A stretch of DNA of 64,000 nucleotides from Tsukamurella sp. 1534. GTDB taxonomy: Bacteria > Actinomycetota > Actinomycetes > Mycobacteriales > Mycobacteriaceae. Of this stretch, positions 1 to 64,000 are shown piece by piece. The notes under the pieces were generated by a model. It ran no database searches. It was not told the DNA's origin and was given only the letters and a program-made list of their open reading frames with translations. The translations under genes were made by a program, and so were the position numbers. The DNA is taken from NCBI RefSeq assembly GCF_000312385.1, contig NZ_HE997627.1, positions 191,911-255,910 on the forward strand. The letters run 5' to 3'. Every line of letters begins with the position of its first letter. Position 1 is the stretch's first letter.

Positions 1-789
1 CTGCGGGGTCGAGATCATCTGATCGCCCAGGTTGGCTCCGCCGGCCTCGGTCACCAGTGCCGCGAGGTTGGACCGCGCGAACGTCGAGCAGCAGTCGTAG
101 TACCCCGGCGCGCGCCAGACGAACGTCGGAGTCCGGGGAGCGTTCGCCCGGGCGAGCCGTTCGCGCACCTCGCCGATCTTCGCGTCGTAGTAGCCGGCGA
201 ACTTCTCCGCCTCGGCCTGCCGGCCCAGCAGCTCGCCGAGGATCCGCACGCTCGCGGTGGTGTGCTTGACCGGTTCCACGAAGTAGTCGATCACCACGGT
301 GGGGATGCCGGCGCGTTCGAGCCGGTCCACGATCCCCGCGCTCTGCGCCGCCTTGAAGCTGGCCGCGCTCACGACGAAGACATCGGGCCGCACCGAGAGG
401 GCCTGCTCCGCCGAGAGCGAACCGTCCCACACCTCACCGGTTTTCGTAATGCGTTCCGCCTGCGGAAACTTCTTCCGGTACAGGTCCCAGGTGTCCGGAT
501 CGTTCTGCTCGAGATCGTCCGGCCAGCCGACCACGTTGCGAGTGGGGTCGTCCCGGTTGAGGAGGGCCGTCGTGTACAGCAGCCGCTGGCCGCCGAGCAG
601 GATCCTCTCCGCCGGCGCCCGCACCGTCACCGTGCGTCCCAGCACATCGGTGATCTTCCTCTCCTCCGGCTTCGGATGGTCCGAATCCTGGGATCCGGCA
701 CCGCATCCGGTGACGGCGACGACGAACGCCAGCAGCGTCGCGGCGATGGCGGTCCGCGATCGATTCCCCACGGGGATCGCACTCTTCAC
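1..789 (-). CDS. Siderophore-type ABC transporter substrate-binding lipoprotein (C-terminus cut by window edge)
   Basis: This frame is open to the left edge, giving 263 codons. The start is GTG at 789, with GAGAGG about 9 nt upstream. The N-terminus has a basic segment, a hydrophobic stretch and the lipobox VTGC, so the product should be a lipoprotein on the outer face of the membrane. The following sequence (KITDVLGRTVTVRAPAERIL, later RPDVFVVSAASF and ERAGIPTVVIDYF) is typical of periplasmic-binding proteins for iron-siderophores, haem or cobalamin (FecB/BtuF family). It is transcribed away from the siderophore-like operon at 1042 and shares a regulatory region that carries metal-box sequences, so an iron-chelate ligand is the best inference. 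A cobalamin-type ligand cannot be excluded. The permease and ATPase genes would lie left of the window. Confidence 0.85.
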   Translation of the reverse strand, partial: MKSAIPVGNRSRTAIAATLLAFVVAVTGCGAGSQDSDHPKPEERKITDVLGRTVTVRAPAERILLGGQRLLYTTALLNRDDPTRNVVGWPDDLEQNDPDTWDLYRKKFPQAERITKTGEVWDGSLSAEQALSVRPDVFVVSAASFKAAQSAGIVDRLERAGIPTVVIDYFVEPVKHTTASVRILGELLGRQAEAEKFAGYYDAKIGEVRERLARANAPRTPTFVWRAPGYYDCCSTFARSNLAALVTEAGGANLGDQMISTPQ

Positions 790-821
790 GTTGTGATTCC
801 TCTCGGTTCGAGGCCAGGAAA

Positions 822-840
822 GTTGGAAAGGCTAGCCTAT
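822..840. promoter_or_regulatory. Possible IdeR/DmdR1-type iron box
   Basis: A perfect 10-bp palindrome AGGCTAGCCT (829-838) lies in a 19-bp window that matches the IdeR consensus TTAGGTTAGGCTAACCTAA at 13 positions by eye. It lies between the leftward promoter and the lipoprotein start. The match is moderate, so binding is an inference. Confidence 0.45.
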
Positions 841-867
841 GAACCTTTCGAACGCGCCGATGCTAAC

Positions 868-895
868 AACATAGTGTATTGACAATCATTATCAA
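868..895 (-). promoter_or_regulatory. Putative leftward promoter of the substrate-binding lipoprotein
   Basis: On the minus strand TTGATA (plus 890-895) is separated by 16 nt from TATGTT (plus 868-873), a plausible -35/-10 pair reading toward the lipoprotein gene. The Fur-family box overlaps its -35 and spacer. Confidence 0.45.
880..894. promoter_or_regulatory. Fur/Zur-family 7-1-7 box
   Basis: TGACAATCATTATCA fits TGANAATNATTNTCA, the inverted repeat bound by Fur-family regulators including Zur. Its two 7-nt arms differ at one base. It overlaps the -35 of the leftward promoter, a repressing position. Whether Zur, FurA or another paralogue binds it cannot be told from sequence. Confidence 0.55.
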
Positions 896-1003
896 CAGTC
901 GGCAGGATGGTCGGGCGGCGTCCGCGTGTCAAGGTTCCGTAAACGTTCCCTAAAGCGTTGTGCTGCTGCCTGTTTGGTGTCGAAAGTCACCGGCGTCCTG
1001 ATG

Positions 1004-1033
1004 TTGCCACACCTGACTGCTTAAGGCTAGGTT
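1004..1033 (+). promoter_or_regulatory. Putative promoter of the siderophore-like operon
   Basis: TTGCCA (1004-1009) and TAGGTT (1028-1033) are spaced by 18 nt. The -10 lies inside the IdeR-like box. The ATG at 1042 is 8 nt beyond it, so the transcript could be leaderless. Confidence 0.4.
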
Positions 1034-1040
1034 TCCCTAA
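1022..1040. promoter_or_regulatory. IdeR/DmdR1-type iron box before the Dap operon
   Basis: TAAGGCTAGGTTTCCCTAA matches the IdeR consensus TTAGGTTAGGCTAACCTAA at 14 of 19 positions by eye. It overlaps the putative -10 and ends just before the first ATG, where a bound regulator would block transcription under iron-replete conditions. Confidence 0.6.
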
Positions 1041-1041
1041 T

Positions 1042-2028
1042 ATGACGAACCGAGATCGACGTATGCACATACTCACCCGCAGTGATCTCCGGGACCTCGA
1101 ACTCGATCCGGCCGAGGCGATCGGGCTGGTGGAGGACGGCTACCTCGCGTACTCCGCCGGCGCTTCGCGGAATCCGGCCAAGCTGATGATGGATCTCCCG
1201 GACCGGCAGCGTGATTCGGTCGCGTACTCGATGCTCGGCTACGACGGCTCGCTCGAGCAGGCGGCGTTCAAGACCAGTTACCGGCAGGGCGGCACGTCGG
1301 CGGACAAGTACTACACCACCATCAGCCTGTACGACGACGCCACCGGCGCGCCCTTCGCGCTGCTGGACGGTCAACGGGTGGGCGCCACGAGGACTCCCGC
1401 CAGCACGGCGCTCATCGCGCGGAGCTGCGCGCGGCCCGGTGCAGACACGGCGCTCATGGTGGGCACCGGCGTACAGGGCGTCAGGACTCTCCCCTACCTG
1501 CTCAGCGCCGTGGGGTCGCTCAAGCGAATCCGTTTGTTCGGTACTCATCCGGACGGCATCCGCGACAGCGTCGCCGCGGTGGCCGCGCACTTCCCCGACC
1601 AGGAGGTCGAACTCGTCGACGACGTCGAGGCCGCCGCGCGCGACGCCGACGTCGTGGTCGCCGCGTCGGGCCGCGCCGCGCACCCGAAGATCCGGCTCGG
1701 CTGGCTGCCCCCGGGCGGCCTGCTGATCTCCGTGGCGAGCAAGGGCGTTCAGGAGGGAACCCTCGCCGAAGCCGACTACACCGTGGCGACGAGCGCTGCG
1801 CAGGTGGAGGTCACGGGGCGGCGGATGGCGGGGGCCGACGGCGAGTACCGGCTGGACGCCGAGCTGCCCGAGATCCTCGCCGGGCGCGCGCCCGGACGCC
1901 GGTCGGACGACGACCGGGTCTTCGCGTTCAGCAGCGGCATGGTGATCACGGACATCCCGGTGGCACACGCGCTCGCGACCAGGGCGATCGCGGCGGGCCG
2001 CGGAACCGAGGTGGCCCTGTGGTCCTGA
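1042..2028 (+). CDS. SbnB-like N-(2-amino-2-carboxyethyl)-L-glutamate dehydrogenase (ornithine cyclodeaminase/mu-crystallin family)
   Basis: The protein has about 328 residues from the ATG at 1042; a second ATG at 1063 (MHILTRSDL) is an alternative start. The Rossmann motif VGTGVQG, the ATRTPASTALIA segment and the overall length place it in the ornithine cyclodeaminase/mu-crystallin family. In staphyloferrin B synthesis, SbnB oxidatively cleaves N-(1-amino-1-carboxy-2-ethyl)-glutamate to L-2,3-diaminopropionate and 2-oxoglutarate. An SbnA-like synthase two genes downstream supports that role here. It overlaps the next gene by 10 nt and follows an IdeR-like box. A plain ornithine cyclodeaminase or alanine dehydrogenase activity is the alternative. 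Confidence 0.8.
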   Translation: MTNRDRRMHILTRSDLRDLELDPAEAIGLVEDGYLAYSAGASRNPAKLMMDLPDRQRDSVAYSMLGYDGSLEQAAFKTSYRQGGTSADKYYTTISLYDDATGAPFALLDGQRVGATRTPASTALIARSCARPGADTALMVGTGVQGVRTLPYLLSAVGSLKRIRLFGTHPDGIRDSVAAVAAHFPDQEVELVDDVEAAARDADVVVAASGRAAHPKIRLGWLPPGGLLISVASKGVQEGTLAEADYTVATSAAQVEVTGRRMAGADGEYRLDAELPEILAGRAPGRRSDDDRVFAFSSGMVITDIPVAHALATRAIAAGRGTEVALWS

Positions 2029-3392
2029 CCCGATCCGCCCCGGCCCACTCTCCGCCGTTGCCCGCGATCGAGCGCCCCTGGGCGGCCGAGCTCCGCGCGG
2101 CCCCCGCGCTGTGGGACATCGCGCGCGCCGTGGGCGGAGGCCCCTTCCACGTGATCCACCCCGCCACGTTCGCGGACAACCTCACCGGGATGATCTCCGC
2201 GCTGGCGGACGCCGACGTGCGGGGAACCGTCTACTACGGCAAGAAGGCCAACAAGGCCGCGGCATGGTTGCCGGAGTGCGCCCGGCCGTCCGCCGGAGTC
2301 GACGTGGCGAGTGTTCCCGAACTGGTCCAGGCACTCGGCAACGGGATCCGGGGCGAGGACATCGGCGTGACCGGCGCCGCCAAACCCGACGGCCTGATGT
2401 GGTTGTCGCTGCGGCACGGATGCCTCCTGGCGATCGACGCGGCCGATGAACTCGAGCGCCTCGGCGCCGTGGCGCGGACGCACGGCGAGACCGCGCGGAT
2501 TCTGCTGCGGGTGCGGCCACCGTCGGCCCCGTCGTCCCGGTTCGGTTTCGCGCCGGACGATCTCGCCGCCGCGATGCGACGCTGCCGCGAGCTCCCCGTC
2601 GAACTCCTGGGGTTCTCCTTCCACCTCGACGGGTACGCGCCCGCGCCCCGCGCGGAGCTCGCCGCCGCCCTGATCGACGCGTGCGCGGACGCCCGGGCGC
2701 TCGGACACCGGGCGGACCGGATCAGCATCGGCGGCGGGATCGCCTGCTCGTACGTCTCCCGCGACGCGTGGGAGCGGTTCGAGCAGGACCGGCACGACGG
2801 ATGGTTCCACGCCGGCCGCAATCCGGCGAAGACCTACCCGTACCACCAGGCGCCGACCGGTGCGGCGATGGTCGCGGCGATCCTGGAACACGACTGCGGC
2901 GGAGCGACTCTCGCGCATCGCCTGCGCGAGGCCGGCGTCTCGCTCCTGCTGGAACCGGGTCGGGCACTGGTCGACGGCGCCGGGTTCTCCGCCTTCCCCG
3001 TCCTGGGCTGCAAGCCCAGCGACGGCGACCATCTGCTGACCACCGTCGCGGGCCTGTCGATGAGCCTGTCCGAGCAGTGGAAGGGCAGCGAGTACCTGCC
3101 CGACCCCGTCCTCGTCCGCGCGCCCGGTTCGCCGCCGGAAGCCGAATCCGCCGGGGTGCGGACTGCGATCGCGGGGTCCAGCTGCATGGAGTACGACGTG
3201 TTGACGTGGCGCGCCGTCCCCGTCCCGGGGGTGCCGCGCAGGGGCGACCTCCTGATCTACCCCAACACCGCCGGCTACCAGATGGACAAGAACGAGAGTG
3301 GATTCCATCAGCTGCCACTGCCCCCGAAAGTGGTGATCGAGGGCGGCGGCCGCTGGCGCCTCGACACCGATCATCCGACCCAGGAGATCTGA
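2019..3392 (+). CDS. Fold-type III PLP-dependent decarboxylase (Orn/DAP/Arg decarboxylase family; SbnH/Y4yA-like)
   Basis: 457 residues from a GTG start inside the end of the preceding gene. The likely PLP lysine is K76 in YYGKKANK. Other family marks are SFHLDGY, the glycine loop ISIGGGIAC that binds the PLP phosphate, LLLEPGR, and a C-terminal GSSCMEYDVL that replaces the usual CDSxD substrate-binding segment. In staphyloferrin B assembly, SbnH decarboxylates a citryl-diaminopropionate intermediate. The position between SbnB-like and SbnA-like genes suggests a similar step on a Dap-derived intermediate. The family also contains lysine, ornithine and diaminopimelate decarboxylases, so the substrate is open. 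Its stop overlaps the next start (TGATG). Confidence 0.75.
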   Translation: MVLTRSAPAHSPPLPAIERPWAAELRAAPALWDIARAVGGGPFHVIHPATFADNLTGMISALADADVRGTVYYGKKANKAAAWLPECARPSAGVDVASVPELVQALGNGIRGEDIGVTGAAKPDGLMWLSLRHGCLLAIDAADELERLGAVARTHGETARILLRVRPPSAPSSRFGFAPDDLAAAMRRCRELPVELLGFSFHLDGYAPAPRAELAAALIDACADARALGHRADRISIGGGIACSYVSRDAWERFEQDRHDGWFHAGRNPAKTYPYHQAPTGAAMVAAILEHDCGGATLAHRLREAGVSLLLEPGRALVDGAGFSAFPVLGCKPSDGDHLLTTVAGLSMSLSEQWKGSEYLPDPVLVRAPGSPPEAESAGVRTAIAGSSCMEYDVLTWRAVPVPGVPRRGDLLIYPNTAGYQMDKNESGFHQLPLPPKVVIEGGGRWRLDTDHPTQEI

Positions 3393-4444
3393 TGTCCATC
3401 GTGCAGCGCGCCTCCGAGCTCATCGGCGACACGCCCCTGCTCGAACTCGCGCGTACCGGAACGGGAACGCGCCTGCTGCTCAAGCTCGATCATCTCAACC
3501 CCACGGGTTCCTGCAAGGTGCGGATGGCCCGGCAGATGATCGACGAGGCGGAGCGGGAGGGCAGGCTGCTGCCCGGTGGCCGCATCGTCGAGCCCACCTC
3601 GGGCAACACCGGATGCGGGCTCGCCCTCGTCGCTCTCGAGCGCGGGTACCGGTTCACCGCGGTGGTGGACCGGCACGCGGCCCGCGAGAAGCTGCGGATG
3701 CTCACCGCCCTCGGTGCCGAGCTCGTGTTCGTCGAGACGCCGCCGGGCGGCGGCGTGGCCTCGGTACAGCGGCGCGCGGTGGCCGCCCGGATCGCCGAGG
3801 AGACCGGCGCCTTCCACCCCGATCAGCACAACAACGCGGGCAATGCCAACGGCTACACCGGGCTCGCGTTCGAGCTCGCGCGGCAATTGGGCACCGTGGA
3901 CGCCCTGATCGCCGCCGTCGGCACGGGGGGATCGCTCTGCGGCACCATCCGCGCGATGCGCTCGGCGGGGCACGCGACCCGCGCCGTCGCTGTCGAGCCG
4001 GAGGGGTCGATCATCTTCGGCGGCCCACCGGGCCTCTACCACCAGACCGGCGCCGGGAGTCCCGCCGGTTTCCCGGTGGGAAGCAACATCGACCGCTCCG
4101 TGATCGACGCAGCGCACCGGGTGTCCGACGCCGACGCCTTCGCCGGGGCCCGGGTCGTGGCGCGCCGCACCGGCGTGCTCGTGGGCGGCACGACCGGCGG
4201 TGCGATCCACGTGGCGCTGCGGCGGTTGTTCACCTTCCCGGCGGAGAGCACCGTGGTGGTCCTCTGCAACGACGCCGGCGAGAAGTACCTCGACTCCGTG
4301 TACGACGACGACTGGCTCCGCGAGCGCGGCGTGTTCGACGAGCTCGCGCACCGTCGGGTCCACCGCTGGTTCGCCGCCTATGACGAGTCCGTCCGGGCAG
4401 CGGCCCGCGACGGGTCCGCGCGCCTCGTGGAGGTGGGTGCGTGA
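3392..4444 (+). CDS. SbnA-like N-(2-amino-2-carboxyethyl)-L-glutamate synthase (cysteine synthase family)
   Basis: 350-residue fold-type II PLP enzyme. The PLP lysine is K42 (NPTGSCKVR), the substrate loop is TSGNTG (69-74) and the phosphate-binding loop is GTGGS (177-181). The family includes O-acetylserine sulfhydrylases. The SbnA branch instead joins O-phosphoserine with glutamate, and its product is cut by SbnB to 2,3-diaminopropionate. The PTGSCKVR active-site segment, rather than PGGSVKDR, and the presence of an SbnB-like gene in the same operon favour the SbnA assignment. Its start overlaps the decarboxylase stop, and its own stop overlaps the MATE gene by 4 nt (GTGA). Confidence 0.8.
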   Translation: MSIVQRASELIGDTPLLELARTGTGTRLLLKLDHLNPTGSCKVRMARQMIDEAEREGRLLPGGRIVEPTSGNTGCGLALVALERGYRFTAVVDRHAAREKLRMLTALGAELVFVETPPGGGVASVQRRAVAARIAEETGAFHPDQHNNAGNANGYTGLAFELARQLGTVDALIAAVGTGGSLCGTIRAMRSAGHATRAVAVEPEGSIIFGGPPGLYHQTGAGSPAGFPVGSNIDRSVIDAAHRVSDADAFAGARVVARRTGVLVGGTTGGAIHVALRRLFTFPAESTVVVLCNDAGEKYLDSVYDDDWLRERGVFDELAHRRVHRWFAAYDESVRAAARDGSARLVEVGA

Positions 4445-5832
4445 CGAGGGCCGCCACACCACCCGTCGGCGGATATCGCGAGGTGACCGCCCTCGCCGCG
4501 CCGATCGCGGGAATCCAACTGGCGCAGGTGGCGCTGACCAGCGTCGACCTCGCCATGCTGGGGCTGCTCGGCGTGACCGCCGTCGCCGCGGGCGGTCTCG
4601 CCATCCTGCTCTACAACCAGGTCCGCACGATGTGCGTCGGCATGGTGACCGGCGTCGGGAACCTCGTCGCCGCGGCGGCGGGCGCCGGCGAGGCGCGGAC
4701 CGGCACGGACGAGGTGGACGATGCCGCGCGCGACGAGATCCGCTCGCTGCTGCGATCGGCGCTCCTCGTGGCCACCGCGACGGCGGCGGCCGGCGCAACG
4801 GTCCTGTGCGGCATCGGCTTCGCCCTCCCGCTGCTGGGGCAGCGCCCCGAGATCGTGACGTCGGCGCAGGCGATGATCTTCGCCCTCGCGGGCGGCCTCT
4901 TCCCCATGGTGTGGCTCAACGTCCTGCGACAGTTCGCCGTCGGGCTGCGGCGGCCGGGGTCGCTCCTCGCGGTCACGCTCGTGTCGATCGCGGTGAACGC
5001 CCTCTGCAACGGAGCCTTCATCTACGGCTGGGCGGGACTGCCCCGGCTGGGCATCGCCGGCGTCGGCCTGTCGACCACGATGGTGCAGCTGTTCACCCTG
5101 GCCGCGTTCGCCACGACAGTCCGCCGGGACCCCGTGCTGCGGTCGATGGTCTCCCTCGCTCCCTGGCGCGCCGACCCGGCCGTGGTCCGCCACATCGTGC
5201 GGCACGGGACGCCGATCTGCTTCACGTACGGCTCCGAGGCCGCGATCACCTCGATCGCGACCCTCATGATGGGGACCTTCGGGCCTGCGATGCTGGCCGC
5301 CTCCAACGTCGCGAATCAGTTGGCGTACATCGTGTACCAGTGCAACATCGGCCTCTCGCAGGGATCGTCGATCCTGGTGAGCCGCGCGGTGGGCCGCGGC
5401 GACGAGAACCTCGCCGGGGACATCGCCCGGCGCGCGCTCACGCTGTCGTGGGCGTTCATGGCGGTGGTGAGTCTGGCGTACGTCGTCGCGCCCCAGGTCG
5501 TGCTGTGGCCGTTCCTCCGCGATCAGCAGGACGGTGCCGTGGTCGCCACCGCGGGCACGCTCCTCCTGTTCGCCGTCGCCCAGCAGTACAGCAAGGGCAC
5601 GCAGAACATCCTCGTCGGGCTGCTCCGCGGGCTCGGCGACACGAAATCCGGCCTGCGCTGCACACTGATCGGGTACTGGGCGATCGGCGTCCCGGTGATG
5701 GCGTTGTGCGCGTACGCGTTCGGCTGGGGTGGATGGGGCGTGTGGACGGGGCTCTGCGCCGGCTTCGCCGCGACCGCCGTCCTGCTCGCGCGCCGCTTCC
5801 GCGCGTCGCTGCACGCCGGCGACACGCCCTAG
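4441..5832 (+). CDS. MATE family multidrug/siderophore exporter
   Basis: 463 residues with about twelve hydrophobic segments arranged as two similar halves, as in MATE (multi antimicrobial extrusion) antiporters. It begins with GTG overlapping the SbnA-like stop by 4 nt and closes the operon. MATE proteins export cationic drugs and small natural products using Na+ or H+ gradients. As the last gene of a metal-regulated biosynthetic operon, its likely cargo is the compound the operon makes. DinF/NorM-type general detoxification is the alternative. No biosynthetic gene follows; a hairpin and a convergent gene come next. Confidence 0.85.
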   Translation: MTRAATPPVGGYREVTALAAPIAGIQLAQVALTSVDLAMLGLLGVTAVAAGGLAILLYNQVRTMCVGMVTGVGNLVAAAAGAGEARTGTDEVDDAARDEIRSLLRSALLVATATAAAGATVLCGIGFALPLLGQRPEIVTSAQAMIFALAGGLFPMVWLNVLRQFAVGLRRPGSLLAVTLVSIAVNALCNGAFIYGWAGLPRLGIAGVGLSTTMVQLFTLAAFATTVRRDPVLRSMVSLAPWRADPAVVRHIVRHGTPICFTYGSEAAITSIATLMMGTFGPAMLAASNVANQLAYIVYQCNIGLSQGSSILVSRAVGRGDENLAGDIARRALTLSWAFMAVVSLAYVVAPQVVLWPFLRDQQDGAVVATAGTLLLFAVAQQYSKGTQNILVGLLRGLGDTKSGLRCTLIGYWAIGVPVMALCAYAFGWGGWGVWTGLCAGFAATAVLLARRFRASLHAGDTP

Positions 5833-5875
5833 CGGGACGTACCCTCCCCACCGGCCGGGTCAGAGGGAGACGGCA

Positions 5876-5911
5876 CCGGCCCTGGGGATCTCGCCTCCCC
5901 CTGGGGGCCGG
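5876..5911. terminator. Hairpin between convergent genes
   Basis: CCGGCCC (5876-5882) pairs with GGGCCGG (5905-5911), and an inner GGGG/CCCC stem fits within the loop. There is no U-tract, which is common in this phylum. It lies between two converging genes and may stop both. Confidence 0.4.
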
Positions 5912-5914
5912 GCG

Positions 5915-6490
5915 TCAGAGCCGGAGGCTGGCGAGGGCGTCGGCGGCGGCGAGGCAGCCGGCGGTCGCGAGGTCGAGATTGCGCAGCGAGGCCGCGTGGA
6001 CCGTCTCGTCCGCCGCGGCGACGCAGTCGCTCACCACGTGCGCAGTGAGGCCGAGATCCGTCGCGTGCCGGGCCGTCTGTTCGACGGTGAGGTTGGTGGC
6101 GACGCCGGTGATGTACACCGTGGTGACGCCGTTCGCCGCGATCCAGTCCGCGGCCGGGCCCGCGAGGCCGGACAGTCGCTGGTTGTCGAGGACCACGGTG
6201 GGCTGTTCTCGCATCGGCGCGATGATCCGCGCCCCGTCCGCGTCCGGGCGGAAGGACACCTGGGCGTCGGCGACGGCCGTCATGAACGCGGTGTTCCGCA
6301 CCAGGTCGCCCTCGCCCTCGGGCACGGTGAACCGCGTGAACACGACGGGGACGGGCGCCTCCGCGTGGAACCGTGTCGCACGTTCCACCACCCCCGACGC
6401 GGCGACGGGCGCGGCGAGCATCGGCCCGAAGAACCCGCCCGGATCGATGACGTTGACCTGCCAGTGCAGTGCGAGGACGGCGGCGGTCAT
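5915..6490 (-). CDS. Isochorismatase-fold protein without the catalytic triad
   Basis: 191 residues with the isochorismatase/cysteine hydrolase fold: an N-terminal strand, the TVYITGVATNLTVEQTAR signature and the following helix. In active members the triad is Asp (in ALLVIDMQ), Lys and Cys (in GVATDVCVE). Here the aligned positions by eye read His9 (VLALHWQ), Asp102 (TVVLDNQR) and Thr135 (GVATNLTVE). Hydrolysis by the usual mechanism therefore looks impossible. It could be a divergent enzyme, a binding protein or a decayed paralogue. The start ATG overlaps the stop of the upstream membrane protein by 4 nt, so the two are co-translated. Confidence 0.75.
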   Translation of the reverse strand: MTAAVLALHWQVNVIDPGGFFGPMLAAPVAASGVVERATRFHAEAPVPVVFTRFTVPEGEGDLVRNTAFMTAVADAQVSFRPDADGARIIAPMREQPTVVLDNQRLSGLAGPAADWIAANGVTTVYITGVATNLTVEQTARHATDLGLTAHVVSDCVAAADETVHAASLRNLDLATAGCLAAADALASLRL

Positions 6491-6753
6491 GAGTTCCCGC
6501 GGTCCAGCAGGTAGGCGCCGCCGAGCGCGACGGCCGCACCCGGGATGACGTTGAGCAGCAGGATCGGGAACTCCTCGCCGAACGAGTAGCCGTGGGAGAC
6601 ACCGACGGCCATGTTGGCGATCATGGCGAGCAGCCACAGCACGCAGAAGGCGATCGCCGCCCGCTTCACGCCGACGGCCTTCTGCGACCGACCGATCGCC
6701 AGGAAGACCAGAGCGAGGATCACGCCGAGGGACACGATGATGATGGTGCGCAT
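6487..6753 (-). CDS. Small integral membrane protein
   Basis: 88 residues starting at the ATG MRTIIIVSLG. Three hydrophobic stretches are visible: an N-terminal one (IIIVSLGVILALVFLAIG), a middle one (AAIAFCVLWLLAMIANMAVG) and a C-terminal one (FPILLLNVIPGAAVALGGAYL). Short basic loops lie between them. I do not recognise a named family. It is translationally coupled (ATGA) to the isochorismatase-fold gene. Upstream in-frame codons to 6810 look like non-coding extension because they lack membrane character. Confidence 0.65.
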   Translation of the reverse strand: MRTIIIVSLGVILALVFLAIGRSQKAVGVKRAAIAFCVLWLLAMIANMAVGVSHGYSFGEEFPILLLNVIPGAAVALGGAYLLDRGNS

Positions 6754-6793
6754 CGCTTCAGCGTAGAGCGGTCCGCTGCTCCGTGGGGATCGA

Positions 6794-6818
6794 AATCCCG
6801 CCCTTTCCACAAGGGATT
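6794..6818 (-). terminator. Putative terminator of the cob operon
   Basis: Nested inverted repeats AATCCC/GGGATT and CCCTT/AAGGG form one hairpin just beyond the cobK stop. It lacks a long U-tract. Confidence 0.45.
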
Positions 6819-6822
6819 CTTG

Positions 6823-7560
6823 TCAATGCAAGGCCGCCAGGGCGTCGTACGCCTCCCGCGCCGTTGCGACGGACTCCACTCCGGCGGGCCGCCGGGGACG
6901 GTCCACCATCAGCACGGCGACGCCGGCCACGCGCGCCGCCTCGAGCTTCGCCGCCACCAACTCACTGCCGCTGTCCTTGGTGACGAGAACGTCCACCGCG
7001 TGCCGGCGCATCAGATCGAGTTCGGAATCGACGGTGTACGGCCCGCGGTCGCGCACGATCTCGCGCCTCGCCGGCAGCGGACCCGACGGGGCGTCGACGA
7101 CCCGGATGAGGAACCACCAGTCGTCCAGCCCCGCGAACTCGGCCACGTCCTGACGCCCGGTGGTGAGGAGCGCGCGCCCCGGCGACCGCTCGGCCAGGGC
7201 CGCCGCGGCTGCGGCGACGGACGGAACCCTCGTCCACGAATCCTCGCTCGAAGCCACCCATCCCGGACGCACGACGGCCACCAGCGGAACGCCCGCCCGC
7301 TCGGCGGCCGCCGCCGCGTTCCGTGAGATCGTCGCGGCGAACGGGTGCGTGGCGTCCACCAGCACGTCGACGCCGTGGAGGAAGTCCGCGAGGCCCTCGA
7401 CGCCGCCGAATCCGCCGATCCGCGTCTCCCCCACCGGGAGTCGGGGGTTGGCCACCCGGCCCGCGAGCGAGCTGAGCACCGCGAACCGGTGGTCGGCGTC
7501 CAGGAGCGCCGCCAGCTCGCGCGCCTCGGCGGTGCCGCCGAGGATGAGCACGCGGATCAA
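6823..7560 (-). CDS. cobK: Precorrin-6A reductase CobK
   Basis: 245 residues. The N-terminus VLILGGTAEARELA is the nucleotide-binding motif of CobK/CbiJ. Further CobK features are DATHPFAATISRNA and VTKDSGSELVAAKLEAA. It reduces precorrin-6A to dihydro-precorrin-6 with NADPH in aerobic cobalamin synthesis, in the cytoplasm. I chose the TTG at 7560, which overlaps the cobM stop by 3 nt; GTG at 7551 is the alternative. The order cobL-cobM-cobK matches Rv2072c-Rv2070c of M. tuberculosis. No cobalamin riboswitch is visible near the operon. Confidence 0.92.
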   Translation of the reverse strand: MIRVLILGGTAEARELAALLDADHRFAVLSSLAGRVANPRLPVGETRIGGFGGVEGLADFLHGVDVLVDATHPFAATISRNAAAAAERAGVPLVAVVRPGWVASSEDSWTRVPSVAAAAAALAERSPGRALLTTGRQDVAEFAGLDDWWFLIRVVDAPSGPLPARREIVRDRGPYTVDSELDLMRRHAVDVLVTKDSGSELVAAKLEAARVAGVAVLMVDRPRRPAGVESVATAREAYDALAALH

Positions 7561-8315
7561 TGGCTCGCCCCCGGCGCGCGCAGGCGCCGGGCGGAGTAGA
7601 GGTAGCTCTCCTCGAATCCGCGTGGCTCCAGGGCCCGTCCGACGAAGATCACGGCGGTCTTCGTGATTCCCGCACCGGCGAGCCGCTCCGGAAGTTCCGC
7701 CAACCGGCACCGCACGATCACCTCGTCGGCGCGGCTCGCGTAGGCGACCACCGCGACCGGGCAGTCGGCACCGTAGTGCGGGAGCAGGTCGGCGGTGAGC
7801 TCCTTCGCGCGGTGCGCCGCGAGGTGCAGCGCGAGCGTCACGCCGGTCGCGGCGAGCGACGGGAGATCCTCGCCGGCGGGCATGTCCGTCGAGAGCGTGG
7901 ACACGCGGGTGATCAGCAGCGACTGCCCGACTCCGGGCACGGTCAGTTCCCGCTGCAGGGAGGCGGACGCCGCGGCGAAGGCGGGCACGCCCGGGACCAC
8001 CTCGTAGGGAACGCCCGCCTCGTCGAGCCGGCGGGCCTGCTCGGTGAAGGCGGAGTAGAGCGACATGTCGCCGGAATGCAGGCGGGCCACGTCGTGGCCC
8101 GCCGTGTGCGCCGCGACCATCTCGTCGACGATGTCGGGCAGCGGCATCCGGGCGGTGTCCACCAGCCGCGCGCCCTGCGGGCAGCGGTCGAGCACCTCGG
8201 GCGGCACCAGAGACCCTGCGTACAGGCATACCGCGCAGCGGGCGAGGAGGTCCGCGCCGCGGAGCGTCAGCAGATCCGGGGCGCCGGGGCCGGCGCCGAT
8301 GAAGTAGACGGTCAC
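7557..8315 (-). CDS. cobM: Precorrin-4 C11-methyltransferase CobM
   Basis: 252 residues from a GTG start (VTVYFIGAGPGAPDLLTLRG), which is the tetrapyrrole methylase signature. The segments LHSGDMSLYSAFTEQ and PGVPAFAAASA are typical of CobM/CbiF. It transfers a methyl group from S-adenosylmethionine to C-11 of precorrin-4, giving precorrin-5. Its start overlaps the cobL stop and its end overlaps the cobK start, so the three genes form one translational unit. Confidence 0.93.
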   Translation of the reverse strand: MTVYFIGAGPGAPDLLTLRGADLLARCAVCLYAGSLVPPEVLDRCPQGARLVDTARMPLPDIVDEMVAAHTAGHDVARLHSGDMSLYSAFTEQARRLDEAGVPYEVVPGVPAFAAASASLQRELTVPGVGQSLLITRVSTLSTDMPAGEDLPSLAATGVTLALHLAAHRAKELTADLLPHYGADCPVAVVAYASRADEVIVRCRLAELPERLAGAGITKTAVIFVGRALEPRGFEESYLYSARRLRAPGASH

Positions 8316-9448
8316 TCGCCCTCCTTGACGAACACCCACTGCACCACCGGGCGACGCGGCTCCCACGCGGTGCCGCCGCCGAGAGGGCGGAGATCGGCCA
8401 CCGTGTAAGTGCGTAGGGCCCCGCCGAACCGGTTGCGCAGCACCGTCGCCAGTGACTGACTCTCGACGGTCACCGCGTTCGCCACGAGACGCCCGCCCGG
8501 CTTGAGCACGCCCACGCAGGCCGTCGCCAGCGTCTCACTGAGTCCGCCCCCGATGAAGATCGCGTCCGGTTCGGGCAGGTCGGTGTTGAGCTCCGCGGTG
8601 TCCGCGACCACCACCTCGAACGGCACGCCCGCCCGGGAGGCGTTGCGCCGCACCCGCTCGGCGCGGTCCTCCCGCCGTTCGACGCCGACCACCGAGCCAC
8701 CGCCGGCGAGTGCCCAGGAGATCCCGACCGAGCCCGAACCGGCACCGAAGTCCCAGATCCAGCCGCGTGACGGGGCGAGCGCCGCCACCGTCACCGCCCG
8801 GACGTCGTCCTTGGTGATCTGGCCGTCGTGCTCGAAGGTGAACGGCGGCTGCGGCTGCGCGGGTTCGACCGCGACCACGTTGAGGTCGTCGACCTTCAGG
8901 GACCGCCGGTGGCGGCGCACCTTCTCGCGCGGCCCGCCCAGTTGTTCCAGCACGGTGAGAGTGGCCGACAGGCCCGCACCGGCGAGGAGGTCGTCGAGCG
9001 CCGCGGGGGTGGCGGCGGATTCGCTGAGGACGATCACGCGCCTGCCGTCACGCACCGCTCGGACCACGGGCGCGGGATCGCGGGCCACCGCGGACACCAC
9101 GACCACCTCCTCCGCGGGCCAGGCGAGTCGCGCGCACGCCAGCGACAACGACGAGAGATGGGGCAGCACGGCGAGTTCGAGGTCGGGGCGCCGCCGCGCC
9201 AGGGTGGCGCCGATACCGTAGAACATCGGATCCCCGCTGGCGAGCACGTGGTCGCCGTCGGCCACTGCGTCCAGCCCGTCGAGCAGCGGCGACGGCCAGG
9301 GCAGGACGTCGGCGGCGACGTCCGAGGGAAGGTATTCCAGCTGCCGCGGCGCGCCGTGGATCACGCGCGCCCCCGAGAGTGACCGCCGCGCAACGTCGGT
9401 GAGCCCGGCCCACCCGTCCGCGCCGATCCCGACCACCGTGACCGTCAT
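8312..9448 (-). CDS. cobL: Precorrin-6Y C5,15-methyltransferase (decarboxylating) CobL
   Basis: 378 residues comprising two fused methylases, as in CobL: an N-terminal CbiE-type tetrapyrrole methylase (VTVVGIGADGWAGL, later ASGDPMFYGIG) and a C-terminal CbiT-type Rossmann methyltransferase (WDFGAGSGSVGI, DAIFIGGGLSE). It methylates C-5 and C-15 and decarboxylates the acetate side chain of dihydro-precorrin-6 to give precorrin-8. The ATG overlaps the stop of the upstream SDR by 4 nt. The same SDR-cobL adjacency exists in M. tuberculosis (Rv2073c-Rv2072c). Confidence 0.93.
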   Translation of the reverse strand: MTVTVVGIGADGWAGLTDVARRSLSGARVIHGAPRQLEYLPSDVAADVLPWPSPLLDGLDAVADGDHVLASGDPMFYGIGATLARRRPDLELAVLPHLSSLSLACARLAWPAEEVVVVSAVARDPAPVVRAVRDGRRVIVLSESAATPAALDDLLAGAGLSATLTVLEQLGGPREKVRRHRRSLKVDDLNVVAVEPAQPQPPFTFEHDGQITKDDVRAVTVAALAPSRGWIWDFGAGSGSVGISWALAGGGSVVGVERREDRAERVRRNASRAGVPFEVVVADTAELNTDLPEPDAIFIGGGLSETLATACVGVLKPGGRLVANAVTVESQSLATVLRNRFGGALRTYTVADLRPLGGGTAWEPRRPVVQWVFVKEGE

Positions 9449-10230
9449 CGCGGCATCCGCCGCCACACGGCCTGCGGCACCGCGCGGAGCCCCGCGTACA
9501 GGGGGCGCAGGATCGGCGGTACCCACACCACCCGCCTCCCCCGCCGCAGCGCGCGCACCGTGGCGTCCGCGACCTGCGGTGCGGTGGACGAGAAGGGCGC
9601 CGGCTTCACACCCGAGGCCATCAGGTCCCGGGTCAGCGCGCCGATGATGAATCCCGGCCGCACCAGCAGTACCCGGATCCCGCTGCCGTGCAGGGAGTCC
9701 GTGAAGCCCTGGACGAAGCCGTCGAGGCCCGCCTTGGTACTGCCGTACACGAAGTTGGCCTTCCGCACGCGGATGCCCGCCACCGACGAGAACGCGATCA
9801 CCGCGCCGCGCGAACCGCCGCGCGCATCCTGTTCGCGCAGCAGGTTCGCCAGCGCCAGCAGGATCGACACCTGCGCCACGTAGTCGGTTTGCGCGATCTG
9901 CACGGCGTGCGTCGGATCCGCCTCGGCCCGCGACTGATCGCCGAGGATGCCGAAGGCCACCACCGCGATGCCGATCCGCCCGTGCCGGTCCGCCACCTCG
10001 TCGAGGAAGCCGACGTGCCGCTCGGTGCGGTCCGCGTCGAACTCCACCGGATACACGCCACTCGCGCCCGCCGCGCGCAGGGCGGCGATCTGCTCGTCCA
10101 AGTCCTCGGAGCGGCGGGCCGCGAGGATCACGTCCCGGCCGGGCGCGATCCGCGTAGCGACCTCCATGCCGACCTCGCTGCGGCCACCGAGCAGCAGCAC
10201 GGCACCGTCGGGCATCACTTCCGCACTCAC
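9445..10230 (-). CDS. DprE2-like short-chain dehydrogenase/reductase (Rv2073c homologue)
   Basis: 261 residues. It has the nucleotide-binding start [25 protein letters not shown] and the catalytic segment [14 protein letters not shown] with an intact Tyr and Lys. These segments resemble DprE2, which completes the epimerisation of decaprenylphosphoryl ribose for arabinan synthesis. Linkage to cobL rather than dprE1 matches Rv2073c, a paralogue whose substrate I do not know. The GTG start at 10230 is supported by TAGTCT 6 nt upstream. The divergent F420 reductase starts only 22 nt away, so the two promoters interlock. Confidence 0.85.
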
Positions 10231-10236
10231 CGCTCC

Positions 10237-10242
10237 AGACTA
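10237..10242 (-). promoter_or_regulatory. Leaderless -10 of the DprE2-like SDR/cob operon
   Basis: TAGTCT on the minus strand lies 6 nt before the GTG at 10230. It shares two bases with the divergent -10 at 10241-10246, so polymerase cannot occupy both at once. Confidence 0.5.
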
Positions 10243-10246
10243 CGGT
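10241..10246 (+). promoter_or_regulatory. Leaderless -10 of the F420 reductase gene
   Basis: TACGGT lies 6 nt before the GTG at 10253. It overlaps the opposite-strand -10 at 10237-10242. Confidence 0.5.
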
Positions 10247-10252
10247 GGGACC

Positions 10253-10642
10253 GTGCCCACCTTGACGCCCCCGGCCCTCGAATTCCTCGCCGAACGCCAC
10301 CTCGCGACGCTCAGCACGCTGCGCGCCGATGGGACGCCGCACGCCGTGGCGATCGCGTTCACCTTCGACCCGGACACCGGCATCGCCAGGGTGATCACCT
10401 CGGGCGACAGCCAGAAGGCCCGCAACGCCGAGCGGCGCGGGTACGCCGCGCTCACCCAGGTCGACGGTCCGCGGTGGCTCACCCTGGAGGGGCCCGCCCG
10501 GGTGCTCACCGAACGGGACGCGGTCGGCGACGCGGAGCGCAGGTACGCCGTGCGGTACCGGACGCCGCGCGAGAACCCGAAGCGGGTCGTCATCGAGATC
10601 GCGATCGAGCGGGTGCTGGGGTCGAGCACCATGCGCGGATAG
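10253..10642 (+). CDS. F420-dependent biliverdin reductase-like split-barrel protein (Rv2074 homologue)
   Basis: 129 residues beginning [20 protein letters not shown]. The sequence follows M. tuberculosis Rv2074 along its full length, including [38 protein letters not shown] and [15 protein letters not shown]. Rv2074 belongs to the flavin/deazaflavin oxidoreductase B group and reduces biliverdin with F420H2. It was earlier called a pyridoxamine oxidase. The location, divergent from the SDR-cobL operon, is the same as in M. tuberculosis. The function is inferred from the homologue. Confidence 0.85.
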
Positions 10643-10673
10643 GCGGCGTCCCCCATCGAGACCCGCCCTGCGC

Positions 10674-11789
10674 CTACAGAACCGTCAGGCCGTGCGGACG
10701 GGTGTTCACCGGCTCGCAGCCGTCGTCGGTCACGATGACGATGTCCTCGATCCTCGCGCCCCACGCGCCGCTGAAGTAGATCCCGGGTTCGATCGAGAAC
10801 GCCATACCCGATTCGACCGGAACGGCGTTGCCCGCCACGATGTACGGCTCCTCGTGCACCGACAATCCGATGCCGTGACCGGTGCGGTGCAGGAAGTACT
10901 CCCCGAGGCCGGCGGCGACCAGCACGTCGCGCCCCGCGGCGTCGATCGCCTCCGCGGTGACTCCGGGGCGCACCGCGTCGACCGAAGCCCGCTGCGCCCG
11001 CTCCAGCACCGCGTACCGCTCGGCGATCTCCGCGGACGGCTCCCCCATCGCGTACGTGCGGGTGGAATCGGAGTTGTAGCCCGACGGGAGCGGGCCGCCG
11101 ATGTCGACCACCACCACGTCGCCCTGCTCGATCACCCGGTCGGACACCTCGTGGTGCGGGTCGGCTCCGTGCGGGCCGGAGCCGACGATGATGAACTCGG
11201 GCACCGTGTGCCCCTCCTCGACGATCGCGGCGGCGATGTCGTCCGCGACCTCGCGCTCGGTGCGCCCCACCCGGAGGATCTCGGGGACCCGGGCGTGCAC
11301 CCTGTCGATGGCGGCGCCCGCGGCCCGCAGTTCCGCGATCTCGGCGGCGTCCTTCACCATCCGCAGCCGGCGCAGTACCGCGGTGGCGAGTTCCACCGAC
11401 AGGCCGCGGTCCAGCAGCGGAACCAGGTGCAGCGCCGGGACGGCGTCGGCCACCGCGACCGATGTCGCTCCCGCGAGGCGCCCCAGGACCAGCGCGTAGG
11501 GATCCTCGCCGTCCACCCACGAGGTGATCTCGAGTTCGAGGCCCGCTTCGCCGAGTCCCGGCACCGCCGAATCCTTGAGGATCGCCAGCTCGAGTTTCGG
11601 TACCACCAGCCCGAATCCGGTGCCGGTGATCACCAGGGCGGTCAGCCGCTCGAAGGACTCACTGACGACCCCCGTGAGGTAGGCCAGATCCGGCCCCGGG
11701 GTGATCACCAGCGGGGTCCCCGCTGCGGTGCTGAGCTCCTGGGCCCGGGTGAGACGGTTCGCGTACACGCTGGCGGGGAATTCACTCAT
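10674..11789 (-). CDS. Xaa-Pro dipeptidase/aminopeptidase family M24 (PepE-like, Rv2089c homologue)
   Basis: 371 residues with an N-terminal creatinase-like domain and a C-terminal pita-bread M24 domain. The metal ligands are visible: Asp in VVVDIGG, Asp in DSTRTY, His in [15 protein letters not shown], Glu in SIEPGIY and Glu in ARIEDIVIV. It hydrolyses X-Pro dipeptides or removes N-terminal residues before proline, using two metal ions, in the cytoplasm. It starts 17 nt from the divergent exonuclease gene, as Rv2089c does beside Rv2090. Confidence 0.92.
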
Positions 11790-11806
11790 GGGGTGATTGT
11801 GTCACC

Positions 11807-12769
11807 ATGACTTCCGTGACGAACGACGCCGCGGGGAACGCACCGCTGATGCTGCTCGATTCCGCCGGGCTCTGGTTCCGTGCCTTCTACGCGATCCCGG
11901 ACAAGGTGAAGTCGAACGACGGCCGCTCGATCAACGCGCTCCGCGGCTTCCTCGACATGACCTCGCAGCTCATCACCACGCACCGCCCCGGCCGGCTCGT
12001 CGCGTGCCTGGACCTGGACTGGCGCCCCCAGTTCCGGGTGGAGTTGCTGCCCACGTACAAGACGCATCGCGTCGCCGAGGAGGGCGCCGACGGCGAGGAG
12101 GAGGTGCCCGACACGCTGTCCCCCCAGGTCGACATGATCCTCGAGGTGCTGGAGGCCGTCGGCATCGCCACCGGCGGCGCGGTCGGGCTCGAGGCCGACG
12201 ACGTGCTCGGCACTCTCGCGGCGCGCGAGGAGAAGGACCCGGTCATCGTGGTGTCCGGCGATCGTGACCTGCTCCAGGTCGCCGACGACACCCCGCCCGG
12301 AGCGCGGTGCCTGTACATCGGGCGCGGCATCGCCAAGGCCGAGATGTTCGGGCCCGCGGAGGTCGCCGAGAGGTACGGGCTCCCGGAGGACCGGCCCGGC
12401 CGGGCCTACGCGGAACTGGCCCTGCTGCGCGGCGACCCGTCCGACGGCCTGCCCGGGGTGCCCGGAATCGGCGAGAAGACGGCGTCGAAACTGTTGCTGC
12501 AGTACGGTTCCCTGGCCGCGATCCGCGAGGCCGCCGACCTCTCCCCGTCGCCGCTGCCGGCGCGTGCGGCCACGTCGATCGCCGCGTCGGCGGGCTACCT
12601 CGACGCGGCCTGGGACGTGGTGTGGGTGCGCCGCGACGCCGAGGTGGCGTTGTCCGGTCCTGACGTTCTGCCCACGCGAGCACGCGATCCGCAGCGCCTG
12701 GCCGAACTGGCCGAGGAGCTGCGGATCGGGGCGCAGGTGGAGCGCCTGCTCACCGCCCTGCGGGGCTGA
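11807..12769 (+). CDS. 5'-3' exonuclease/flap nuclease (Rv2090 homologue)
   Basis: 320 residues containing the PIN-like and H3TH modules of the 5'-nuclease part of DNA polymerase [16 protein letters not shown], the acidic [12 protein letters not shown] and [12 protein letters not shown], and the helix-hairpin-helix [18 protein letters not shown]. It is a stand-alone flap or RNA-primer-removing nuclease separate from PolA. The promoter region is shared with the divergent peptidase, and no strong Shine-Dalgarno is seen before the ATG. Confidence 0.9.
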
Positions 12770-12784
12770 GCCGGCGGGAGGGCA

Positions 12785-13546
12785 TCAGGACGGGGCGCCG
12801 ACCTGGTACTTGCCGTCACCGTCGAGGACCTTGACCTCGACCTTCTTGTCCTTACCGCCGATGGAGGCGCTGCAGGTGAACGTGGTGCCCTCCTTGACCT
12901 TCACGCCGTCGGTGTTGCAGGAGACGTCCTTGGTGTCCGTCTCGTTGTAGTTCTCCTTGAGCACCTTGGTCACGCCGTCGTTGACCGCGGCGTTGTCGAA
13001 CTTCTTGCTGAAGAACGCGCCGGTGAACCACCCGACGAGGATGACGACGAGGACGATCGCGATCACGACCGCCGCGGCGATGCCCACGATGAGGCCGGTC
13101 TTCGACTTCTTCGGCGGGCCGGGCATTCCGGCGTACTGCGGCTGGAACGGCTGGCCGGGCTGTCCCCCGAACTGCTGGCCGAACTGTTCCTGCGCGCCGA
13201 ACTGCGGCTGCTGAGGGACGCCGTACTGGCCCGGTCCGGGCTGACCCGGCTGCCCCGGCTGACCCGGCATCGGCTGGCCGGGCTGCCCCGGCCACTGGCC
13301 GCCCCCGAACTGGGGCGCGATCTGGGTCTGGTCGCCCGCGGGGGCGCCGGGCACCTGGTAGGGCTGCTGCGGCTGGCCGTACTGCGGCGAGATCTGCGTC
13401 GGGTCGGAGGTCCCCGGCTGGCCCGGCTGCGGGACCTGGGGCTGGCCGGGCTGTGGAACTTGCGGCTGACCCGGCTGCTGCGGCTGGCCGGGCTGCTGCC
13501 AGCCCTGCTGTGCCCATTGCTGGTTGGGATCCTGCGGGTTGCTCAT
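12785..13546 (-). CDS. Pro/Gln-rich membrane-anchored DUF4333 protein (Rv2091c homologue)
   Basis: 253 residues from the ATG at 13546, preceded by GGAGG. Residues 1 to about 145 are low complexity, made of PGQP/PQQ repeats that are likely disordered and cytoplasmic. One transmembrane segment follows ([20 protein letters not shown]), then a C-terminal extracytoplasmic DUF4333 domain with two cysteines ([18 protein letters not shown]). The function of DUF4333 is unknown to me. It lies directly downstream of helY in the same orientation, as in M. tuberculosis. Confidence 0.85.
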
Positions 13547-13615
13547 CCGTTCACTCCTCCCCGGCCGGCAGCCCGGAACGGCCCCGACGTACGCCTGTGC
13601 GCTCAAGATACCTGA

Positions 13616-16372
13616 TCATGAACCGGACTCAGCGACGACGCCGCGACGAATCGAGGCGATCGCGGCCGTCGCCACCGCGGCGAGTCCCGGCCGGGTCTCG
13701 AAGGACGTCTGCTTGATCTGATCCAGCAGGTCGATGACCTGGCGGCACCACCGCACGAAGTCGCCCGCGGGCAGGGGCTGCCCGCGCTCGCCCGCCGCGA
13801 TCAGGGTCGCCGCCAAGGTGCCGCCACTCGCCCACTGGTGCAGCGGCGCCACGAAACCCACGTCCGGTTCGCGGCTCGGCTCCAGCCGGTGCTCGGCCTC
13901 CGCCGCGACGATGTCCGTCCACCGGTCCGCTATGTCGCGCACCGCGGACCGCACCGCGCCGGGGACCTTCTCGCCGGTGAGGATCGCACCGCCGCGGTCG
14001 CCGCGGGATTCGAAGACCATCGCCGAGACCACCGCCGCGAGGTCCGCGGGCCCCAGGCCGTCGAACACGCCTTCCTCGACGCACTCGCAGACGAGCAGGT
14101 CGGACTCGCTGTAGACCCGCGCCAGCCGGTGCCCGGCCTCGGTGAGCGCGAGCTCGCCGTCCCCGTCGCCGGTCAGGTAGCCGCGGTCGGTCAGCAGGTC
14201 GACGATCCGCTCGAACGTGACGACCAGCGACGAGGTGGTGGCGCGGACCGTCGCCGCCGCGGCCGTGGTCTCCCGCTCCAGCCGCGCGTACCGCTCGGAC
14301 AACCGGTCCAGCTCCGGGGCGCGGCGCCCCGTGTGGGCGGGATGCGCCCGCATCCGTCCGCGCAGGTCCGCGAGCCGGCCGTCGTCGGCCGCGGGGCGCC
14401 GGGCCTTCGCCTGCTGTCGCGGCGCGGTGATCCCGCTGTTGCGGAGCGTGGACGCGAGGTCGCGCTTCCCGCGGCCGGAACGGTAGTCCGCGTTCTTCGC
14501 GACGCGCAGCGTGCCGAGCACGGAGACATCGCCCACGAAGTCCGAGGCGCCGACCCGTCCGGCCCACCCGCTCTCGTTGATGACCAGGGGTTTCGGGTCC
14601 CGGCGGTCTCCCGACGGTTCGACCACGAGGGCCAGGCCCCGCCGGCGGCCACCCGTCACCGCGATCACATCGCCGCGGCGCAGCTCGGCGAGTGCGGAGC
14701 CCGCGCCGTCCCGCTTGTCCGCGAGGTGCTGGCGCCGCAGCGAACGCTCGCGCGCCCGGACGTCCTCGCGCAGCCGCACGTATTCGAGGTAGTCGGTGCC
14801 GCCCGCGGCGTCGGTGATCTGCTGCCGGAGCTGCTCGAGTTCCTTCTCGTTGCGCTGAACCCGCTTCGCGAGCCCCACCACGGACCGGTCGGCCTGGAAC
14901 TGCGCGAAGCTCGCCTCCAGCAGCCGCTCGGCACCTTTGCGGCCCAGCCGGTCGAGCAGGTTGATCGACATGTTGTAGCCGGGGGTGAAGGAGCTGACCA
15001 GCGGGAAGGTGCGGGCGCCGGCGAGGCCGGCCACCTCCTGCGGCCGCACTCCGGTCTGCCACAGCACCACGGCGTGGCCCTCGACGTCGATGCCGCGGCG
15101 CCCGGCGCGACCGGTGAGCTGCGTGTACTCGCCCGGAGTGAGCTCGACGTGGGATTCGCCGTTGTACTTCACCAGGCGCTCCAACACGACCGTCCGCGCG
15201 GGCATGTTGATGCCCAGTGCGAGGGTCTCGGTGGCGAAAACCGCGCGCACCAGGCCCTTGACGAAGAGTTCCTCGACGGCGTGCCGGAACGCGGGCAGCA
15301 TGCCGGCGTGGTGCGCCGCGAAGCCGCGCGTCAGCGCCGCGCGCCACTCCTCGTAGCCCAGCAGTTCGAGGTCGGCCGGGGAGAACTCGGCCACGTGCTT
15401 GTCGATGACGAGGCCGATCTCCTCGGCCTGTTCCTGCGTGGTGAGGACGACCGGCGAGCGCAGGCACTGGGTGAGCGCCTGCTCGCAGCCGGCCCGGGAG
15501 AAGACGAACGTGATCGCCGGGAGCAGCCCCTCGGCGTCGAGGAGGGCGATCACCTCGGGGCGCGGGATCGGGCGGCGGGTCTGCGGCGGGCGGCCGCGAC
15601 CGGCCCGGCGCCCGGTGCGGCTGACCACGCCCGGGTCGCGGCTGCGGTCGAGGGACTCCCGTTGCTTGACGTACCGCACCAGTTCGCCGTCGAGGACGAG
15701 TGCCTTCTGGCCGCCGGACTCCTGCGCCGCGCGGAGCGCCTTCGTGTCGAAGAGGTCGAAAAGCTTGCGGCCCACGAGCATGTGCTGCCACAGCGGTACC
15801 GGGCGCTGCTCGTCGACGATGACGGTGGTGTGGCCGCGGACCTCCGCGATCCAGGCGCCGAACTCCTCCGCGTTGGACACCGTCGCCGACAGGCTGACCA
15901 GGCGCACGTCCTGAGGGAGGTGCAGGATCACCTCCTCCCAGACCGCGCCACGGAACCGATCCGCGAGATAGTGCACCTCGTCCATGACCACGTGGCTGAG
16001 GGAGTCGAGCGCCGCCGAATCGGCGTACAGCATGTTCCGCAGTACCTCGGTGGTCATCACGACCACGGGCGCCGAGGAGTTGATCGAGGTGTCGCCGGTG
16101 AGCAGCCCCACCTTGTCGGCGCCGTACCGGGCGACCAGCTCGGCGTGCTTCTGATTCGACAGCGCCTTGATCGGCGTGGTGTAGAAGCACTTGGTACCGG
16201 CAGCGAGGGCCAGGTGCACTGCGAACTCGCCGACCACGGTCTTCCCGGCGCCGGTGGGCGCGCAGACGAGCACGCCGCGTCCCTCCTCGAGGGCCTGACA
16301 GCCCTGCACCTGGAAGGGATCCAGCGAGAAGCTCAGCCGGGACGCGAACTGATCGAGCTCAGAGGATGTCAT
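13616..16372 (-). CDS. helY: Ski2-like ATP-dependent RNA helicase HelY
   Basis: 918 residues. The motor motifs are in order: Walker A APTGAGKT (38-45), TTPIKALSNQK, the DEVH box (131-134, DEVHYLAD), SLSATVSN, ATETLALGINMPAR and TGRAGRRGID. A long C-terminal DSHCT-type region follows. It belongs to the Mtr4/Ski2 family of RNA helicases and is expected to act in RNA processing or decay. The start overlaps the tatC end by 14 nt, giving the operon order tatA-tatC-helY found in M. tuberculosis (Rv2094c-Rv2092c). Confidence 0.93.
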   Translation of the reverse strand: MTSSELDQFASRLSFSLDPFQVQGCQALEEGRGVLVCAPTGAGKTVVGEFAVHLALAAGTKCFYTTPIKALSNQKHAELVARYGADKVGLLTGDTSINSSAPVVVMTTEVLRNMLYADSAALDSLSHVVMDEVHYLADRFRGAVWEEVILHLPQDVRLVSLSATVSNAEEFGAWIAEVRGHTTVIVDEQRPVPLWQHMLVGRKLFDLFDTKALRAAQESGGQKALVLDGELVRYVKQRESLDRSRDPGVVSRTGRRAGRGRPPQTRRPIPRPEVIALLDAEGLLPAITFVFSRAGCEQALTQCLRSPVVLTTQEQAEEIGLVIDKHVAEFSPADLELLGYEEWRAALTRGFAAHHAGMLPAFRHAVEELFVKGLVRAVFATETLALGINMPARTVVLERLVKYNGESHVELTPGEYTQLTGRAGRRGIDVEGHAVVLWQTGVRPQEVAGLAGARTFPLVSSFTPGYNMSINLLDRLGRKGAERLLEASFAQFQADRSVVGLAKRVQRNEKELEQLRQQITDAAGGTDYLEYVRLREDVRARERSLRRQHLADKRDGAGSALAELRRGDVIAVTGGRRRGLALVVEPSGDRRDPKPLVINESGWAGRVGASDFVGDVSVLGTLRVAKNADYRSGRGKRDLASTLRNSGITAPRQQAKARRPAADDGRLADLRGRMRAHPAHTGRRAPELDRLSERYARLERETTAAAATVRATTSSLVVTFERIVDLLTDRGYLTGDGDGELALTEAGHRLARVYSESDLLVCECVEEGVFDGLGPADLAAVVSAMVFESRGDRGGAILTGEKVPGAVRSAVRDIADRWTDIVAAEAEHRLEPSREPDVGFVAPLHQWASGGTLAATLIAAGERGQPLPAGDFVRWCRQVIDLLDQIKQTSFETRPGLAAVATAAIASIRRGVVAESGS

Positions 16373-17363
16373 CGAGCCCCGAACGCGGGATCGACGTGTT
16401 CATGAGCTTTTCGGGGCGCTCGATGGGGTCGGAGGCCGTCAGCGCGCTGCCCGTAGGGCCGGCCGATGCGCCGATCGGCTGCGGGGACGCCGGAGCGGGT
16501 GATGCCGCCTCGTCGTCGAGCTCGCCCTCCCAGGCGTCGCTCGGGCAGTTCTTGTACTTCATCCGGTCGTGGAAGCGCGCGAACTGGATGGAGATCTCGA
16601 GCAGCACGGCGAGTGCTCCGCCGAGCGCCAGCATCGTGAACGGGTCGCCCGACGGGGTGATCACCGCGGAGAAGATGAACATCGACAGCAACATGCCGCG
16701 GCGCCACTTCTTGAGCTTGGTGTACGGAAGTACTCCCACCAGGTTCAGCGCGACGATGAACAGGGGCAGCTCGAAGCTGACGCCGAAGATCGCCATGACC
16801 GTGAGCACGAAGCCGAAGTACTGCGGGCCCTGCAGTGCCGTCACTTGGGTCTCGTTGCCCACGGTGAGGAAGAAGCTGAAGGCGCTGGTGATCATCAGGT
16901 AGCCGAGGACCGCGCCGCTGACGAACAGCGTGCCGCCGAGGGCGACGAACGTGATCGTGTAGCGCTTCTCCTTGCGGTGCAGCGCTGGGACGATGAACGC
17001 CCAGATCTGGTAGAGCCACACCGGGCACGCCAGAACGATGCCGGTGGCGACCGCGACTTTGAGCCGGAGGTTGAACTGATCGAACACACCCGTGGCCAGC
17101 AATCGGCACTCGCCGCCGCGCGTGATCTCAGCGCGCGACGTCGCCGGGAGATCGCAGTACGGGCCGGTGAGGAGATGACCGGTCGACGGCAGGCCGAACG
17201 GGCCATGGCTGTACCAGTAGAAACCGACGATCGACGTCGCGACGATGGCGAGCAGCGACCACATCAGCCGCGCCCGCAGTTCGTACAGGTGATCCACGAT
17301 CGACATCGTGCCGTCGGGATTGACGACGGCACGCCGCTGACGTGGATCGAACGGGATCTTCAC
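16359..17363 (-). CDS. tatC: Sec-independent protein translocase TatC
   Basis: 334 residues from a GTG start (VKIPFDPRQRRAV). A start at MSIVDHLYELR, 57 nt inside, would give the more usual TatC N-terminus, but the mycobacterial homologue also carries an extension like this one. The DHLYELR motif, VWLYQIWAFIVPAL, GVSFELPL and six hydrophobic segments identify TatC. TatC binds twin-arginine signal peptides and forms the translocase with TatA in the cytoplasmic membrane. The C-terminal tail of about 60 residues is acidic and Pro/Ala-rich. tatA lies 16 nt upstream. Confidence 0.94.
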   Translation of the reverse strand: MKIPFDPRQRRAVVNPDGTMSIVDHLYELRARLMWSLLAIVATSIVGFYWYSHGPFGLPSTGHLLTGPYCDLPATSRAEITRGGECRLLATGVFDQFNLRLKVAVATGIVLACPVWLYQIWAFIVPALHRKEKRYTITFVALGGTLFVSGAVLGYLMITSAFSFFLTVGNETQVTALQGPQYFGFVLTVMAIFGVSFELPLFIVALNLVGVLPYTKLKKWRRGMLLSMFIFSAVITPSGDPFTMLALGGALAVLLEISIQFARFHDRMKYKNCPSDAWEGELDDEAASPAPASPQPIGASAGPTGSALTASDPIERPEKLMNTSIPRSGLDDIL

Positions 17364-17379
17364 CAAAAAAGGCGGAGGG

Positions 17380-17634
17380 CTACGCCGACTTGCGGTCGGC
17401 CTCGGAGGGCTCGGCCGTCTGCACGTCGATCGGCTTCTCGGTCACCTCGGCCTGCTGCGCCTTGGCCGAATCCTTCTGCGACCCCTCGGTCTTCATCTCG
17501 TCCATCTCGCTCTTGAAGATGCGCATGGAACGGCCAATGCCACGAGCGGCGTCGGGCAGCTTCTTGCCTCCGAAGAGGATGAGCAGGACGACCGCAACGA
17601 TGACCCACGCCCAGGGATTGTGGGTGATACCCAT
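17380..17634 (-). CDS. tatA: Twin-arginine translocase subunit TatA
   Basis: 84 residues: a short N-terminus, one membrane helix ([19 protein letters not shown]) with the FGxKKLP hinge, an amphipathic helix ([16 protein letters not shown]) and an acidic tail. TatA multimers form the pore-like element of the Tat system. GAGG precedes the ATG by about 8 nt. It heads the tatA-tatC-helY group, 91 nt after pafC. Confidence 0.93.
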
Positions 17635-17725
17635 GATGGCCTCACTTCGTTCTAGATTTCTGTACTGAGCCTACCGGACCCGGCGCGCCCCACACCGCCT
17701 CGACCGGCAGGTGCAAGTGACGTGT

Positions 17726-18700
17726 TCATGAATAGTTCGCGAGCCCGTCCGCGGCACGCTGGGCGACGGCGTCGGCGAGAGCCCGCGGCTCCCGTACGGC
17801 GAGTTCCCCACCGAAGCTCAGCACGAAGCGCACCATCCAGGCCTCGGTGGCGTACTGCATGGTCGCGGTGACGGCGCCGTGCGCGCCCTCCCCGACAACG
17901 GTGAACGGGTGGTACTCCAGCGCCCACGCCGCGCCGGGCCCCACCTCGAGGACGGCGGTGGTCAGGTCGTCCGCGGCGGCACCGTCGAACAGTCCCGACG
18001 CGGGCCGGACGTCCTGAGGCACCCGGGCGGGCTCGTCGAGCACGCGCGCATCGTCGATCCGGTCCAGCCGGAACATGCGCAGCCCCTCGCTGCGCCGGCA
18101 CCACGCCTGTAGGTAGGTGTGCCCGTCGAAGGTGTCCAGGGCGATGGGGTCCACGTCCCGCTCGCTGAGCGAGTCGCGGGTCGCCGAGTAGTAGCGCAGG
18201 TGCAGGGCGCGCTCGTCGCGGAGTGCGGACCGCACGACGCCCGCGATCTCCGTGCCGGGCCCGTCGGAGAGCGCACCGTCGATCGAGGCGATGGTGTCCC
18301 GCCCCGTGCCCGCGACGGCCGCCTCGAGCTTGGCGATCGCCCGGAGGACCGCGGCGGGGTCCGCCACGCCCGGCGAATCCGCGAGCGCCCGGAGCGCGAG
18401 CAGGAGGGATGCGGCCTCCGGGCCGGTCAGTTTGAGCGGCCGGTCGATCCGCGCGCTGAACCCGATGTCCACGCCCGATTCGTCGTAGTCGATCTCGATG
18501 AGATCGCCCGGGAACATCCCCGGCAGCCCGCACATCGTGAGGCCGGTGAGGTCCTTGCGGAGCTGCGCGACGGTGACGCCCAGGTCGGCCGCGGCGCGGT
18601 CGAGGTCGGCATCCGGGTGGGTGCGGAAGTAGGGAATCACGTTGAGCCAGCGTGCGAGGCGCTGCATCTGCCTGCTCGGCTGCTTGGACTGCGTACTCAT
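17726..18700 (-). CDS. pafC: WYL-domain transcriptional regulator PafC
   Basis: 324 residues with an N-terminal winged-helix (RLARWLNVIPYFRTHPDAD), a central WYL domain (LHLRYYSATRD, YLQAWCRRSEGLRMFRLDRI) and a C-terminal WCX region. In mycobacteria PafB and PafC act as a heterodimer that activates the LexA/RecA-independent DNA-damage response. The start overlaps the pafB stop by 4 nt, so both subunits are made together. Confidence 0.92.
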   Translation of the reverse strand: MSTQSKQPSRQMQRLARWLNVIPYFRTHPDADLDRAAADLGVTVAQLRKDLTGLTMCGLPGMFPGDLIEIDYDESGVDIGFSARIDRPLKLTGPEAASLLLALRALADSPGVADPAAVLRAIAKLEAAVAGTGRDTIASIDGALSDGPGTEIAGVVRSALRDERALHLRYYSATRDSLSERDVDPIALDTFDGHTYLQAWCRRSEGLRMFRLDRIDDARVLDEPARVPQDVRPASGLFDGAAADDLTTAVLEVGPGAAWALEYHPFTVVGEGAHGAVTATMQYATEAWMVRFVLSFGGELAVREPRALADAVAQRAADGLANYS

Positions 18701-19671
18701 CGCTCCCCCGCCAGTGCTGTCAGTCGGTCCACCACGGCGTCCCGGAGCTGCGGCGGCTCGAACACCACCGCGTCGGGCCCGAGCCCGGTGACCTCTCGGG
18801 CCAGCGCGTCGACGGATCGCACCTCGACGGTGAGCTCGGTTCCGGGCCGGCCGCGGAAGTCACCGTCGGACGTGGTGGACGCGAGCCGCCGCAGCCCGTC
18901 TCCCCGCCCCCGCGCGACCCAGAGCCGGGCGACGCCCACGGGATCCCGTTCGGCGACCGTGGCCACGACGTGGGCGTGCAGGTCGAACCCGTCGGGCGGC
19001 CGGACGGTGGCCGACCGGTCCAGGACCGCGCCCCCGCGGACCCGGGACAGCTTGAAGGTGCGCACGGCACCGCGGTCCACGTCGTGCCCCACGGCGTACG
19101 CGTTGCCGCGGAACGTGACCACGCCCCACGGGTGCAGCGTGCGGTCGACGAACGGCTGGGTGGGGTTGCCGCGGTGCGCGAAGGTGACCTGCTTGCGGCG
19201 GTCGATGCCCTCGAGCATCGCGAGCAGGGCGCCCTCCGCGCCCCGGTCGGCCGCGATCGCGGTACTCGCGCCCGCGCCCGGGCCCTCCACGTCGAGGCCG
19301 CCCGCGCGGAGCTTCTGCACCGCGGACTGGGCTGCTGAGGACAACTCGGGCGACTGCCACACCGCGGCCGCCACGGCGACGGCGGTGGCCTCCTCCGGGT
19401 CGAGGTCGATGTCGCCCAGCGCGTACTCGTCGAACGCGATCCGGTAGCCCTGGGTGGAGTTGATCCGCGAGATGGGCGCCACCTCGATGGGCACGCCGAG
19501 ATCCCGCAGGTCCGCCTTGTCCCGCTCGAACATCCGCTCGAAGGCGTCGTCATCCGAGTCGCGGTCGTACCCCGCCACATTGGCGCGGATGTAGTCCCGG
19601 TCCACCGGGAACCGCGTGGACAGCAGGCAGATCACGAGGTTCGTCAAACGCTCGATACGCGAAGTCGCCAC
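18697..19671 (-). CDS. pafB: WYL-domain transcriptional regulator PafB
   Basis: 324 residues with the same layout as PafC: a winged helix-turn-helix (IERLTNLVICLLSTRFPVD), then a WYL domain (VTFAHRGNPTQPFVDRTLHP, AYAVGHDVDRGAVRTFKLSR). It is the partner of PafC in the mycobacterial DNA-damage activator. The GTG at 19671 follows TAAGAT by 6 nt with no Shine-Dalgarno, so a leaderless promoter of its own probably drives pafBC. pafA lies 33 nt upstream in the same direction. Confidence 0.92.
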   Translation of the reverse strand: MATSRIERLTNLVICLLSTRFPVDRDYIRANVAGYDRDSDDDAFERMFERDKADLRDLGVPIEVAPISRINSTQGYRIAFDEYALGDIDLDPEEATAVAVAAAVWQSPELSSAAQSAVQKLRAGGLDVEGPGAGASTAIAADRGAEGALLAMLEGIDRRKQVTFAHRGNPTQPFVDRTLHPWGVVTFRGNAYAVGHDVDRGAVRTFKLSRVRGGAVLDRSATVRPPDGFDLHAHVVATVAERDPVGVARLWVARGRGDGLRRLASTTSDGDFRGRPGTELTVEVRSVDALAREVTGLGPDAVVFEPPQLRDAVVDRLTALAGER

Positions 19672-19677
19672 GTGTCG

Positions 19678-19683
19678 ATCTTA
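19678..19683 (-). promoter_or_regulatory. Leaderless -10 of pafBC
   Basis: TAAGAT on the minus strand lies 6 nt before the GTG of pafB. It suggests pafBC can be transcribed separately from pafA. Confidence 0.5.
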
Positions 19684-19704
19684 CGTTCTATCGGGCGCCG
19701 ATGC

Positions 19705-21063
19705 TCACATCGACGCGATGAGTCGCTCGACCCGTTCGTCGACGTTGCGGAACGGGTCCTTGCAGAGCACGGTGCGCTGCGCCTGGTCGTTGAGCTTGAG
19801 GTGCACCCAGTCGACCGTGAAGTCCCGGTTCGCGGCCTGCGCGGCGGTGATGAAATCACCGCGGAGCTTCGCGCGGGTCGTCTGCGGCGGCGTGTTCACC
19901 GCGGCGTCGACGGCCTCGTCGGTGGTGATCCGCGCCGCCATCCCGCGCCGCTGCAGGACGTCGAAGACGCCGCGCCCGCGCTTGATGTCGTGGTAGGCGA
20001 GGTCGAGCTGCGCGATCTTGGGATCGGAGAGGTCCATCGAGTACTTGTCCAGGTAGCGCTGGAACAACTTGCGCTTGATCACCCAGTCGATCTCGGTGTC
20101 GACGTGCGAGAAGTCCTGGGACTCGACGGCGTCCAGGGTGCGGCCCCAGAGGTCCACGACCCTGGTGAGCTGCTCGTCGGGCTCACGGGTGGCGAGGTAT
20201 TCGACGGCCTTGGCGTAGTACTCGCGCTGGATGTCCAGGGCGCCCGCGTGCCTGCCGCCGGCCAGCCGCACCTCGTGCCGGCCCGTGGTGTCGTGGCTGA
20301 CCTCGCGGATGGCGCGGATCGGGTTGTCCAGGGAGAAGTCGCGGAACTGGACGCCCGCCTCGATCATCTCCAGCACCAGCGTCGCGGTGCCCACCTTGAG
20401 CATGGTGGTGGTCTCGGACATGTTGGAGTCGCCGACGATCACGTGCAGCCGGCGGTACTTCTCGGCGTCCGCGTGCGGCTCGTCGCGGGTGTTGATGATC
20501 GGGCGGCTGCGGGTGGTGGCGCTGGAGACGCCCTCCCAGATGTGCTCGGCGCGCTGGCTCAGGCAGTACGTGGCCGTCTTCGGGGTGAGCAGCACTTTGC
20601 CCGCACCGCAGATCAGCTGGCGGGTCACCAGGAAGGGCAGCAGCACGTCGGCGATGCGGGAGAACTCGCCGACGCGGCCCACCAGGTAGTTCTCGTGGCA
20701 GCCGTAGGAGTTGCCCGCCGAATCGGTGTTGTTCTTGAAGAGGTAGATGTCGCCGCCGATGCCCTCGTCCTGCAACCGCTGCTCCGCGTCGAGCAGCAGG
20801 TCCTCGAGCACGCGCTCGCCCGCCTTGTCGTGCGTGACGAGCTGCAGCACCGAATCGCATTCGGCGGTGGCGTACTCGGGGTGGCTGCCCACGTCGAGGT
20901 ACAGGCGCGAGCCGTTCTGCAGGAAGACGTTGGAGCTGCGCCCCCAGGAGACGACGCGCCGGAACAGGTACCGGGCGATCTCGTCCGGGCTGAGGCGACG
21001 GTGCCCGTGGAACGTACACGTCACACCGAACTCGGTCTCGATCCCCATGATTCGCCGCTGCAC
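19705..21063 (-). CDS. pafA: Pup-protein ligase PafA
   Basis: 452 residues, collinear with M. tuberculosis PafA. It begins [20 protein letters not shown] after a GTG start. The catalytic Asp57 lies in [12 protein letters not shown], and other family segments are [19 protein letters not shown] and [19 protein letters not shown]. PafA uses ATP to join the C-terminal glutamate of deamidated Pup to substrate lysines, marking proteins for the proteasome. TAGTGT lies 7 nt before the start. It sits about 4 kb from the other proteasome genes. Confidence 0.95.
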
Positions 21064-21070
21064 GTGTCGA

Positions 21071-21076
21071 ACACTA
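21071..21076 (-). promoter_or_regulatory. Leaderless -10 of pafA
   Basis: TAGTGT on the minus strand is 7 nt before the pafA GTG, with no Shine-Dalgarno between. Confidence 0.5.
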
Positions 21077-21099
21077 CCTCTCCGCCCAGCGCGCCGCGG

Positions 21100-21666
21100 T
21101 CAGGTGTCGCGGGCGGGCCCGGTTCTGATCCCCGCGAGGACGAAGCCGAGGTGACGACGCCAGACGGTGTCGTCCCCGGGGTGTAGTGCGATGACGTTCG
21201 CCACCGCGACCATGAGCGTCGCGAGATCGTCGAAACCGAAGTCCCGCCGTACTACTCCGGCGGTGTGGGCGCGGTCGAGAACGGCCAGGACCGCGCCGCC
21301 CGCGCGCCCGCACTCCGCGACGAGGTCCACCTCGCCGACCGCTCCCCTGGCCACGGCCTCGTTGACCGTGCGGTCGCGCGCCTGCGCGGCGATCAGGGCG
21401 TCCAGGAACCCGGCGAACGCGGTCCAGGCGTCGGGTTCGGCGTCCGCGGCGGCTGCGAGGGCGTCGAGCTGCGCGAGCCGGTCCGGCAGCACCGCGTCCA
21501 CGAGCTCGCCGCGGTCCGCGAAGTGGTTGTAGAGCGTGCCGATGCTCACGCCGGCCCGCTTGGCGATCCGCTCCAGCGGCACGTCGACGCCGTGCTCGTC
21601 GAACGACGCCCGGGCGGCGTCCACCAACTTCTGCCTGTTGCGCACGGCGTCCGCTCGGGGAGACAT
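21100..21666 (-). CDS. TetR/AcrR family transcriptional regulator
   Basis: 188 residues starting MSPRADAVRNRQKLVDAA. The N-terminal helix-turn-helix is clear (VPLERIAKRAGVSIGTLYNHFADRGELVDAV), and the rest is the helical ligand-binding domain. It is divergent from an SDR gene, with several overlapping inverted repeats between them. It therefore most likely represses itself and the SDR gene until a ligand binds. The ligand is unknown. TATGCT 7 nt before the ATG suggests a leaderless transcript. Confidence 0.88.
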   Translation of the reverse strand: MSPRADAVRNRQKLVDAARASFDEHGVDVPLERIAKRAGVSIGTLYNHFADRGELVDAVLPDRLAQLDALAAAADAEPDAWTAFAGFLDALIAAQARDRTVNEAVARGAVGEVDLVAECGRAGGAVLAVLDRAHTAGVVRRDFGFDDLATLMVAVANVIALHPGDDTVWRRHLGFVLAGIRTGPARDT

Positions 21667-21673
21667 GCCGACC

Positions 21674-21679
21674 AGCATA
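21674..21679 (-). promoter_or_regulatory. Leaderless -10 of the TetR gene
   Basis: TATGCT on the minus strand lies 7 nt before the ATG at 21666 and next to the operator repeats at 21686-21731. Confidence 0.5.
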
Positions 21680-21685
21680 GCGATA

Positions 21686-21731
21686 TTGAGGACCTCCTCA
21701 ACTTCTGGTACTAAGTTGAGTATGACCTCAA
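21686..21731. promoter_or_regulatory. Overlapping inverted repeats, putative TetR operators
   Basis: Three repeats fill the space before the SDR gene. They are TTGAGG-N4-CCTCAA (21686-21701), CTCAACTT-N8-AAGTTGAG (21697-21720) and TTGAG-N6-CTCAA (21716-21731). All share the half-site TTGAG/CTCAA. The last one overlaps the SDR start codon. Binding by the adjacent TetR protein is an inference. Confidence 0.6.
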
Positions 21732-22441
21732 GTAATGCGCACCCCGTCCTCGTCGTCCTCGGAGCCGGCCCCGGGCTCGGAATGTCCGTCGCCCGCGCCT
21801 TCGGCCGCCGCGGCTACCGCGTCGCGATCGCCTCCCGCTCCGCCGACCGCCATCCCGGCTACCTCGACGAGCTCCGCGCGCTCGGCATCGAGGCCGCCGC
21901 CTTCCAGGTGGACGCCGCCCGGCCCGGATCCGTCGCGGACGCCGTCGCCGCGGTCCGCGAACGATTCGGGCGGATCGACGTGGCCTACTACGGCGCCGGC
22001 GCCCCCGTCGCGCTCACGCCGATCACCGAGCTCACCCCGGCCGGCGCCACCGAGGCGCTCGGCACCGTCGCGCCCGTCGTCGAGTTCGCCACCGCGGTGC
22101 TGCCCGAACTGCGTGCGCGCGACGGCGCGCTGCTGCTGGTCGGCGGGTTGAGCAGCGTGATCCCGATGCCCCACCTCGGCGGGCTCACCCTGGTCGCCTC
22201 CGCCTACCGGGCGTACGCCCTGAACCTGCACGCCGCGCTGGCCGACGAGGGCGTGTACGCGGGCACGCTCACCGTGGGCGGGATGATCGCCGGAGGAGAT
22301 ATCGCCGCGGCGATGGCCGCCTCGACGCAACCGGAGGATCTCGCCGCCATCACGCTGCAGCCCGACGACCTGGCCGAGACCGTGTGGCGCCTGGTGACCG
22401 AGCGCACCGAGGCCGAGGCCGTGATCGACGTGATCAGTTGA
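21722..22441 (+). CDS. Atypical short-chain dehydrogenase/reductase
   Basis: 239 residues with a Rossmann start VLVVLGAGPGLGMSVARAF, whose GAGPGLG departs from the classical TGxxxGIG. The active-site region reads ASAYRAYALNLH. Tyr162 may be the usual tyrosine, but the Lys four residues later is Ala166, so the classical YxxxK pair is missing. It may be a non-catalytic or mechanistically divergent SDR. It is controlled by the divergent TetR gene, whose operators overlap its start. The substrate is unknown. Confidence 0.8.
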   Translation: MTSSNAHPVLVVLGAGPGLGMSVARAFGRRGYRVAIASRSADRHPGYLDELRALGIEAAAFQVDAARPGSVADAVAAVRERFGRIDVAYYGAGAPVALTPITELTPAGATEALGTVAPVVEFATAVLPELRARDGALLLVGGLSSVIPMPHLGGLTLVASAYRAYALNLHAALADEGVYAGTLTVGGMIAGGDIAAAMAASTQPEDLAAITLQPDDLAETVWRLVTERTEAEAVIDVIS

Positions 22442-22444
22442 CGA

Positions 22445-22558
22445 TCAGTCGTCGCCGTCCAGTTCGGGGTGCCGGCGGAAGTTGACGACCGCCGCCACCA
22501 GCCCGCCCCAGACCACGACGATGGAGACCGCCATCATCGCGATGGCTCCGCCGCTCAT
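22445..22558 (-). CDS. MetS-like small subunit of NSS amino-acid importer
   Basis: 37 residues: one transmembrane helix (AIAMMAVSIVVVWGGLVAAV) followed by a short charged tail NFRRHPELDGDD. Corynebacterium glutamicum MetS, the small partner of the methionine/alanine importer MetP, has this architecture, with the tail motif RRHPE recognisable. The ATG overlaps the stop of the transporter gene by 4 nt, so the two are made together. Confidence 0.8.
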   Translation of the reverse strand: MSGGAIAMMAVSIVVVWGGLVAAVVNFRRHPELDGDD

Positions 22559-24099
22559 GCGCTCACCTCCTTGTCGGGAGCGATGTCGTCGGGTGTGAAA
22601 TCGTCGGCCGCGCGGTCCGGCAGCAGCGACATGCCGATGCCGAACAACAGCGCCAGTCCGGCGACCCCCCAGCCTGCGGCCAGAAGGAAGTCCGTGCTGT
22701 ACCCGCTGTAGTTCTCGGAGAATTCGGTGATGAGGCTGTCGATGCTCATCCAGATCAGCATGACCGGGGCGACGACGCCGAGCAGCACCTGCCAGGCCTT
22801 CCCGACTCGGAAACTCGAGATCGCGTCCACGTGCCGCTGCAGAACGGGCAGGCGGCGCAGCACCACCGCCGCCACGAGGATCGCGACCAGCGCGGCCAAC
22901 ACGATGCCGTACGAGTTGATGAAATGATCCACGGTGTCCAGGATGTACAGCCCGTTCTCGGTGGGGTAGAACGCGATCGACACCGCAGCGGTGGCGCCGC
23001 CCACCGCGAACACCGAGGGGATCCGGCCGAGCCCGGTGCGGTCCTGGATCGCCGCCACGATGACCTCGACGATGCTGATCAGCGACGTCAGGCCGGCGAT
23101 GAGCAGGGACCCGAAGAACAGCACGCCGAACAACGCCGATCCTCCGCTGAGCTCGGAGATCACCTGCGGGAAGGCGATGAACGCGAGGCCGGTGCCGCCC
23201 TCCACGACCTCGCCGATCGGGACGTGCGCCTGCATCGCCATGAAGCCGAGCGTGGCGAACACCCCGATCCCGGCAAGGATCTCGAAGGCGCTGTTGGCGA
23301 ACCCCGCCACCAGTGCGGAACCGGTGAGGTCGGCCTTGCGCTTGAGGTACGACGAGTAGGTGACCATGATGCCGAAACCCACCGACAGCGAGAAGAAGAT
23401 CTGGCCGTAGGCGGCCTGCCACACCTTCCCGTCGGTGATCGCGGACCAGTCGGGCGAGAACAGCGCGTTCAGCCCGTCGCCGGCGCCGGGCAGGAACAGC
23501 GCGCGCACGACGAGGATCGAGAACAGCAGCACCAGAAGGGGAATGAACACCTTGTTCGCCTTCTCGATGCCCCGCTTCACCCCGAGCGCGAGCACCGCGA
23601 GGGTCACGACCCACACGGCGACGAGCGGCCACAGCACGCCCGGCACGAACGCGCCGAGCAGCGACGGCGCATCGGCCGTGTGCAGGAAGTCCTTCTGGAA
23701 GAACGTCGCCGGGTCCGAGCCCCAGGCCTTCGACGTGGAGAAGCCGATGTATCGCACCGACCAGGCGAGGATCACCGCGTAGTACGTGGCGATGAAGAAG
23801 CAGATGCCCACCTGCCACCAGCCCACGAACGTGGCAGGCTTGCCCAGTCGACGCATGGACCGCGGCGCCGAGGCCCGATGCCGGTGCCCCACTGCGTATT
23901 CGAAGATCAGCAGCGGGATCCCCGCGGACAGCAACGCGATGAGATACGGGACCATGAACGCCCCGCCGCCGTTGTCGTACGCCTCCTTGGGGAACCGCCA
24001 GATGTTGCCGAGGCCGACCGCGGAGCCGATGGCGGCGAACAGGAACCCCGCTCGCGTTCCCCACTGCTCGCGCGGGCGATCGATCGCGTCCGCCGTCAC
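22555..24099 (-). CDS. MetP-like sodium-dependent (NSS/SNF) amino-acid transporter
   Basis: 514 residues with about twelve membrane segments. The N-terminal signature REQWGTRAGFLFAAIGSAVG then LGNIWRFPKEAYDNGGGAF is that of neurotransmitter:sodium symporters, and KGVKRGIEKANK-like and FFSLSVGFGIMVTYSSYL segments follow. Pairing with a MetS-like small subunit suggests methionine and alanine import, as in C. glutamicum MetPS. GGAGGAGAAC precedes the GTG start. It is downstream of the CPBP gene with 15 nt between. Exact substrates are inferred. Confidence 0.87.
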   Translation of the reverse strand: MTADAIDRPREQWGTRAGFLFAAIGSAVGLGNIWRFPKEAYDNGGGAFMVPYLIALLSAGIPLLIFEYAVGHRHRASAPRSMRRLGKPATFVGWWQVGICFFIATYYAVILAWSVRYIGFSTSKAWGSDPATFFQKDFLHTADAPSLLGAFVPGVLWPLVAVWVVTLAVLALGVKRGIEKANKVFIPLLVLLFSILVVRALFLPGAGDGLNALFSPDWSAITDGKVWQAAYGQIFFSLSVGFGIMVTYSSYLKRKADLTGSALVAGFANSAFEILAGIGVFATLGFMAMQAHVPIGEVVEGGTGLAFIAFPQVISELSGGSALFGVLFFGSLLIAGLTSLISIVEVIVAAIQDRTGLGRIPSVFAVGGATAAVSIAFYPTENGLYILDTVDHFINSYGIVLAALVAILVAAVVLRRLPVLQRHVDAISSFRVGKAWQVLLGVVAPVMLIWMSIDSLITEFSENYSGYSTDFLLAAGWGVAGLALLFGIGMSLLPDRAADDFTPDDIAPDKEVSA

Positions 24100-24114
24100 C
24101 GTTCTCCTCCGTTG

Positions 24115-25005
24115 CTACCTCGCCGAACGTGCCTTCCCGACGGTATCGAACATCGCCGCGGGAACGGAGGATTCGGACGAATCGGTGCGCCGCCGGTGGT
24201 CGACCAGGTACGCGATCGCCGCGAGCGGCACGAGCGCCGCACTCGGCAGGACGAAGCCGGCGAGCAGCGCCTCCGCGGGGAGGAACTCCCCCAGCGTCGC
24301 GGAGAACGCGAGGTTGAAACCCGCGTGCGCCACCGAGGTGGGCCAGATGCTGCCCGATCCGTACCACAGTGTGCTCCACACGATCTCGAGCAGCATCGAC
24401 ATCACCACCCACAGCGGGATGAGCAGCAGCACATCGTGCAGCGGCGGCTGGAAACCGAAGTACCCCACCGAGGCCAGCGGCCAGTGCCAGACGCCCCAGA
24501 TCGCGCCCGTCGCGGCGGACGCCGCCGTGGGGCGGCCGCGGAGGAGCGGCAGGTCCGCCAAGGCGCCCCGCAAGTACGAGGTCCAGCCGAACTCCTCGCC
24601 GAAGTACAGCGGCGCGAGCACGAGCATCACCAGCGGGCCCACGGCGATGGCCTGCAGGTGCGGCAGGACACCGTCGTCCGGCACCACCGCGACGCCCGTC
24701 GCGATGCCCAGGGGCAATGCGATCGCCAGGAGGAGCGGAGGGATCGCGAGCGCCGCCAGGTACCACCGCCACCGCTGCCGCACCCGCGGGCGCAGGCCCG
24801 CATCGCGGAACCCATGTCGGGTGACCCACATCCGCACCACGACGGCCGCGGCCGCGGGCGCGAACGCCCCGGTCAGCAGCTGTATCACCGGATCGTCGAG
24901 CGGGTGTCCCACCGTGTACGCGCCGAGCCACAGCCCCCAGGTGGGCAGGAACGTGAGTGCCAAGAACCAGAGGATGCCGCGCCGGTGCGCGGAGGTGTCG
25001 GTCAT
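24115..25005 (-). CDS. CPBP family intramembrane metalloprotease
   Basis: 296 residues from the ATG at 25005, which follows GGAGGC. About eight hydrophobic segments are present. The conserved motifs of the CPBP (CAAX protease and bacteriocin-processing) family are visible: FGEEFGWTSYLRG (EExxxR), GAIWGVWHWPL and SVAHAGFN. These members are membrane metalloproteases, and a few process bacteriocins or confer immunity. No peptide substrate gene is visible nearby, so the role is open. Confidence 0.85.
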   Translation of the reverse strand: MTDTSAHRRGILWFLALTFLPTWGLWLGAYTVGHPLDDPVIQLLTGAFAPAAAAVVVRMWVTRHGFRDAGLRPRVRQRWRWYLAALAIPPLLLAIALPLGIATGVAVVPDDGVLPHLQAIAVGPLVMLVLAPLYFGEEFGWTSYLRGALADLPLLRGRPTAASAATGAIWGVWHWPLASVGYFGFQPPLHDVLLLIPLWVVMSMLLEIVWSTLWYGSGSIWPTSVAHAGFNLAFSATLGEFLPAEALLAGFVLPSAALVPLAAIAYLVDHRRRTDSSESSVPAAMFDTVGKARSAR

Positions 25006-25089
25006 GCCTCCAGCACACCGGTTGAACGGCCCGCGGTCACGGGCGCGGGAACCCGGATCCGAGGTGGTGCCAGCGCTACCGCCGAGCAC

Positions 25090-25800
25090 CTACCCCAAGA
25101 GCTCGGTGACCCGCTCGTCGGTGAGCCGCTTGAACGCGCGACGCGGCCGATTGCGGTCGAGTACGGCGACCTCGAGTTCCGGTGCGGTGAAGTCCTTCTG
25201 CTCGCCGGAGCTGGACGACCCGTTCGACGGGGCGGGCGCCCCGAGCGCGGTGACCGCGAGCTTCAGCGCCGCGGCCAGGTCCAGGTCGTCCTCGTAGCCT
25301 TCGGTGAGCACCGGCGTGATCGACTCGGTCTGGCCGCCCATCACCACGAACTGCTTCTCGTCGCCCACGGACCCGTCGTAACCCACGCGGTACAGCCGCG
25401 ATTCGGACCCGCCCGGCGCGCCGACCTCGGCCACCGTCAACTCCACCTCGTACGGCTTGGCCTGCTCCGTGAACACCGTGCCCAAGGTGGACGCGTACGC
25501 GTTGGTGAGGGACCACGCCGTGACGTCGCGCCGCGAGTACTGGTAGCCGCGGGTGTCGGCGAACTGGATCCCGGCGCGGCGCAGCGACTCGAACTCGTTG
25601 TACTTGCCGACCGCGGCGAAGCCGATACGGTCGTAGATCTCGCTGATCTTGTTGAGCGAGCTCGGATTATCGGCGACGAACAGCACACCGTCGGCGAACT
25701 TCAGCACCACGACGCTGCGGCCCCGGGCGATGCCCTTGCGCGCCAGCTCCGAGCGATCGCGCATGATCTGCTCGGCGGAGGCGTAGTACGGGAACGTCAC
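25090..25800 (-). CDS. prcA: 20S proteasome alpha subunit PrcA
   Basis: 236 residues from a GTG start ([20 protein letters not shown]) that overlaps the prcB stop by 4 nt. The N-terminal YYASAEQ segment forms the gate of the alpha ring, and [20 protein letters not shown] starts the proteasome fold. Alpha rings cap the catalytic beta rings and dock the Mpa ATPase. The C-terminus ([16 protein letters not shown]) lacks obvious extra domains. Order pup-prcB-prcA as in M. tuberculosis. Confidence 0.95.
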
Positions 25801-26585
25801 GGCAGCTCCTCCCCCGCGGTGCGGTGCGCGATGACCCTGTCCGTGGCGGCCGCCACGTCCTCCTCGCCGATCTCCACGGCACCGTCGGCCGTGATGGCGA
25901 TCGCCGTGGGATACAGCTTGCGCAGCACGTCGGGGCCGCCCGTCGCGGTGTCGTCGTCCGCCGCGTCGAAGAGGGCCTCGGCGGCCACGTCCAGCGCACC
26001 GTCGACATCCAGATCCGGCCGGAAGCGCTTCTTGATGGACGATTTGGCCCACGCCGAGCCGGAACCGATGGAGTGGAAGCCGGTCTCGTCGTGCCAATCG
26101 CCCGTCACGTCGTACGAGACGATGCGCCCGCGCGCCTCGATCTCGTCGAATCCGACGAGCAGCGGCACCGCCGCGAGGCCCTGCAGGGCCGCCCCGAAGT
26201 TGCTGCGCACCATCCCGCCGAGCCGGTTCGCCTTGCCCTCGAACGTGAGCGGCATGCTCTCGATCTTCTCGTAGTGCTCCAGCTCCACCGTGAACAGCTT
26301 GACGATCTGCTTCGCGATCCCCGCCGTCCCGGCGATGCCGACGGCCGTCAGGTCATCGGTCACGAACGTCTTGGTGATGTCGCGCTGCGCGATCAGGTTG
26401 CCCATCGTGGCCCGGCGGTCGCCCGCGAGCAGGACGCCGCCCTCGAAGGCGACGGCGACGATGGTCGTGCCGTGCGGGAGGTCACGCGCACCGTCGCCCC
26501 CGGTCAGAGCTCCCGGCAGCGCCTCCGGGGCCACCGCGGCCAGGTGCTCGACGAACGACGAACGCGCGCCTCCGAGCGGCGTCAC
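25797..26585 (-). CDS. prcB: 20S proteasome beta subunit PrcB
   Basis: 262 residues including a 39-residue propeptide. Cleavage after HG exposes Thr40 in [13 protein letters not shown], the N-terminal nucleophile. The mature chain shows [19 protein letters not shown] and [13 protein letters not shown], typical of bacterial proteasome beta subunits. Two beta rings provide the proteolytic sites. The GTG start overlaps the pup stop by 4 nt. Confidence 0.96.
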
Positions 26586-26776
26586 TGGCCGCCCTTCTGC
26601 ACGTACGCGCGCACGAAGTCCTCGGCGTTCTCCTCCAGCACGTCGTCGATCTCGTCGAGCAGATCGTCCGTCTCGTCGGTCAGCTTCTCGATGCGCTCCT
26701 GGCCGGCACCCGACGGTGCACCCGCAGCGTCGTCCTCGTCTCCGCCGCCACCACGTTTGACCTGTTCCTGCGCCAT
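26582..26776 (-). CDS. pup: Prokaryotic ubiquitin-like protein Pup
   Basis: 64 residues, acidic and largely disordered, ending AYVQKGGQ. The C-terminal Gln must be deamidated to Glu by Dop before PafA can ligate Pup to lysines. The central helix DETDDLLDEIDDVLEEN binds the coiled coils of Mpa. AAGGAGG lies upstream of the ATG, in contrast to the leaderless neighbours. It heads pup-prcB-prcA. Confidence 0.97.
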   Translation of the reverse strand: MAQEQVKRGGGGDEDDAAGAPSGAGQERIEKLTDETDDLLDEIDDVLEENAEDFVRAYVQKGGQ

Positions 26777-26836
26777 CTCGCTGCCTCCTTAGCGACCACT
26801 CGAGCTGCACGGCCCGATGATTTCACCCTACCGGCC

Positions 26837-26842
26837 TACACT
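26837..26842 (+). promoter_or_regulatory. Leaderless -10 of the frameshifted small membrane protein gene
   Basis: TACACT lies 6 nt before the GTG at 26849. Confidence 0.45.
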
Positions 26843-26848
26843 GCGGCT

Positions 26849-27236
26849 GTGGATCCTTACACGCCGCCCGGACTCCCCGAACCCGTGCTCGTCAGCATCG
26901 GGGACATCCACTGCACCCGGACCGAGGTGATCACCCCGGTGGGCACCTTCCCGATCGTGGGGACCCGGTGGACGGTGACCGATCACAGCGTCACGACGAG
27001 GACGACGCCCACGTGGGCGATCATCACGGCCGTCGTCATCGCGGTCTTCACGTGCCTGCTCGGCCTCCTGCTGCTCCTCGTGAAGGAGGATCAGACGCAG
27101 GGATTCGCACAGGTCACCGTGCTCGGGCCCGACGGGCGGTCGTACACCACCCTCGGTGCCGACGTACTCCTATGCGGCGGTGCAGGACGTGTTCCGCCGG
27201 GTCGACTACGCGCGCAACCTCGGCATGGGCGCCTAG
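26849..27236 (+). pseudogene. Small membrane protein with an apparent +1 frameshift
   Basis: The frame starts at GTG 26849 (VDPYTPPGLPEPV) and has one transmembrane helix (WAIITAVVIAVFTCLLGLLL). It reads GRSYTTL, then continues into Arg/Pro/Gly-rich sequence that looks non-coding. The +1 frame from about 27156 instead gives VPTYSYAAVQDVFRRVDYAR and NLGMGA before a stop at 27234-27236. Removing one G of the GG at 27155-27156 joins both parts into a natural-looking 128-residue protein. This is either a sequencing indel or a genuine disruption. Its function is unknown; it sits divergent from pup. Confidence 0.65.
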
Positions 27237-27239
27237 CGT

Positions 27240-27701
27240 TCACCGCACGGGGCGGAGCCGCACGACGGGGATCGCGCGGGACGTCTTCGCCTGGTAGGCG
27301 GCGTAGCGGCCGCCGTTGTTGCGGTCCGCCAGCGCCCACAGCCGGGCGTAGTCCGCGTCACCGGGCCGGAGCGCCTCGACGGTGGCGGGAAACCTCTGCG
27401 TGCCCACCTGCAGGTCGACCGTGCCAGCCTTGACCATGTTGTGGAACCACGCCGGGTTGCGGGGAGCGCCGCCCTTGGACGCCACCACGAGGTAGTCCTC
27501 GCCGTCCCGGGCGTACGTGAGCACCGTCGTCCGCGGTTCGCCGCTCTTCGCGCCCACGGTGCGCACGATGAGGCTCGGGACGCCGAACAGCAGCTTGTGC
27601 CCGATGCGCCCGCCCGACCGCACGTACAGTTCCCCGTGCGCCTTGAGCACCTCGGGGAACGCCTTGGCGTACAGCTTGTTCAGCTCTCCTGCGATGTCCA
27701 T
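27240..27701 (-). CDS. Nitroreductase-family deazaflavin (F420)-dependent oxidoreductase
   Basis: 153 residues of the DUF385/DDN split-barrel type. Segments include GELYVRSGGRIGHKLLFG, PSLIVRTVGAKSGEPRTTVL and VVASKGGAPRNPAWFHNM. Family members such as M. tuberculosis Ddn use F420H2 to reduce quinones or nitroimidazoles at the membrane. It lies between dop and the frameshifted gene, 3 nt after the dop stop, so it may be co-transcribed with dop. The physiological substrate is unknown. Confidence 0.87.
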   Translation of the reverse strand: MDIAGELNKLYAKAFPEVLKAHGELYVRSGGRIGHKLLFGVPSLIVRTVGAKSGEPRTTVLTYARDGEDYLVVASKGGAPRNPAWFHNMVKAGTVDLQVGTQRFPATVEALRPGDADYARLWALADRNNGGRYAAYQAKTSRAIPVVRLRPVR

Positions 27702-27704
27702 GTT

Positions 27705-29195
27705 TCAGCCCTTCAGCGAATCGACGAGCTCCCGCGCGTCGGCGGCGCTGTCCAGCAGGGCCCCGACGTGCTCCTTCGTGCCGCGCAGTGGCTCCAGGGT
27801 GGGGATCCGCACCAGCGAATCCGCGCCCACGTCGAAGATCACGGAGTCCCAACTGGCGGCGGCGATCTCGGTGCCGAACCGGCGCATGCACTCGCCGCGG
27901 AAGTAGGCGCGCGTGGACTCCGGCGGCGTGCTCACCGCGTCCATCACCTGCTGCTCGGTCACCAGCCGCTTCATCGAGCCGCGCGCCACGAGCCGGTTGT
28001 ACAGCCCCTTGTCGAGGCGGACGTCCGAATACTGGAGGTCGACCAGGGCCAGCTTCGACGCGCCCCAACCGAGGCCCTCGCGCTGGCGGATGCCCTCCAA
28101 CAGGCGCAGTTTGGCCGGCCAGTCCAGAGTGTCCGCCAACCGCATGGGATCGTCGGCGAGCACATCCAGCACCCGCACCCAGGTGGCGTGCACGTCGTGG
28201 GCGCGCGCGTCGTCGGAGCCCTCCAGGTACGCGCCCACCCGGTCCGCGTACGCCCGCTGGATGTCGAGCGCCGTCATCCTCCTGCCGTCCGCCAACTCGA
28301 GCAGCCCCGTCAGGGACAGGTCGCGCGACACCTGGTGCACCGCCGTCACGGGCGCGGACAGCTGCAGGTCGGAGAGGTCCACGCCCGCCTCGATCAGGTC
28401 CAGGACCAGTGACGACGCCCCCACCTTGAGGTAGGTGGAGGTCTCGGCGAGGTTCGCGTCGCCGATGATCACGTGCAGCCGGCGGTACTTGTCCGGGTCG
28501 GCGTGCGGCTCGTCCCGGGTGTTGATGATCCCGCGCTTGAGCGTGGTCTCCAGGCCCACCTCGACCTCGATGTAATCGGCCCGCTGGGACAGCTGGAAGC
28601 CCGGCTCGTCACCCAGCGCACCGAGGCCGACGCGGCCGCTACCGGTGTACACCTGCCGGGTCGCGAAGAATGGGGTCAGCCCGGAGACGATCGACGCGAA
28701 CGGGGTGTCGCGGCGCATCAGGTAGTTCTCGTGCGTGCCGTACGAGGCGCCCTTGCCGTCGATGTTGTTCTTGTACAACTGCAGCGCCGCCGCACCCGGC
28801 ACCGTCGAGGCGTAGCGGGCCGCGGCGTCCATGACCCGCTCCCCCGCCTTGTCCCAGATCACCGCGTCGAGGGGGTCGGTCACCTCGGGCGCCGAGTACT
28901 CCGGATGCGCGTGGTCGACGTACAGCCGCGCGCCGTTGGTGAGGATCATGTTCGCGGCGCCGATCTCATCGGCGTCGATGATCGGCGCCGGGCCGCCGCG
29001 GCCCAAGTCGAAACCGCGGGCGTCGCGCAGGGGCGACTCCAGGTCGTAGTCCCAGCGGGTGCGCTTGGCGCGCGGCACCGCCGCGGCCGCAGCGTACGCG
29101 AGCACCGCCTGCGTCGAGGTGAGAATCGGATTGGCTCCGGGGTCCTTCGGCGCGGAGATCCCGTATTCCACCTCGGTACCGATGATGCGCTCCAT
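27705..29195 (-). CDS. dop: Pup deamidase/depupylase Dop
   Basis: 496 residues of the PafA/Dop glutamine-synthetase-like fold. The catalytic Asp94 lies in [11 protein letters not shown]. The Dop-specific insertion near residues 42-68 ([19 protein letters not shown]) distinguishes it from PafA. Other matches are [19 protein letters not shown] and [19 protein letters not shown]. Dop converts the C-terminal Gln of Pup to Glu and also removes Pup from substrates. TAGGCT is 6 nt before the ATG. Confidence 0.95.
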
Positions 29196-29201
29196 GCGGC
29201 C

Positions 29202-29207
29202 AGCCTA
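29202..29207 (-). promoter_or_regulatory. Leaderless -10 of dop
   Basis: TAGGCT on the minus strand is 6 nt before the dop ATG. Confidence 0.5.
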
Positions 29208-29254
29208 ACCGTGCAGATCCGGCCCTCTCGCGCCGCTCCCGGCACCGCCCGTGA

Positions 29255-31786
29255 TCAGCCCGATTTCCGGGAGATGCGCAGCAGCGTGCCGCCCCAGAGC
29301 AGCAGGCCCAACAACGCCAGAACGCCGATCGACACGGCCCACTGCGCCGGCGTCGCGTCCCACAACGGGTCCGCCGAGGCCGGCACCAGCTTCCCCGTCG
29401 CGGGATCGGTGAACGACGTGATCTTCTGCAGGTCGATCGTCGACGCGCTCGCGGCGAAGCCCCACCGCGACGGGAACAGCCACGACACCTGCTCCAGGCC
29501 GGCGCGGCCGTGCAGGTCGAACAGCCCGCCGCTCATCACGAGCTGCACCATGATCACCACGACGAGCATCGGCATCACCTGCTCGCTGGACCGCGCGATC
29601 GCCGAGATCATGAGCCCCACCAGCGTCGACACGCACGCCAGGAACGCCACGTCGACCACCAGCTCCAGCGACGCGTTCTTCAGCACCGCGCCCTGCGTCT
29701 CCGGGCGCGTCACGCCCACCAGCACGATCGCCATCATGATCGCCGACTGGATCGTCGCGGCCACGAAGTACACCAGCGTCTTCGCCGACAGGTACGCCGC
29801 GGGGCGCAGCCCCACGGCCCGCTCCCGGTGGTAGATCGCCCGCTCCCCGACCAGATCACGCGAGGTGAGGGCGGCACCCATGAAGCACGCGCCCACCACC
29901 AGCAGCACCAGGATCATCGCCGGGCCGCCGCTGGACTCACCCGGCGCCAGGCCCGCGAGGCCGCGCTCCGCCGGCACCAGCAGGGTGATCGCGCCGAGCG
30001 CGATCGGCATGAGCAGCAGGAAGATCAGGTACCCGCGGTCCGCCAGGATCAGTCGCAGCTGCCGCCGCGCCACCACGGACAGCTGCTTGCGGGTGGAGGT
30101 CTTCGGCGACTTGGTCGGCGCGGGCGGCGGGCCCGACGGTGCCGGCGGCGGCGCCGCCGGATGCGCCGAGCGGTACCGCTGCCACGCCACGTCGGGCTGC
30201 TTGGCGGCGAAATCGAAGATCTCGGCCCAGTCGCTCGTACCCATGGCCGCCTTGACCCCCTTCGGGGCGCCGCAGTACGCGGTCTTCCCACCGGGCGCCA
30301 GCAACAGCACCTGATCGCACATGTCGATGTGGGTCAGCGAGTGCGTCACCACGATCACGACGCGGCCCGCGTCGGCCAGGCGCCGCAGCGTCTGCATCAC
30401 CTGCCGGTCGAGCGCGGGATCCAGGCCCGACGTGGGCTCGTCGAGGATCAGCAGCGACGGGCCCGTGAGCAGCTCCATCGCCACCGACGCCCGCTTGCGC
30501 TGACCGCCCGAGAGCCTGTCGACGCGGGTCTTCTTGTGCTCGGTGAGCTGCAGCTCGGCCAGCACCCCGTCGATCACCTGGTCCCGGTCGGCCTTCGACA
30601 TGTCCGGCGGTAACCGGAGCTCGGCGGCGAAACCGAGTGCCTGCTCCAGCGTGAGCTGCCGGTGCAGCACGTCGTCCTGCGGGACCATGCCGATGCGGGA
30701 GCGGAGCGCGTCGAAGTCGCGGTGCACGTCGCGGCCCTCGAACTCCACGCGTCCCGCGGTCGGGGTCACGGCGCCGGAGACGACCCGGGACACCGTCGAC
30801 TTGCCGGCGCCCGAGGGGCCGATGACGGCCGTGAGAGTGCCCGGGGCGGCGCGGAAGTCGACGCCGTTGAGGAGCGTCTTGTTGCCGTCCACGGTGAGCG
30901 TGATGCCCTGCACCGCGAGGCCCGCGCCGGCGAACTGCTGCACCTTGGGGCGCTCCAGGCGCCCGTTCTCGACCACGAGGTCGGAGTTGCCGACGGTCAC
31001 GACGTCGCCGTCGCGCAGGGCCGTGGGGCCGCCGATGCGGCGGCCGTTGACCTGGGTGCCGTTGGCGGAATGCAGGTCCTCGATGACGAGGCCCTGCGGC
31101 CCGGTCAGCAGGCGGGCGTGCCGCCGAGACACCAGCATGTCGCCGATCGCGAGGTCGTTGTCCGGGGTGCGGCCGATGGTGACCTGCCCGCCCGTCGAGG
31201 CCGGCGACGGCATCTTCTGCACCTGGTACAGGCCGGTGTTGCCGGCCATGGCCCGCAGGTGCGGGGCGACGTCGCCGGTCGGACCGGGCACCGGGCGGGG
31301 CGGCTGCGCCGGGATCGGCGCCGACGGGGCCTGCTGCCGGGGTGGTAGGGGCCGCGGCGCGCCGGGGTTCGACGGTGCGCGCCCGGCCGAGGGCTGCGGC
31401 GCAGGAGGATTCGGCTGCGGCCGGGTCGGCGCGGCGGCCGGCGGCGCGGGGCGGGAAGCGGGCGGCTGCGGGAACCGCGTCGGCCCGCTCGACGCCAGGG
31501 ACACCGGGGCCCCGGTCCGCGGGTCGCCGAACATCAGCGCCTGCGTGCCGGCGACCGCCACCGTCGGGCGCCGGACCCCGCCGGCGAACACGCCGTTCGT
31601 GCTGCGGTCCGTGAGGATCCAGCCCGTCGGCCCCGCGGACGCGACCGCGTGGGTCCGCGACACGAGCGGGTGGTTGATGGTGACGTCCGACTCGAGCGTG
31701 CGGCCGAACGTGACCGTCTTACCCGGCGCGAACGTCAGCGTCTGCCCGTCCACCGTCACGGTGAGGGTCCCGGTTTGCGTGTTCAT
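29255..31786 (-). CDS. FHA-domain ABC exporter (Rv1747-like ATPase-permease fusion)
   Basis: 843 residues. FHA domain 1 covers about 1-95 (VTFGRTLESDVTINHPLVSR, phosphothreonine-binding GR and SRTH). A Pro/Ala-rich linker of about 90 residues follows, then FHA domain 2 (VTIGRTPDNDLAIGDMLVSR, SANGTQVNGRRIG). The ABC ATPase has Walker A GPSGAGKST, signature LSGGQRKRAS and Walker B LLILDEPTSGLD. About six C-terminal membrane segments form an ABC2-type permease. M. tuberculosis Rv1747 has this architecture and is regulated by Ser/Thr kinases through its FHA domains. Its placement between dop and mpa differs from M. tuberculosis. GTG at 31789 is an alternative start. Confidence 0.9.
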   Translation of the reverse strand: MNTQTGTLTVTVDGQTLTFAPGKTVTFGRTLESDVTINHPLVSRTHAVASAGPTGWILTDRSTNGVFAGGVRRPTVAVAGTQALMFGDPRTGAPVSLASSGPTRFPQPPASRPAPPAAAPTRPQPNPPAPQPSAGRAPSNPGAPRPLPPRQQAPSAPIPAQPPRPVPGPTGDVAPHLRAMAGNTGLYQVQKMPSPASTGGQVTIGRTPDNDLAIGDMLVSRRHARLLTGPQGLVIEDLHSANGTQVNGRRIGGPTALRDGDVVTVGNSDLVVENGRLERPKVQQFAGAGLAVQGITLTVDGNKTLLNGVDFRAAPGTLTAVIGPSGAGKSTVSRVVSGAVTPTAGRVEFEGRDVHRDFDALRSRIGMVPQDDVLHRQLTLEQALGFAAELRLPPDMSKADRDQVIDGVLAELQLTEHKKTRVDRLSGGQRKRASVAMELLTGPSLLILDEPTSGLDPALDRQVMQTLRRLADAGRVVIVVTHSLTHIDMCDQVLLLAPGGKTAYCGAPKGVKAAMGTSDWAEIFDFAAKQPDVAWQRYRSAHPAAPPPAPSGPPPAPTKSPKTSTRKQLSVVARRQLRLILADRGYLIFLLLMPIALGAITLLVPAERGLAGLAPGESSGGPAMILVLLVVGACFMGAALTSRDLVGERAIYHRERAVGLRPAAYLSAKTLVYFVAATIQSAIMMAIVLVGVTRPETQGAVLKNASLELVVDVAFLACVSTLVGLMISAIARSSEQVMPMLVVVIMVQLVMSGGLFDLHGRAGLEQVSWLFPSRWGFAASASTIDLQKITSFTDPATGKLVPASADPLWDATPAQWAVSIGVLALLGLLLWGGTLLRISRKSG

Positions 31787-31794
31787 CACGCACA

Positions 31795-31800
31795 ACTATA
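31795..31800 (-). promoter_or_regulatory. Leaderless-type -10 of the FHA-ABC exporter
   Basis: TATAGT on the minus strand lies 5 nt before GTG 31789 and 8 nt before ATG 31786. No Shine-Dalgarno is present. Confidence 0.45.
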
Positions 31801-31856
31801 AGGAGACACCCCTTGCCCAGGGCTTATGCGGTGCTTGTAACGCCGTTCGCGGCGCG

Positions 31857-33566
31857 CTACAAGTACTGTCCGGTGTTGTTCTCCGTGTCGATCGCCCGCG
31901 ATGCGCTGGAGTTCTTGCCGGTCACGAGGGTGCGGATGTACACGATCCGCTCGCCCTTCTTGCCCGAGATCCGCGCCCAGTCGTCCGGGTTGGTGGTGTT
32001 CGGGAGGTCCTCGTTCTCGGCGAACTCCTCGACGATCGACTCCAGCAGGTGCGAGATCCGCAGGCCCGGCTGCCCGGTCTCGAGGAACGCCTTGATGGCG
32101 TGCTTCTTGGACCGGTCCACGACGTTCTGGATCATCGCGCCCGAGTTGAAGTCCTTGAAGTACATGACCTCCTTGTCGCCGTTGGCGTAGGTCACCTCCA
32201 GGAACCGGTTGTCGTCGGTCTCGGCGTACATGCGCTCGACGACGCGCTCGATCATCGCCTTGACGCAGGCCTCACGGTCGTCGCCGAACTCGGCCAGGTC
32301 CTCGGCGTTGAGCGGCAGCTCGGACGTGAGGTACTTGGAGAAGATGTCGATCGCACCCTCGGCATCGGGACGCTCGATCTTGATCTTCACGTCCAGGCGG
32401 CCGGGCCGGAGGATGGCCGGGTCGATCATGTCCTCGCGGTTGGAGGCGCCGATCACGATGACGTTCTCGAGGCCCTCGACACCGTCGATCTCGGACAGCA
32501 GCTGCGGCACCACGGTGGTCTCCACGTCCGAGCTGACGCCCGAGCCGCGGGTGCGGAAGATCGAGTCCATCTCGTCGAAGAACACGATCACGGGGGTGCC
32601 CTCGGAGGCCTTCTCGCGCGCCCGCTGGAAGATCAGCCGGATGTGCCGCTCCGTCTCACCGACGAACTTGTTGAGCAGCTCCGGGCCCTTGATGTTGAGG
32701 AAGTACGACTTCGCCTCCCGCGAGTCGTCGCCGCGGACCTCGGCGATCTTCTTGGCCAGCGAGTTCGCGACCGCCTTCGCGATGAGCGTCTTGCCGTTAC
32801 CGGGAGGGCCGTACAGCAGCACGCCCTTCGGCGGCCGCAGCGAGTAGTCCTTGAACAGGTCCTTGTGCAGGAACGGCAGTTCCACCGCGTCGCGGATGAG
32901 CTCGATCTGCCGGCCCAGGCCGCCGATGTCGGAGTAGTCGACGTCCGGCACCTCCTCCAGCACCAGGTCCTCGACCTCGGCCTTGGGGATGCGCTCGTAG
33001 GCGTAGCCGGCCTTGGTGTCCACGAGCAGCGAGTCACCCACGCGCAGCTTGCGCTTGGGGACGCCGAACTCGTCCTCGCCGACCTGGTCCTTGGCCTGTT
33101 CGGCGAGCGGGGCGGCCAGGCGCACCACCCGCTCCTCGTCGGCGTGGCCCACGACCAGGGCGCGCGCACCGTCGTCGAGGATCTCTCGCAGCGAGCAGAT
33201 CTCGCCGACGGTCTCGTACTCGCCCGCCTCCACAACGGTGAGCGCCTCGTTCAGCCGCAGCGTCTGCCCGGTTTCGAACGCCGCGACGTCCAGGTTCGGG
33301 GAGCAGGTGAGCCGCATCTTCCGGCCGGAGGTGAAGACGTCCACGGTGTCGTCCTCGTACGTGGCCAGGAGCACGCCGTAGCCCGACGGGGGCTGTCCCA
33401 GGCGGTCCACCTCCTCGCGGAGGGTGAGCAGCTGGTTGCGGGCGTCGCGCAGGGTCTCGAGCAGCTTCGCGTTGCGGGTGGTGAGCGCGTCGATGCGCTC
33501 GCGCATCGCGGCCGCGGAGGCCGACGGCGGCGTGGATTCCGTACGGTTCGAATCCGGTTCGGTCAC
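31857..33566 (-). CDS. mpa: Proteasome-associated AAA ATPase Mpa/ARC
   Basis: 569 residues from GTG 33566, preceded by GGGAGC. An N-terminal coiled coil (about 18-56) recruits Pup. Two OB folds follow, then a AAA domain with Walker A GPPGNGKT (253-260) and Walker B VFFDEMD. The extreme C-terminus NNTGQYL carries the QYL-type tail that docks in the proteasome alpha ring. The hexamer unfolds pupylated proteins and feeds them to PrcAB. Confidence 0.95.
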
Positions 33567-33597
33567 GAGTGCTCCCTTCGAGCGGCTTCTTTCAACG

Positions 33598-35320
<1,723 letters not shown>

Positions 35321-35327
35321 GGTCGGC

Positions 35328-36173
35328 TCAGAACCGGCAGCTGCGGATGTCGGTCATGAGGATCGCCTTGGCGCCGAGCTCGGCCAGGTCGTCCATGACA
35401 CCGTTCGCCTCCTTGCGGAGCACCATGGCGCGGACCGCGACCCAGTTCTCGTCGGCCATCGGAGCGACGGTGGGCGATTCCAGGCCCGGGGTCACGGCGA
35501 TGGCCCCGTCCAGCAGGCTGCGCGGGCAGTCGTAGTCGAGCATCACGTACTGCCGGCCGAACACGACGCCCTTGAGCCGGGCGGTGAGCTGGTCCTTGGC
35601 GCGGTCCGGTGCACCGCCGGAACGCTCGATGAGCACGCCCTCGGACGCGCACACCGGGTCGCCGAACGGCACCAGGTTGTTCTGCCGCAGCGACCGGCCC
35701 GACTCCACCACGTCGGCGATGAGGTCGGCCACGCCCAGCTGGATCGAGATCTCGACGGCGCCGTCGAGGCGGATGACCTCGGCCTCGATGCCGCGCTCGA
35801 ACAGATCCCGGCGCACCAGGTTCGGGTACGACGTGGCGACCCGCTTGCCGCTCAGGTCGTCCACCGACCACTCCGTGCCCGCGGGGCCCGCGTAGCGGAA
35901 GGTGGAGCGGCCGAAGCCCAGGGCGAGGCGCTCGGTGAACTCGGCGCCCGAATCGAGCGCGAGGTCGCGGCCGGTGATGCCCATGTCGAGCTCGCCGGAG
36001 CCGACGTACAGCGCGATGTCCTTGGGACGGAGGAAGAAGAACTCGACCTCGTTGGCGTTGTCGAGGACCGTGAGGTCCTTGGAGTCCGAGCGGCGGCGGT
36101 AGCCGGCCTCGCTCAGGATGGCGGCGGCGGCCTCCGACAGCGCGCCCTTGTTCGGTACGGCGACCCGCAGCAT
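35328..36173 (-). CDS. hisG: ATP phosphoribosyltransferase HisG (long form)
   Basis: 281 residues starting [16 protein letters not shown], matching mycobacterial HisG closely. Other segments are [35 protein letters not shown] and the C-terminal ACT-like regulatory domain ending [14 protein letters not shown]. It condenses ATP with PRPP in the first step of histidine synthesis and is feedback-inhibited by histidine through that domain. AAGGGA precedes the ATG. It follows hisE by 28 nt, making a hisE-hisG operon. Confidence 0.95.
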
Positions 36174-36201
36174 GCGAGAGGTCCCTTCGAGGTAGATCGG
36201 G

Positions 36202-36465
36202 TTACAGGTAGGAGTAGACGTCATCGAGCGTCAGACCGCGCTTGATCAGCAACACCTGCAGCCAGTACAGGAGCTGCGAGGCCTCTTCGGCGAGGTCCTC
36301 GTCGCTCTGATGCTCGGCGGCGATCCACACCTCGCCGGCCTCCTCGAGCACCTTCTTCCCCAGGAAATGGATGCCGCGGTCCAGCGCTTCGACGGTCCCG
36401 CTCCCGGCGGGCCGCGTCTGGGCCTTCTCGGCCAACTCCGCGAACAGCGTCTCCATGGTCTTCAC
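36202..36465 (-). CDS. hisE: Phosphoribosyl-ATP pyrophosphatase HisE
   Basis: 87 residues from GTG ([20 protein letters not shown]); ATG 36456 is an alternative, but the mycobacterial homologue retains the VKT segment. The all-alpha MazG-like metal site is seen in [19 protein letters not shown] and [14 protein letters not shown]. It hydrolyses phosphoribosyl-ATP to phosphoribosyl-AMP, the second step of histidine synthesis. It is separate from HisI, as usual in actinobacteria. Confidence 0.94.
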
Positions 36466-36533
36466 GGTGTCCCAGTCTCCCACGCGGCCCCGGGCCGTGG
36501 ATGGCCGGGACCTCCCCGGTACCCGCCTGGACT

Positions 36534-36539
36534 TAGAGT
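36534..36539 (+). promoter_or_regulatory. Leaderless -10 of the membrane alpha/beta hydrolase
   Basis: TAGAGT lies 7 nt before the GTG at 36547. Confidence 0.5.
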
Positions 36540-36546
36540 GGAGGGT

Positions 36547-38436
36547 GTGGAGCGCGGGATCACGGACGAGGCGGCACCGTCGACCCCGCCCGCCGAAACC
36601 GACTCCGGTCCCCCGGCCAAGGGCGCCGCGCAGTACCAGTACACCCGCGCCCTGATCCGCGCCCGCCTCCGGTTCGTGCGGGCCGCCAAGGACTCCGACC
36701 GCAGGCTGCGGGAGAACTTCGACGAGTTCGCCGACCGGCACCCGCTGCTCGCGTGGGCGTGGGGCCTGCTGCACCTCGACTTCGCCGGGCTGTTCGTGGG
36801 CGGCCTGTTCCTGATGAGCAGTTTCACCGTGTCGCTGGTGCCGCGGTCCTGGTTCTTCCAGGGCATCGTGGCGGGCATCAACGCCGTCATCGGGTACGGC
36901 ATCGGCGTGTTCCTCAAGTGGGTGATCGTGGACCTGCTGGTGCGTTCGCACCCGATCCGCGACGATCCGCGGCGGGCCCGGTTCGTCCCACTGTGGCGCG
37001 GCCTCATCGTGGTGGGCGTCCTGGTGGGTGGGATGTGGATGATGGTGTCCGCCAAGCGCTGGCAGGACGACGTGCGCGCCCTGATGTCGCTGCCGCCGGG
37101 CACCAACCTCTGGTACCCGCTGACCCCGATCGCCGCGTTCGTCGTGGCCGCCCTGCTGATCTCGCTGTTCCGGGTGCTGCGCGACCTGGCGCTGTACCTG
37201 GCGCGCCGCGCCAACACCTATCTGAGGATCCCGCAGCCCGCGGCGAAGGTGCTGGGCTTCGCAGTGGTGGTGATCCTCGTGGTGATCGCCGTCAACGACG
37301 TCGGCTTCCGCGCGTTCACGGCCGGCGCGAACAGCCTGGCGTCCACCACGAACGACGAGCAGTCGCCGGGGTTCCCGCAGCCCGTCCTCGCCGAGCGTTC
37401 CGGCTCCCCCGGCTCCGCCGCCGAATGGTCCGGGCTCGGGAACGAGGGCCGCAAGTTCGCCGCCGGCGGCCTCCGCGCGAAGGACCTCGCGCGGTTCACC
37501 ACCCGGCCCGTCACCGAGCCGGTCCGGGTGTACGTGGGCCTGGAGAACGCGCCGACCCCGGAGAAGCGGATCGAGCTGCTGCACCGGGAGCTCGCCCGGA
37601 CCGGCGCCCTGGACCGCAAGTACGTGGTGGTCGTGCCGACCACCGGCTCGGGCTGGGTGAACCCGACGGCGGCCCGCGCCCTGGAGCTCATGTACGACGG
37701 GGACGTCGCGATCGTCGCCACCCAGTACTCGTACCTGCCCAGCTGGATCTCCTTCGTCACCGATGGGGAGGCGTCCCTCGAGTCCGGGAAGCGGCTGATC
37801 GACGCCGTGCTCACCGACGTCGACACCCGTCCGCCCGAGCGCCGGCCGAAGGTCCTGGTCATGGGCGAGAGCCTCGGCACCCGCGCCGGCGAGGGCGCGT
37901 TCGCGGGGCTGCCCGACATCCGGGAGAAGGTCGACGGTGTCGTCTGGCTGGGGCCGCCGGCGGCCAACCCCATCCACTCGGCGGTCTCGCAGCGGCGCGA
38001 CCTGGGCACTCCCGAGGTGCTGCCCACCTATTCGGACGGGCTCATCGTCCGGTTCACCGACGGGCGCCGGCCGCTCGCGGACAGCGGCGGCCCCGAATGG
38101 CTGCCGCCGCACATCGTGTACGTGCAGCACCCGTCGGATCCCGTCGTCTGGTGGTCACCGGAACTCATGCTGCGACAACCCGATTGGCTTCGAGAGCCGG
38201 CCGGGCGCGATCGTAGCTCCGCCATGGCCTGGTACCCGTTCGTCACCTTCTGGCAGGTGGCCGCCGACCTTGCGAACGCCGCGGGCGTCCCCGACGGCCA
38301 CGGCCACAACTACGGCACCGCGGCCGTGGACGCGTTCGCCGCGGTGCTGCCGCCCGAGGGCTGGACGCCCGCCGACACCGAACGGGTGCGGATGGCCACC
38401 ATGGCCAGCGCCCCCGTCGACGGGGCCGAGAAGTAG
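36547..38436 (+). CDS. Membrane-anchored alpha/beta hydrolase (Rv1069c-like)
   Basis: 629 residues. Residues 1 to about 65 are cytoplasmic and charged. Four to six membrane helices follow ([38 protein letters not shown], then segments up to about residue 260). A large extracytoplasmic hydrolase domain comes last. The nucleophile elbow is probably [15 protein letters not shown] (Ser in GESLG), with HGHNYGT near the end supplying the histidine. This layout fits the Abhydrolase_9 family. The substrate is unknown, and cell-envelope lipid or ester hydrolysis is plausible. The gene is divergent from hisE. Confidence 0.82.
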
Positions 38437-38508
38437 GAGCGCACGGGTGGTCCCGTGATTCCCGCCACGATCGGGGGCCGTGGGCGAGCGCCCGCGCGGC
38501 CAGGCCGT

Positions 38509-38514
38509 TAGCGT
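38509..38514 (+). promoter_or_regulatory. Leaderless -10 of the small lipoprotein gene
   Basis: TAGCGT lies 7 nt before the ATG at 38522. Confidence 0.5.
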
Positions 38515-38521
38515 CGCTCAC

Positions 38522-38902
38522 ATGAACCTGCGTCCACCGGCGCTCGGCGTCCTGCTCCTGCTGGCACTCACGGGCTGCTCGCCCGCCGAGAAGGAACCCA
38601 CGGCCAGCCCGCTGAGCTTCGCGCCGATCGCGAACGACGCTTCGACGCCGGTTCCGGCGGCGGGCGGCGGGACGGTGTGCGGGAGCGTCCCGGTGCCCAA
38701 GGGCAAGGCGGACGTGGTGGTCCGGGCGGGCCGGGTGAACTGCGCGGATGCCCTGCGGGCGGGACGGGTCTACGCCGCCGCGGCGGCGAACGCGGAGGGC
38801 CGGGGAGTGAGCGTCGAGACCGGCGGTTGGCACTGCACGGACCGGGGCACCGAACCGGAGGGTTCGTGCCGGCAGGGCGAGAACGCGTTCAGCGTCGGCT
38901 GA
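38522..38902 (+). CDS. Small secreted lipoprotein, function unknown
   Basis: 126 residues. The signal peptide (MNLRPPALGVLLLLALTGC) ends in the lipobox LTGC, so the mature protein should be lipidated on the cell surface. Four further cysteines (GTVCGSV, RVNCADA, WHCTDR, GSCRQG) may form two disulfides. No family recognised. The 3' end overlaps the convergent HAD gene by 14 nt. Confidence 0.72.
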   Translation: MNLRPPALGVLLLLALTGCSPAEKEPTASPLSFAPIANDASTPVPAAGGGTVCGSVPVPKGKADVVVRAGRVNCADALRAGRVYAAAAANAEGRGVSVETGGWHCTDRGTEPEGSCRQGENAFSVG

Positions 38903-39545
38903 GGTCCCCGGAGAAGTCGGCGAGCGTCGCGCCCACGAGGGTGCCGCGGTGGATCGCGCCGTCCGCGACCGGATCCGGTCCGACGGTGAGTACGGTGCAC
39001 CCGGCCGCCAGAGCCGAACGCGCGCCGGTGGGCGAGTCCTCGACGGCGACGCACGCGGAGGCCGGAACGCCGGCGAGCTCGGCGCCGCGAAGGTAGGGGT
39101 CGGGCGCCGGCTTCGGGTGCGCCACCTCGTCGCCGCACACCGTGGCCACGAACCGGTCCCGCCCGAGCGTTCCCAGCGCGTGCTCGGTGACCCCGCGGAC
39201 CGTGTTGGTCACCAGGACCAGCGGCACGCCGGCTGAGCCCAGCAGGTCCAGCGTCTCCCGGGCCCCGGGCTGCCACGGGATGCCCCCGTCGAACAGCTCG
39301 ATCACGCGGTTCGAGACCCACGCCTCCGCACCGGCGTAGTCGCGGTCGGCCTCGGGCACACCCGCGAAGTCGAACAACTTCCGCAGCGCGTGCGCGGTCG
39401 CGTTCCCGAGGGTCGTCGCGCGCTGCTCCGGGGTGATCTCCATCCCCAGCGAACGTGTGAACTCGGCGACGGCGACGTCCCAGAGCTTCTCGGAATCGAG
39501 GAGGGTTCCGTCCATGTCGAACAGCACCGCAGACGGCTGGCTCAT
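38889..39545 (-). CDS. HAD family hydrolase (beta-phosphoglucomutase-like subgroup)
   Basis: 218 residues. Motif I is LFDMDGTLLDSE with the nucleophile Asp10 and acid/base Asp12, motif II VLVTNT, motif III around HPKPAPDPYLRG, and motif IV VAVEDSPTGARSAL. A helical cap lies between I and II. These HADs dephosphorylate sugar phosphates and similar small molecules; the substrate is unknown. TAGGGT lies 7 nt before the ATG. Confidence 0.87.
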   Translation of the reverse strand: MSQPSAVLFDMDGTLLDSEKLWDVAVAEFTRSLGMEITPEQRATTLGNATAHALRKLFDFAGVPEADRDYAGAEAWVSNRVIELFDGGIPWQPGARETLDLLGSAGVPLVLVTNTVRGVTEHALGTLGRDRFVATVCGDEVAHPKPAPDPYLRGAELAGVPASACVAVEDSPTGARSALAAGCTVLTVGPDPVADGAIHRGTLVGATLADFSGDLSRR

Positions 39546-39552
39546 GCCGCAC

Positions 39553-39558
39553 ACCCTA
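39553..39558 (-). promoter_or_regulatory. Leaderless -10 of the HAD hydrolase
   Basis: TAGGGT on the minus strand is 7 nt before the ATG at 39545. Confidence 0.5.
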
Positions 39559-39628
39559 TGCGGCGCGCCGTCCAACCTGTTAATTCATACGTCACCCGAA
39601 AGACCCCTCGCTGTGCTTGGCTGCGGAC

Positions 39629-41341
39629 ATGCGAACCCGCCCGCTGCGCACCGCCCTGGCCCTGACCACGACCGCCGCGCTCCTCGCGAGCTGCGGCACG
39701 AGCTCCGACGAGGCGGCCCCCTCGTCGTCCGCGGGCGGGTCGCCGTCGGCCGCCCCGTCGTTCACCGTGCCCGGCGTCGACGACCTTCCGCCCTCGAACC
39801 CGGACCAGGTGCACCTGCTGGCGTTCAACGACTTCCACGGCAACCTGCAGCCGCCCACCGGATCGACGGGGAGGATCGCCGGGAAGGACGCGGGCGGCGC
39901 GGCGTATTTCGCCACCGCGCTGCAGCGGCTCAAGAAGCAGTACCCGAACAACCTCACCGTGGCCGCGGGCGACCTGGTGAGCGCGAGCCCGCTCGTCTCT
40001 GCCCTCTTCCGCGACGAGCCCACGGTCGAGTTCCTCAACTCCGTCGGGCTGCAGGCCTCCTCGGTCGGCAACCACGAGTTCGACCACGGAACCATCGAAC
40101 TGGAGCGGCTGCAGAAGGGCGGGTGCGCGCCCCAGGGCTGCGAGCCCGGAGAACCGTTCACCGGTGCCGCGTACCAGTATCTGGCGGCGAACGTGACCAA
40201 CGAGCAGGGGCAGCTGCCGCCCGGCACCGTGCCGTGGAAGATGTTCGAGGCCGGCGGCCGGAAGATCGCCGTGGTCGGCACCGTCACCCCGGAAACGGCG
40301 ACCATCGTCGCTCCGGAGGGCGTGCGCGGCTACACCTTCGGCGACGAGGCCGAGGCGATCAACAAGTACGTCCCCGAGATCAAGGCCGCGGGCGCCCAGG
40401 CCATCGTGGCGACGATGCACGACGGCGGCGCCCAGAAGGGCTCCGGCGAGGCCGACCCGAACTCGTGCCAGCACGTTTCGGCGCCCGTCCCCGACCTCAC
40501 GAAGCGGATCGACCCGGCGGTCACCTCCATCGTCACGGCGCATTCCCACCAGGCCTACAACTGCACCGTCGACGGCCGCACCGTCACGCAGGCGGCGTCC
40601 TACGGCCGGCTGATCACCGATATCACCCTGGACTTCAGCGGACCCGCGCCGAAGTCCACCGCGGTCAACCGCGTCGTGCGCCGGGACCTCCCCGCCGACC
40701 CCGCGACGCAGAAGCTCGTCGACTTCTACGCGCAGGAGGCGAAGCCCCGCGCGGACCGGGTGATCGGGAAGGTCCCGGACGCGCTCCCGCGGGCACCGTT
40801 CCCCGGCGGCGACTCCCCGCTCGGCGACGTCATCGCCGATGCCATGCTGTTCACGACCCGGGCCCCGAACGAGGCGGGCGGGCAGCTCGCGCTCATGAAC
40901 CCCGGCGGCGTGCGCTCCGATCTCGACGCCGGCGACGTGACCTACGGCGAGGCGTACACCGTGCAGCCGTTCGGCAACCAGGTGGTCACGGTGTCGCTCA
41001 GCGGCCAGCAGATCATCGACCTGCTCGAACAGCAGTGGAAGAACCCCGAGAAGACCACGGTCCTCGCCCCGTCGGGGCTCACCTACGCCTACGACCCGAA
41101 CGGCGCCCCGAACCGGAAGGTGGCGCGCGACAGTGTCAAGGTCGGCGACCAGCCGCTGAACCCCGTGGCGAAGTACCGGGTGACCACCAACAACTTCCTC
41201 GCCGCCGGCGGCGACGGCTTCAGCGTGTTCACCCAGTCCACCGACCTCACCGTGGGCGGCATCGACCTGGACGCCCTGGAGAAGTACCTGCAGGCCACCC
41301 CGGACCTCGCCGACCCGGTCTCCCGGATCACGAAGAAGTAG
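39629..41341 (+). CDS. Secreted 5'-nucleotidase/2',3'-cyclic phosphodiesterase lipoprotein
   Basis: 570 residues. A signal peptide ends in the lipobox LLASC, followed by a Ser/Ala-rich linker. The metallophosphatase domain shows LLAFNDFHGNLQ, AAGDLVSAS, SVGNHEFDHG and TAHSHQAYNC, which are the metal ligands of the calcineurin-like 5'-nucleotidase family. The C-terminal nucleotide-binding domain has LMNPGGVRSDL and TVQPFGNQV. It is expected to hydrolyse nucleotides outside the membrane for phosphate or nucleoside salvage. Confidence 0.92.
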   Translation: MRTRPLRTALALTTTAALLASCGTSSDEAAPSSSAGGSPSAAPSFTVPGVDDLPPSNPDQVHLLAFNDFHGNLQPPTGSTGRIAGKDAGGAAYFATALQRLKKQYPNNLTVAAGDLVSASPLVSALFRDEPTVEFLNSVGLQASSVGNHEFDHGTIELERLQKGGCAPQGCEPGEPFTGAAYQYLAANVTNEQGQLPPGTVPWKMFEAGGRKIAVVGTVTPETATIVAPEGVRGYTFGDEAEAINKYVPEIKAAGAQAIVATMHDGGAQKGSGEADPNSCQHVSAPVPDLTKRIDPAVTSIVTAHSHQAYNCTVDGRTVTQAASYGRLITDITLDFSGPAPKSTAVNRVVRRDLPADPATQKLVDFYAQEAKPRADRVIGKVPDALPRAPFPGGDSPLGDVIADAMLFTTRAPNEAGGQLALMNPGGVRSDLDAGDVTYGEAYTVQPFGNQVVTVSLSGQQIIDLLEQQWKNPEKTTVLAPSGLTYAYDPNGAPNRKVARDSVKVGDQPLNPVAKYRVTTNNFLAAGGDGFSVFTQSTDLTVGGIDLDALEKYLQATPDLADPVSRITKK

Positions 41342-41342
41342 C

Positions 41343-41537
41343 TCAGCGGGCGTCCGGGCTGTCGGGGCCGGTGTCCAGTCCGAGGTCCGCCGCCACCCGG
41401 CGGACCTCGGCGAGCGCGGTGTCCAGCGAATCCGCGCCCGCCGCAGCGATCTGCAGGCCGGCGGCGTCGTCGAGGCGCCAGAACCAGGCCGGCTCGTCCC
41501 CCTCGCCCGCCTGCAGGTGGAGCCGGTAGTCGTCCAT
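41343..41537 (-). CDS. Small conserved-looking protein downstream of metH
   Basis: 64 residues (MDDYRLHLQAGEGDEPAWFW and onward). The ATG directly abuts the metH stop (TAGATG), implying coupled translation. Sequence before the charged tail suggests a compact beta-rich domain with a conserved-looking PAWFWRL segment. I do not recognise the family. It overlaps no other gene and ends 2 nt from the convergent nucleotidase stop. Confidence 0.6.
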   Translation of the reverse strand: MDDYRLHLQAGEGDEPAWFWRLDDAAGLQIAAAGADSLDTALAEVRRVAADLGLDTGPDSPDAR

Positions 41538-44500
41538 CTACGTGTTGAAGTACTTCGCCTCGGGGTGGGTGAGGACGAAGGCGTCGGTGGACTGCTCGGG
41601 ATGCAGCTGCAGCTCCTCCGACAGCTCCACGCCGATCCGCTCCGGTTGCAGCAGGTCGACCATCTTCGCGCGGTCCTCGAGGTCCGGGCAGGCGCCGTAG
41701 CCGAAGCTGTAGCGCGCGCCGAGGTACTTCAGGTCGAAGAAGTCGGTGACCGCCGCCGGATCGGTGTCGGCGACCTTGCGCCCGCCGGGCAGGATCAGCT
41801 CCTCGCGAACCCGCTGGTGCCACCGCTCCGCGAGCGCCTCGGTCAGCTGCACACCGATGCCGTGCAGCTCCAGGTACTCACGGTAGCTGTTCTTCGCGAA
41901 CAGCTCGTTGGCCGCGTCGGCGATGGGCTGGCCCATGGTGACCAACTGGAACGGCAGTACGTCCACCTGGCCGCGGGCGCGGGCCGTCTCCCGATCCCGG
42001 ATGAAGTCGGCGATGCACAGGAACCGCCCGCGCTGCTGCCGCGGGAATTCGAACGAATACCGGACCGGCGCATCGGGATCCGGGGAGTCCAGCACGTCGA
42101 TCCGGGTGCCGTCGCTGACCGCCGGGAAGTACCCGTACACCACCGCGGCGTGGTCGAGGATCCGCTCGGCCTTGAGCTCGTCCAGCCAGCCGCGCAGCCG
42201 CGGCCGGCCCTCGGTCTCCACCAGCTCCTCGTACGTGGGGCCCTCGCCCTTCTTGGAGCCGCGCAGGCCCCACTGGCCGAAGAACAGGGCGCGCTCGTCG
42301 AGTAGCGAGGCGTACTCGCCGATCGCGATGCCCTTGACCACCCGGGTGCCCCAGAACGGCGGGGTCGCCACCTCGAAATCGGCCGCCACGTCCGAGCGGT
42401 CGGGGACCACGACCGGCGCGGCCTCGGCGCGCCGCTTCTCCGCGATCCGCTTACTGCGGGCGTGCCGCTCCTTGCGCTCGCGGGCCTTCTCCGCGGCCGC
42501 GATGGCCTCGGGACTGTCCGGATCGGGGCCCTCGCCGCGCTTGAGCGCCATGATGTCGTCCATCAGGCGCAGGCCCTCGAAGGCGTCGCGGGCGTAGTTC
42601 ACCTCGCCGGAGTACACCTCGGCCAGATCGTCCTCGACGTAGGCGCGGGTGAGCGCGGCGCCGCCGAGCAGCACCGGGTACTTCTCCCCCAGCCCGCGGG
42701 TGTTGAGCTCCTCCAGGTTCTCCTTCATCACCACGGTGGACTTCACCAGCAGGCCGGACATGCCGATCACGTCGGCGTGCTTGTCCTCCGCGGCCTCCAC
42801 GATGGCGGCGATCGGCTGCTTGATGCCGATGTTGACCACCTCGTAGCCGTTGTTGGAGAGGATGATGTCGACGAGGTTCTTCCCGATGTCGTGCACGTCG
42901 CCCTTGACGGTGGCGAGCACGATGCGGCCCTTCCCCGCGTCGTCCTCCGCCTTCTCCATGTGCGGCTCGAGATACGCGACGGCGGCCTTCATCACCTCGG
43001 CGGACTGCAGCACGAACGGCAGCTGCATCTGGCCGGAGCCGAACAGCTCGCCCACGGTCTTCATGCCGGACAGCAGGGTGTCGTTGATGATCGACAGGGC
43101 GGGCTTCTCCTCGAGCGCCGCGTCGAGGTCGGCGTCGAGGCCCTCGCGCTCACCGTCGACGATGCGCCGCTCCAGCCGCTCGAACAGCGGGAGCCGGGCC
43201 AGCTCCTGCGCGCGGGACTCCCGTGCCCCCGCGGCGGAGACGCCCTCGAACAGTTCCATCAGTTTCGACAGCGGGTTGTAGTCGGGGTCGCCCTGCGACT
43301 GCAGCCCGTCCAGGCCGCGGCGGTCGTACACCAGGTCCAGGGCCGTCTCCCGCTGCGCGTCCTCGATCTTGCTCATCGGGAGGATCTTCGACGCGTGCAG
43401 GATCGCCGAATCCAGCCCGGCCTCGGTCAGTTCGTGCAGGAACACCGAGTTCAGCACCTGCCGGGCGGCCGGGTTCAGGCCGAAGCTCACGTTCGACAGC
43501 CCGACGGTGAAGTGCAGCGCCGGGTACTTCGCGTGCAGGATCCGCACGGCCTCGATGGTCTCCAGGGCGTCCCGTCGGACCTCCTCCTGGCCGGTGGAGA
43601 TGGGGAACACGAGCGGGTCGATGATGACGTCCTCGAGCCCCAGGCCCCAATTCCCGGTGAGGTCGGCGATGAGCCGCTCGGCGATCCGCACCTTCCACTC
43701 GGCGGTGCGGGCCTGCCCCTCCTCGTCGATGGTCAGGGCCACGACGGCGGCCCCGTGCGCCACCACCTGCTCCATGATCCTGGTGAAACGGGACTCCGGC
43801 CCGTCACCGTCCTCGTAGTTGACGGAGTTGACCGCGCACCGTCCGCCCAGGTGCTCGAGGCCCGCCTGGATGACCGCGGGCTCGGTGGAGTCGATCATGA
43901 TCGGCAGCGTCGACGCCGTGGCCAGGCGCGCTGCCAGGGCCGCCATGTCCTGCGCCCCGTCGCGGCCCACGTAGTCCACGTTGAGGTCCAGCATGTGGGC
44001 GCCGTCGCGGATCTGGTCCTTGGCGATGTCCACGCACTTGTCGTGATCGCCGGCGAGCATCGCCTCGCGGAAGGCCTTGGACCCGTTGGAGTTCGTGCGC
44101 TCGGCGATCATCAGGATCGACGCGTCCTGCGCGAACGGAACCGACGTGTACAGCGAGCTGATGGAGCTCTCGTGCTCCGGCTCGCGGCGCGCCCACTCCA
44201 CGTTCCGCACCGCCTCGGCCACCTGCCGGATGTGCTCGGGCGTGGTACCGCAGCACCCGCCCACGAAGCTCAGGCCGAACTCGGAGACGAACCCGGACAG
44301 CGCCTCGGCGAGTTCCTCCGGCGTCAGCGGATACTCGGCGCCGTTCTTGCCCAGCACGGGCAGGCCGGCGTTGGGCATCACCGACACCGGGACCGTGGCG
44401 TGCCGCGACAGGTGCCGCAGGTGCTCGCTCATCTCGGCGGGGCCGGTGGCGCAGTTCAGGCCGATCATGTCGATGCCGAGCGGCTCCAGGGCGGTGAGCG

Positions 44501-45146
44501 CAGCGCCGATCTCCGACCCCAACAGCATGGTGCCGGTGGTCTCCACCGTGACGTGCGTGATGATCGGGATGCGGCGGCCGGAGCGCTCCATCGCGAGCTG
44601 GCAGCCCCGCACCGCGGCCTTGGTCTGCAGGATGTCCTGGCTCGTCTCGATGAGGAAGCCGTCGGCGCCGCCGTCGAGCATGCCGAGCGCGGCCTCCACG
44701 TACGCGTCCCGGATCACCGCGAACGAGGTGTGCCCCAGTGTGGGCAGTTTGGTGCCGGGGCCGATCGACCCCAGCACGAACCGCTCCCCGCCGTCGGCGG
44801 CGGTGAACTCGTCGGCCACCCGGCGCGCGATCGCCACGCCCTTGTCCGACAGCTCGCGGATCCGATCAGCGATGTCGTAATCCCCGAGGTTGGACAGGTT
44901 GCAGCCGAAGGTGTTGGTCTCCACCACGTCGGCGCCCGCCGCGAAGTACGCGCGGTGGATCTCCTCCAACACGTCGGGGCGGGTGTCGTTGAGGATCTCG
45001 TTGCAGCCCTCGAGCCCGAGGAAATCGTCCAGGGTGAGGTCTGCGGCCTGCAGCATCGTGCCCATCGCACCGTCTCCTATGAGCACGCGGCGTTTCGCCG
45101 CCTCCAGGAACGTCGACTGCAGCGGCTGCTGATGCGAATGGGTCAT
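41538..45146 (-). CDS. metH: Cobalamin-dependent methionine synthase MetH
   Basis: 1202 residues with all four modules. The homocysteine domain comes first (LIGDGAMGTMLQ, Zn ligands in VGGCCGTTPEHI), then the methyltetrahydrofolate domain (IMIDSTEPAVI). The cobalamin domain follows, with the axial His in DVHDIGKNLV, and the C-terminal reactivation domain binds SAM. It transfers a methyl group from methyl-THF to homocysteine via methylcobalamin. The cobK-M-L genes in the same window suggest a local supply of B12. TACCCT lies 6 nt before the ATG, leaving no room for an upstream riboswitch on that transcript. Confidence 0.96.
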   Translation of the reverse strand: MTHSHQQPLQSTFLEAAKRRVLIGDGAMGTMLQAADLTLDDFLGLEGCNEILNDTRPDVLEEIHRAYFAAGADVVETNTFGCNLSNLGDYDIADRIRELSDKGVAIARRVADEFTAADGGERFVLGSIGPGTKLPTLGHTSFAVIRDAYVEAALGMLDGGADGFLIETSQDILQTKAAVRGCQLAMERSGRRIPIITHVTVETTGTMLLGSEIGAALTALEPLGIDMIGLNCATGPAEMSEHLRHLSRHATVPVSVMPNAGLPVLGKNGAEYPLTPEELAEALSGFVSEFGLSFVGGCCGTTPEHIRQVAEAVRNVEWARREPEHESSISSLYTSVPFAQDASILMIAERTNSNGSKAFREAMLAGDHDKCVDIAKDQIRDGAHMLDLNVDYVGRDGAQDMAALAARLATASTLPIMIDSTEPAVIQAGLEHLGGRCAVNSVNYEDGDGPESRFTRIMEQVVAHGAAVVALTIDEEGQARTAEWKVRIAERLIADLTGNWGLGLEDVIIDPLVFPISTGQEEVRRDALETIEAVRILHAKYPALHFTVGLSNVSFGLNPAARQVLNSVFLHELTEAGLDSAILHASKILPMSKIEDAQRETALDLVYDRRGLDGLQSQGDPDYNPLSKLMELFEGVSAAGARESRAQELARLPLFERLERRIVDGEREGLDADLDAALEEKPALSIINDTLLSGMKTVGELFGSGQMQLPFVLQSAEVMKAAVAYLEPHMEKAEDDAGKGRIVLATVKGDVHDIGKNLVDIILSNNGYEVVNIGIKQPIAAIVEAAEDKHADVIGMSGLLVKSTVVMKENLEELNTRGLGEKYPVLLGGAALTRAYVEDDLAEVYSGEVNYARDAFEGLRLMDDIMALKRGEGPDPDSPEAIAAAEKARERKERHARSKRIAEKRRAEAAPVVVPDRSDVAADFEVATPPFWGTRVVKGIAIGEYASLLDERALFFGQWGLRGSKKGEGPTYEELVETEGRPRLRGWLDELKAERILDHAAVVYGYFPAVSDGTRIDVLDSPDPDAPVRYSFEFPRQQRGRFLCIADFIRDRETARARGQVDVLPFQLVTMGQPIADAANELFAKNSYREYLELHGIGVQLTEALAERWHQRVREELILPGGRKVADTDPAAVTDFFDLKYLGARYSFGYGACPDLEDRAKMVDLLQPERIGVELSEELQLHPEQSTDAFVLTHPEAKYFNT

Positions 45147-45152
45147 GCTCCA

Positions 45153-45158
45153 AGGGTA
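45153..45158 (-). promoter_or_regulatory. Leaderless -10 of metH
   Basis: TACCCT on the minus strand is 6 nt before the metH ATG. Confidence 0.5.
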
Positions 45159-45195
45159 GTGGGTACGAGCAAACGTGCTCGTCGCGCCCGGCGCG

Positions 45196-45201
45196 TAGGC
45201 T
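45196..45201 (+). promoter_or_regulatory. Leaderless -10 of the PAC2 gene
   Basis: TAGGCT lies 7 nt before the GTG at 45209. Confidence 0.5.
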
Positions 45202-45208
45202 GACCGAA

Positions 45209-46069
45209 GTGACGTCCTACCCGAAGCTCGACCGGCCGGTTCTCATCGCCGCGTTCGAGGGCTGGAACGACGCCGGTGACTCGGCGTCGGGAGCCGTCGA
45301 ACACCTGGAACTGACCTGGGGCGCGAAGCTGCTCACCGAGGTCGACTCCGACGACTTCTACGACTTCCAGGTCAACCGGCCCACCATCAAGCAGATCGAC
45401 GGGGTCACCCGTGCGATCGAATGGCCGTCGACCACGCTCTCGCTGTGTCGGCCGCCCAAGGCCGACCGCGACGTGGTGCTGCTGCGCGGCATCGAGCCCA
45501 ACTTCCGCTGGCGCGCGTTCTGCGACCAGCTGATCCAGATGTTCACCGACCTCGAGATCGACACCGTGGTGATCCTGGGCGCGCTGCTCGCGGACACGCC
45601 GCACACCCGGCCCGTCCCGGTCACCGGCAGCTCCTACGACGCGGACTCGGCTCGCCGGTTCGGGCTGGAGCAGAACCGCTACGAGGGCCCCACCGGGATC
45701 ACCGGCGTGCTGCAGGACGCGTGCGTCCGCGCCGGAGTGCCCGCGGTCTCGTTCTGGGCGGCGGTGCCGCACTACATCTCGCAGCCGCCCAACCCCAAGG
45801 CCACCGCCGCGCTCCTGGAGCGCGTGGAGCGGGTCCTGGACCTGGCCGTGCCGCTGGGCGATCTCCCGGTGAAGGCCGAGGAGTGGGAGTCCTCGGTCAC
45901 GGAGATGACGGAGGACGACGAGGACGTGGCCGATTACGTACGCGGCCTCGAGGAGCGCGGCGACGCGGCGGCCGAGATGGAGGACGCGGCCGACAAGATC
46001 GACGGCGACGCCCTCGCGGAGGAGTTCGAGAAGTACCTGCGCCGTCGCGACCCGGGCACGGGGCCGTAG
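45209..46069 (+). CDS. PAC2 family protein (Rv2125 homologue)
   Basis: 286 residues from GTG (VTSYPKLDRPVLIAAFEGWN). The PAC2 (proteasome assembly chaperone 2) fold is indicated by AAFEGWNDAGDSASGAVEHL, VVILGALLADTPHTRPVPV and TGITGVLQDACVRAGVPAVS. The archaeal and eukaryotic relatives assist proteasome assembly. In actinobacteria the role is unproven, although the gene often lies, as here, within 20 kb of proteasome genes. The C-terminal 60 residues are acidic. Confidence 0.88.
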   Translation: MTSYPKLDRPVLIAAFEGWNDAGDSASGAVEHLELTWGAKLLTEVDSDDFYDFQVNRPTIKQIDGVTRAIEWPSTTLSLCRPPKADRDVVLLRGIEPNFRWRAFCDQLIQMFTDLEIDTVVILGALLADTPHTRPVPVTGSSYDADSARRFGLEQNRYEGPTGITGVLQDACVRAGVPAVSFWAAVPHYISQPPNPKATAALLERVERVLDLAVPLGDLPVKAEEWESSVTEMTEDDEDVADYVRGLEERGDAAAEMEDAADKIDGDALAEEFEKYLRRRDPGTGP

Positions 46070-46077
46070 CCGGGGTC

Positions 46078-46389
46078 CTACCCGATGCGCTCGATCGACA
46101 CCACGGGCGTCGTGATGCGCCACGTGCGCACGTCGGGATCGTCCGCGGCGCGGACCCAGAACTGCGCGGATTCACCCACGCGGCAGCTCTTGATGCCGAG
46201 TAGCGGGATGTCCTCGGAGTCGCGACGCAGGGAGCTGATGCTCCACTGCTCGTCCTCGGAATCGCCGCCGATACCCGGGGCGCGCATGAGCGTCATCTCC
46301 CCCAGGTCCAGCACATAGGTCGACGTGCGGGTCTGCACGGTCCACACGCCCTCGGTCAGGTCCGGGGCCAGCTCGCTGACGGTCCTCAC
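46078..46389 (-). CDS. Hypothetical protein downstream of mshC
   Basis: 103 residues from a GTG start (V/MRTVSELAPDLTEGVWTVQT). It appears beta-rich with alternating hydrophobic residues (STYVLDLGEMTLMRAPG, ESAQFWVRAADDPDVRTWRI). No family recognised. TATATT lies 6 nt before the start, so it can be transcribed alone although it follows mshC by 25 nt. Confidence 0.65.
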   Translation of the reverse strand: MRTVSELAPDLTEGVWTVQTRTSTYVLDLGEMTLMRAPGIGGDSEDEQWSISSLRRDSEDIPLLGIKSCRVGESAQFWVRAADDPDVRTWRITTPVVSIERIG

Positions 46390-46395
46390 AGCCGC

Positions 46396-46401
46396 AATAT
46401 A
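46396..46401 (-). promoter_or_regulatory. Leaderless -10 of the hypothetical protein
   Basis: TATATT on the minus strand is 6 nt before the GTG at 46389, between it and the mshC stop. Confidence 0.45.
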
Positions 46402-46414
46402 GCCTGTCCGGCTG

Positions 46415-47659
46415 TCAGGCCGTCGGAGGAACGCCGAGCAGCGCGTCGATCGCGGCCCCGACGGCGGCCGGCGCGGCGGCGTCCGGGCCGCCCGTCGTGA
46501 CCGTCTTCTCGGCCCACGCGTCGATCGCCGTGAGGGCGTGCGGGGTGTCCAGATCGTCCGCCAGGTAGCGACGGACGCGCGCGATCAGCTCGTCGCCGTC
46601 GGGCGCGGATTGCGCGGCGAAGGCCTTGCGCCACAGCGCGAGCCGGGCCTGCGCCCGCTCCAGCACCTCGTCCGACCACGGCCGGTCCTGCCGGTAGTGC
46701 CCCTCGAACAGACCGAGCCGGATCGCGGCCGGGTCCACGCCGGACCGGCGCAGCTTCGAGACGAACACGAGGTTGCCGCGGCTCTTGGACATCTTCTCGC
46801 CGTCGAGGCCGATCATCGCGGCGTGCACGTAGTGCCGGGCGAAGCGCCGCTCCCCCGTCGCCGCCTCGACGTGGGCGGCCGAGTACTCGTGGTGCGGGAA
46901 GATCAGGTCGCTGCCGCCGCCCTGGATGTCGAACGCGGCGCCCAGCCGGTTCGCCGCGATGGCCGCGCACTCGATGTGCCAGCCGGGGCGCCCGGGCCCC
47001 TGCGGGGACGGCCAGGACGGCTCCCCCGGCCGGGCGGCGCGCCAGACCACGGCGTCGATGGGGTCCCGCTTACCGGGCCGGTCCGGATCGCCGCCACGCT
47101 CGGCGAAGAACTCCTCCATGGTGGCGCGGTCGTACCCCGACTCGTAGCCGAACTGCTCGGTGGCGTCGGCGCGCTGGTAGACGTCGGGGAACTCGGCGTC
47201 GTCCACGGTGTACGCGGCGCCGTTCGCCAGCAGCTTCCCCACGTACTCCACCACCTCGTCGACCGACTCCACGGCCCCGATGTAATCCCGCGGCGCCAGC
47301 ACCCGCAGCGCCTCCATGTCCTCGCGGAACAGGTCGGTCTCCCGAGCGCCCAGGTCGCGCCAGTCGATCCCGTCGCGGTCGGCCCGCTCGAACAGCGGAT
47401 CGTCCACGTCGGTCACGTTCTGCACGTAGTGCACCTCGTGGCCGTTGTCCCGCAGCACCCGGTTGACCAGGTCGAACGCCAGGTAGGTGGCCGCGTGCCC
47501 GAGGTGGGTCGCGTCGTACGGCGTGATGCCGCAGACGTACATCCCGGCGGTGGCGCCGGGGTTGACGGGGCGCACGGCCCGGTCGGAGGTGTCGTAGAGC
47601 CGCAGCGGGACCGACGGGCCCGGGACGCTGGGAACGGTGGGAGACGGCCACGAACGCAT
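46415..47659 (-). CDS. mshC: Cysteine:GlcN-Ins ligase MshC (mycothiol synthesis)
   Basis: 414 residues related to cysteinyl-tRNA synthetase. Zinc ligands include Cys43 ([10 protein letters not shown]) and Cys231 (HIECAAIA). The HIGH motif is HLGH (52-55) and the KMSKS motif is GEKMSKSRG. MshC joins cysteine to glucosaminyl-inositol with ATP in mycothiol synthesis. It lacks the tRNA anticodon-binding extension of CysS. TAGGGT lies 6 nt before the ATG. In M. tuberculosis cysQ lies next to it; here a different cassette occupies that place. Confidence 0.93.
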
Positions 47660-47665
47660 GCCCCC

Positions 47666-47671
47666 ACCCTA
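47666..47671 (-). promoter_or_regulatory. Leaderless -10 of mshC
   Basis: TAGGGT on the minus strand is 6 nt before the mshC ATG. Confidence 0.5.
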
Positions 47672-47832
47672 TGCGCCCGCCCGGGACGCCCGATTCCGGG
47701 CCGCATCGGGCCCGCGTTCCGCCTCCCGCGAGCCCCGCCCGACGGTGCGCCACCCTCCCGGCGGGCCCTCGACGTGCAGCGATCCTGTGCCGCAGGAACT
47801 CTCAGGAAACTCTTGCCCCCGGGGACTAGCGG

Positions 47833-47844
47833 GGAGCGCGCTCC
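47833..47844. repeat. 12-bp perfect palindrome upstream of the TIGR04222 gene
   Basis: GGAGCGCGCTCC lies 54 nt before the ATG at 47898, in the only long non-coding gap of this part. It could be an operator; in such GC-rich DNA it may also be chance. Confidence 0.3.
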
Positions 47845-47897
47845 GTCGGCATGCTTTACCGAACCTTGAAGAACCTGTCACCCGGGAGGTGATCACG

Positions 47898-48809
47898 ATG
47901 TCCCCCAATGATTTCCAGGCAGTTGTGGAAACCCTGTCGCCCACCGAGCACCGATGGTTCCAGTTCCTGCTGCTGGGCGGCGTCGCGCTCGCCCTGGTGT
48001 GGCGGATCCTGGCCGCGCCGCGCCGGCGCACCGTCGTCGATCCGCGGCCGACGCCCACCGAACTCGCGTGCGTGCGATCCCGGCAGGCGCCGATCGTCGT
48101 GGCGTTGGCCCAGCTCAGGGCCGGTGAACACATCAGCGCGGTGCGGCAGGCGGACCGGTCCCGGCCACCCGGCCCGGAGGCCGACGCGTTCACCCGCGGC
48201 GTGTACGCGCACTGCGCCGACATCTCGTCGTACACCGTGAACGGCCTCACCGTGGAGTTGTCCGACGAGCTCGACGCGCTGGAGGAGCGGATGGCCGCGC
48301 GCGGTTACCTGCGCGGTGAGTCCGACCGGTGGCGGATGCGGGTGGGCGCCGCCCCGGTCACCGCGGCGTGCCTCGCCGGCGGGGTCACGGCGTTCGTGCT
48401 GCTCGTGATCGTGCGCCGGCACGACCTGACGCTGGTCGCCGGGGTTCTCCTCCCGTCGCTGCTGGTCGGCATCGTCGTGGCCCCGCACCTCTGGACCGTC
48501 GACCGTGCCACCCGGGCAGGCAGGCGCCTGCTCGGGGCGGAGGCCGAGCGGCTGGACTACCTCGCCCCGTCGCGCAGGCCCGCGTTCGCCACGTACGGCG
48601 CGGCCGCGGTCGGACTCTCCGTCGCGATGTTCGGCACGGCGGCGCTGTGGCAGTTCGACGGCGACTTCGCCGGGAACGTGGAACTCGCGGGGAGCGCGGA
48701 GGCCTCCGGCGACGGGGGCGGCTCGTGCGGCGGCGCCTCCTGTGGCGGCGACGGTGGCGGCGCAGGCGGCTGCGGTGGGTGTGGCGGCTGCGGCGGGTGC
48801 GGAGGATGA
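47898..48809 (+). CDS. TIGR04222-type membrane protein with Cys-Gly repeat tail
   Basis: 303 residues; GGGAGG lies 8 nt before the ATG. Membrane helices are at about 21-38, 153-172, 177-196 and 232-252. The region between the first two (THRxVDPRPTPTELACVRSR-like, then LRAGEHISAVRQ) matches what I know of the TIGR04222 domain. After the last helix the protein is almost only Gly, Ser, Asp and Cys, with cysteines at 277, 282, 292, 295, 298 and 301, ending in four CGG repeats. The positive-inside rule puts this tail outside. The stop overlaps the DUF692 start by 4 nt, and the tail is a plausible substrate for that enzyme. Function unknown. Confidence 0.8.
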   Translation: MSPNDFQAVVETLSPTEHRWFQFLLLGGVALALVWRILAAPRRRTVVDPRPTPTELACVRSRQAPIVVALAQLRAGEHISAVRQADRSRPPGPEADAFTRGVYAHCADISSYTVNGLTVELSDELDALEERMAARGYLRGESDRWRMRVGAAPVTAACLAGGVTAFVLLVIVRRHDLTLVAGVLLPSLLVGIVVAPHLWTVDRATRAGRRLLGAEAERLDYLAPSRRPAFATYGAAAVGLSVAMFGTAALWQFDGDFAGNVELAGSAEASGDGGGSCGGASCGGDGGGAGGCGGCGGCGGCGG

Positions 48810-49672
48810 CCGCCGCGGTGCGCACGGTGCCGGCCCTGGGGCCGCTGGGCCTGGGCTGGCGCCGGGAGATCGCCGGCGTCATCGCGGACCTGTGGCCCGG
48901 GTTCTGCGAGGTGATCGCCGAATCCGTGCCGATGCGCCGCGGGCGTGCGCTGCCCGATCCCCTGGTCGCGGCTCTGCGGGACCGCGGCGTTCCCGTGGTG
49001 CCGCACGGTGTGGCGCTGTCGCTGGGCGGGGTCGACGAGGTGGAACCCGCACGGGTGCACCGCCTGGCCGCGTGCGCCGAGGCCCTGGGGTCGCCGCTCG
49101 TCAGCGAGCACCTCGCCTTCGTGCGGGCCGGCGGGATCGAGGCCGGGCACCTGCTGCCGGTGCCGCGGACCAGGGAGGCCCTGGACGTGCTGGTGCGCAA
49201 CATCACCCGTGCCCAACGGGAGCTGCCGGTCCCGCTCGCGGTCGAGAACATCGCCGCGTTCCTGCGCTGGCCGGACGACGAGTACACCGAGGGCGAGTTC
49301 CTCTCGGAGCTGCTCGAGCGCACCGGTGCCCTGCTGGTCCTGGACGTCGCCAACGTGTACGCGAACGCGCTCAACCGCGGCCGGGATCCGCACGACGAGC
49401 TGGCGCGGCTACCCGCCGACCGGATCGCCTACAGCCACGTCGCGGGCGGTGAACACGCGGGCGGCAGGTACCACGATACGCACACCCATCCCGTGAATCC
49501 CGGTGTGCTGCAGCTTGTCACGGCCCTGCGGAAACGGGCCGACGTGCCGTTCATGCTGGAGCGGGACGGCCGCTACCCGCCCGCCGCGGAGCTCTTCGAC
49601 GAGCTCGACGCCATCGCGGCCGCGGCGGGATGCCCGACGATCACCGCGCACGCCCGGAGGGAGTGGACATGA
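48806..49672 (+). CDS. DUF692 family multinuclear non-haem iron oxidase (MNIO; MbnB/TglH-like)
   Basis: 288 residues. The DUF692 metal ligands are visible: His67 (VVPHGVALSLG), Glu101-His102 (SEHLAF), Glu147-Asn148 (AVENIA), Asp180 (LDVANVY), His211 (YSHVAGGE), Asp224/His226/His228 (HDTHTHPV) and Glu252 (MLERDG). Characterised MNIOs modify cysteines in ribosomal peptides, such as MbnB (methanobactin) and TglH (3-thiaglutamate). They usually need a partner protein. The ATG overlaps the stop of the Cys-Gly membrane protein, and the next gene starts in this gene's stop (ATGA). Modification of the neighbour's cysteine tail is inferred. Confidence 0.88.
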   Translation: MTAAVRTVPALGPLGLGWRREIAGVIADLWPGFCEVIAESVPMRRGRALPDPLVAALRDRGVPVVPHGVALSLGGVDEVEPARVHRLAACAEALGSPLVSEHLAFVRAGGIEAGHLLPVPRTREALDVLVRNITRAQRELPVPLAVENIAAFLRWPDDEYTEGEFLSELLERTGALLVLDVANVYANALNRGRDPHDELARLPADRIAYSHVAGGEHAGGRYHDTHTHPVNPGVLQLVTALRKRADVPFMLERDGRYPPAAELFDELDAIAAAAGCPTITAHARREWT

Positions 49673-49863
49673 CACTGCGGGAACAGCAGGAGGCCCTGGT
49701 GCGGGCGCTCGTCGCCGGCGGGCCGGTGCCTCCCGGCTTCGACCCCGACGAGGTGGCCGCGGCGGGCGCCGTGTGCCGGCACAAGCGGGACGCGCACGCC
49801 GGGCACGCGGAGGGGGTCGGATCAGAACGGCGGCCACGGGATCGGGCGCGACGAGGTCGGTAG
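49669..49863 (+). CDS. Small, apparently truncated partner gene of the DUF692 cassette
   Basis: 64 residues; the start overlaps the DUF692 stop (ATGA). The first 48 (MTLREQQEALVRALVAGGPV then FDPDEVAAAGAVCRHKRDAH) resemble the N-terminus of small SCO6045-like proteins that, from memory, often follow DUF692 genes in actinobacteria and are roughly 90 residues long. The rest turns Arg-rich and runs 42 nt into the 3' end of the convergent SCO1664-family gene. The C-terminal half therefore seems lost. It may be a functional short partner, a decaying remnant or a degenerate peptide. Confidence 0.6.
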   Translation: MTLREQQEALVRALVAGGPVPPGFDPDEVAAAGAVCRHKRDAHAGHAEGVGSERRPRDRARRGR

Positions 49864-50595
49864 CGGCATCGCCCCGAGCTCGACGAGGATCTCCGCGCGC
49901 TCCACCAGCGCGGCGCACTCCTCGTCGGTGATCAGGCCGCCGAGGTCCGGCGGCGCAGCGGCGAACCGCTGCACGTCGCCGAGCAGGTCCTCGGGCACCA
50001 GGGCCCCGGCCCAGCCCCACAACACCGTCCGGAGCTTCGGGGCGGAGTGCAGGCAGATCCCGTGATCCACGCCCTGCACCCGGCCGTCAGGGCCGGTCAG
50101 GATGTGCCCGCCCTTGCGGTCGGCGTTGTTGATGAGCACGTCGAGCACCGCGAGGCGGCGCAGCTGCGGATCGTTCGCGTGGGCGAGCACGACCTCGCGG
50201 ATCCCGTCCTGCGCGGAGTCGTCCTCGACGTACCCGGTGAACACGGGGAAGTACTCCTCGGGCACATCGTCCTCGGCGAACAGGTCCACCAGATCGGTGT
50301 GCCCGCCGTCCCCGTCGGGCTCGGTGACCCACCGTTGCACCATGCCGGGCCCCAGCGGACCGTCGCGCAGGACGGTCTCGGGGACGAGGCTCCAGCCGAG
50401 CGCCTCGGAGACCCGGTAGGCGGCCACCTCGCGGCCGGCGAGCGTCCCGTCGGGGAAGTCCCACAGCGGCACCTCGCCGCGGACCGGCTTGTACACGGCG
50501 CGCTCCCCCGTGTCGCCGAGGTCGCACAGGAGCGTCGCATTCGACGCGCTCGCGATACGGCCCAGGATCTTCAGTTCGGCGGTGGCGAGATCCAC
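49822..50595 (-). CDS. SCO1664 family protein (PI3/4-kinase-like fold)
   Basis: 257 residues from GTG directly after the DUF3090 stop (TAGGTG). The sequence ATLLCDLGDTGERAVYKPVR, FPDGTLAGREVAAYRVSEAL, LAVLDVLINNADRKGGHIL and GVDHGICLH reproduces an atypical kinase layout: lysine, catalytic NNADRK and metal DHG. The M. tuberculosis homologue is Rv2134c. The family nearly always accompanies the DUF3090 protein. The biochemical role is not established to my knowledge. Confidence 0.86.
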   Translation of the reverse strand: MDLATAELKILGRIASASNATLLCDLGDTGERAVYKPVRGEVPLWDFPDGTLAGREVAAYRVSEALGWSLVPETVLRDGPLGPGMVQRWVTEPDGDGGHTDLVDLFAEDDVPEEYFPVFTGYVEDDSAQDGIREVVLAHANDPQLRRLAVLDVLINNADRKGGHILTGPDGRVQGVDHGICLHSAPKLRTVLWGWAGALVPEDLLGDVQRFAAAPPDLGGLITDEECAALVERAEILVELGAMPLPTSSRPIPWPPF

Positions 50596-51180
50596 CTACT
50601 CCTCCGCCTCGGAGCCGAAGGCGGCGCCGCGGCGGTAGCCGTTGAGGCGCACGCACATGTGGCCGTCGGCGTCGAGCGGATCGCCGCACAGGGGGCAGGC
50701 GGGGCGGCCGGCGCCGATCACCTTGTCGGCGCGGTTGGCGAACTCCCGGGCGGCCTCCGGCGAGAGGAACACCCGCACCGCGTCCGGGCCGTCCTCGGCG
50801 TCGTCGGCCAGCACCACCGACTCGTCGAGCTCCTGCTCCGTGATCGCGAGCAGCTCCACCACGACCGAGGACTCCTCGGAATCCCAGCCGAGGCCCATGG
50901 TGCCGACGCGGAACTCCGCGTCGACCGGCATCACGAGCGGCTGCAGATCGGCGACCGGCGAGTCGGCGGCCGGGATGGCGGTGCCGAACCGGCGGGCGAC
51001 CTCGTCGAGCAGGGCCGCGATCCGCTCGGCCAGCACCTCGACCTGCTGTTTCTCCAGGAGCACCGACACCACCCGGGTGTCGTGCACGGCCTGCAGATAG
51101 AACGCGCGATCACCCGGCTGCCCGACGGTGCCCGCCACGAAACGGTCGGGCGTCCGGAACACGTGGACGGATCGGCTCAT
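50596..51180 (-). CDS. DUF3090 family zinc-ribbon-like protein (Rv2133c homologue)
   Basis: 194 residues. The N-terminal part (VHVFRTPDRFVAGTVGQPGD, FYLQA) is the DUF3090 signature. The C-terminal CPLCGDPLDADGHMCVRLNG suggests a zinc-binding site of Cys-x2-Cys, His and Cys. Function unknown. It is conserved together with the SCO1664-type protein in actinobacteria, and here the two genes abut without spacing. The phosphatase gene upstream is 67 nt away. Confidence 0.86.
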   Translation of the reverse strand: MSRSVHVFRTPDRFVAGTVGQPGDRAFYLQAVHDTRVVSVLLEKQQVEVLAERIAALLDEVARRFGTAIPAADSPVADLQPLVMPVDAEFRVGTMGLGWDSEESSVVVELLAITEQELDESVVLADDAEDGPDAVRVFLSPEAAREFANRADKVIGAGRPACPLCGDPLDADGHMCVRLNGYRRGAAFGSEAEE

Positions 51181-51247
51181 GCCACCTCCCCGGTGCGCTG
51201 CGGGTAAGACATCGGAATCATCGCCTCCCAGTATCCCCGGAGATCCC

Positions 51248-51913
51248 TCACGCTCCGCTCTCGCCTCCCACCGTGGCCTCCTTCACCGGCCGCTTGGGCA
51301 GCGTGACCGGCCCCGACGAGTTCACGCACTGCACCAGCGGCCGGGCGTGCCCGTAGCTGACGACCGACACCGATGCGGGCGAGACGAAGATCCGCTGGAA
51401 CTGGTCGAGGTGGGTGCCGAGCGCGTCCGCGATGACCGCCTTGATCACGTCGCCGTGGCTGCACGCCACCCACGGCGCACCCTCTCCGAACTCGTCGGTG
51501 ATCCTCCGGTCGTGCTCGCGGATCGCGGTCACGGCCCGGGTCTGCACCTCGGCCAGCCCCTCCCCGCCGGGGAACACGGCGGCCGACGGTTGGTTCTGCA
51601 CCACCTTCCACAGCGGCTCCTTGAGCAGCTCGCCGATGGCGCGTCCGGTCCAGCTGCCGTAATCCACCTCGGCCAGCCGGTCGTCCACCAGCGGCTGCAC
51701 GTCGTGGGCGGCGGCGAGCGGGGCGAGGGTCTGCTCGCAGCGCAGCAGCGGCGAGCTCACGGCGGCCACCAGTTCGACATCGGCGAGGCGGCCCACCAGG
51801 TCGGCGGCCTGCGCGCGGCCCGTGTCGTCGAGGGCGACGCCCTCCGCACGGCCGGCGAGCACGCCCGAGGTGTTGGCCGTCGAGCGGCCGTGACGCAGCA
51901 GGATCACCGTCAT
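51248..51913 (-). CDS. Histidine phosphatase superfamily protein (phosphoglycerate mutase-like, Rv2135c homologue)
   Basis: 221 residues from the ATG at 51913. The active-site LLRHGRSTAN carries the nucleophilic His, SSPLLRCEQTL the second Arg region, DYGSWTGR the acidic loop, and VACSHGDVIKAV the second His. It hydrolyses phosphoester substrates that I cannot identify. It belongs to the conserved group with DUF3090 and SCO1664. TAGACT lies 7 nt before the ATG. Confidence 0.9.
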   Translation of the reverse strand: MTVILLRHGRSTANTSGVLAGRAEGVALDDTGRAQAADLVGRLADVELVAAVSSPLLRCEQTLAPLAAAHDVQPLVDDRLAEVDYGSWTGRAIGELLKEPLWKVVQNQPSAAVFPGGEGLAEVQTRAVTAIREHDRRITDEFGEGAPWVACSHGDVIKAVIADALGTHLDQFQRIFVSPASVSVVSYGHARPLVQCVNSSGPVTLPKRPVKEATVGGESGA

Positions 51914-51920
51914 GGCCCCG

Positions 51921-51926
51921 AGTCTA
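51921..51926 (-). promoter_or_regulatory. Leaderless -10 of the histidine phosphatase group
   Basis: TAGACT on the minus strand is 7 nt before the ATG at 51913. It probably drives the phosphatase-DUF3090-SCO1664 genes. Confidence 0.5.
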
Positions 51927-52011
51927 TGCCCGGAATCCGCGTACGATAACTGCAAGTAATCATCGCATGGTCACACATGTTGGACCGTGCGGGCCATCGA
52001 ATGGAGGAGCG

Positions 52012-53568
52012 ATGACCACACCGCCGCCCCCGGAGGGCTGGTCCCCGGCACCGCGACCGGGCGAGACCCCGGTCCCGCGGGGCAGGCCACCGCAGTTGTA
52101 CGGACCGCCGCCTCCGCCGCCTCCGCCCCTCTTCGACGACGCCTGGCCCGAGGAGGACGTGCCCACGCGGCCCGCGCTGCTCGTGGGCGCGCTCGCGATC
52201 GGCGTCCTGGCCGGCCTGATCCTGCCCGAGCACTTCGCCGTCTCGGTCGCGGGCTTCCTCGTCGCCGCGGGGCTCCTGCTGGTGCCGGTCGCGTTCTCGA
52301 CACACCGCGCTGCGCCGTACACCTGGGTCGCCGCCGCCCTCACCGCGGCGCTCTTCTCGCTGCTCGTGTTCCGGGCCGCGGGCTGGCTCGCGGCGCTCGC
52401 GCTCGCGGTGGGGGCGCTCCTGGTGTTCTCGGCCCTCAACGGGGCACGGACCGTCGCCGACCTGGGCCTGGCCGCCCTCACCTGGATCATCGCGGTGTTC
52501 CGTGCCGTGCCCTGGGTGCGCCGCACCTCCGGGGAGATCCGGCGGCTCCCGGTCGGCTGGCCGGTGGTCCGCACGGCGGCGCTGTGCGTGGTCGCCCTCG
52601 TCGTGTTCGGCGCCCTGTTCGCCACGGGCGACGCGGTGTTCGGGTCCTGGGTGCAGGCGCTGCTCCCCCGGTTCGACGGTGCGCTGCTGGTCACGCGGGC
52701 GCTCGTCGCTGCGGCGGTGTCCGTTCTCGCCGTGGGCGCGTTCTACACGGCGATCAACCCGCCGTCCCCGGCGCCGGCCGGCCGGTCCGGGCCCCGTCGC
52801 ACGCCGCGCCGCTTCGAGTGGCTCGCGCCGCTCGTCGTGGTGATCGCGATGTTCGGCGGGTTCGTCGCGGCGCAGGCCACCACGATGTGGGCGGGCCACG
52901 ACTACGTGCAGCGCACCGCCGGGGTGACCTACGCGGAGTCCGTGCACCGGGGCTTCGGGCAGCTCACGGTGGCGACGCTGCTCGCGCTCCTGGTCGTGGG
53001 CGTCACGTGGTGGTACGCGCCGCGGGAGTCGGCCGCGGACAGACTGGTTCTCAGCGCCGCGCTCGGGGTGCTCTGCTCCCTCGCGCTCGTCGTGGTGGCG
53101 TCGGCGCTGTACCGGATGCACGTCTACCAGCAGGCGTACGGCTTCACCGTGCTGCGGCTCCTGGTGGACGCGTTCGAACTGTGGATGGGCCTGCTCCTGG
53201 TGCTCACCATGCTCGCGGTCGCGATCCGGGCGGTGGCCATGCTCCCGCGGGCGGCGCTGGTGTCGGCGGCACTCGTGGTACTCGGCCTGGGGGTGATGAA
53301 CCCCGAGGCGTGGGTGGCCCAGCACAACGTCGACCGGTACCGGGACTCCGGCAAGATCGACGCCGCCTACCTGTCGGGACTCGGACCGGACGCGCGGCCC
53401 GCCATCGCGGACGGATTGCCCGCGGACCTGGCCCGGTGCATCGTGCGCAATCGCCCCCGGGCGTCGGCCCCGATCGAGTGGAACCTGGGGCGGGACCGGG
53501 CGCACCGTTCCGCGCTCGACTCCGCCCGTGGCACCGGCGAATGCACTTCCGAGCGCGCGGTGCGCTGA
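52012..53568 (+). CDS. DUF4173/DUF4153-type multi-pass membrane protein
   Basis: 518 residues; GGAGGAG precedes the ATG. The first 50 residues are proline-rich and cytoplasmic. At least ten hydrophobic helices follow up to about residue 440. NHNVDRYRDSGKIDAAYLSG-like and GLGPDARPAIADGLPADLA near the end match DUF4173 C-termini. Function unknown. It sits between the phosphatase and a DapA-like gene and is not part of the M. tuberculosis gene order here. The stop abuts the convergent DapA-like stop. Confidence 0.77.
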   Translation: MTTPPPPEGWSPAPRPGETPVPRGRPPQLYGPPPPPPPPLFDDAWPEEDVPTRPALLVGALAIGVLAGLILPEHFAVSVAGFLVAAGLLLVPVAFSTHRAAPYTWVAAALTAALFSLLVFRAAGWLAALALAVGALLVFSALNGARTVADLGLAALTWIIAVFRAVPWVRRTSGEIRRLPVGWPVVRTAALCVVALVVFGALFATGDAVFGSWVQALLPRFDGALLVTRALVAAAVSVLAVGAFYTAINPPSPAPAGRSGPRRTPRRFEWLAPLVVVIAMFGGFVAAQATTMWAGHDYVQRTAGVTYAESVHRGFGQLTVATLLALLVVGVTWWYAPRESAADRLVLSAALGVLCSLALVVVASALYRMHVYQQAYGFTVLRLLVDAFELWMGLLLVLTMLAVAIRAVAMLPRAALVSAALVVLGLGVMNPEAWVAQHNVDRYRDSGKIDAAYLSGLGPDARPAIADGLPADLARCIVRNRPRASAPIEWNLGRDRAHRSALDSARGTGECTSERAVR

Positions 53569-54456
53569 TCAGGCGGCGATCGCGGCGGTGGTGAGCGCGA
53601 CGGCCGCGGCCACCGCCGCGTCCGACGCGGGCAGCAGCGGCAGCCGCACCGCGGGGGTCGGGATCCGCCCCTGTGCGGCGAGCACACCCTTGATCACGGT
53701 CGGATTGGGCTCGGCGAACAACGCCGAAGCGAGGCGGGTGAGCGCGCCGCCGATCACCCGCGCCTCCTCGATCCGGCGCTCCCGCCAGGCCGCCACGAGG
53801 GCCGCGTACTCGCCCGCCGCGACGTTCGCGCACGCGGCGATCGCTCCGCTGCCGCCGAGCGCCAGCACCGGGCCAACGAACGGGTCGTCGCCCGCGAGTA
53901 CGCCGACCCCGTCGGGCACCTCGGCGAGCAGGCGGACCGTCGTCTCGGTGACGCCGCCGGCGGCGTGCTTGAACCCGGCCACCCCGTCGAGCGCGGCGAG
54001 CGCGAGCAGCGTCTCGACACCGAGCGGGCGCGCCGTGCGGTACGGCACGTCGTAGACGATGACGGGCACCGGACTCGCGTCGGCGACCCGCCGATAGTGC
54101 TCCACGACGCCGGCTTCGGAGGGGCGGGTGTAGTACGGCACCACGACGAGGGCGTAGTCGGCGCGCCGGTCGACGGATCGCAGCGCGTCCGCGGTGCCGT
54201 CCGTGGCGTTGCCGCCGGAGCCGACGGTGAACACCGCGCGCCGATCGGCGCACACGCCGCCGATCACGTCGGTCACGGCCGCGCGCTCCGCGGCGGTGAG
54301 CGTGGCGGGCTCGCCGGTGGTGCCGAGCGCGACGAGGCCGTCGGCGCCGTCGGAGAGGGTGTGGTGGGCGAGGTCCTCGAGCGCGCGCAGGTCGACGGTG
54401 CCGTCGGCCGCGAACGGGGTGATGAGGGGGACGTGGAGGCCGGAGAGCGTCGTCAT
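53569..54456 (-). CDS. DapA-like dihydrodipicolinate synthase/N-acetylneuraminate lyase family aldolase
   Basis: 295 residues. The TIM-barrel Schiff-base lysine is Lys163 (GFKHAAG), with Tyr135 (YDVPYRT) and LVALGTTGEPATLT. In true DapA the motif is usually YNVPxRT, so the Asn to Asp change suggests another substrate. The gene is divergent from a LysR regulator, and no other diaminopimelate gene is near. A role in catabolism of an oxo-acid is a reasonable alternative to lysine synthesis. Confidence 0.84.
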   Translation of the reverse strand: MTTLSGLHVPLITPFAADGTVDLRALEDLAHHTLSDGADGLVALGTTGEPATLTAAERAAVTDVIGGVCADRRAVFTVGSGGNATDGTADALRSVDRRADYALVVVPYYTRPSEAGVVEHYRRVADASPVPVIVYDVPYRTARPLGVETLLALAALDGVAGFKHAAGGVTETTVRLLAEVPDGVGVLAGDDPFVGPVLALGGSGAIAACANVAAGEYAALVAAWRERRIEEARVIGGALTRLASALFAEPNPTVIKGVLAAQGRIPTPAVRLPLLPASDAAVAAAVALTTAAIAA

Positions 54457-54514
54457 GAGTTCAGGATGTGGCCCCGCTAGCGCAAGGTCCAGCGCGAAGA
54501 TCAGACGTTGAGAT

Positions 54515-54520
54515 TAAGCT
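54515..54520 (+). promoter_or_regulatory. Leaderless -10 of the LysR gene
   Basis: TAAGCT lies 6 nt before the ATG at 54527. Confidence 0.5.
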
Positions 54521-54526
54521 GAACTT

Positions 54527-55387
54527 ATGCTCGACGTGCACCGCCTCCGCCTGCTCCGCGAGCTCGCGCTCCGCGGCACCATCGCTTCGGTCGCACAGGC
54601 CCTCGATTACACCCCGTCGGCGGTGTCGCAGCAGCTCGCGACGCTGGAGAGGGAGGCCGGCAGGCCCCTTCTCGAGCGCACCGGCCGCAGCGTGCGGCTC
54701 ACGGAGGCGGGCCGGGTCCTGGTGGCCCACGCCGAAGCGATCCTGGCGCGGCTCGAACAGGCGCGCGCCGATCTGGACGCGCTGGCCGGCGAGGTGACCG
54801 GCGAGCTGCGGATCGGGGCCTTCGGCTCGGCGATGCGGCCCGTGGTGGCGCCGGCCCTCGTCCGTCTGTCCGAGCGGCACCCGCGGCTGCGGGTGCGCGT
54901 CACCGAGGTGGATCCCGCGACCGCACCGGAGGAGCTGCGGTCCGGCCGGCTCGACGTGGCGCTGCTGCAGCGCTACGACTGCCTGCCGGCCCGCGACGAC
55001 CCGTCGCTCGACACCGAGCCGCTGTTCGACGAGGCGGTGCACCTGGCCGTCCACGCGGGCCCCGGCACGCTGGAGTCCTGCGCGCAGGCGCGCTGGATCT
55101 CCGGAACGCTCGGCACGCTGTGCGACGACGCCACCGTGCGCACCTGCGAGAACGCCGGATTCACGCCCCGGGTGCGGCACCGGACCGACGATTTCTCGGC
55201 GGTGCTCGCGCTGGTGGAGGCCGGCCAGGGCGTCGCGCTGGTGCCCGACCTCGCCGCCGCCGAGGTGCCCGGCGGGGTGCGGCTCACCCCGCTGCCCACG
55301 CGCCGGCACACGGCGCTCGCCTACCGGCGCGGCGCGGCGAGGGACCCGCTGGTCGCCGCCGCGCGGGACGCGCTCACGTCGCGCTGA
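54527..55387 (+). CDS. LysR family transcriptional regulator
   Basis: 286 residues with an N-terminal winged helix ([38 protein letters not shown]) and a C-terminal periplasmic-binding-like effector domain. LysR proteins usually control the divergent neighbour, here the DapA-like aldolase, in response to its pathway metabolite. The 3' end overlaps uppP convergently by 14 nt. It is an insertion relative to the M. tuberculosis order. Confidence 0.88.
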
Positions 55388-56225
55388 TCACTCCGGTGGA
55401 GAGTAGGCCGAGCACGGTGACGCCCACGATGATCCGGTAACCGACGAACCAGTTGAGCGAATGCTTCGACACGAAGTCGAGCAGCCAGGCGATGGCCGCG
55501 TATCCCACGATGAACGCGATCACGGTCGCCACCAGGAGCTGCGGGCCCGACGCGTGCAGTCCCGGTCCACCGGTCTGGAAGGCGTCCGGAAGGCTGAACA
55601 GGCCGGAGGCCGTGACCGCCGGGATCGCGAACAGGAACGACAGCTCGACGGCCGCGCGACGCTCGAGCCCGAGGAACAGGCCCGCGCTGGACGTCGCTCC
55701 CGACCGCGAGACGCCCGGGACCAGCGCGAGGCACTGCGCGAGCCCCATCACGACCGCGTCCCGCGCGGTCACCTCGTCGATCGGGCGCTGCCGCGCGGCG
55801 TAGTACTTCGAGCTCACGTACTCCGCCGCGAGGATCACGAACGAGAACACGATCAACATCGTGGCCACCAGCCACAGATTGCGGGCGGCCGTGCGGATCT
55901 CGTCCTTCAACAGGTACCCGAGCACCCCGATCGGGATCGTCCCGATGATCACGTACCAGCCCAGCCGGTAGTCGACCCCGCGCTGGGTCGCATCGCGGAG
56001 CCCGCGGAACCACGCCGCGACCACGCGGAAGATCTTCCGGGCGAAGTAGATGAGCACCGCGAGCTCCGTGCCGAGCTGGGTGACCGCCGTGAACGAGGCG
56101 CCCGCATCGTCGCCGAACCAGATCTCCGAGACGATCCGCAGGTGCCCGGAGGAGGAGACGGGGAGGAACTCCGTGAGTCCCTGCACCAGCCCGAGAACGA
56201 TCGCCTGCAACCACGTCATGTCCAC
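55374..56225 (-). CDS. uppP: Undecaprenyl-diphosphatase UppP (BacA)
   Basis: 283 residues with about eight membrane helices. The catalytic segments are [14 protein letters not shown] near the N-terminus and [11 protein letters not shown] in the middle. UppP dephosphorylates C55-type (or C50) polyprenyl diphosphate to recycle the lipid carrier for wall synthesis and confers bacitracin tolerance. The GTG at 56225 is supported by TAGCCT 6 nt upstream; ATG 56219 is the alternative. The homologue is Rv2136c. Confidence 0.94.
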
Positions 56226-56231
56226 CCGGGC

Positions 56232-56237
56232 AGGCTA
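56232..56237 (-). promoter_or_regulatory. Leaderless -10 of uppP
   Basis: TAGCCT on the minus strand is 6 nt before the GTG at 56225. Confidence 0.5.
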
Positions 56238-56282
56238 CCGGCCGGTCCGCCGGGACACCCGTACCGGTAACTTCGAGTCATC

Positions 56283-57284
56283 ATGACCCGGACAAACGGC
56301 CTCTCCCGCATAGCCGCCCTCGCGCTCGCCGCCGCGCTCGCCATGACCGGCTGCTCGTCGACCCCGGCCCGCGAGGACCGCCCCACCATCACCCCGGCCA
56401 CCCCCGCCGTCGCCCCGGAACCCTCCGCCCCGCCGGCCGGGCAGGTGACCCCCGCCCCGGCGGGCGAGGGCCTCGCCTTCGACCCGGTGGGTCGCCGCCT
56501 CGCCGCGATCACCGACGGTGCGGTGGTGCTGTACACGGTCGACGGTGGCCTCACCGAGGCCGGGCGCGCGCCGACCGACGGGCGGGCGAACCAGGTCGTG
56601 CCGAAGAACGGCGGCGGGTTCCTCGTCGCGGCGAAGAACGCCGTCCTCGAGATCAGCGGCGACGGGAAGCTCACGCCGCTGGACACGCTGGACAGCGACG
56701 TGCTGACCGTCGCCGATTACGACCACGACGGGGCGACGACACTGGCGGGCACCGCCGACGGCCGGATCGTGAGCCTGGGCGCACCGTCGGCGACGAAGAC
56801 GATCACCGGCCCCGTGGAGGCGAGCAGGTTGGTGGTCCGCGACGACAAGGTCGCCGTGGTGGACCGGCGGCAGGCGTCGCTGACCGAGGTCGACGTGGCC
56901 GGCGGCACGATCGGCCGCTCGCTGCGGGTGGGCCGCGGGATCACGAACGCGTCGATCGACCCGTTCGGCCGGATCTTCGCGGTCGACACCGGCGAGAACC
57001 AGGTGATCGGGTACACGATCGACCCGTTCATGGAGCGGTTCCTCTACCCGGTCCCGGGTTCGCCGTGGGCCGTAGACTACGACGAGTCCGCGAAGCTCAT
57101 GTGGGTGACGCGGACCGCGACGAACGAGGTGGTGGCGTACGCCCTGGCGTCGGGCATGCCGGAGCAGAAGCAGCGGCACGCCACGGTGCGTCAGCCGAAC
57201 GCGCTCGCCGTCGACGCGAAGACCGGCACGGTCTACGTGCAGTCCGCGACGGGCGGTGGGATCCAGGCGATCCCCACGAGGTAG
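56283..57284 (+). CDS. lppL: LppL-like lipoprotein with beta-propeller repeats
   Basis: 333 residues. The signal peptide ends in the lipobox MTGC, followed by a Pro/Ala/Thr linker. The mature part has repeated blades with D-x-x-G turns (FDPVGRRLAAITDGAVVLYT, IDPFGRIFAVDTGENQVIGY, VDYDESAKLMWVTRTATNEV), as in an NHL/WD-like propeller. M. tuberculosis LppL (Rv2138) occupies the same place before pyrD. The binding partner is unknown. It likely forms an operon with the next two genes. Confidence 0.87.
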   Translation: MTRTNGLSRIAALALAAALAMTGCSSTPAREDRPTITPATPAVAPEPSAPPAGQVTPAPAGEGLAFDPVGRRLAAITDGAVVLYTVDGGLTEAGRAPTDGRANQVVPKNGGGFLVAAKNAVLEISGDGKLTPLDTLDSDVLTVADYDHDGATTLAGTADGRIVSLGAPSATKTITGPVEASRLVVRDDKVAVVDRRQASLTEVDVAGGTIGRSLRVGRGITNASIDPFGRIFAVDTGENQVIGYTIDPFMERFLYPVPGSPWAVDYDESAKLMWVTRTATNEVVAYALASGMPEQKQRHATVRQPNALAVDAKTGTVYVQSATGGGIQAIPTR

Positions 57285-57291
57285 GAGACCC

Positions 57292-57531
57292 ATGACGGCG
57301 AGCACCGCGAACGAGGCCGACGAGGGCGAGTACGATTTCCTGCCGCTGCGGTTGCCGCGGGACGTGACCCGCCTGACCGCTGCGACGCGGCTCGCCATCG
57401 AAGCCGAATTCGGCGGGTGGGAGCTCTCCCGCGTGCGGCTGTACACCGACGGTTCGCGCCGGGTGCTGCTGCGCCGCCGCCGCACGAAGACCTCCGGCAT
57501 GCTGCCGCCGGACGCCACGAAGGGCCTGTGA
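57292..57531 (+). CDS. DUF5703 family protein
   Basis: 79 residues with GTAGGAGACC before the ATG. The core [20 protein letters not shown] then [20 protein letters not shown] matches DUF5703, a small actinobacterial family without known function, found beside lppL and pyrD. It is 7 nt from lppL and 7 nt from pyrD, so it is part of that operon. Confidence 0.82.
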
Positions 57532-57538
57532 TCAATCG

Positions 57539-58630
57539 ATGTCGCCGATGTACCAGCTGCTGCTGCGCATGATGTTCCTGGTGTCCCCCGAACGGATCCA
57601 CCACGTGGTGTTCGGGCTGATCCGGGGGACCACAGCGGTGCCGCCCGTGCGGGGCGCGCTGCGCCGCGGTGCCGCGTACCGGGATCCGATCCTCGCGCAG
57701 ACGGTGTTCGGCGTGGACTTCCCGGCGCCCGTCGGGCTTGCCGCGGGATTCGACAAGAACGCCCGCGCGGTGAACGGCTGGGGCCCGCTCGGGTTCGGTT
57801 TCGCCGAGATCGGAACCGTGACTGCACACGCGCAGCCCGGCAACCCGACGCCGCGGCTGTTCCGGCTGCCGAAGGATCACGCCCTGATCAATCGGATGGG
57901 CTTCAACAACTACGGTTCGGGCGCCGCGGCGAACGAGCTGCGCAAGCGCGCCCCGGGCCCGACGGCGGTGCCGATCGGCGCGAACATCGGCAAGACCAAG
58001 GTGACGCCGCTGGAGAAGGCTGCGGAGGACTACCGGGTGAGCGCGATGCTCCTCGGCCCGCTGGCCGATTTCCTCGTGGTGAACGTGTCCTCTCCGAACA
58101 CCCCGGGGCTGCGGGACCTGCAGGCCACGGAGTCGCTGCGCCCGATCCTGCAGGCGGTCCTGGACACCGTGACCGTGCCGGTGCTCGTGAAGATCGCGCC
58201 CGACCTCGCCGATGCGGACGTCGACGCGGTCGCCGATCTCGCGGTGGAACTCGGCCTGGCCGGGATCGTCGCCACCAACACGACGATCAGCCGCGAGGGC
58301 CTGGACACGCCCGCCGCGGAGGTCGAGGCGATCGGGCCGGGCGGTCTCTCGGGCCGCCCGGTGAAGGCCCGCTCGCTCGACGTGCTCCGGCGGCTGGCCG
58401 CCCGGGTCGGCGACGATCTGGTGCTGATCTCGGTCGGCGGCGTGGAGGACGTCGACGACGTGTACGCGCGGATCCGCGCGGGCGCCTCGCTGGTGCAGGT
58501 GTACACGCAGTTCATCTACGGGGGGCCGTTGTGGACCCGCACCGTGCACAAGGAGCTGGCGGCGCGGCTCCGCGCCGACGGATTCTCGTCGATCTCCGAG
58601 GCCGTCGGCGCGGACCGCCGCGCGGGTTAG
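57539..58630 (+). CDS. pyrD: Dihydroorotate dehydrogenase (quinone), class 2, PyrD
   Basis: 363 residues. The hydrophobic N-terminal helix ([20 protein letters not shown]) attaches it to the membrane and gives access to quinones, which is the class 2 hallmark. The FMN barrel shows [37 protein letters not shown] and [17 protein letters not shown]. It oxidises dihydroorotate to orotate in pyrimidine synthesis. The homologue is Rv2139. The stop overlaps the convergent PEBP gene end by 4 nt. Confidence 0.95.
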
Positions 58631-59157
58631 AGCTGCGCGTAGGTGCCGGTGATCGCGCCACGGGCGATCGCGGCGCCGAACAGGTTGAACCCGAGGTAGG
58701 CCGGGGTCGCGGTGGCCGGTATGTCGAGCGTCTCGACACCCAGCGCGTGCACCACGAACATGTACCGGTGCGGCCCGTGCCCGGCCGGCGGCGCCGCGCC
58801 GATGTAGCGCGGAAGGCCGGCGTCGTTGTTGAGCGCGAGCGCACCGTCGGGCAGCCCGGACCCGTCGCCGGCGCCCTCGGCGAGCGATGTGACCGAGGCG
58901 GGGATGTTCGCGACGGCCCAGTGCCAGAACCCGGACGCGGTGGGCGCGTCGGGGTCGTAGCAGGTGACGGCGTACGACCTGGTGCCCTCGGGGGCGCCGC
59001 TCCAGGACAGCTCGGGTGAGACGTCGTTCCCGCCGGCGCCCATGATCCCGCTGCGCTGCGCGACGGGGAGTTCGGCGCCGTCGGTGAAGGTCGTGGACGT
59101 GACGGTCAGCTTCGGCAGCGCCGGGAGCCCCGCGTACGGATCGAACTGCTCACTCAT
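58627..59157 (-). CDS. YbhB/YbcL-type phosphatidylethanolamine-binding family protein (Rv2140c homologue)
   Basis: 176 residues. The PEBP motifs are [40 protein letters not shown] and [15 protein letters not shown]. Bacterial members bind small phosphates or phospholipid head groups and are sometimes called Raf-kinase-inhibitor-like. It has no signal peptide. It is downstream of the M20 peptidase gene by 25 nt, in the same order as Rv2141c-Rv2140c. Confidence 0.92.
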
Positions 59158-59182
59158 GTCGAGTCCTTTCGTCGTGCTTGTT

Positions 59183-60514
59183 CTACGAGTTCATCAGGAA
59201 GTGCTCGAACACCTTCGTACCGAAGAGCAGCGAATCGACGGGGACCCGCTCGTCGACGCCGTGGAACAGCGCCGCGAAATCGAGCTCCTCGGGTAGTTGC
59301 AGCGGAGCGAAGCCGAAGCAGCGGATGCCGAGCTTGGCGAACGCCTTGGCGTCCGTGCCGCCGGACAGCATGTACGGCACCGTCCGGCCGTTCTCGTCGT
59401 GCGCCAGGATCGCGTCGTTCATGGCGTCGACCAGGTCGCCGTCGAACCGGGTCTCGTAGGGATCCAGCTTGGTGATCCACTCCCGTTCGATGTCCGGGCC
59501 GAGGATCTCGTCGAGCTCCCGCTCGAACGCCGCCTGCCGGCCCGGGAGCACACGGCAGTCCACGACGGCTTCGGCGGTCTGCGGGATGACGTTGGCCTTG
59601 TAGCCGGCGCGGAGCATGGTGGGGTTCGCAGTGTCGCGCAGCGTGGCCCCGACGATCCGGGACAGCCCGCCGATCTTGGCGAGCCGGCCCTCGAGGTCGG
59701 GGGCGTCCACGTCGATGTCGATGGTCGACTCCTTGTCCAGCGCCCGGAGGAACTGCACGACCGTGTCGGTCAGGACCAACGGGAACCGGTGCCGGCCGAG
59801 GCGGGCCACCGCCTCGGAGAGCACGGTGACCGCGTTGTCCTCGTGGATGAAGGAGCCGTGGCCGGCGCGCGCCTTCGCGGTGAGCCGCATCCAGCACATG
59901 CTCTTCTCGGCGGTCTCCACGAGGTACAGGCGCTTCTTGTCGCCCGACGGGGTGTCGACGGTCAGGGAGAAGCCGCCCACCTCGCCCACGGCCTCGGTGA
60001 CGCCGGTGAACAGCTCGGGGTGGTGTTGCACCAGCCAGTGCGAGCCCCAGGTGCCGCCGGCCTCCTCGTCCGCGAGGAACGCGAAGGTGATGTCGCGCGG
60101 CGGCACGGTACCGGTGGATTTCAGCTGCCGCGCGAGCGCGAGCATGATGCCGCACATGTCCTTCATGTCGACGGCGCCGCGGCCCCACACGTAGCCGTCC
60201 TCGACGGCGCCCGAGAAGGGGTGCACGCTCCAGTCGGCGGGTTCCGCGGGCACCACGTCGAGGTGGCCGTGTACGAGGAGCGTGCCGCGCTTGGGGTCGG
60301 CGCCCTTGAGGGTGGCGAACACGTTGCCGCGGCCGGGCTGCCCCGATTCCACGTAGTGCGTCTCGTACCCCACCTCCTCGAGCTGCTGCTGCACCCAGCG
60401 GGCGCAGTCGGCCTCGCCCTTGGTGGTGTCGAGCTCGCCCGTGTTGGTGGTGTCGAAACGGATCAGCGCGCTCACGGTCTCGACGACCTCGTCGAGCGCG
60501 TTCACTGGAGTCAT
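59183..60514 (-). CDS. M20/M25 family zinc peptidase (Rv2141c homologue)
   Basis: 443 residues from ATG 60514; GTG 60520 is an alternative. Di-zinc ligands are seen in [23 protein letters not shown] and [15 protein letters not shown] (catalytic Glu-Glu). The lid domain follows and a final ligand His sits in [15 protein letters not shown]. Members cleave dipeptides or N-acyl amino acids, and the exact substrate is unknown. It lies beside tRNA-Leu, as in M. tuberculosis. Confidence 0.92.
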
Positions 60515-60628
60515 TGGCACGTCATATACCTATCACGCGACGGGGGTTCCGGATCGGGGCGCGCACACCCCTCCACGTGCCGATTTGGTCGCACGGCCCG
60601 GGATCGATTACTGTGAACGAGCTTCCCG

Positions 60629-60714
60629 GCGCGGGTGGCGGAATGGCAGACGCGCTAGCTTGAGGTGCTAGTGTCCTACTAATGGACGTGGGGGTTCAAG
60701 TCCCCCTCCGCGCA
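60629..60714 (+). tRNA. tRNA-Leu (anticodon GAG)
   Basis: The 86-nt gene folds as a type II tRNA. The acceptor stem GCGCGGG pairs with TCCGCGC (one G-T pair), and the anticodon stem CTAGC/GCTAG encloses loop TTGAGGT with anticodon GAG at 60662-60664. There is a long variable arm, and the T-loop is GGTTCAAGTCC. No CCA is encoded. It reads CUC and CUU. Confidence 0.96.
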
Positions 60715-60720
60715 CAGAAC

Positions 60721-60748
60721 GAGAACCCCGGCTCCGGCCGGGGTTCTC
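60721..60748. terminator. Bidirectional hairpin terminator after tRNA-Leu
   Basis: GAGAACCCCGGC and GCCGGGGTTCTC form a perfect 12-bp stem with loop TCCG, followed by GCGTTT. It lies between the tRNA and a convergent small gene, so it can serve both. Confidence 0.8.
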
Positions 60749-60753
60749 GCGTT

Positions 60754-60999
60754 TCAGCGGGTCGGTTGCGGCGCCAGCTCGATCCGGTGCTCGGGCGCCC
60801 ACGGAATGTCGGGGTGCAGCGAGGAGAAGCTGTACTCGACGCTCTCCCGGCCGCCGGATTCGTCGAGCTTCAGGCCCGCGAGCCGGCCTCGCGCCAGCAG
60901 CCTCCCCTGTGCGTCGTAGATCTGCGCGTCCCGTTCCATGACCGCGTCGTAGTCCGCGTGGAAGGCCTCGTAGAGCTCTCGTCCCGTGAACGTGTCCAT
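60754..60999 (-). CDS. Small hypothetical protein
   Basis: 81 residues; GGAGGC lies before the ATG. The start MDTFTGRELYEAFHADYDAV is probably helical, and the rest (AQIYDAQGRLLARGRLAG, VEYSFSSLHPDIPWAPEHRI) is beta-like. No family recognised. It ends 5 nt from the hairpin that also terminates tRNA-Leu, and it diverges from the DUF4185 gene. Confidence 0.65.
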   Translation of the reverse strand: MDTFTGRELYEAFHADYDAVMERDAQIYDAQGRLLARGRLAGLKLDESGGRESVEYSFSSLHPDIPWAPEHRIELAPQPTR

Positions 61000-61089
61000 G
61001 CCTCCATGGTGCGCCCGATCGTGCTCGCGCACGGCGGTTCCCGCGGATCGGCCGCCCGCGGCGGCGCACCGTCTGGCAGGGTGAGGGGC

Positions 61090-62082
61090 GTGCCCCGGTC
61101 GAACGAGCTCCCCACACTGCACAAGCTCCGCGACATCACGCCGGTCACCCGCTTCGGTGTCGGCGGCACCGACCTCGGCATCCCGTGCCGGGTCGGCGAC
61201 GAGGTGCTCTACGTGTTCGGCGACACCTTCGAGGGCCTGACGATCGGCGCCGGCGACTGGCGCTCCCCCGTCGGGCTGTTCGGGAACCGGTCCGGCGCGA
61301 TCACGCGCCCGGCGGGCCCGGACCCGAAGCGGGCGCGGCAGCTGCTGGACTATCGCCACGACACCGGCGAGTTCACGACGATCCTCCCGACCACGTGCAT
61401 CGAGGTCGACGGTGCGCTGTACCTGCACACGATGCGGATGCAGAGCCTCGACACCGTTGTTCGCACGGGCCTGTACCGCAGCGACGACGGGGCGCGGTCG
61501 TGGCGCGAGGTGGCCCAGTACAACGCCGGCCACGCCGACGGCTGCTGGGTGATGTGGGCCCTGTGCCCGGCGCCGGACGGGTACACCTACAACCTGTCGA
61601 CGGGCGGGCTCACGCGCAGCAACGGGCTGCGCCTGCACCGGATGCCGACGGAGACGCTGGGCACCCTCCGCGACGGGATCAACGTCGAGTGGGAGCCGTG
61701 GGGCTGGCGGGAGGACACCGGCTGGCAGTGGGGCAACCCGCCCACCGACCTGGCACTGGGCCGGGGTTACGGCGAGCTGTCGCTCTCGCTCGTGGACGAC
61801 ACCTGGGTGATGACGTACTTCGACGCGGCCGCCTACCGGATCGCCGCGCGCTTCGCCGACAGCGTGGACGGGCGCTGGTCCGAGCCGGTGACGCTGCTGC
61901 AGGGCGGTTCGTGGGAGGACGAGGACCATGCGGCGGGCCGGGTGGCGCAGTTGTACGGCGGCTATCTGGTGCCGGGATCGACGCTCTCCGCGGCGCGAGT
62001 CGTGGTGTCGCAGTGGAACACCGTGAAGAACCATCCGTACAAGTCGATGATGTTCACCGGCCCGCTGCGCAGGCCGCGGTAG
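61090..62082 (+). CDS. DUF4185 (GH183-type) putative endo-D-arabinanase
   Basis: 330 residues from GTG 61090; GTG 61081 is in frame and possible. Segments such as DLGIPCRVGDEVLYVFGDTF, IYRSDDGARSW-like GLYRSDDGARSWREV, GYGELSLSLVDDTWVMTYFD and LYGGYLVPGSTL fit the five-bladed propeller of DUF4185. Members of this domain from mycobacteria and gut bacteria cleave the D-arabinan of arabinogalactan (GH183). No signal peptide is evident, which is odd for a wall-active enzyme. Wall remodelling is inferred. Confidence 0.8.
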   Translation: MPRSNELPTLHKLRDITPVTRFGVGGTDLGIPCRVGDEVLYVFGDTFEGLTIGAGDWRSPVGLFGNRSGAITRPAGPDPKRARQLLDYRHDTGEFTTILPTTCIEVDGALYLHTMRMQSLDTVVRTGLYRSDDGARSWREVAQYNAGHADGCWVMWALCPAPDGYTYNLSTGGLTRSNGLRLHRMPTETLGTLRDGINVEWEPWGWREDTGWQWGNPPTDLALGRGYGELSLSLVDDTWVMTYFDAAAYRIAARFADSVDGRWSEPVTLLQGGSWEDEDHAAGRVAQLYGGYLVPGSTLSAARVVVSQWNTVKNHPYKSMMFTGPLRRPR

Positions 62083-62100
62083 CGACGGGGCGGGGCGGGG

Positions 62101-62706
62101 TCAGCCCGAGAGCTGCGACTCCAGGGCCTCGACGGTGCGCTCGATCAGCGGGCGCAGGACGGCCTGTACGTCGTCGTCGGACAGCGGGCGACCGAGGAGG
62201 ACGGCGCCGAGTTGCGGCACCATGAACGGCGCCGCCTGGAGGCCGATGGCCACGAACAGGGTGACGGCGACGCGGAGCCGGTCCTCGTCACCGGAGATGG
62301 CCTGCAGGCGCGCGACCTTCTGTCCGTAGAACTCCCGACGGGCCTCGCTGAACGGGGGCAGCTCCCCCTCGCCCGCGTCGTAGTGCAGCGATTCCCACAT
62401 CAGCAGCCGCACCAGCTCGGGATCGCGACGGTGGTGGTCGTAGGCGGCCATGACGTGGTCGGTGAGGCTCTGCCCGTCCAGGAAGGGCGTCTGTTCCACG
62501 TGTTCGGTCAGGGCCTTGCTCATGACCACCTCGAACAGGCCCTCCTTGCTCCCGAAGTAGCCGTAGATCCGCTCCTTGTTGACCCCCGCCGAGGCGGCGA
62601 TGCGGGCGACTCGGGCGCCGTCGAAGCCGCGCCGGGTGAACTCCTCGCGGGCGGCGGCGATGAGCGCCTCGCTGGTGGGGGTCGATTCGTACACGGCACC
62701 GGTCAC
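62101..62706 (-). CDS. TetR/AcrR family regulator of the divergent MFS gene
   Basis: 201 residues from GTG 62706, which follows TACGCT by 6 nt; GTG 62712 is an alternative. The helix-turn-helix is ARVARIAASAGVNKERIYGY then FGSKEGLFEVVM. The remainder is a TetR ligand domain. Two near-identical palindromes lie between this gene and the MFS gene, so it most likely represses both. The inducer is unknown, but may be a substrate of the transporter. Confidence 0.9.
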   Translation of the reverse strand: MTGAVYESTPTSEALIAAAREEFTRRGFDGARVARIAASAGVNKERIYGYFGSKEGLFEVVMSKALTEHVEQTPFLDGQSLTDHVMAAYDHHRRDPELVRLLMWESLHYDAGEGELPPFSEARREFYGQKVARLQAISGDEDRLRVAVTLFVAIGLQAAPFMVPQLGAVLLGRPLSDDDVQAVLRPLIERTVEALESQLSG

Positions 62707-62712
62707 GGGCAC

Positions 62713-62718
62713 AGCGTA
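62713..62718 (-). promoter_or_regulatory. Leaderless -10 of the TetR gene
   Basis: TACGCT on the minus strand is 6 nt before the GTG at 62706. The first operator begins 5 nt further upstream. Confidence 0.5.
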
Positions 62719-62722
62719 CCGC

Positions 62723-62736
62723 CAACCGAACGGTTG
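62723..62736. promoter_or_regulatory. TetR operator 1
   Basis: CAACCGAACGGTTG is a 6-2-6 inverted repeat. It lies next to the TetR -10 and 20 bp (two helical turns) from operator 2. Confidence 0.75.
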
Positions 62737-62742
62737 ACCGGC

Positions 62743-62756
62743 CAACCGCGCGGTTG
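62743..62756. promoter_or_regulatory. TetR operator 2
   Basis: CAACCGCGCGGTTG is a perfect palindrome with the same half-sites as operator 1. It ends 1 nt before the MFS -10, where binding would block transcription. Confidence 0.75.
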
Positions 62757-62757
62757 C

Positions 62758-62763
62758 TACGGT
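62758..62763 (+). promoter_or_regulatory. Leaderless -10 of the MFS gene
   Basis: TACGGT is 6 nt before the ATG at 62770. Confidence 0.5.
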
Positions 62764-62769
62764 CGCCGC

Positions 62770-63933
62770 ATGACAGTCCCCACCCTCGCTCCGCCGGGCT
62801 CGCAGCGGCTGTGGCGCACCGGCACGATCGGCGCCCTGGGCGCGATCCCGATGGTCGGCCAGCTCTACGTCGTCCTCCCGCTCGCGTCCGAGATCCGCTC
62901 GCTGCCCGGCGCTTCCGCCGGGACGGCGGCGCTGGCGACCACCGCCTTCGCACTGGTGTACGCGGCGGGCATCCTGGCGCTGGGTCCGCTGGCCGATCGG
63001 TTCGGCGCCCGTCGGCTGATGGTCGCGAGCGCGGCCGCGACCGCCGTCGTCACGGCCGCGACGGCGCTCGCCCCGTCGGCCGGATTCTTCCTCCTGGGAC
63101 GCGCCGCGCAGGGCCTCGCGGCCGCCGCGTTCACTCCCGCCACGCTGGCCTACATCGCCCGCACCACCGCACCCGCGCAGCGGGTGCCGCTCAACACCGC
63201 CGCGATCGGGGCGGGCCTCGCGTCGGCGGTCGTGAGCCAGGTGGCGGCGCAACTGCTGGCGCCCCACACCGGACTCACGGGCGTCTTCCTCGTGTCGGCC
63301 GCGGCGTGCGCGCTCGCCGCCGTCGCGGTGCGCACCCTCCTCCCGGGCGACCCGGTGCCCGACGGGGACCGCCCCTCGGCGGCGACCGTGTACCGGGCGA
63401 TCCCCGGATTGCTCGCCCGGCCCCGCCTGGTGCTGCTGTACTGCACCGGCTTCACCTTCCTCAGCGTGCTCGTGTCGCTCTACACCGCGCTCGCCGCGGA
63501 CGGCCGGTGGTCCTCGACGACGCTGCTGGTGCTGCGGGCGAGTTCGCTGCCGGCGGTCGTCGCTGCGGGGCTGCTCACCCTGAAGCTCGGCGGAACGCCC
63601 GCACGGGCCCGCATCCTCGGGGCGGTGGGGACGGCGGCACTGGGCGCGCTGGTCTGCGCCACGGGCAGCACGCTCGCGGTCGGCGTGGGACTGTTCCTGT
63701 TCGTCGGCGCGGTCGCGGTCGCGGCCCCGTCGGTCGTGGCCGAGGTGACGCGGCTGGGAGCGCCCGCCGTGGGCGCCGCCGCCTCGCTCTACACGGTGAC
63801 CATCTTCGGCGGAGCGAGCCTCGGTGCGCCGCTCGACGCCGCGCTGGGCGGCGGGCTCACGACGGTGGCACTGGGCGGAGCGGCGGTGCTCGCGCTCGGT
63901 GGTGCGACAGCGGCGATCGCGACCCGCGCGTAG
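62770..63933 (+). CDS. Major facilitator superfamily transporter
   Basis: 387 residues with about twelve membrane helices. The loop between helices 2 and 3 carries the MFS motif as LGPLADRFGARRLM. Drug-exporter-like features include LAAAAFTPATLAYIARTTAP after helix 4. As a TetR-controlled single gene it is probably an efflux pump for a small toxic molecule. The substrate is unknown. Confidence 0.88.
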   Translation: MTVPTLAPPGSQRLWRTGTIGALGAIPMVGQLYVVLPLASEIRSLPGASAGTAALATTAFALVYAAGILALGPLADRFGARRLMVASAAATAVVTAATALAPSAGFFLLGRAAQGLAAAAFTPATLAYIARTTAPAQRVPLNTAAIGAGLASAVVSQVAAQLLAPHTGLTGVFLVSAAACALAAVAVRTLLPGDPVPDGDRPSAATVYRAIPGLLARPRLVLLYCTGFTFLSVLVSLYTALAADGRWSSTTLLVLRASSLPAVVAAGLLTLKLGGTPARARILGAVGTAALGALVCATGSTLAVGVGLFLFVGAVAVAAPSVVAEVTRLGAPAVGAAASLYTVTIFGGASLGAPLDAALGGGLTTVALGGAAVLALGGATAAIATRA

Positions 63934-63956
63934 CGGATTCGGCGTCGGCGTCGAAC

Positions 63957-63970
63957 GAGAACATGTTCTC
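63957..63970. promoter_or_regulatory. 14-bp perfect palindrome before the last gene
   Basis: GAGAACATGTTCTC is fully symmetric and ends 8 nt before an ATG at 63979. It looks like an operator for a dimeric repressor, perhaps encoded by the cut gene itself. Confidence 0.5.
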
Positions 63971-63978
63971 ATCGAAGG

Positions 63979-64000
63979 ATGACGGACCCGTACGCCCCCG
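63979..64000 (+). CDS. Start of a gene cut by the window edge
   Basis: An open frame begins MTDPYAP at the ATG 63979 and runs off the end. Only seven residues are visible, so neither its reality nor its product can be judged. The palindrome just upstream supports a regulated start here. Confidence 0.3.

Follow-up and report, generated by a model that had tools for sequence, protein, structure and literature searches.

A Cys-Gly-tailed TIGR04222 membrane protein, an MNIO enzyme and a miniature partner protein as a candidate tail-modification cassette in Tsukamurella sp. 1534

Three adjacent plus-strand genes of Tsukamurella sp. 1534 appear, on balance, to form a self-contained cassette in which an MNIO enzyme, paired with a 64-residue protein, would oxidize in the cytoplasm the cysteines in the C-terminal tail of a membrane protein. 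They lie in a window of 64,000 nucleotides (NZ_HE997627.1, positions 191,911 to 255,910 of the forward strand) of a genome of 4.5 Mb. The small third protein, left unidentified in the first-pass annotation of this DNA, is by homology a miniature form of an MNIO partner protein (PME-type 2). The system had there been called undescribed; a proposal that Cys-rich C-termini of TIGR04222 proteins are MNIO substrates is, however, already found in the accessible text of Antoine et al. 2025 (PMC12452194), so the central inference is in print. Judged against that text, the outline is not new, and the form of the partner, the further tail carriers and a different likely topology are the likely additions made here. 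The features of the cassette are as follows.

47898..48809, plus strand: gene 1, TIGR04222 membrane protein of 303 aa, the putative tail-bearing substrate (NCBIfam TIGR04222)
48687..48806, plus strand: C-terminal Gly/Cys tail of gene 1, residues 264-303, with six Cys, the last four in CGG repeats (translation)
48806..48809, plus strand: ATGA shared by the end of gene 1 and the beginning of gene 2 (sequence)
48806..49672, plus strand: gene 2, MNIO enzyme of 288 aa (PF05114, MbnB_TglH_ChrH; profile match and conserved ligands)
49669..49672, plus strand: ATGA shared by the end of gene 2 and the beginning of gene 3 (sequence)
49669..49863, plus strand: gene 3, 64 aa, miniature MNIO partner, PME-type 2-like (homologues after MNIO, full-length homologue modelled)
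49669..49797, plus strand: residues 1-43 of gene 3, its conserved core, with CRHKRDAH at the end (pN/pS)

The enzyme and its miniature partner

The ATGA overlaps said to join the three genes are seen at both junctions. The cassette is flanked by mshC and a PAC2 gene on one side and by SCO1664-family and DUF3090 genes on the other, the SCO1664-family gene being convergent with gene 3 and overlapping it by 42 bases. Function was also sought among the neighbours, and clustering of flanking ORFs returned lineage-bound neighbours in the 45 largest clusters, judged by eye. Gene 2 is 82-84% identical to its Tsukamurella counterparts, the nearest named relatives at the locus.

Gene 2 matches the PF05114 profile with 258.7 bits (cut-off 25), and its PDB relatives are 3bww and TglH 8hci. 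The DUF692 ligand set assigned to it earlier (His67, Glu101, His102, Glu147, Asp180, His211, Asp224, His226 and Glu252) is present in full; in an alignment of 81 rows eight of the nine residues are invariant, save that one row is gapped at position 67, and 5 rows have Asp in place of Glu101. The iron ligands of TglH are His71, His107, Glu151, Asp184, Asn187, His216, Asp229, His231 and Glu258 (PMC10880893), and their counterparts in gene 2 are His67, His102, Glu147, Asp180, Asn183, His211, Asp224, His226 and Glu252, a pairing that, Asn183 included, rests on visual inspection of the translation and of an alignment with 8hci_D. Two maturase identities were rejected: BufB of the bufferins (NF050167, 181.8 bits against an equivalog cut-off of 310) and HvfB (NF003818, 150 bits against 360). 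Three loci of the sample (L305, L306 and L307) carry higher-scoring MNIOs (about 367-370 bits), have no detected gene 3 or tail, and probably represent another MNIO type.

Homologues of gene 3 lie after the MNIO gene in 79 of 80 relatives, and a match anywhere in the fetched locus was found at all 54 sampled TIGR04222-linked MNIO loci, shared-frame and miniature forms included; at locus L074 no gene 3 was found. The start of gene 3 was picked as the start codon closest to the 4-base overlap. Partner and MNIO share one stop-free frame in 32 genomes, the absence of a stop being the criterion and internal starts being disregarded. A full-length homologue is predicted to adopt a TglI/MbnC-like fold; this NGO1945/TglI-like structure, together with the lack of a DUF2063 signature and the position of the gene after the MNIO, is what defines PME-type 2 partners, and the full-length form fits this definition. 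The 64-residue protein itself shows sequence homology to the N-terminal part of the partner only. The gene 3 profile gave no meaningful match among PDB sequences, and a plain Foldseek search for gene 3 was dominated by unrelated chains, with MbnC at rank 17 (E 0.91).

Short versions of gene 3 from Tsukamurella and Mycolicibacterium/Mycobacterium, 18 in all with that of the window, form a single clade in the enzyme tree, supported at 100/100; outside it, short versions occur in Gordonia rhizosphera and one Rhodococcus. Among the 18, pN/pS is 0.19 in the 43-residue core and 0.74 in the remainder. C36, R37, H38, K39, R40, D41 and H43 are present in 18/18, and the motif CRHKRDxH (residues 36-43, window 49774-49797) is thus invariant in this Tsukamurella-Mycolicibacterium clade. 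Conservation and selection rule out a chance ORF, and the low core pN/pS together with the invariant motif indicates that what survives in gene 3, helix 1 with a portion of helix 2, is a remnant kept by selection and no debris. The Cys and two His of the motif could bind metal. Gene 3 has no equivalent of helix 3, which TglI needs, and the full-length partner encoded at a second MNIO locus of this genome might serve both loci.

Cys-Gly tails beside the enzyme

Gene 1 was rightly described as TIGR04222-like, scoring 82.7 bits against a cut-off of 43. Its cysteines are at positions 58, 106, 158, 277, 282, 292, 295, 298 and 301, so the translation bears out the six tail cysteines and four CGG repeats reported for it. 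The AlphaFold2 model has a mean pLDDT of 85.9, and the tail is modelled as disordered (pLDDT about 40-53). In a 49-row alignment drawn from MNIO loci only, the terminal C and G columns are at least 90% conserved and among the most conserved of the alignment. A GOLPH3/GPP34-like fold of the soluble part is a weak lead.

In 296 genomes drawn evenly from the class, TIGR04222 was found in 109 (84 over the cut-off) and PF05114 in 76. The C-termini of 107 TIGR04222 matches from the 84 genomes were read, a Cys tail being at least three Cys within the last 60 residues and linkage a distance of at most 3 kb from an MNIO gene. Cys tails occur in 43/62 linked matches versus 10/45 elsewhere, counts that include partial matches with a false 'tail' (e.g. 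G298, G364 and G177); with full-length matches only, the figures are 41/60 and 7/27. Leaving out g5, one large genus of the sample, gives 34 of 36 linked matches versus 10 of 36 unlinked ones. Counted by genus, with ties taken as Cys-tailed, Cys tails are present in at least half of the members in 20 of 21 genera for linked versus 4 of 17 for unlinked matches, and it is this genus-level version of the Fisher comparison that allows for relatedness, which the others ignore. Cys conservation and pairing across genera, on which the earlier claim had been made to depend, are thereby borne out. Within linked Cys tails, Gly follows Cys in 185/212 cases versus 931/2325 for other residues, and 16 of the 43 end in CGG. 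Such an end is found at 48 of the 63 loci, the window among them, at which the first set has a tail ORF; the tail criterion picked up none at 18 of the first 81 loci, six of which begin at the MNIO gene. In another genome of the same genus, locus L194 (G427:C68) carries a tandem pair of Cys-tailed TIGR04222 genes ahead of the MNIO.

The tail also accompanies gene 3. A tail on some carrier is present at 51 of 71 MNIO loci with gene 3 and at 0 of 7 without it, in a table of 78 loci assembled by hand from 89 PF05114 rows with ten partial or low-scoring rows left out, and with the tail defined slightly differently where a locus lacks TIGR04222; G023, added later, is one more gene 3-positive locus, with no tail on its strand. 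The carriers themselves vary, and the following loci have one-helix carriers.

G000:C1:100600-111400, about 4178-5770, minus strand: L233, the second MNIO locus of the Tsukamurella sp. 1534 genome, downstream of a gene that by eye looks aminotransferase-like
L233, L236, L278, L304, L291, L292 and L298-L301: one-helix carrier loci, among the matches listed

At L233 the MNIO gene is followed by that of a 94-aa protein, whose single N-terminal helix is followed by an Arg-rich stretch and then a Gly/Cys tail, and next by a full-length partner gene. One-helix carriers of 83-119 aa stand beside MNIO and partner at no fewer than 10 loci, the mini-protein lying between MNIO and gene 3 at at least 8 loci and after gene 3 at at least 2 (L236 and L278). 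Two loci of genus g157 have a carrier of about 440 aa that lacks any hydrophobic segment, no 19-residue window falling below 8 on a Hessa-type hydrophobicity scale. A Pfam search with the carrier at L295 gave no match, and L293 has an additional Cys-Gly tail ORF upstream of its carrier of about 440 aa. Judged by these sequences, the tail is a portable module that accompanies this kind of MNIO-partner pair on TIGR04222, one-helix and soluble carriers.

Orientation of the tail

The long continuous helices in the AlphaFold2 model of gene 1 are three (16-39, 152-171 and 177-199), not the four membrane helices first counted. In place of a fourth, the remaining hydrophobic stretch forms a series of short helices (230-233, 235-245, 247-253 and 255-260) within a block of pLDDT 93-97, and its equivalent in many homologues is poorly hydrophobic or charged. 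A tail that faces the cytoplasm is made likely by the positive-inside charges, by the soluble carriers and by the way the fourth helix is broken up in the model, against both the first-pass annotation and PMC12452194. The positive-inside rule had been taken to put the tail outside; with three helices it would lie inside, in agreement with the one-helix and soluble carriers, and a step of modification before export would become unnecessary.

An exterior tail would still be an MNIO substrate, carried by four helices and modified before or during insertion like the bufferins, as the earlier annotation and Antoine et al. 2025 would have it. We regard this arrangement as unlikely. Periplasmic tails are predicted in the accessible text of PMC12452194, and the fourth segment holds only 0-1 charges in 68 of 92 Cys-tailed members; however, it holds two or more in the other 24/92, it is split in the gene 1 model, the one-helix carriers are Arg-rich on the tail side, and the carriers at two loci have no hydrophobic segment at all.

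Loci without a neighbouring tail and the proposed mechanism

Several loci do not fit a simple pairing. In g5, 17 of 26 loci with MNIO and partner have no Cys tail nearby, one of them (G323) being cut by a contig end, and clustering of ORFs with overlapping frames merged yielded no clear candidate for a hidden small precursor at the tail-less loci. Five Cys-tailed TIGR04222 proteins of g167 are away from any MNIO, and four Rhodococcus loci are without a tail gene. One enzyme acting on one neighbouring substrate everywhere therefore cannot be the general scheme. MNIO and partner of g5 are often in one frame, and at L264, L265, L269 and L282 these are followed by a protein that looks similar by eye; the one at L269 is a DUF4142 protein in a Pfam scan, and at L264, L265 and L269 it precedes a tail-less TIGR04222.

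These loci are also what speaks for a different substrate, namely that the MNIO-partner pair acts on another molecule (an unannotated small peptide or a protein in trans) and that TIGR04222 serves as a sensor, as an aid to a transporter or as an anchor, with an unmodified tail that binds metal. MNIO and partner kept where no Cys tail is near in g5, the Rhodococcus loci and the unlinked tails of g167 would all accord with it, but the tails are strongly tied to MNIO at genus level, similar tails persist while their carriers change, and the tails have a Cys-Gly bias; we hold it to be improbable. Structural Gly-rich tails of TIGR04222/DUF2207-type proteins that gained Cys by drift in GC-rich genomes, with an incidental MNIO neighbour, can be given very little credence: unlinked TIGR04222 proteins often have Gly-rich, Cys-free ends and DUF2207_C resembles 27 of the 49 gene 1 family members (best E 1.1e-4), but the terminal Cys are conserved, MNIO linkage predicts Cys tails, and unrelated carriers bear similar tails next to MNIO and partner.

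We have good confidence that the tail of gene 1 is the substrate of the MNIO. We propose that gene 3, a shrunken PME-type 2 partner, would dock on the gene 2 enzyme and that the pair would oxidize the mostly Gly-followed Cys of the disordered C-terminus in the cytoplasm, where enzyme and tail would both be found if gene 1 has three membrane helices and an outward N-terminus. In captophorins the Cys of EGKCG repeats lose 4 H on conversion to 5-thiooxazole, which gives a copper-binding product (accessible text of PMC13097082). The Cys-Gly tails make the same product class plausible here; by analogy with captophorins and bufferins the product would be 5-thiooxazole with a loss of 4 Da per Cys, although we advance thiooxazole-type chemistry only tentatively. 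The outcome would be a soft-metal ligand, perhaps for copper, that is anchored in the membrane and faces inward; a metal role of the tail is conceivable and somewhat short of an even prospect.

From the text consulted, the TIGR04222 proteins gathered by Antoine et al. 2025 (PMC12452194) number more than 3,500; these authors noted that an MNIO is frequently a neighbour and that the tails are of the Ser/Gly/Cys kind, and for a subset with Cys-rich C-termini they proposed MNIO modification. Many of their TIGR04222-MNIO clusters appear without partner genes, PME-type 2 partners being given for at least 10%, whereas a partner homologue is present at all of the linked loci sampled here; and the tail is outside in their scheme, whereas here it looks cytoplasmic and portable. 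A 2016 Pseudonocardia paper, as far as its accessible text goes, mentions a TIGR04222 peptide as part of a cluster predicted to make a bacteriocin (PMC5183585). In the literature searched, including the accessible text of PMC12452194, we found no description of a miniature helper, interchangeable carriers or an inward tail. Bufferins and captophorins (BufABC, HvfABC and FonABC) also use an MNIO and a partner on Cys of low-complexity peptides, with Gly coming after Cys in the EGKCG type and copper binding reported; unlike the cassette, whose putative substrate is a membrane protein, they have precursors with Sec signal peptides and DUF2063-RRE partners. A search of this genome for a DUF2282 precursor or DUF2063 partner gave no PF09836 or PF10048 match at E <= 0.001, and the control Caulobacter matches both. 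TglHI (3-thiaglutamate) and MbnBC (methanobactin) resemble the cassette in the iron ligands of TglH and the modelled fold of the full-length gene 3 homologue, and differ with respect to the window's own gene 3, in which most of the partner is missing and the strand part with it.

A broader reading, with nearly even prospects, is an Actinomycetota-wide form of C-terminal tagging, in which a portable Cys-Gly tail on three-helix, one-helix or soluble proteins would be oxidized in the cytoplasm by an MNIO and a PME-type 2 partner (joined to it or of about 60 residues), giving inward metal or redox sites on unrelated proteins. If the tail is modified, MNIO chemistry acts on full-length cellular proteins, as has been suspected in print, and its location on the cytoplasmic side changes where the product and its metal are to be sought. 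The miniature partner may define the minimum that an MNIO needs. Most striking is that a single genome combines this kind of tail with such an enzyme and partner at two loci, the membrane parts that bear the tail being unrelated.
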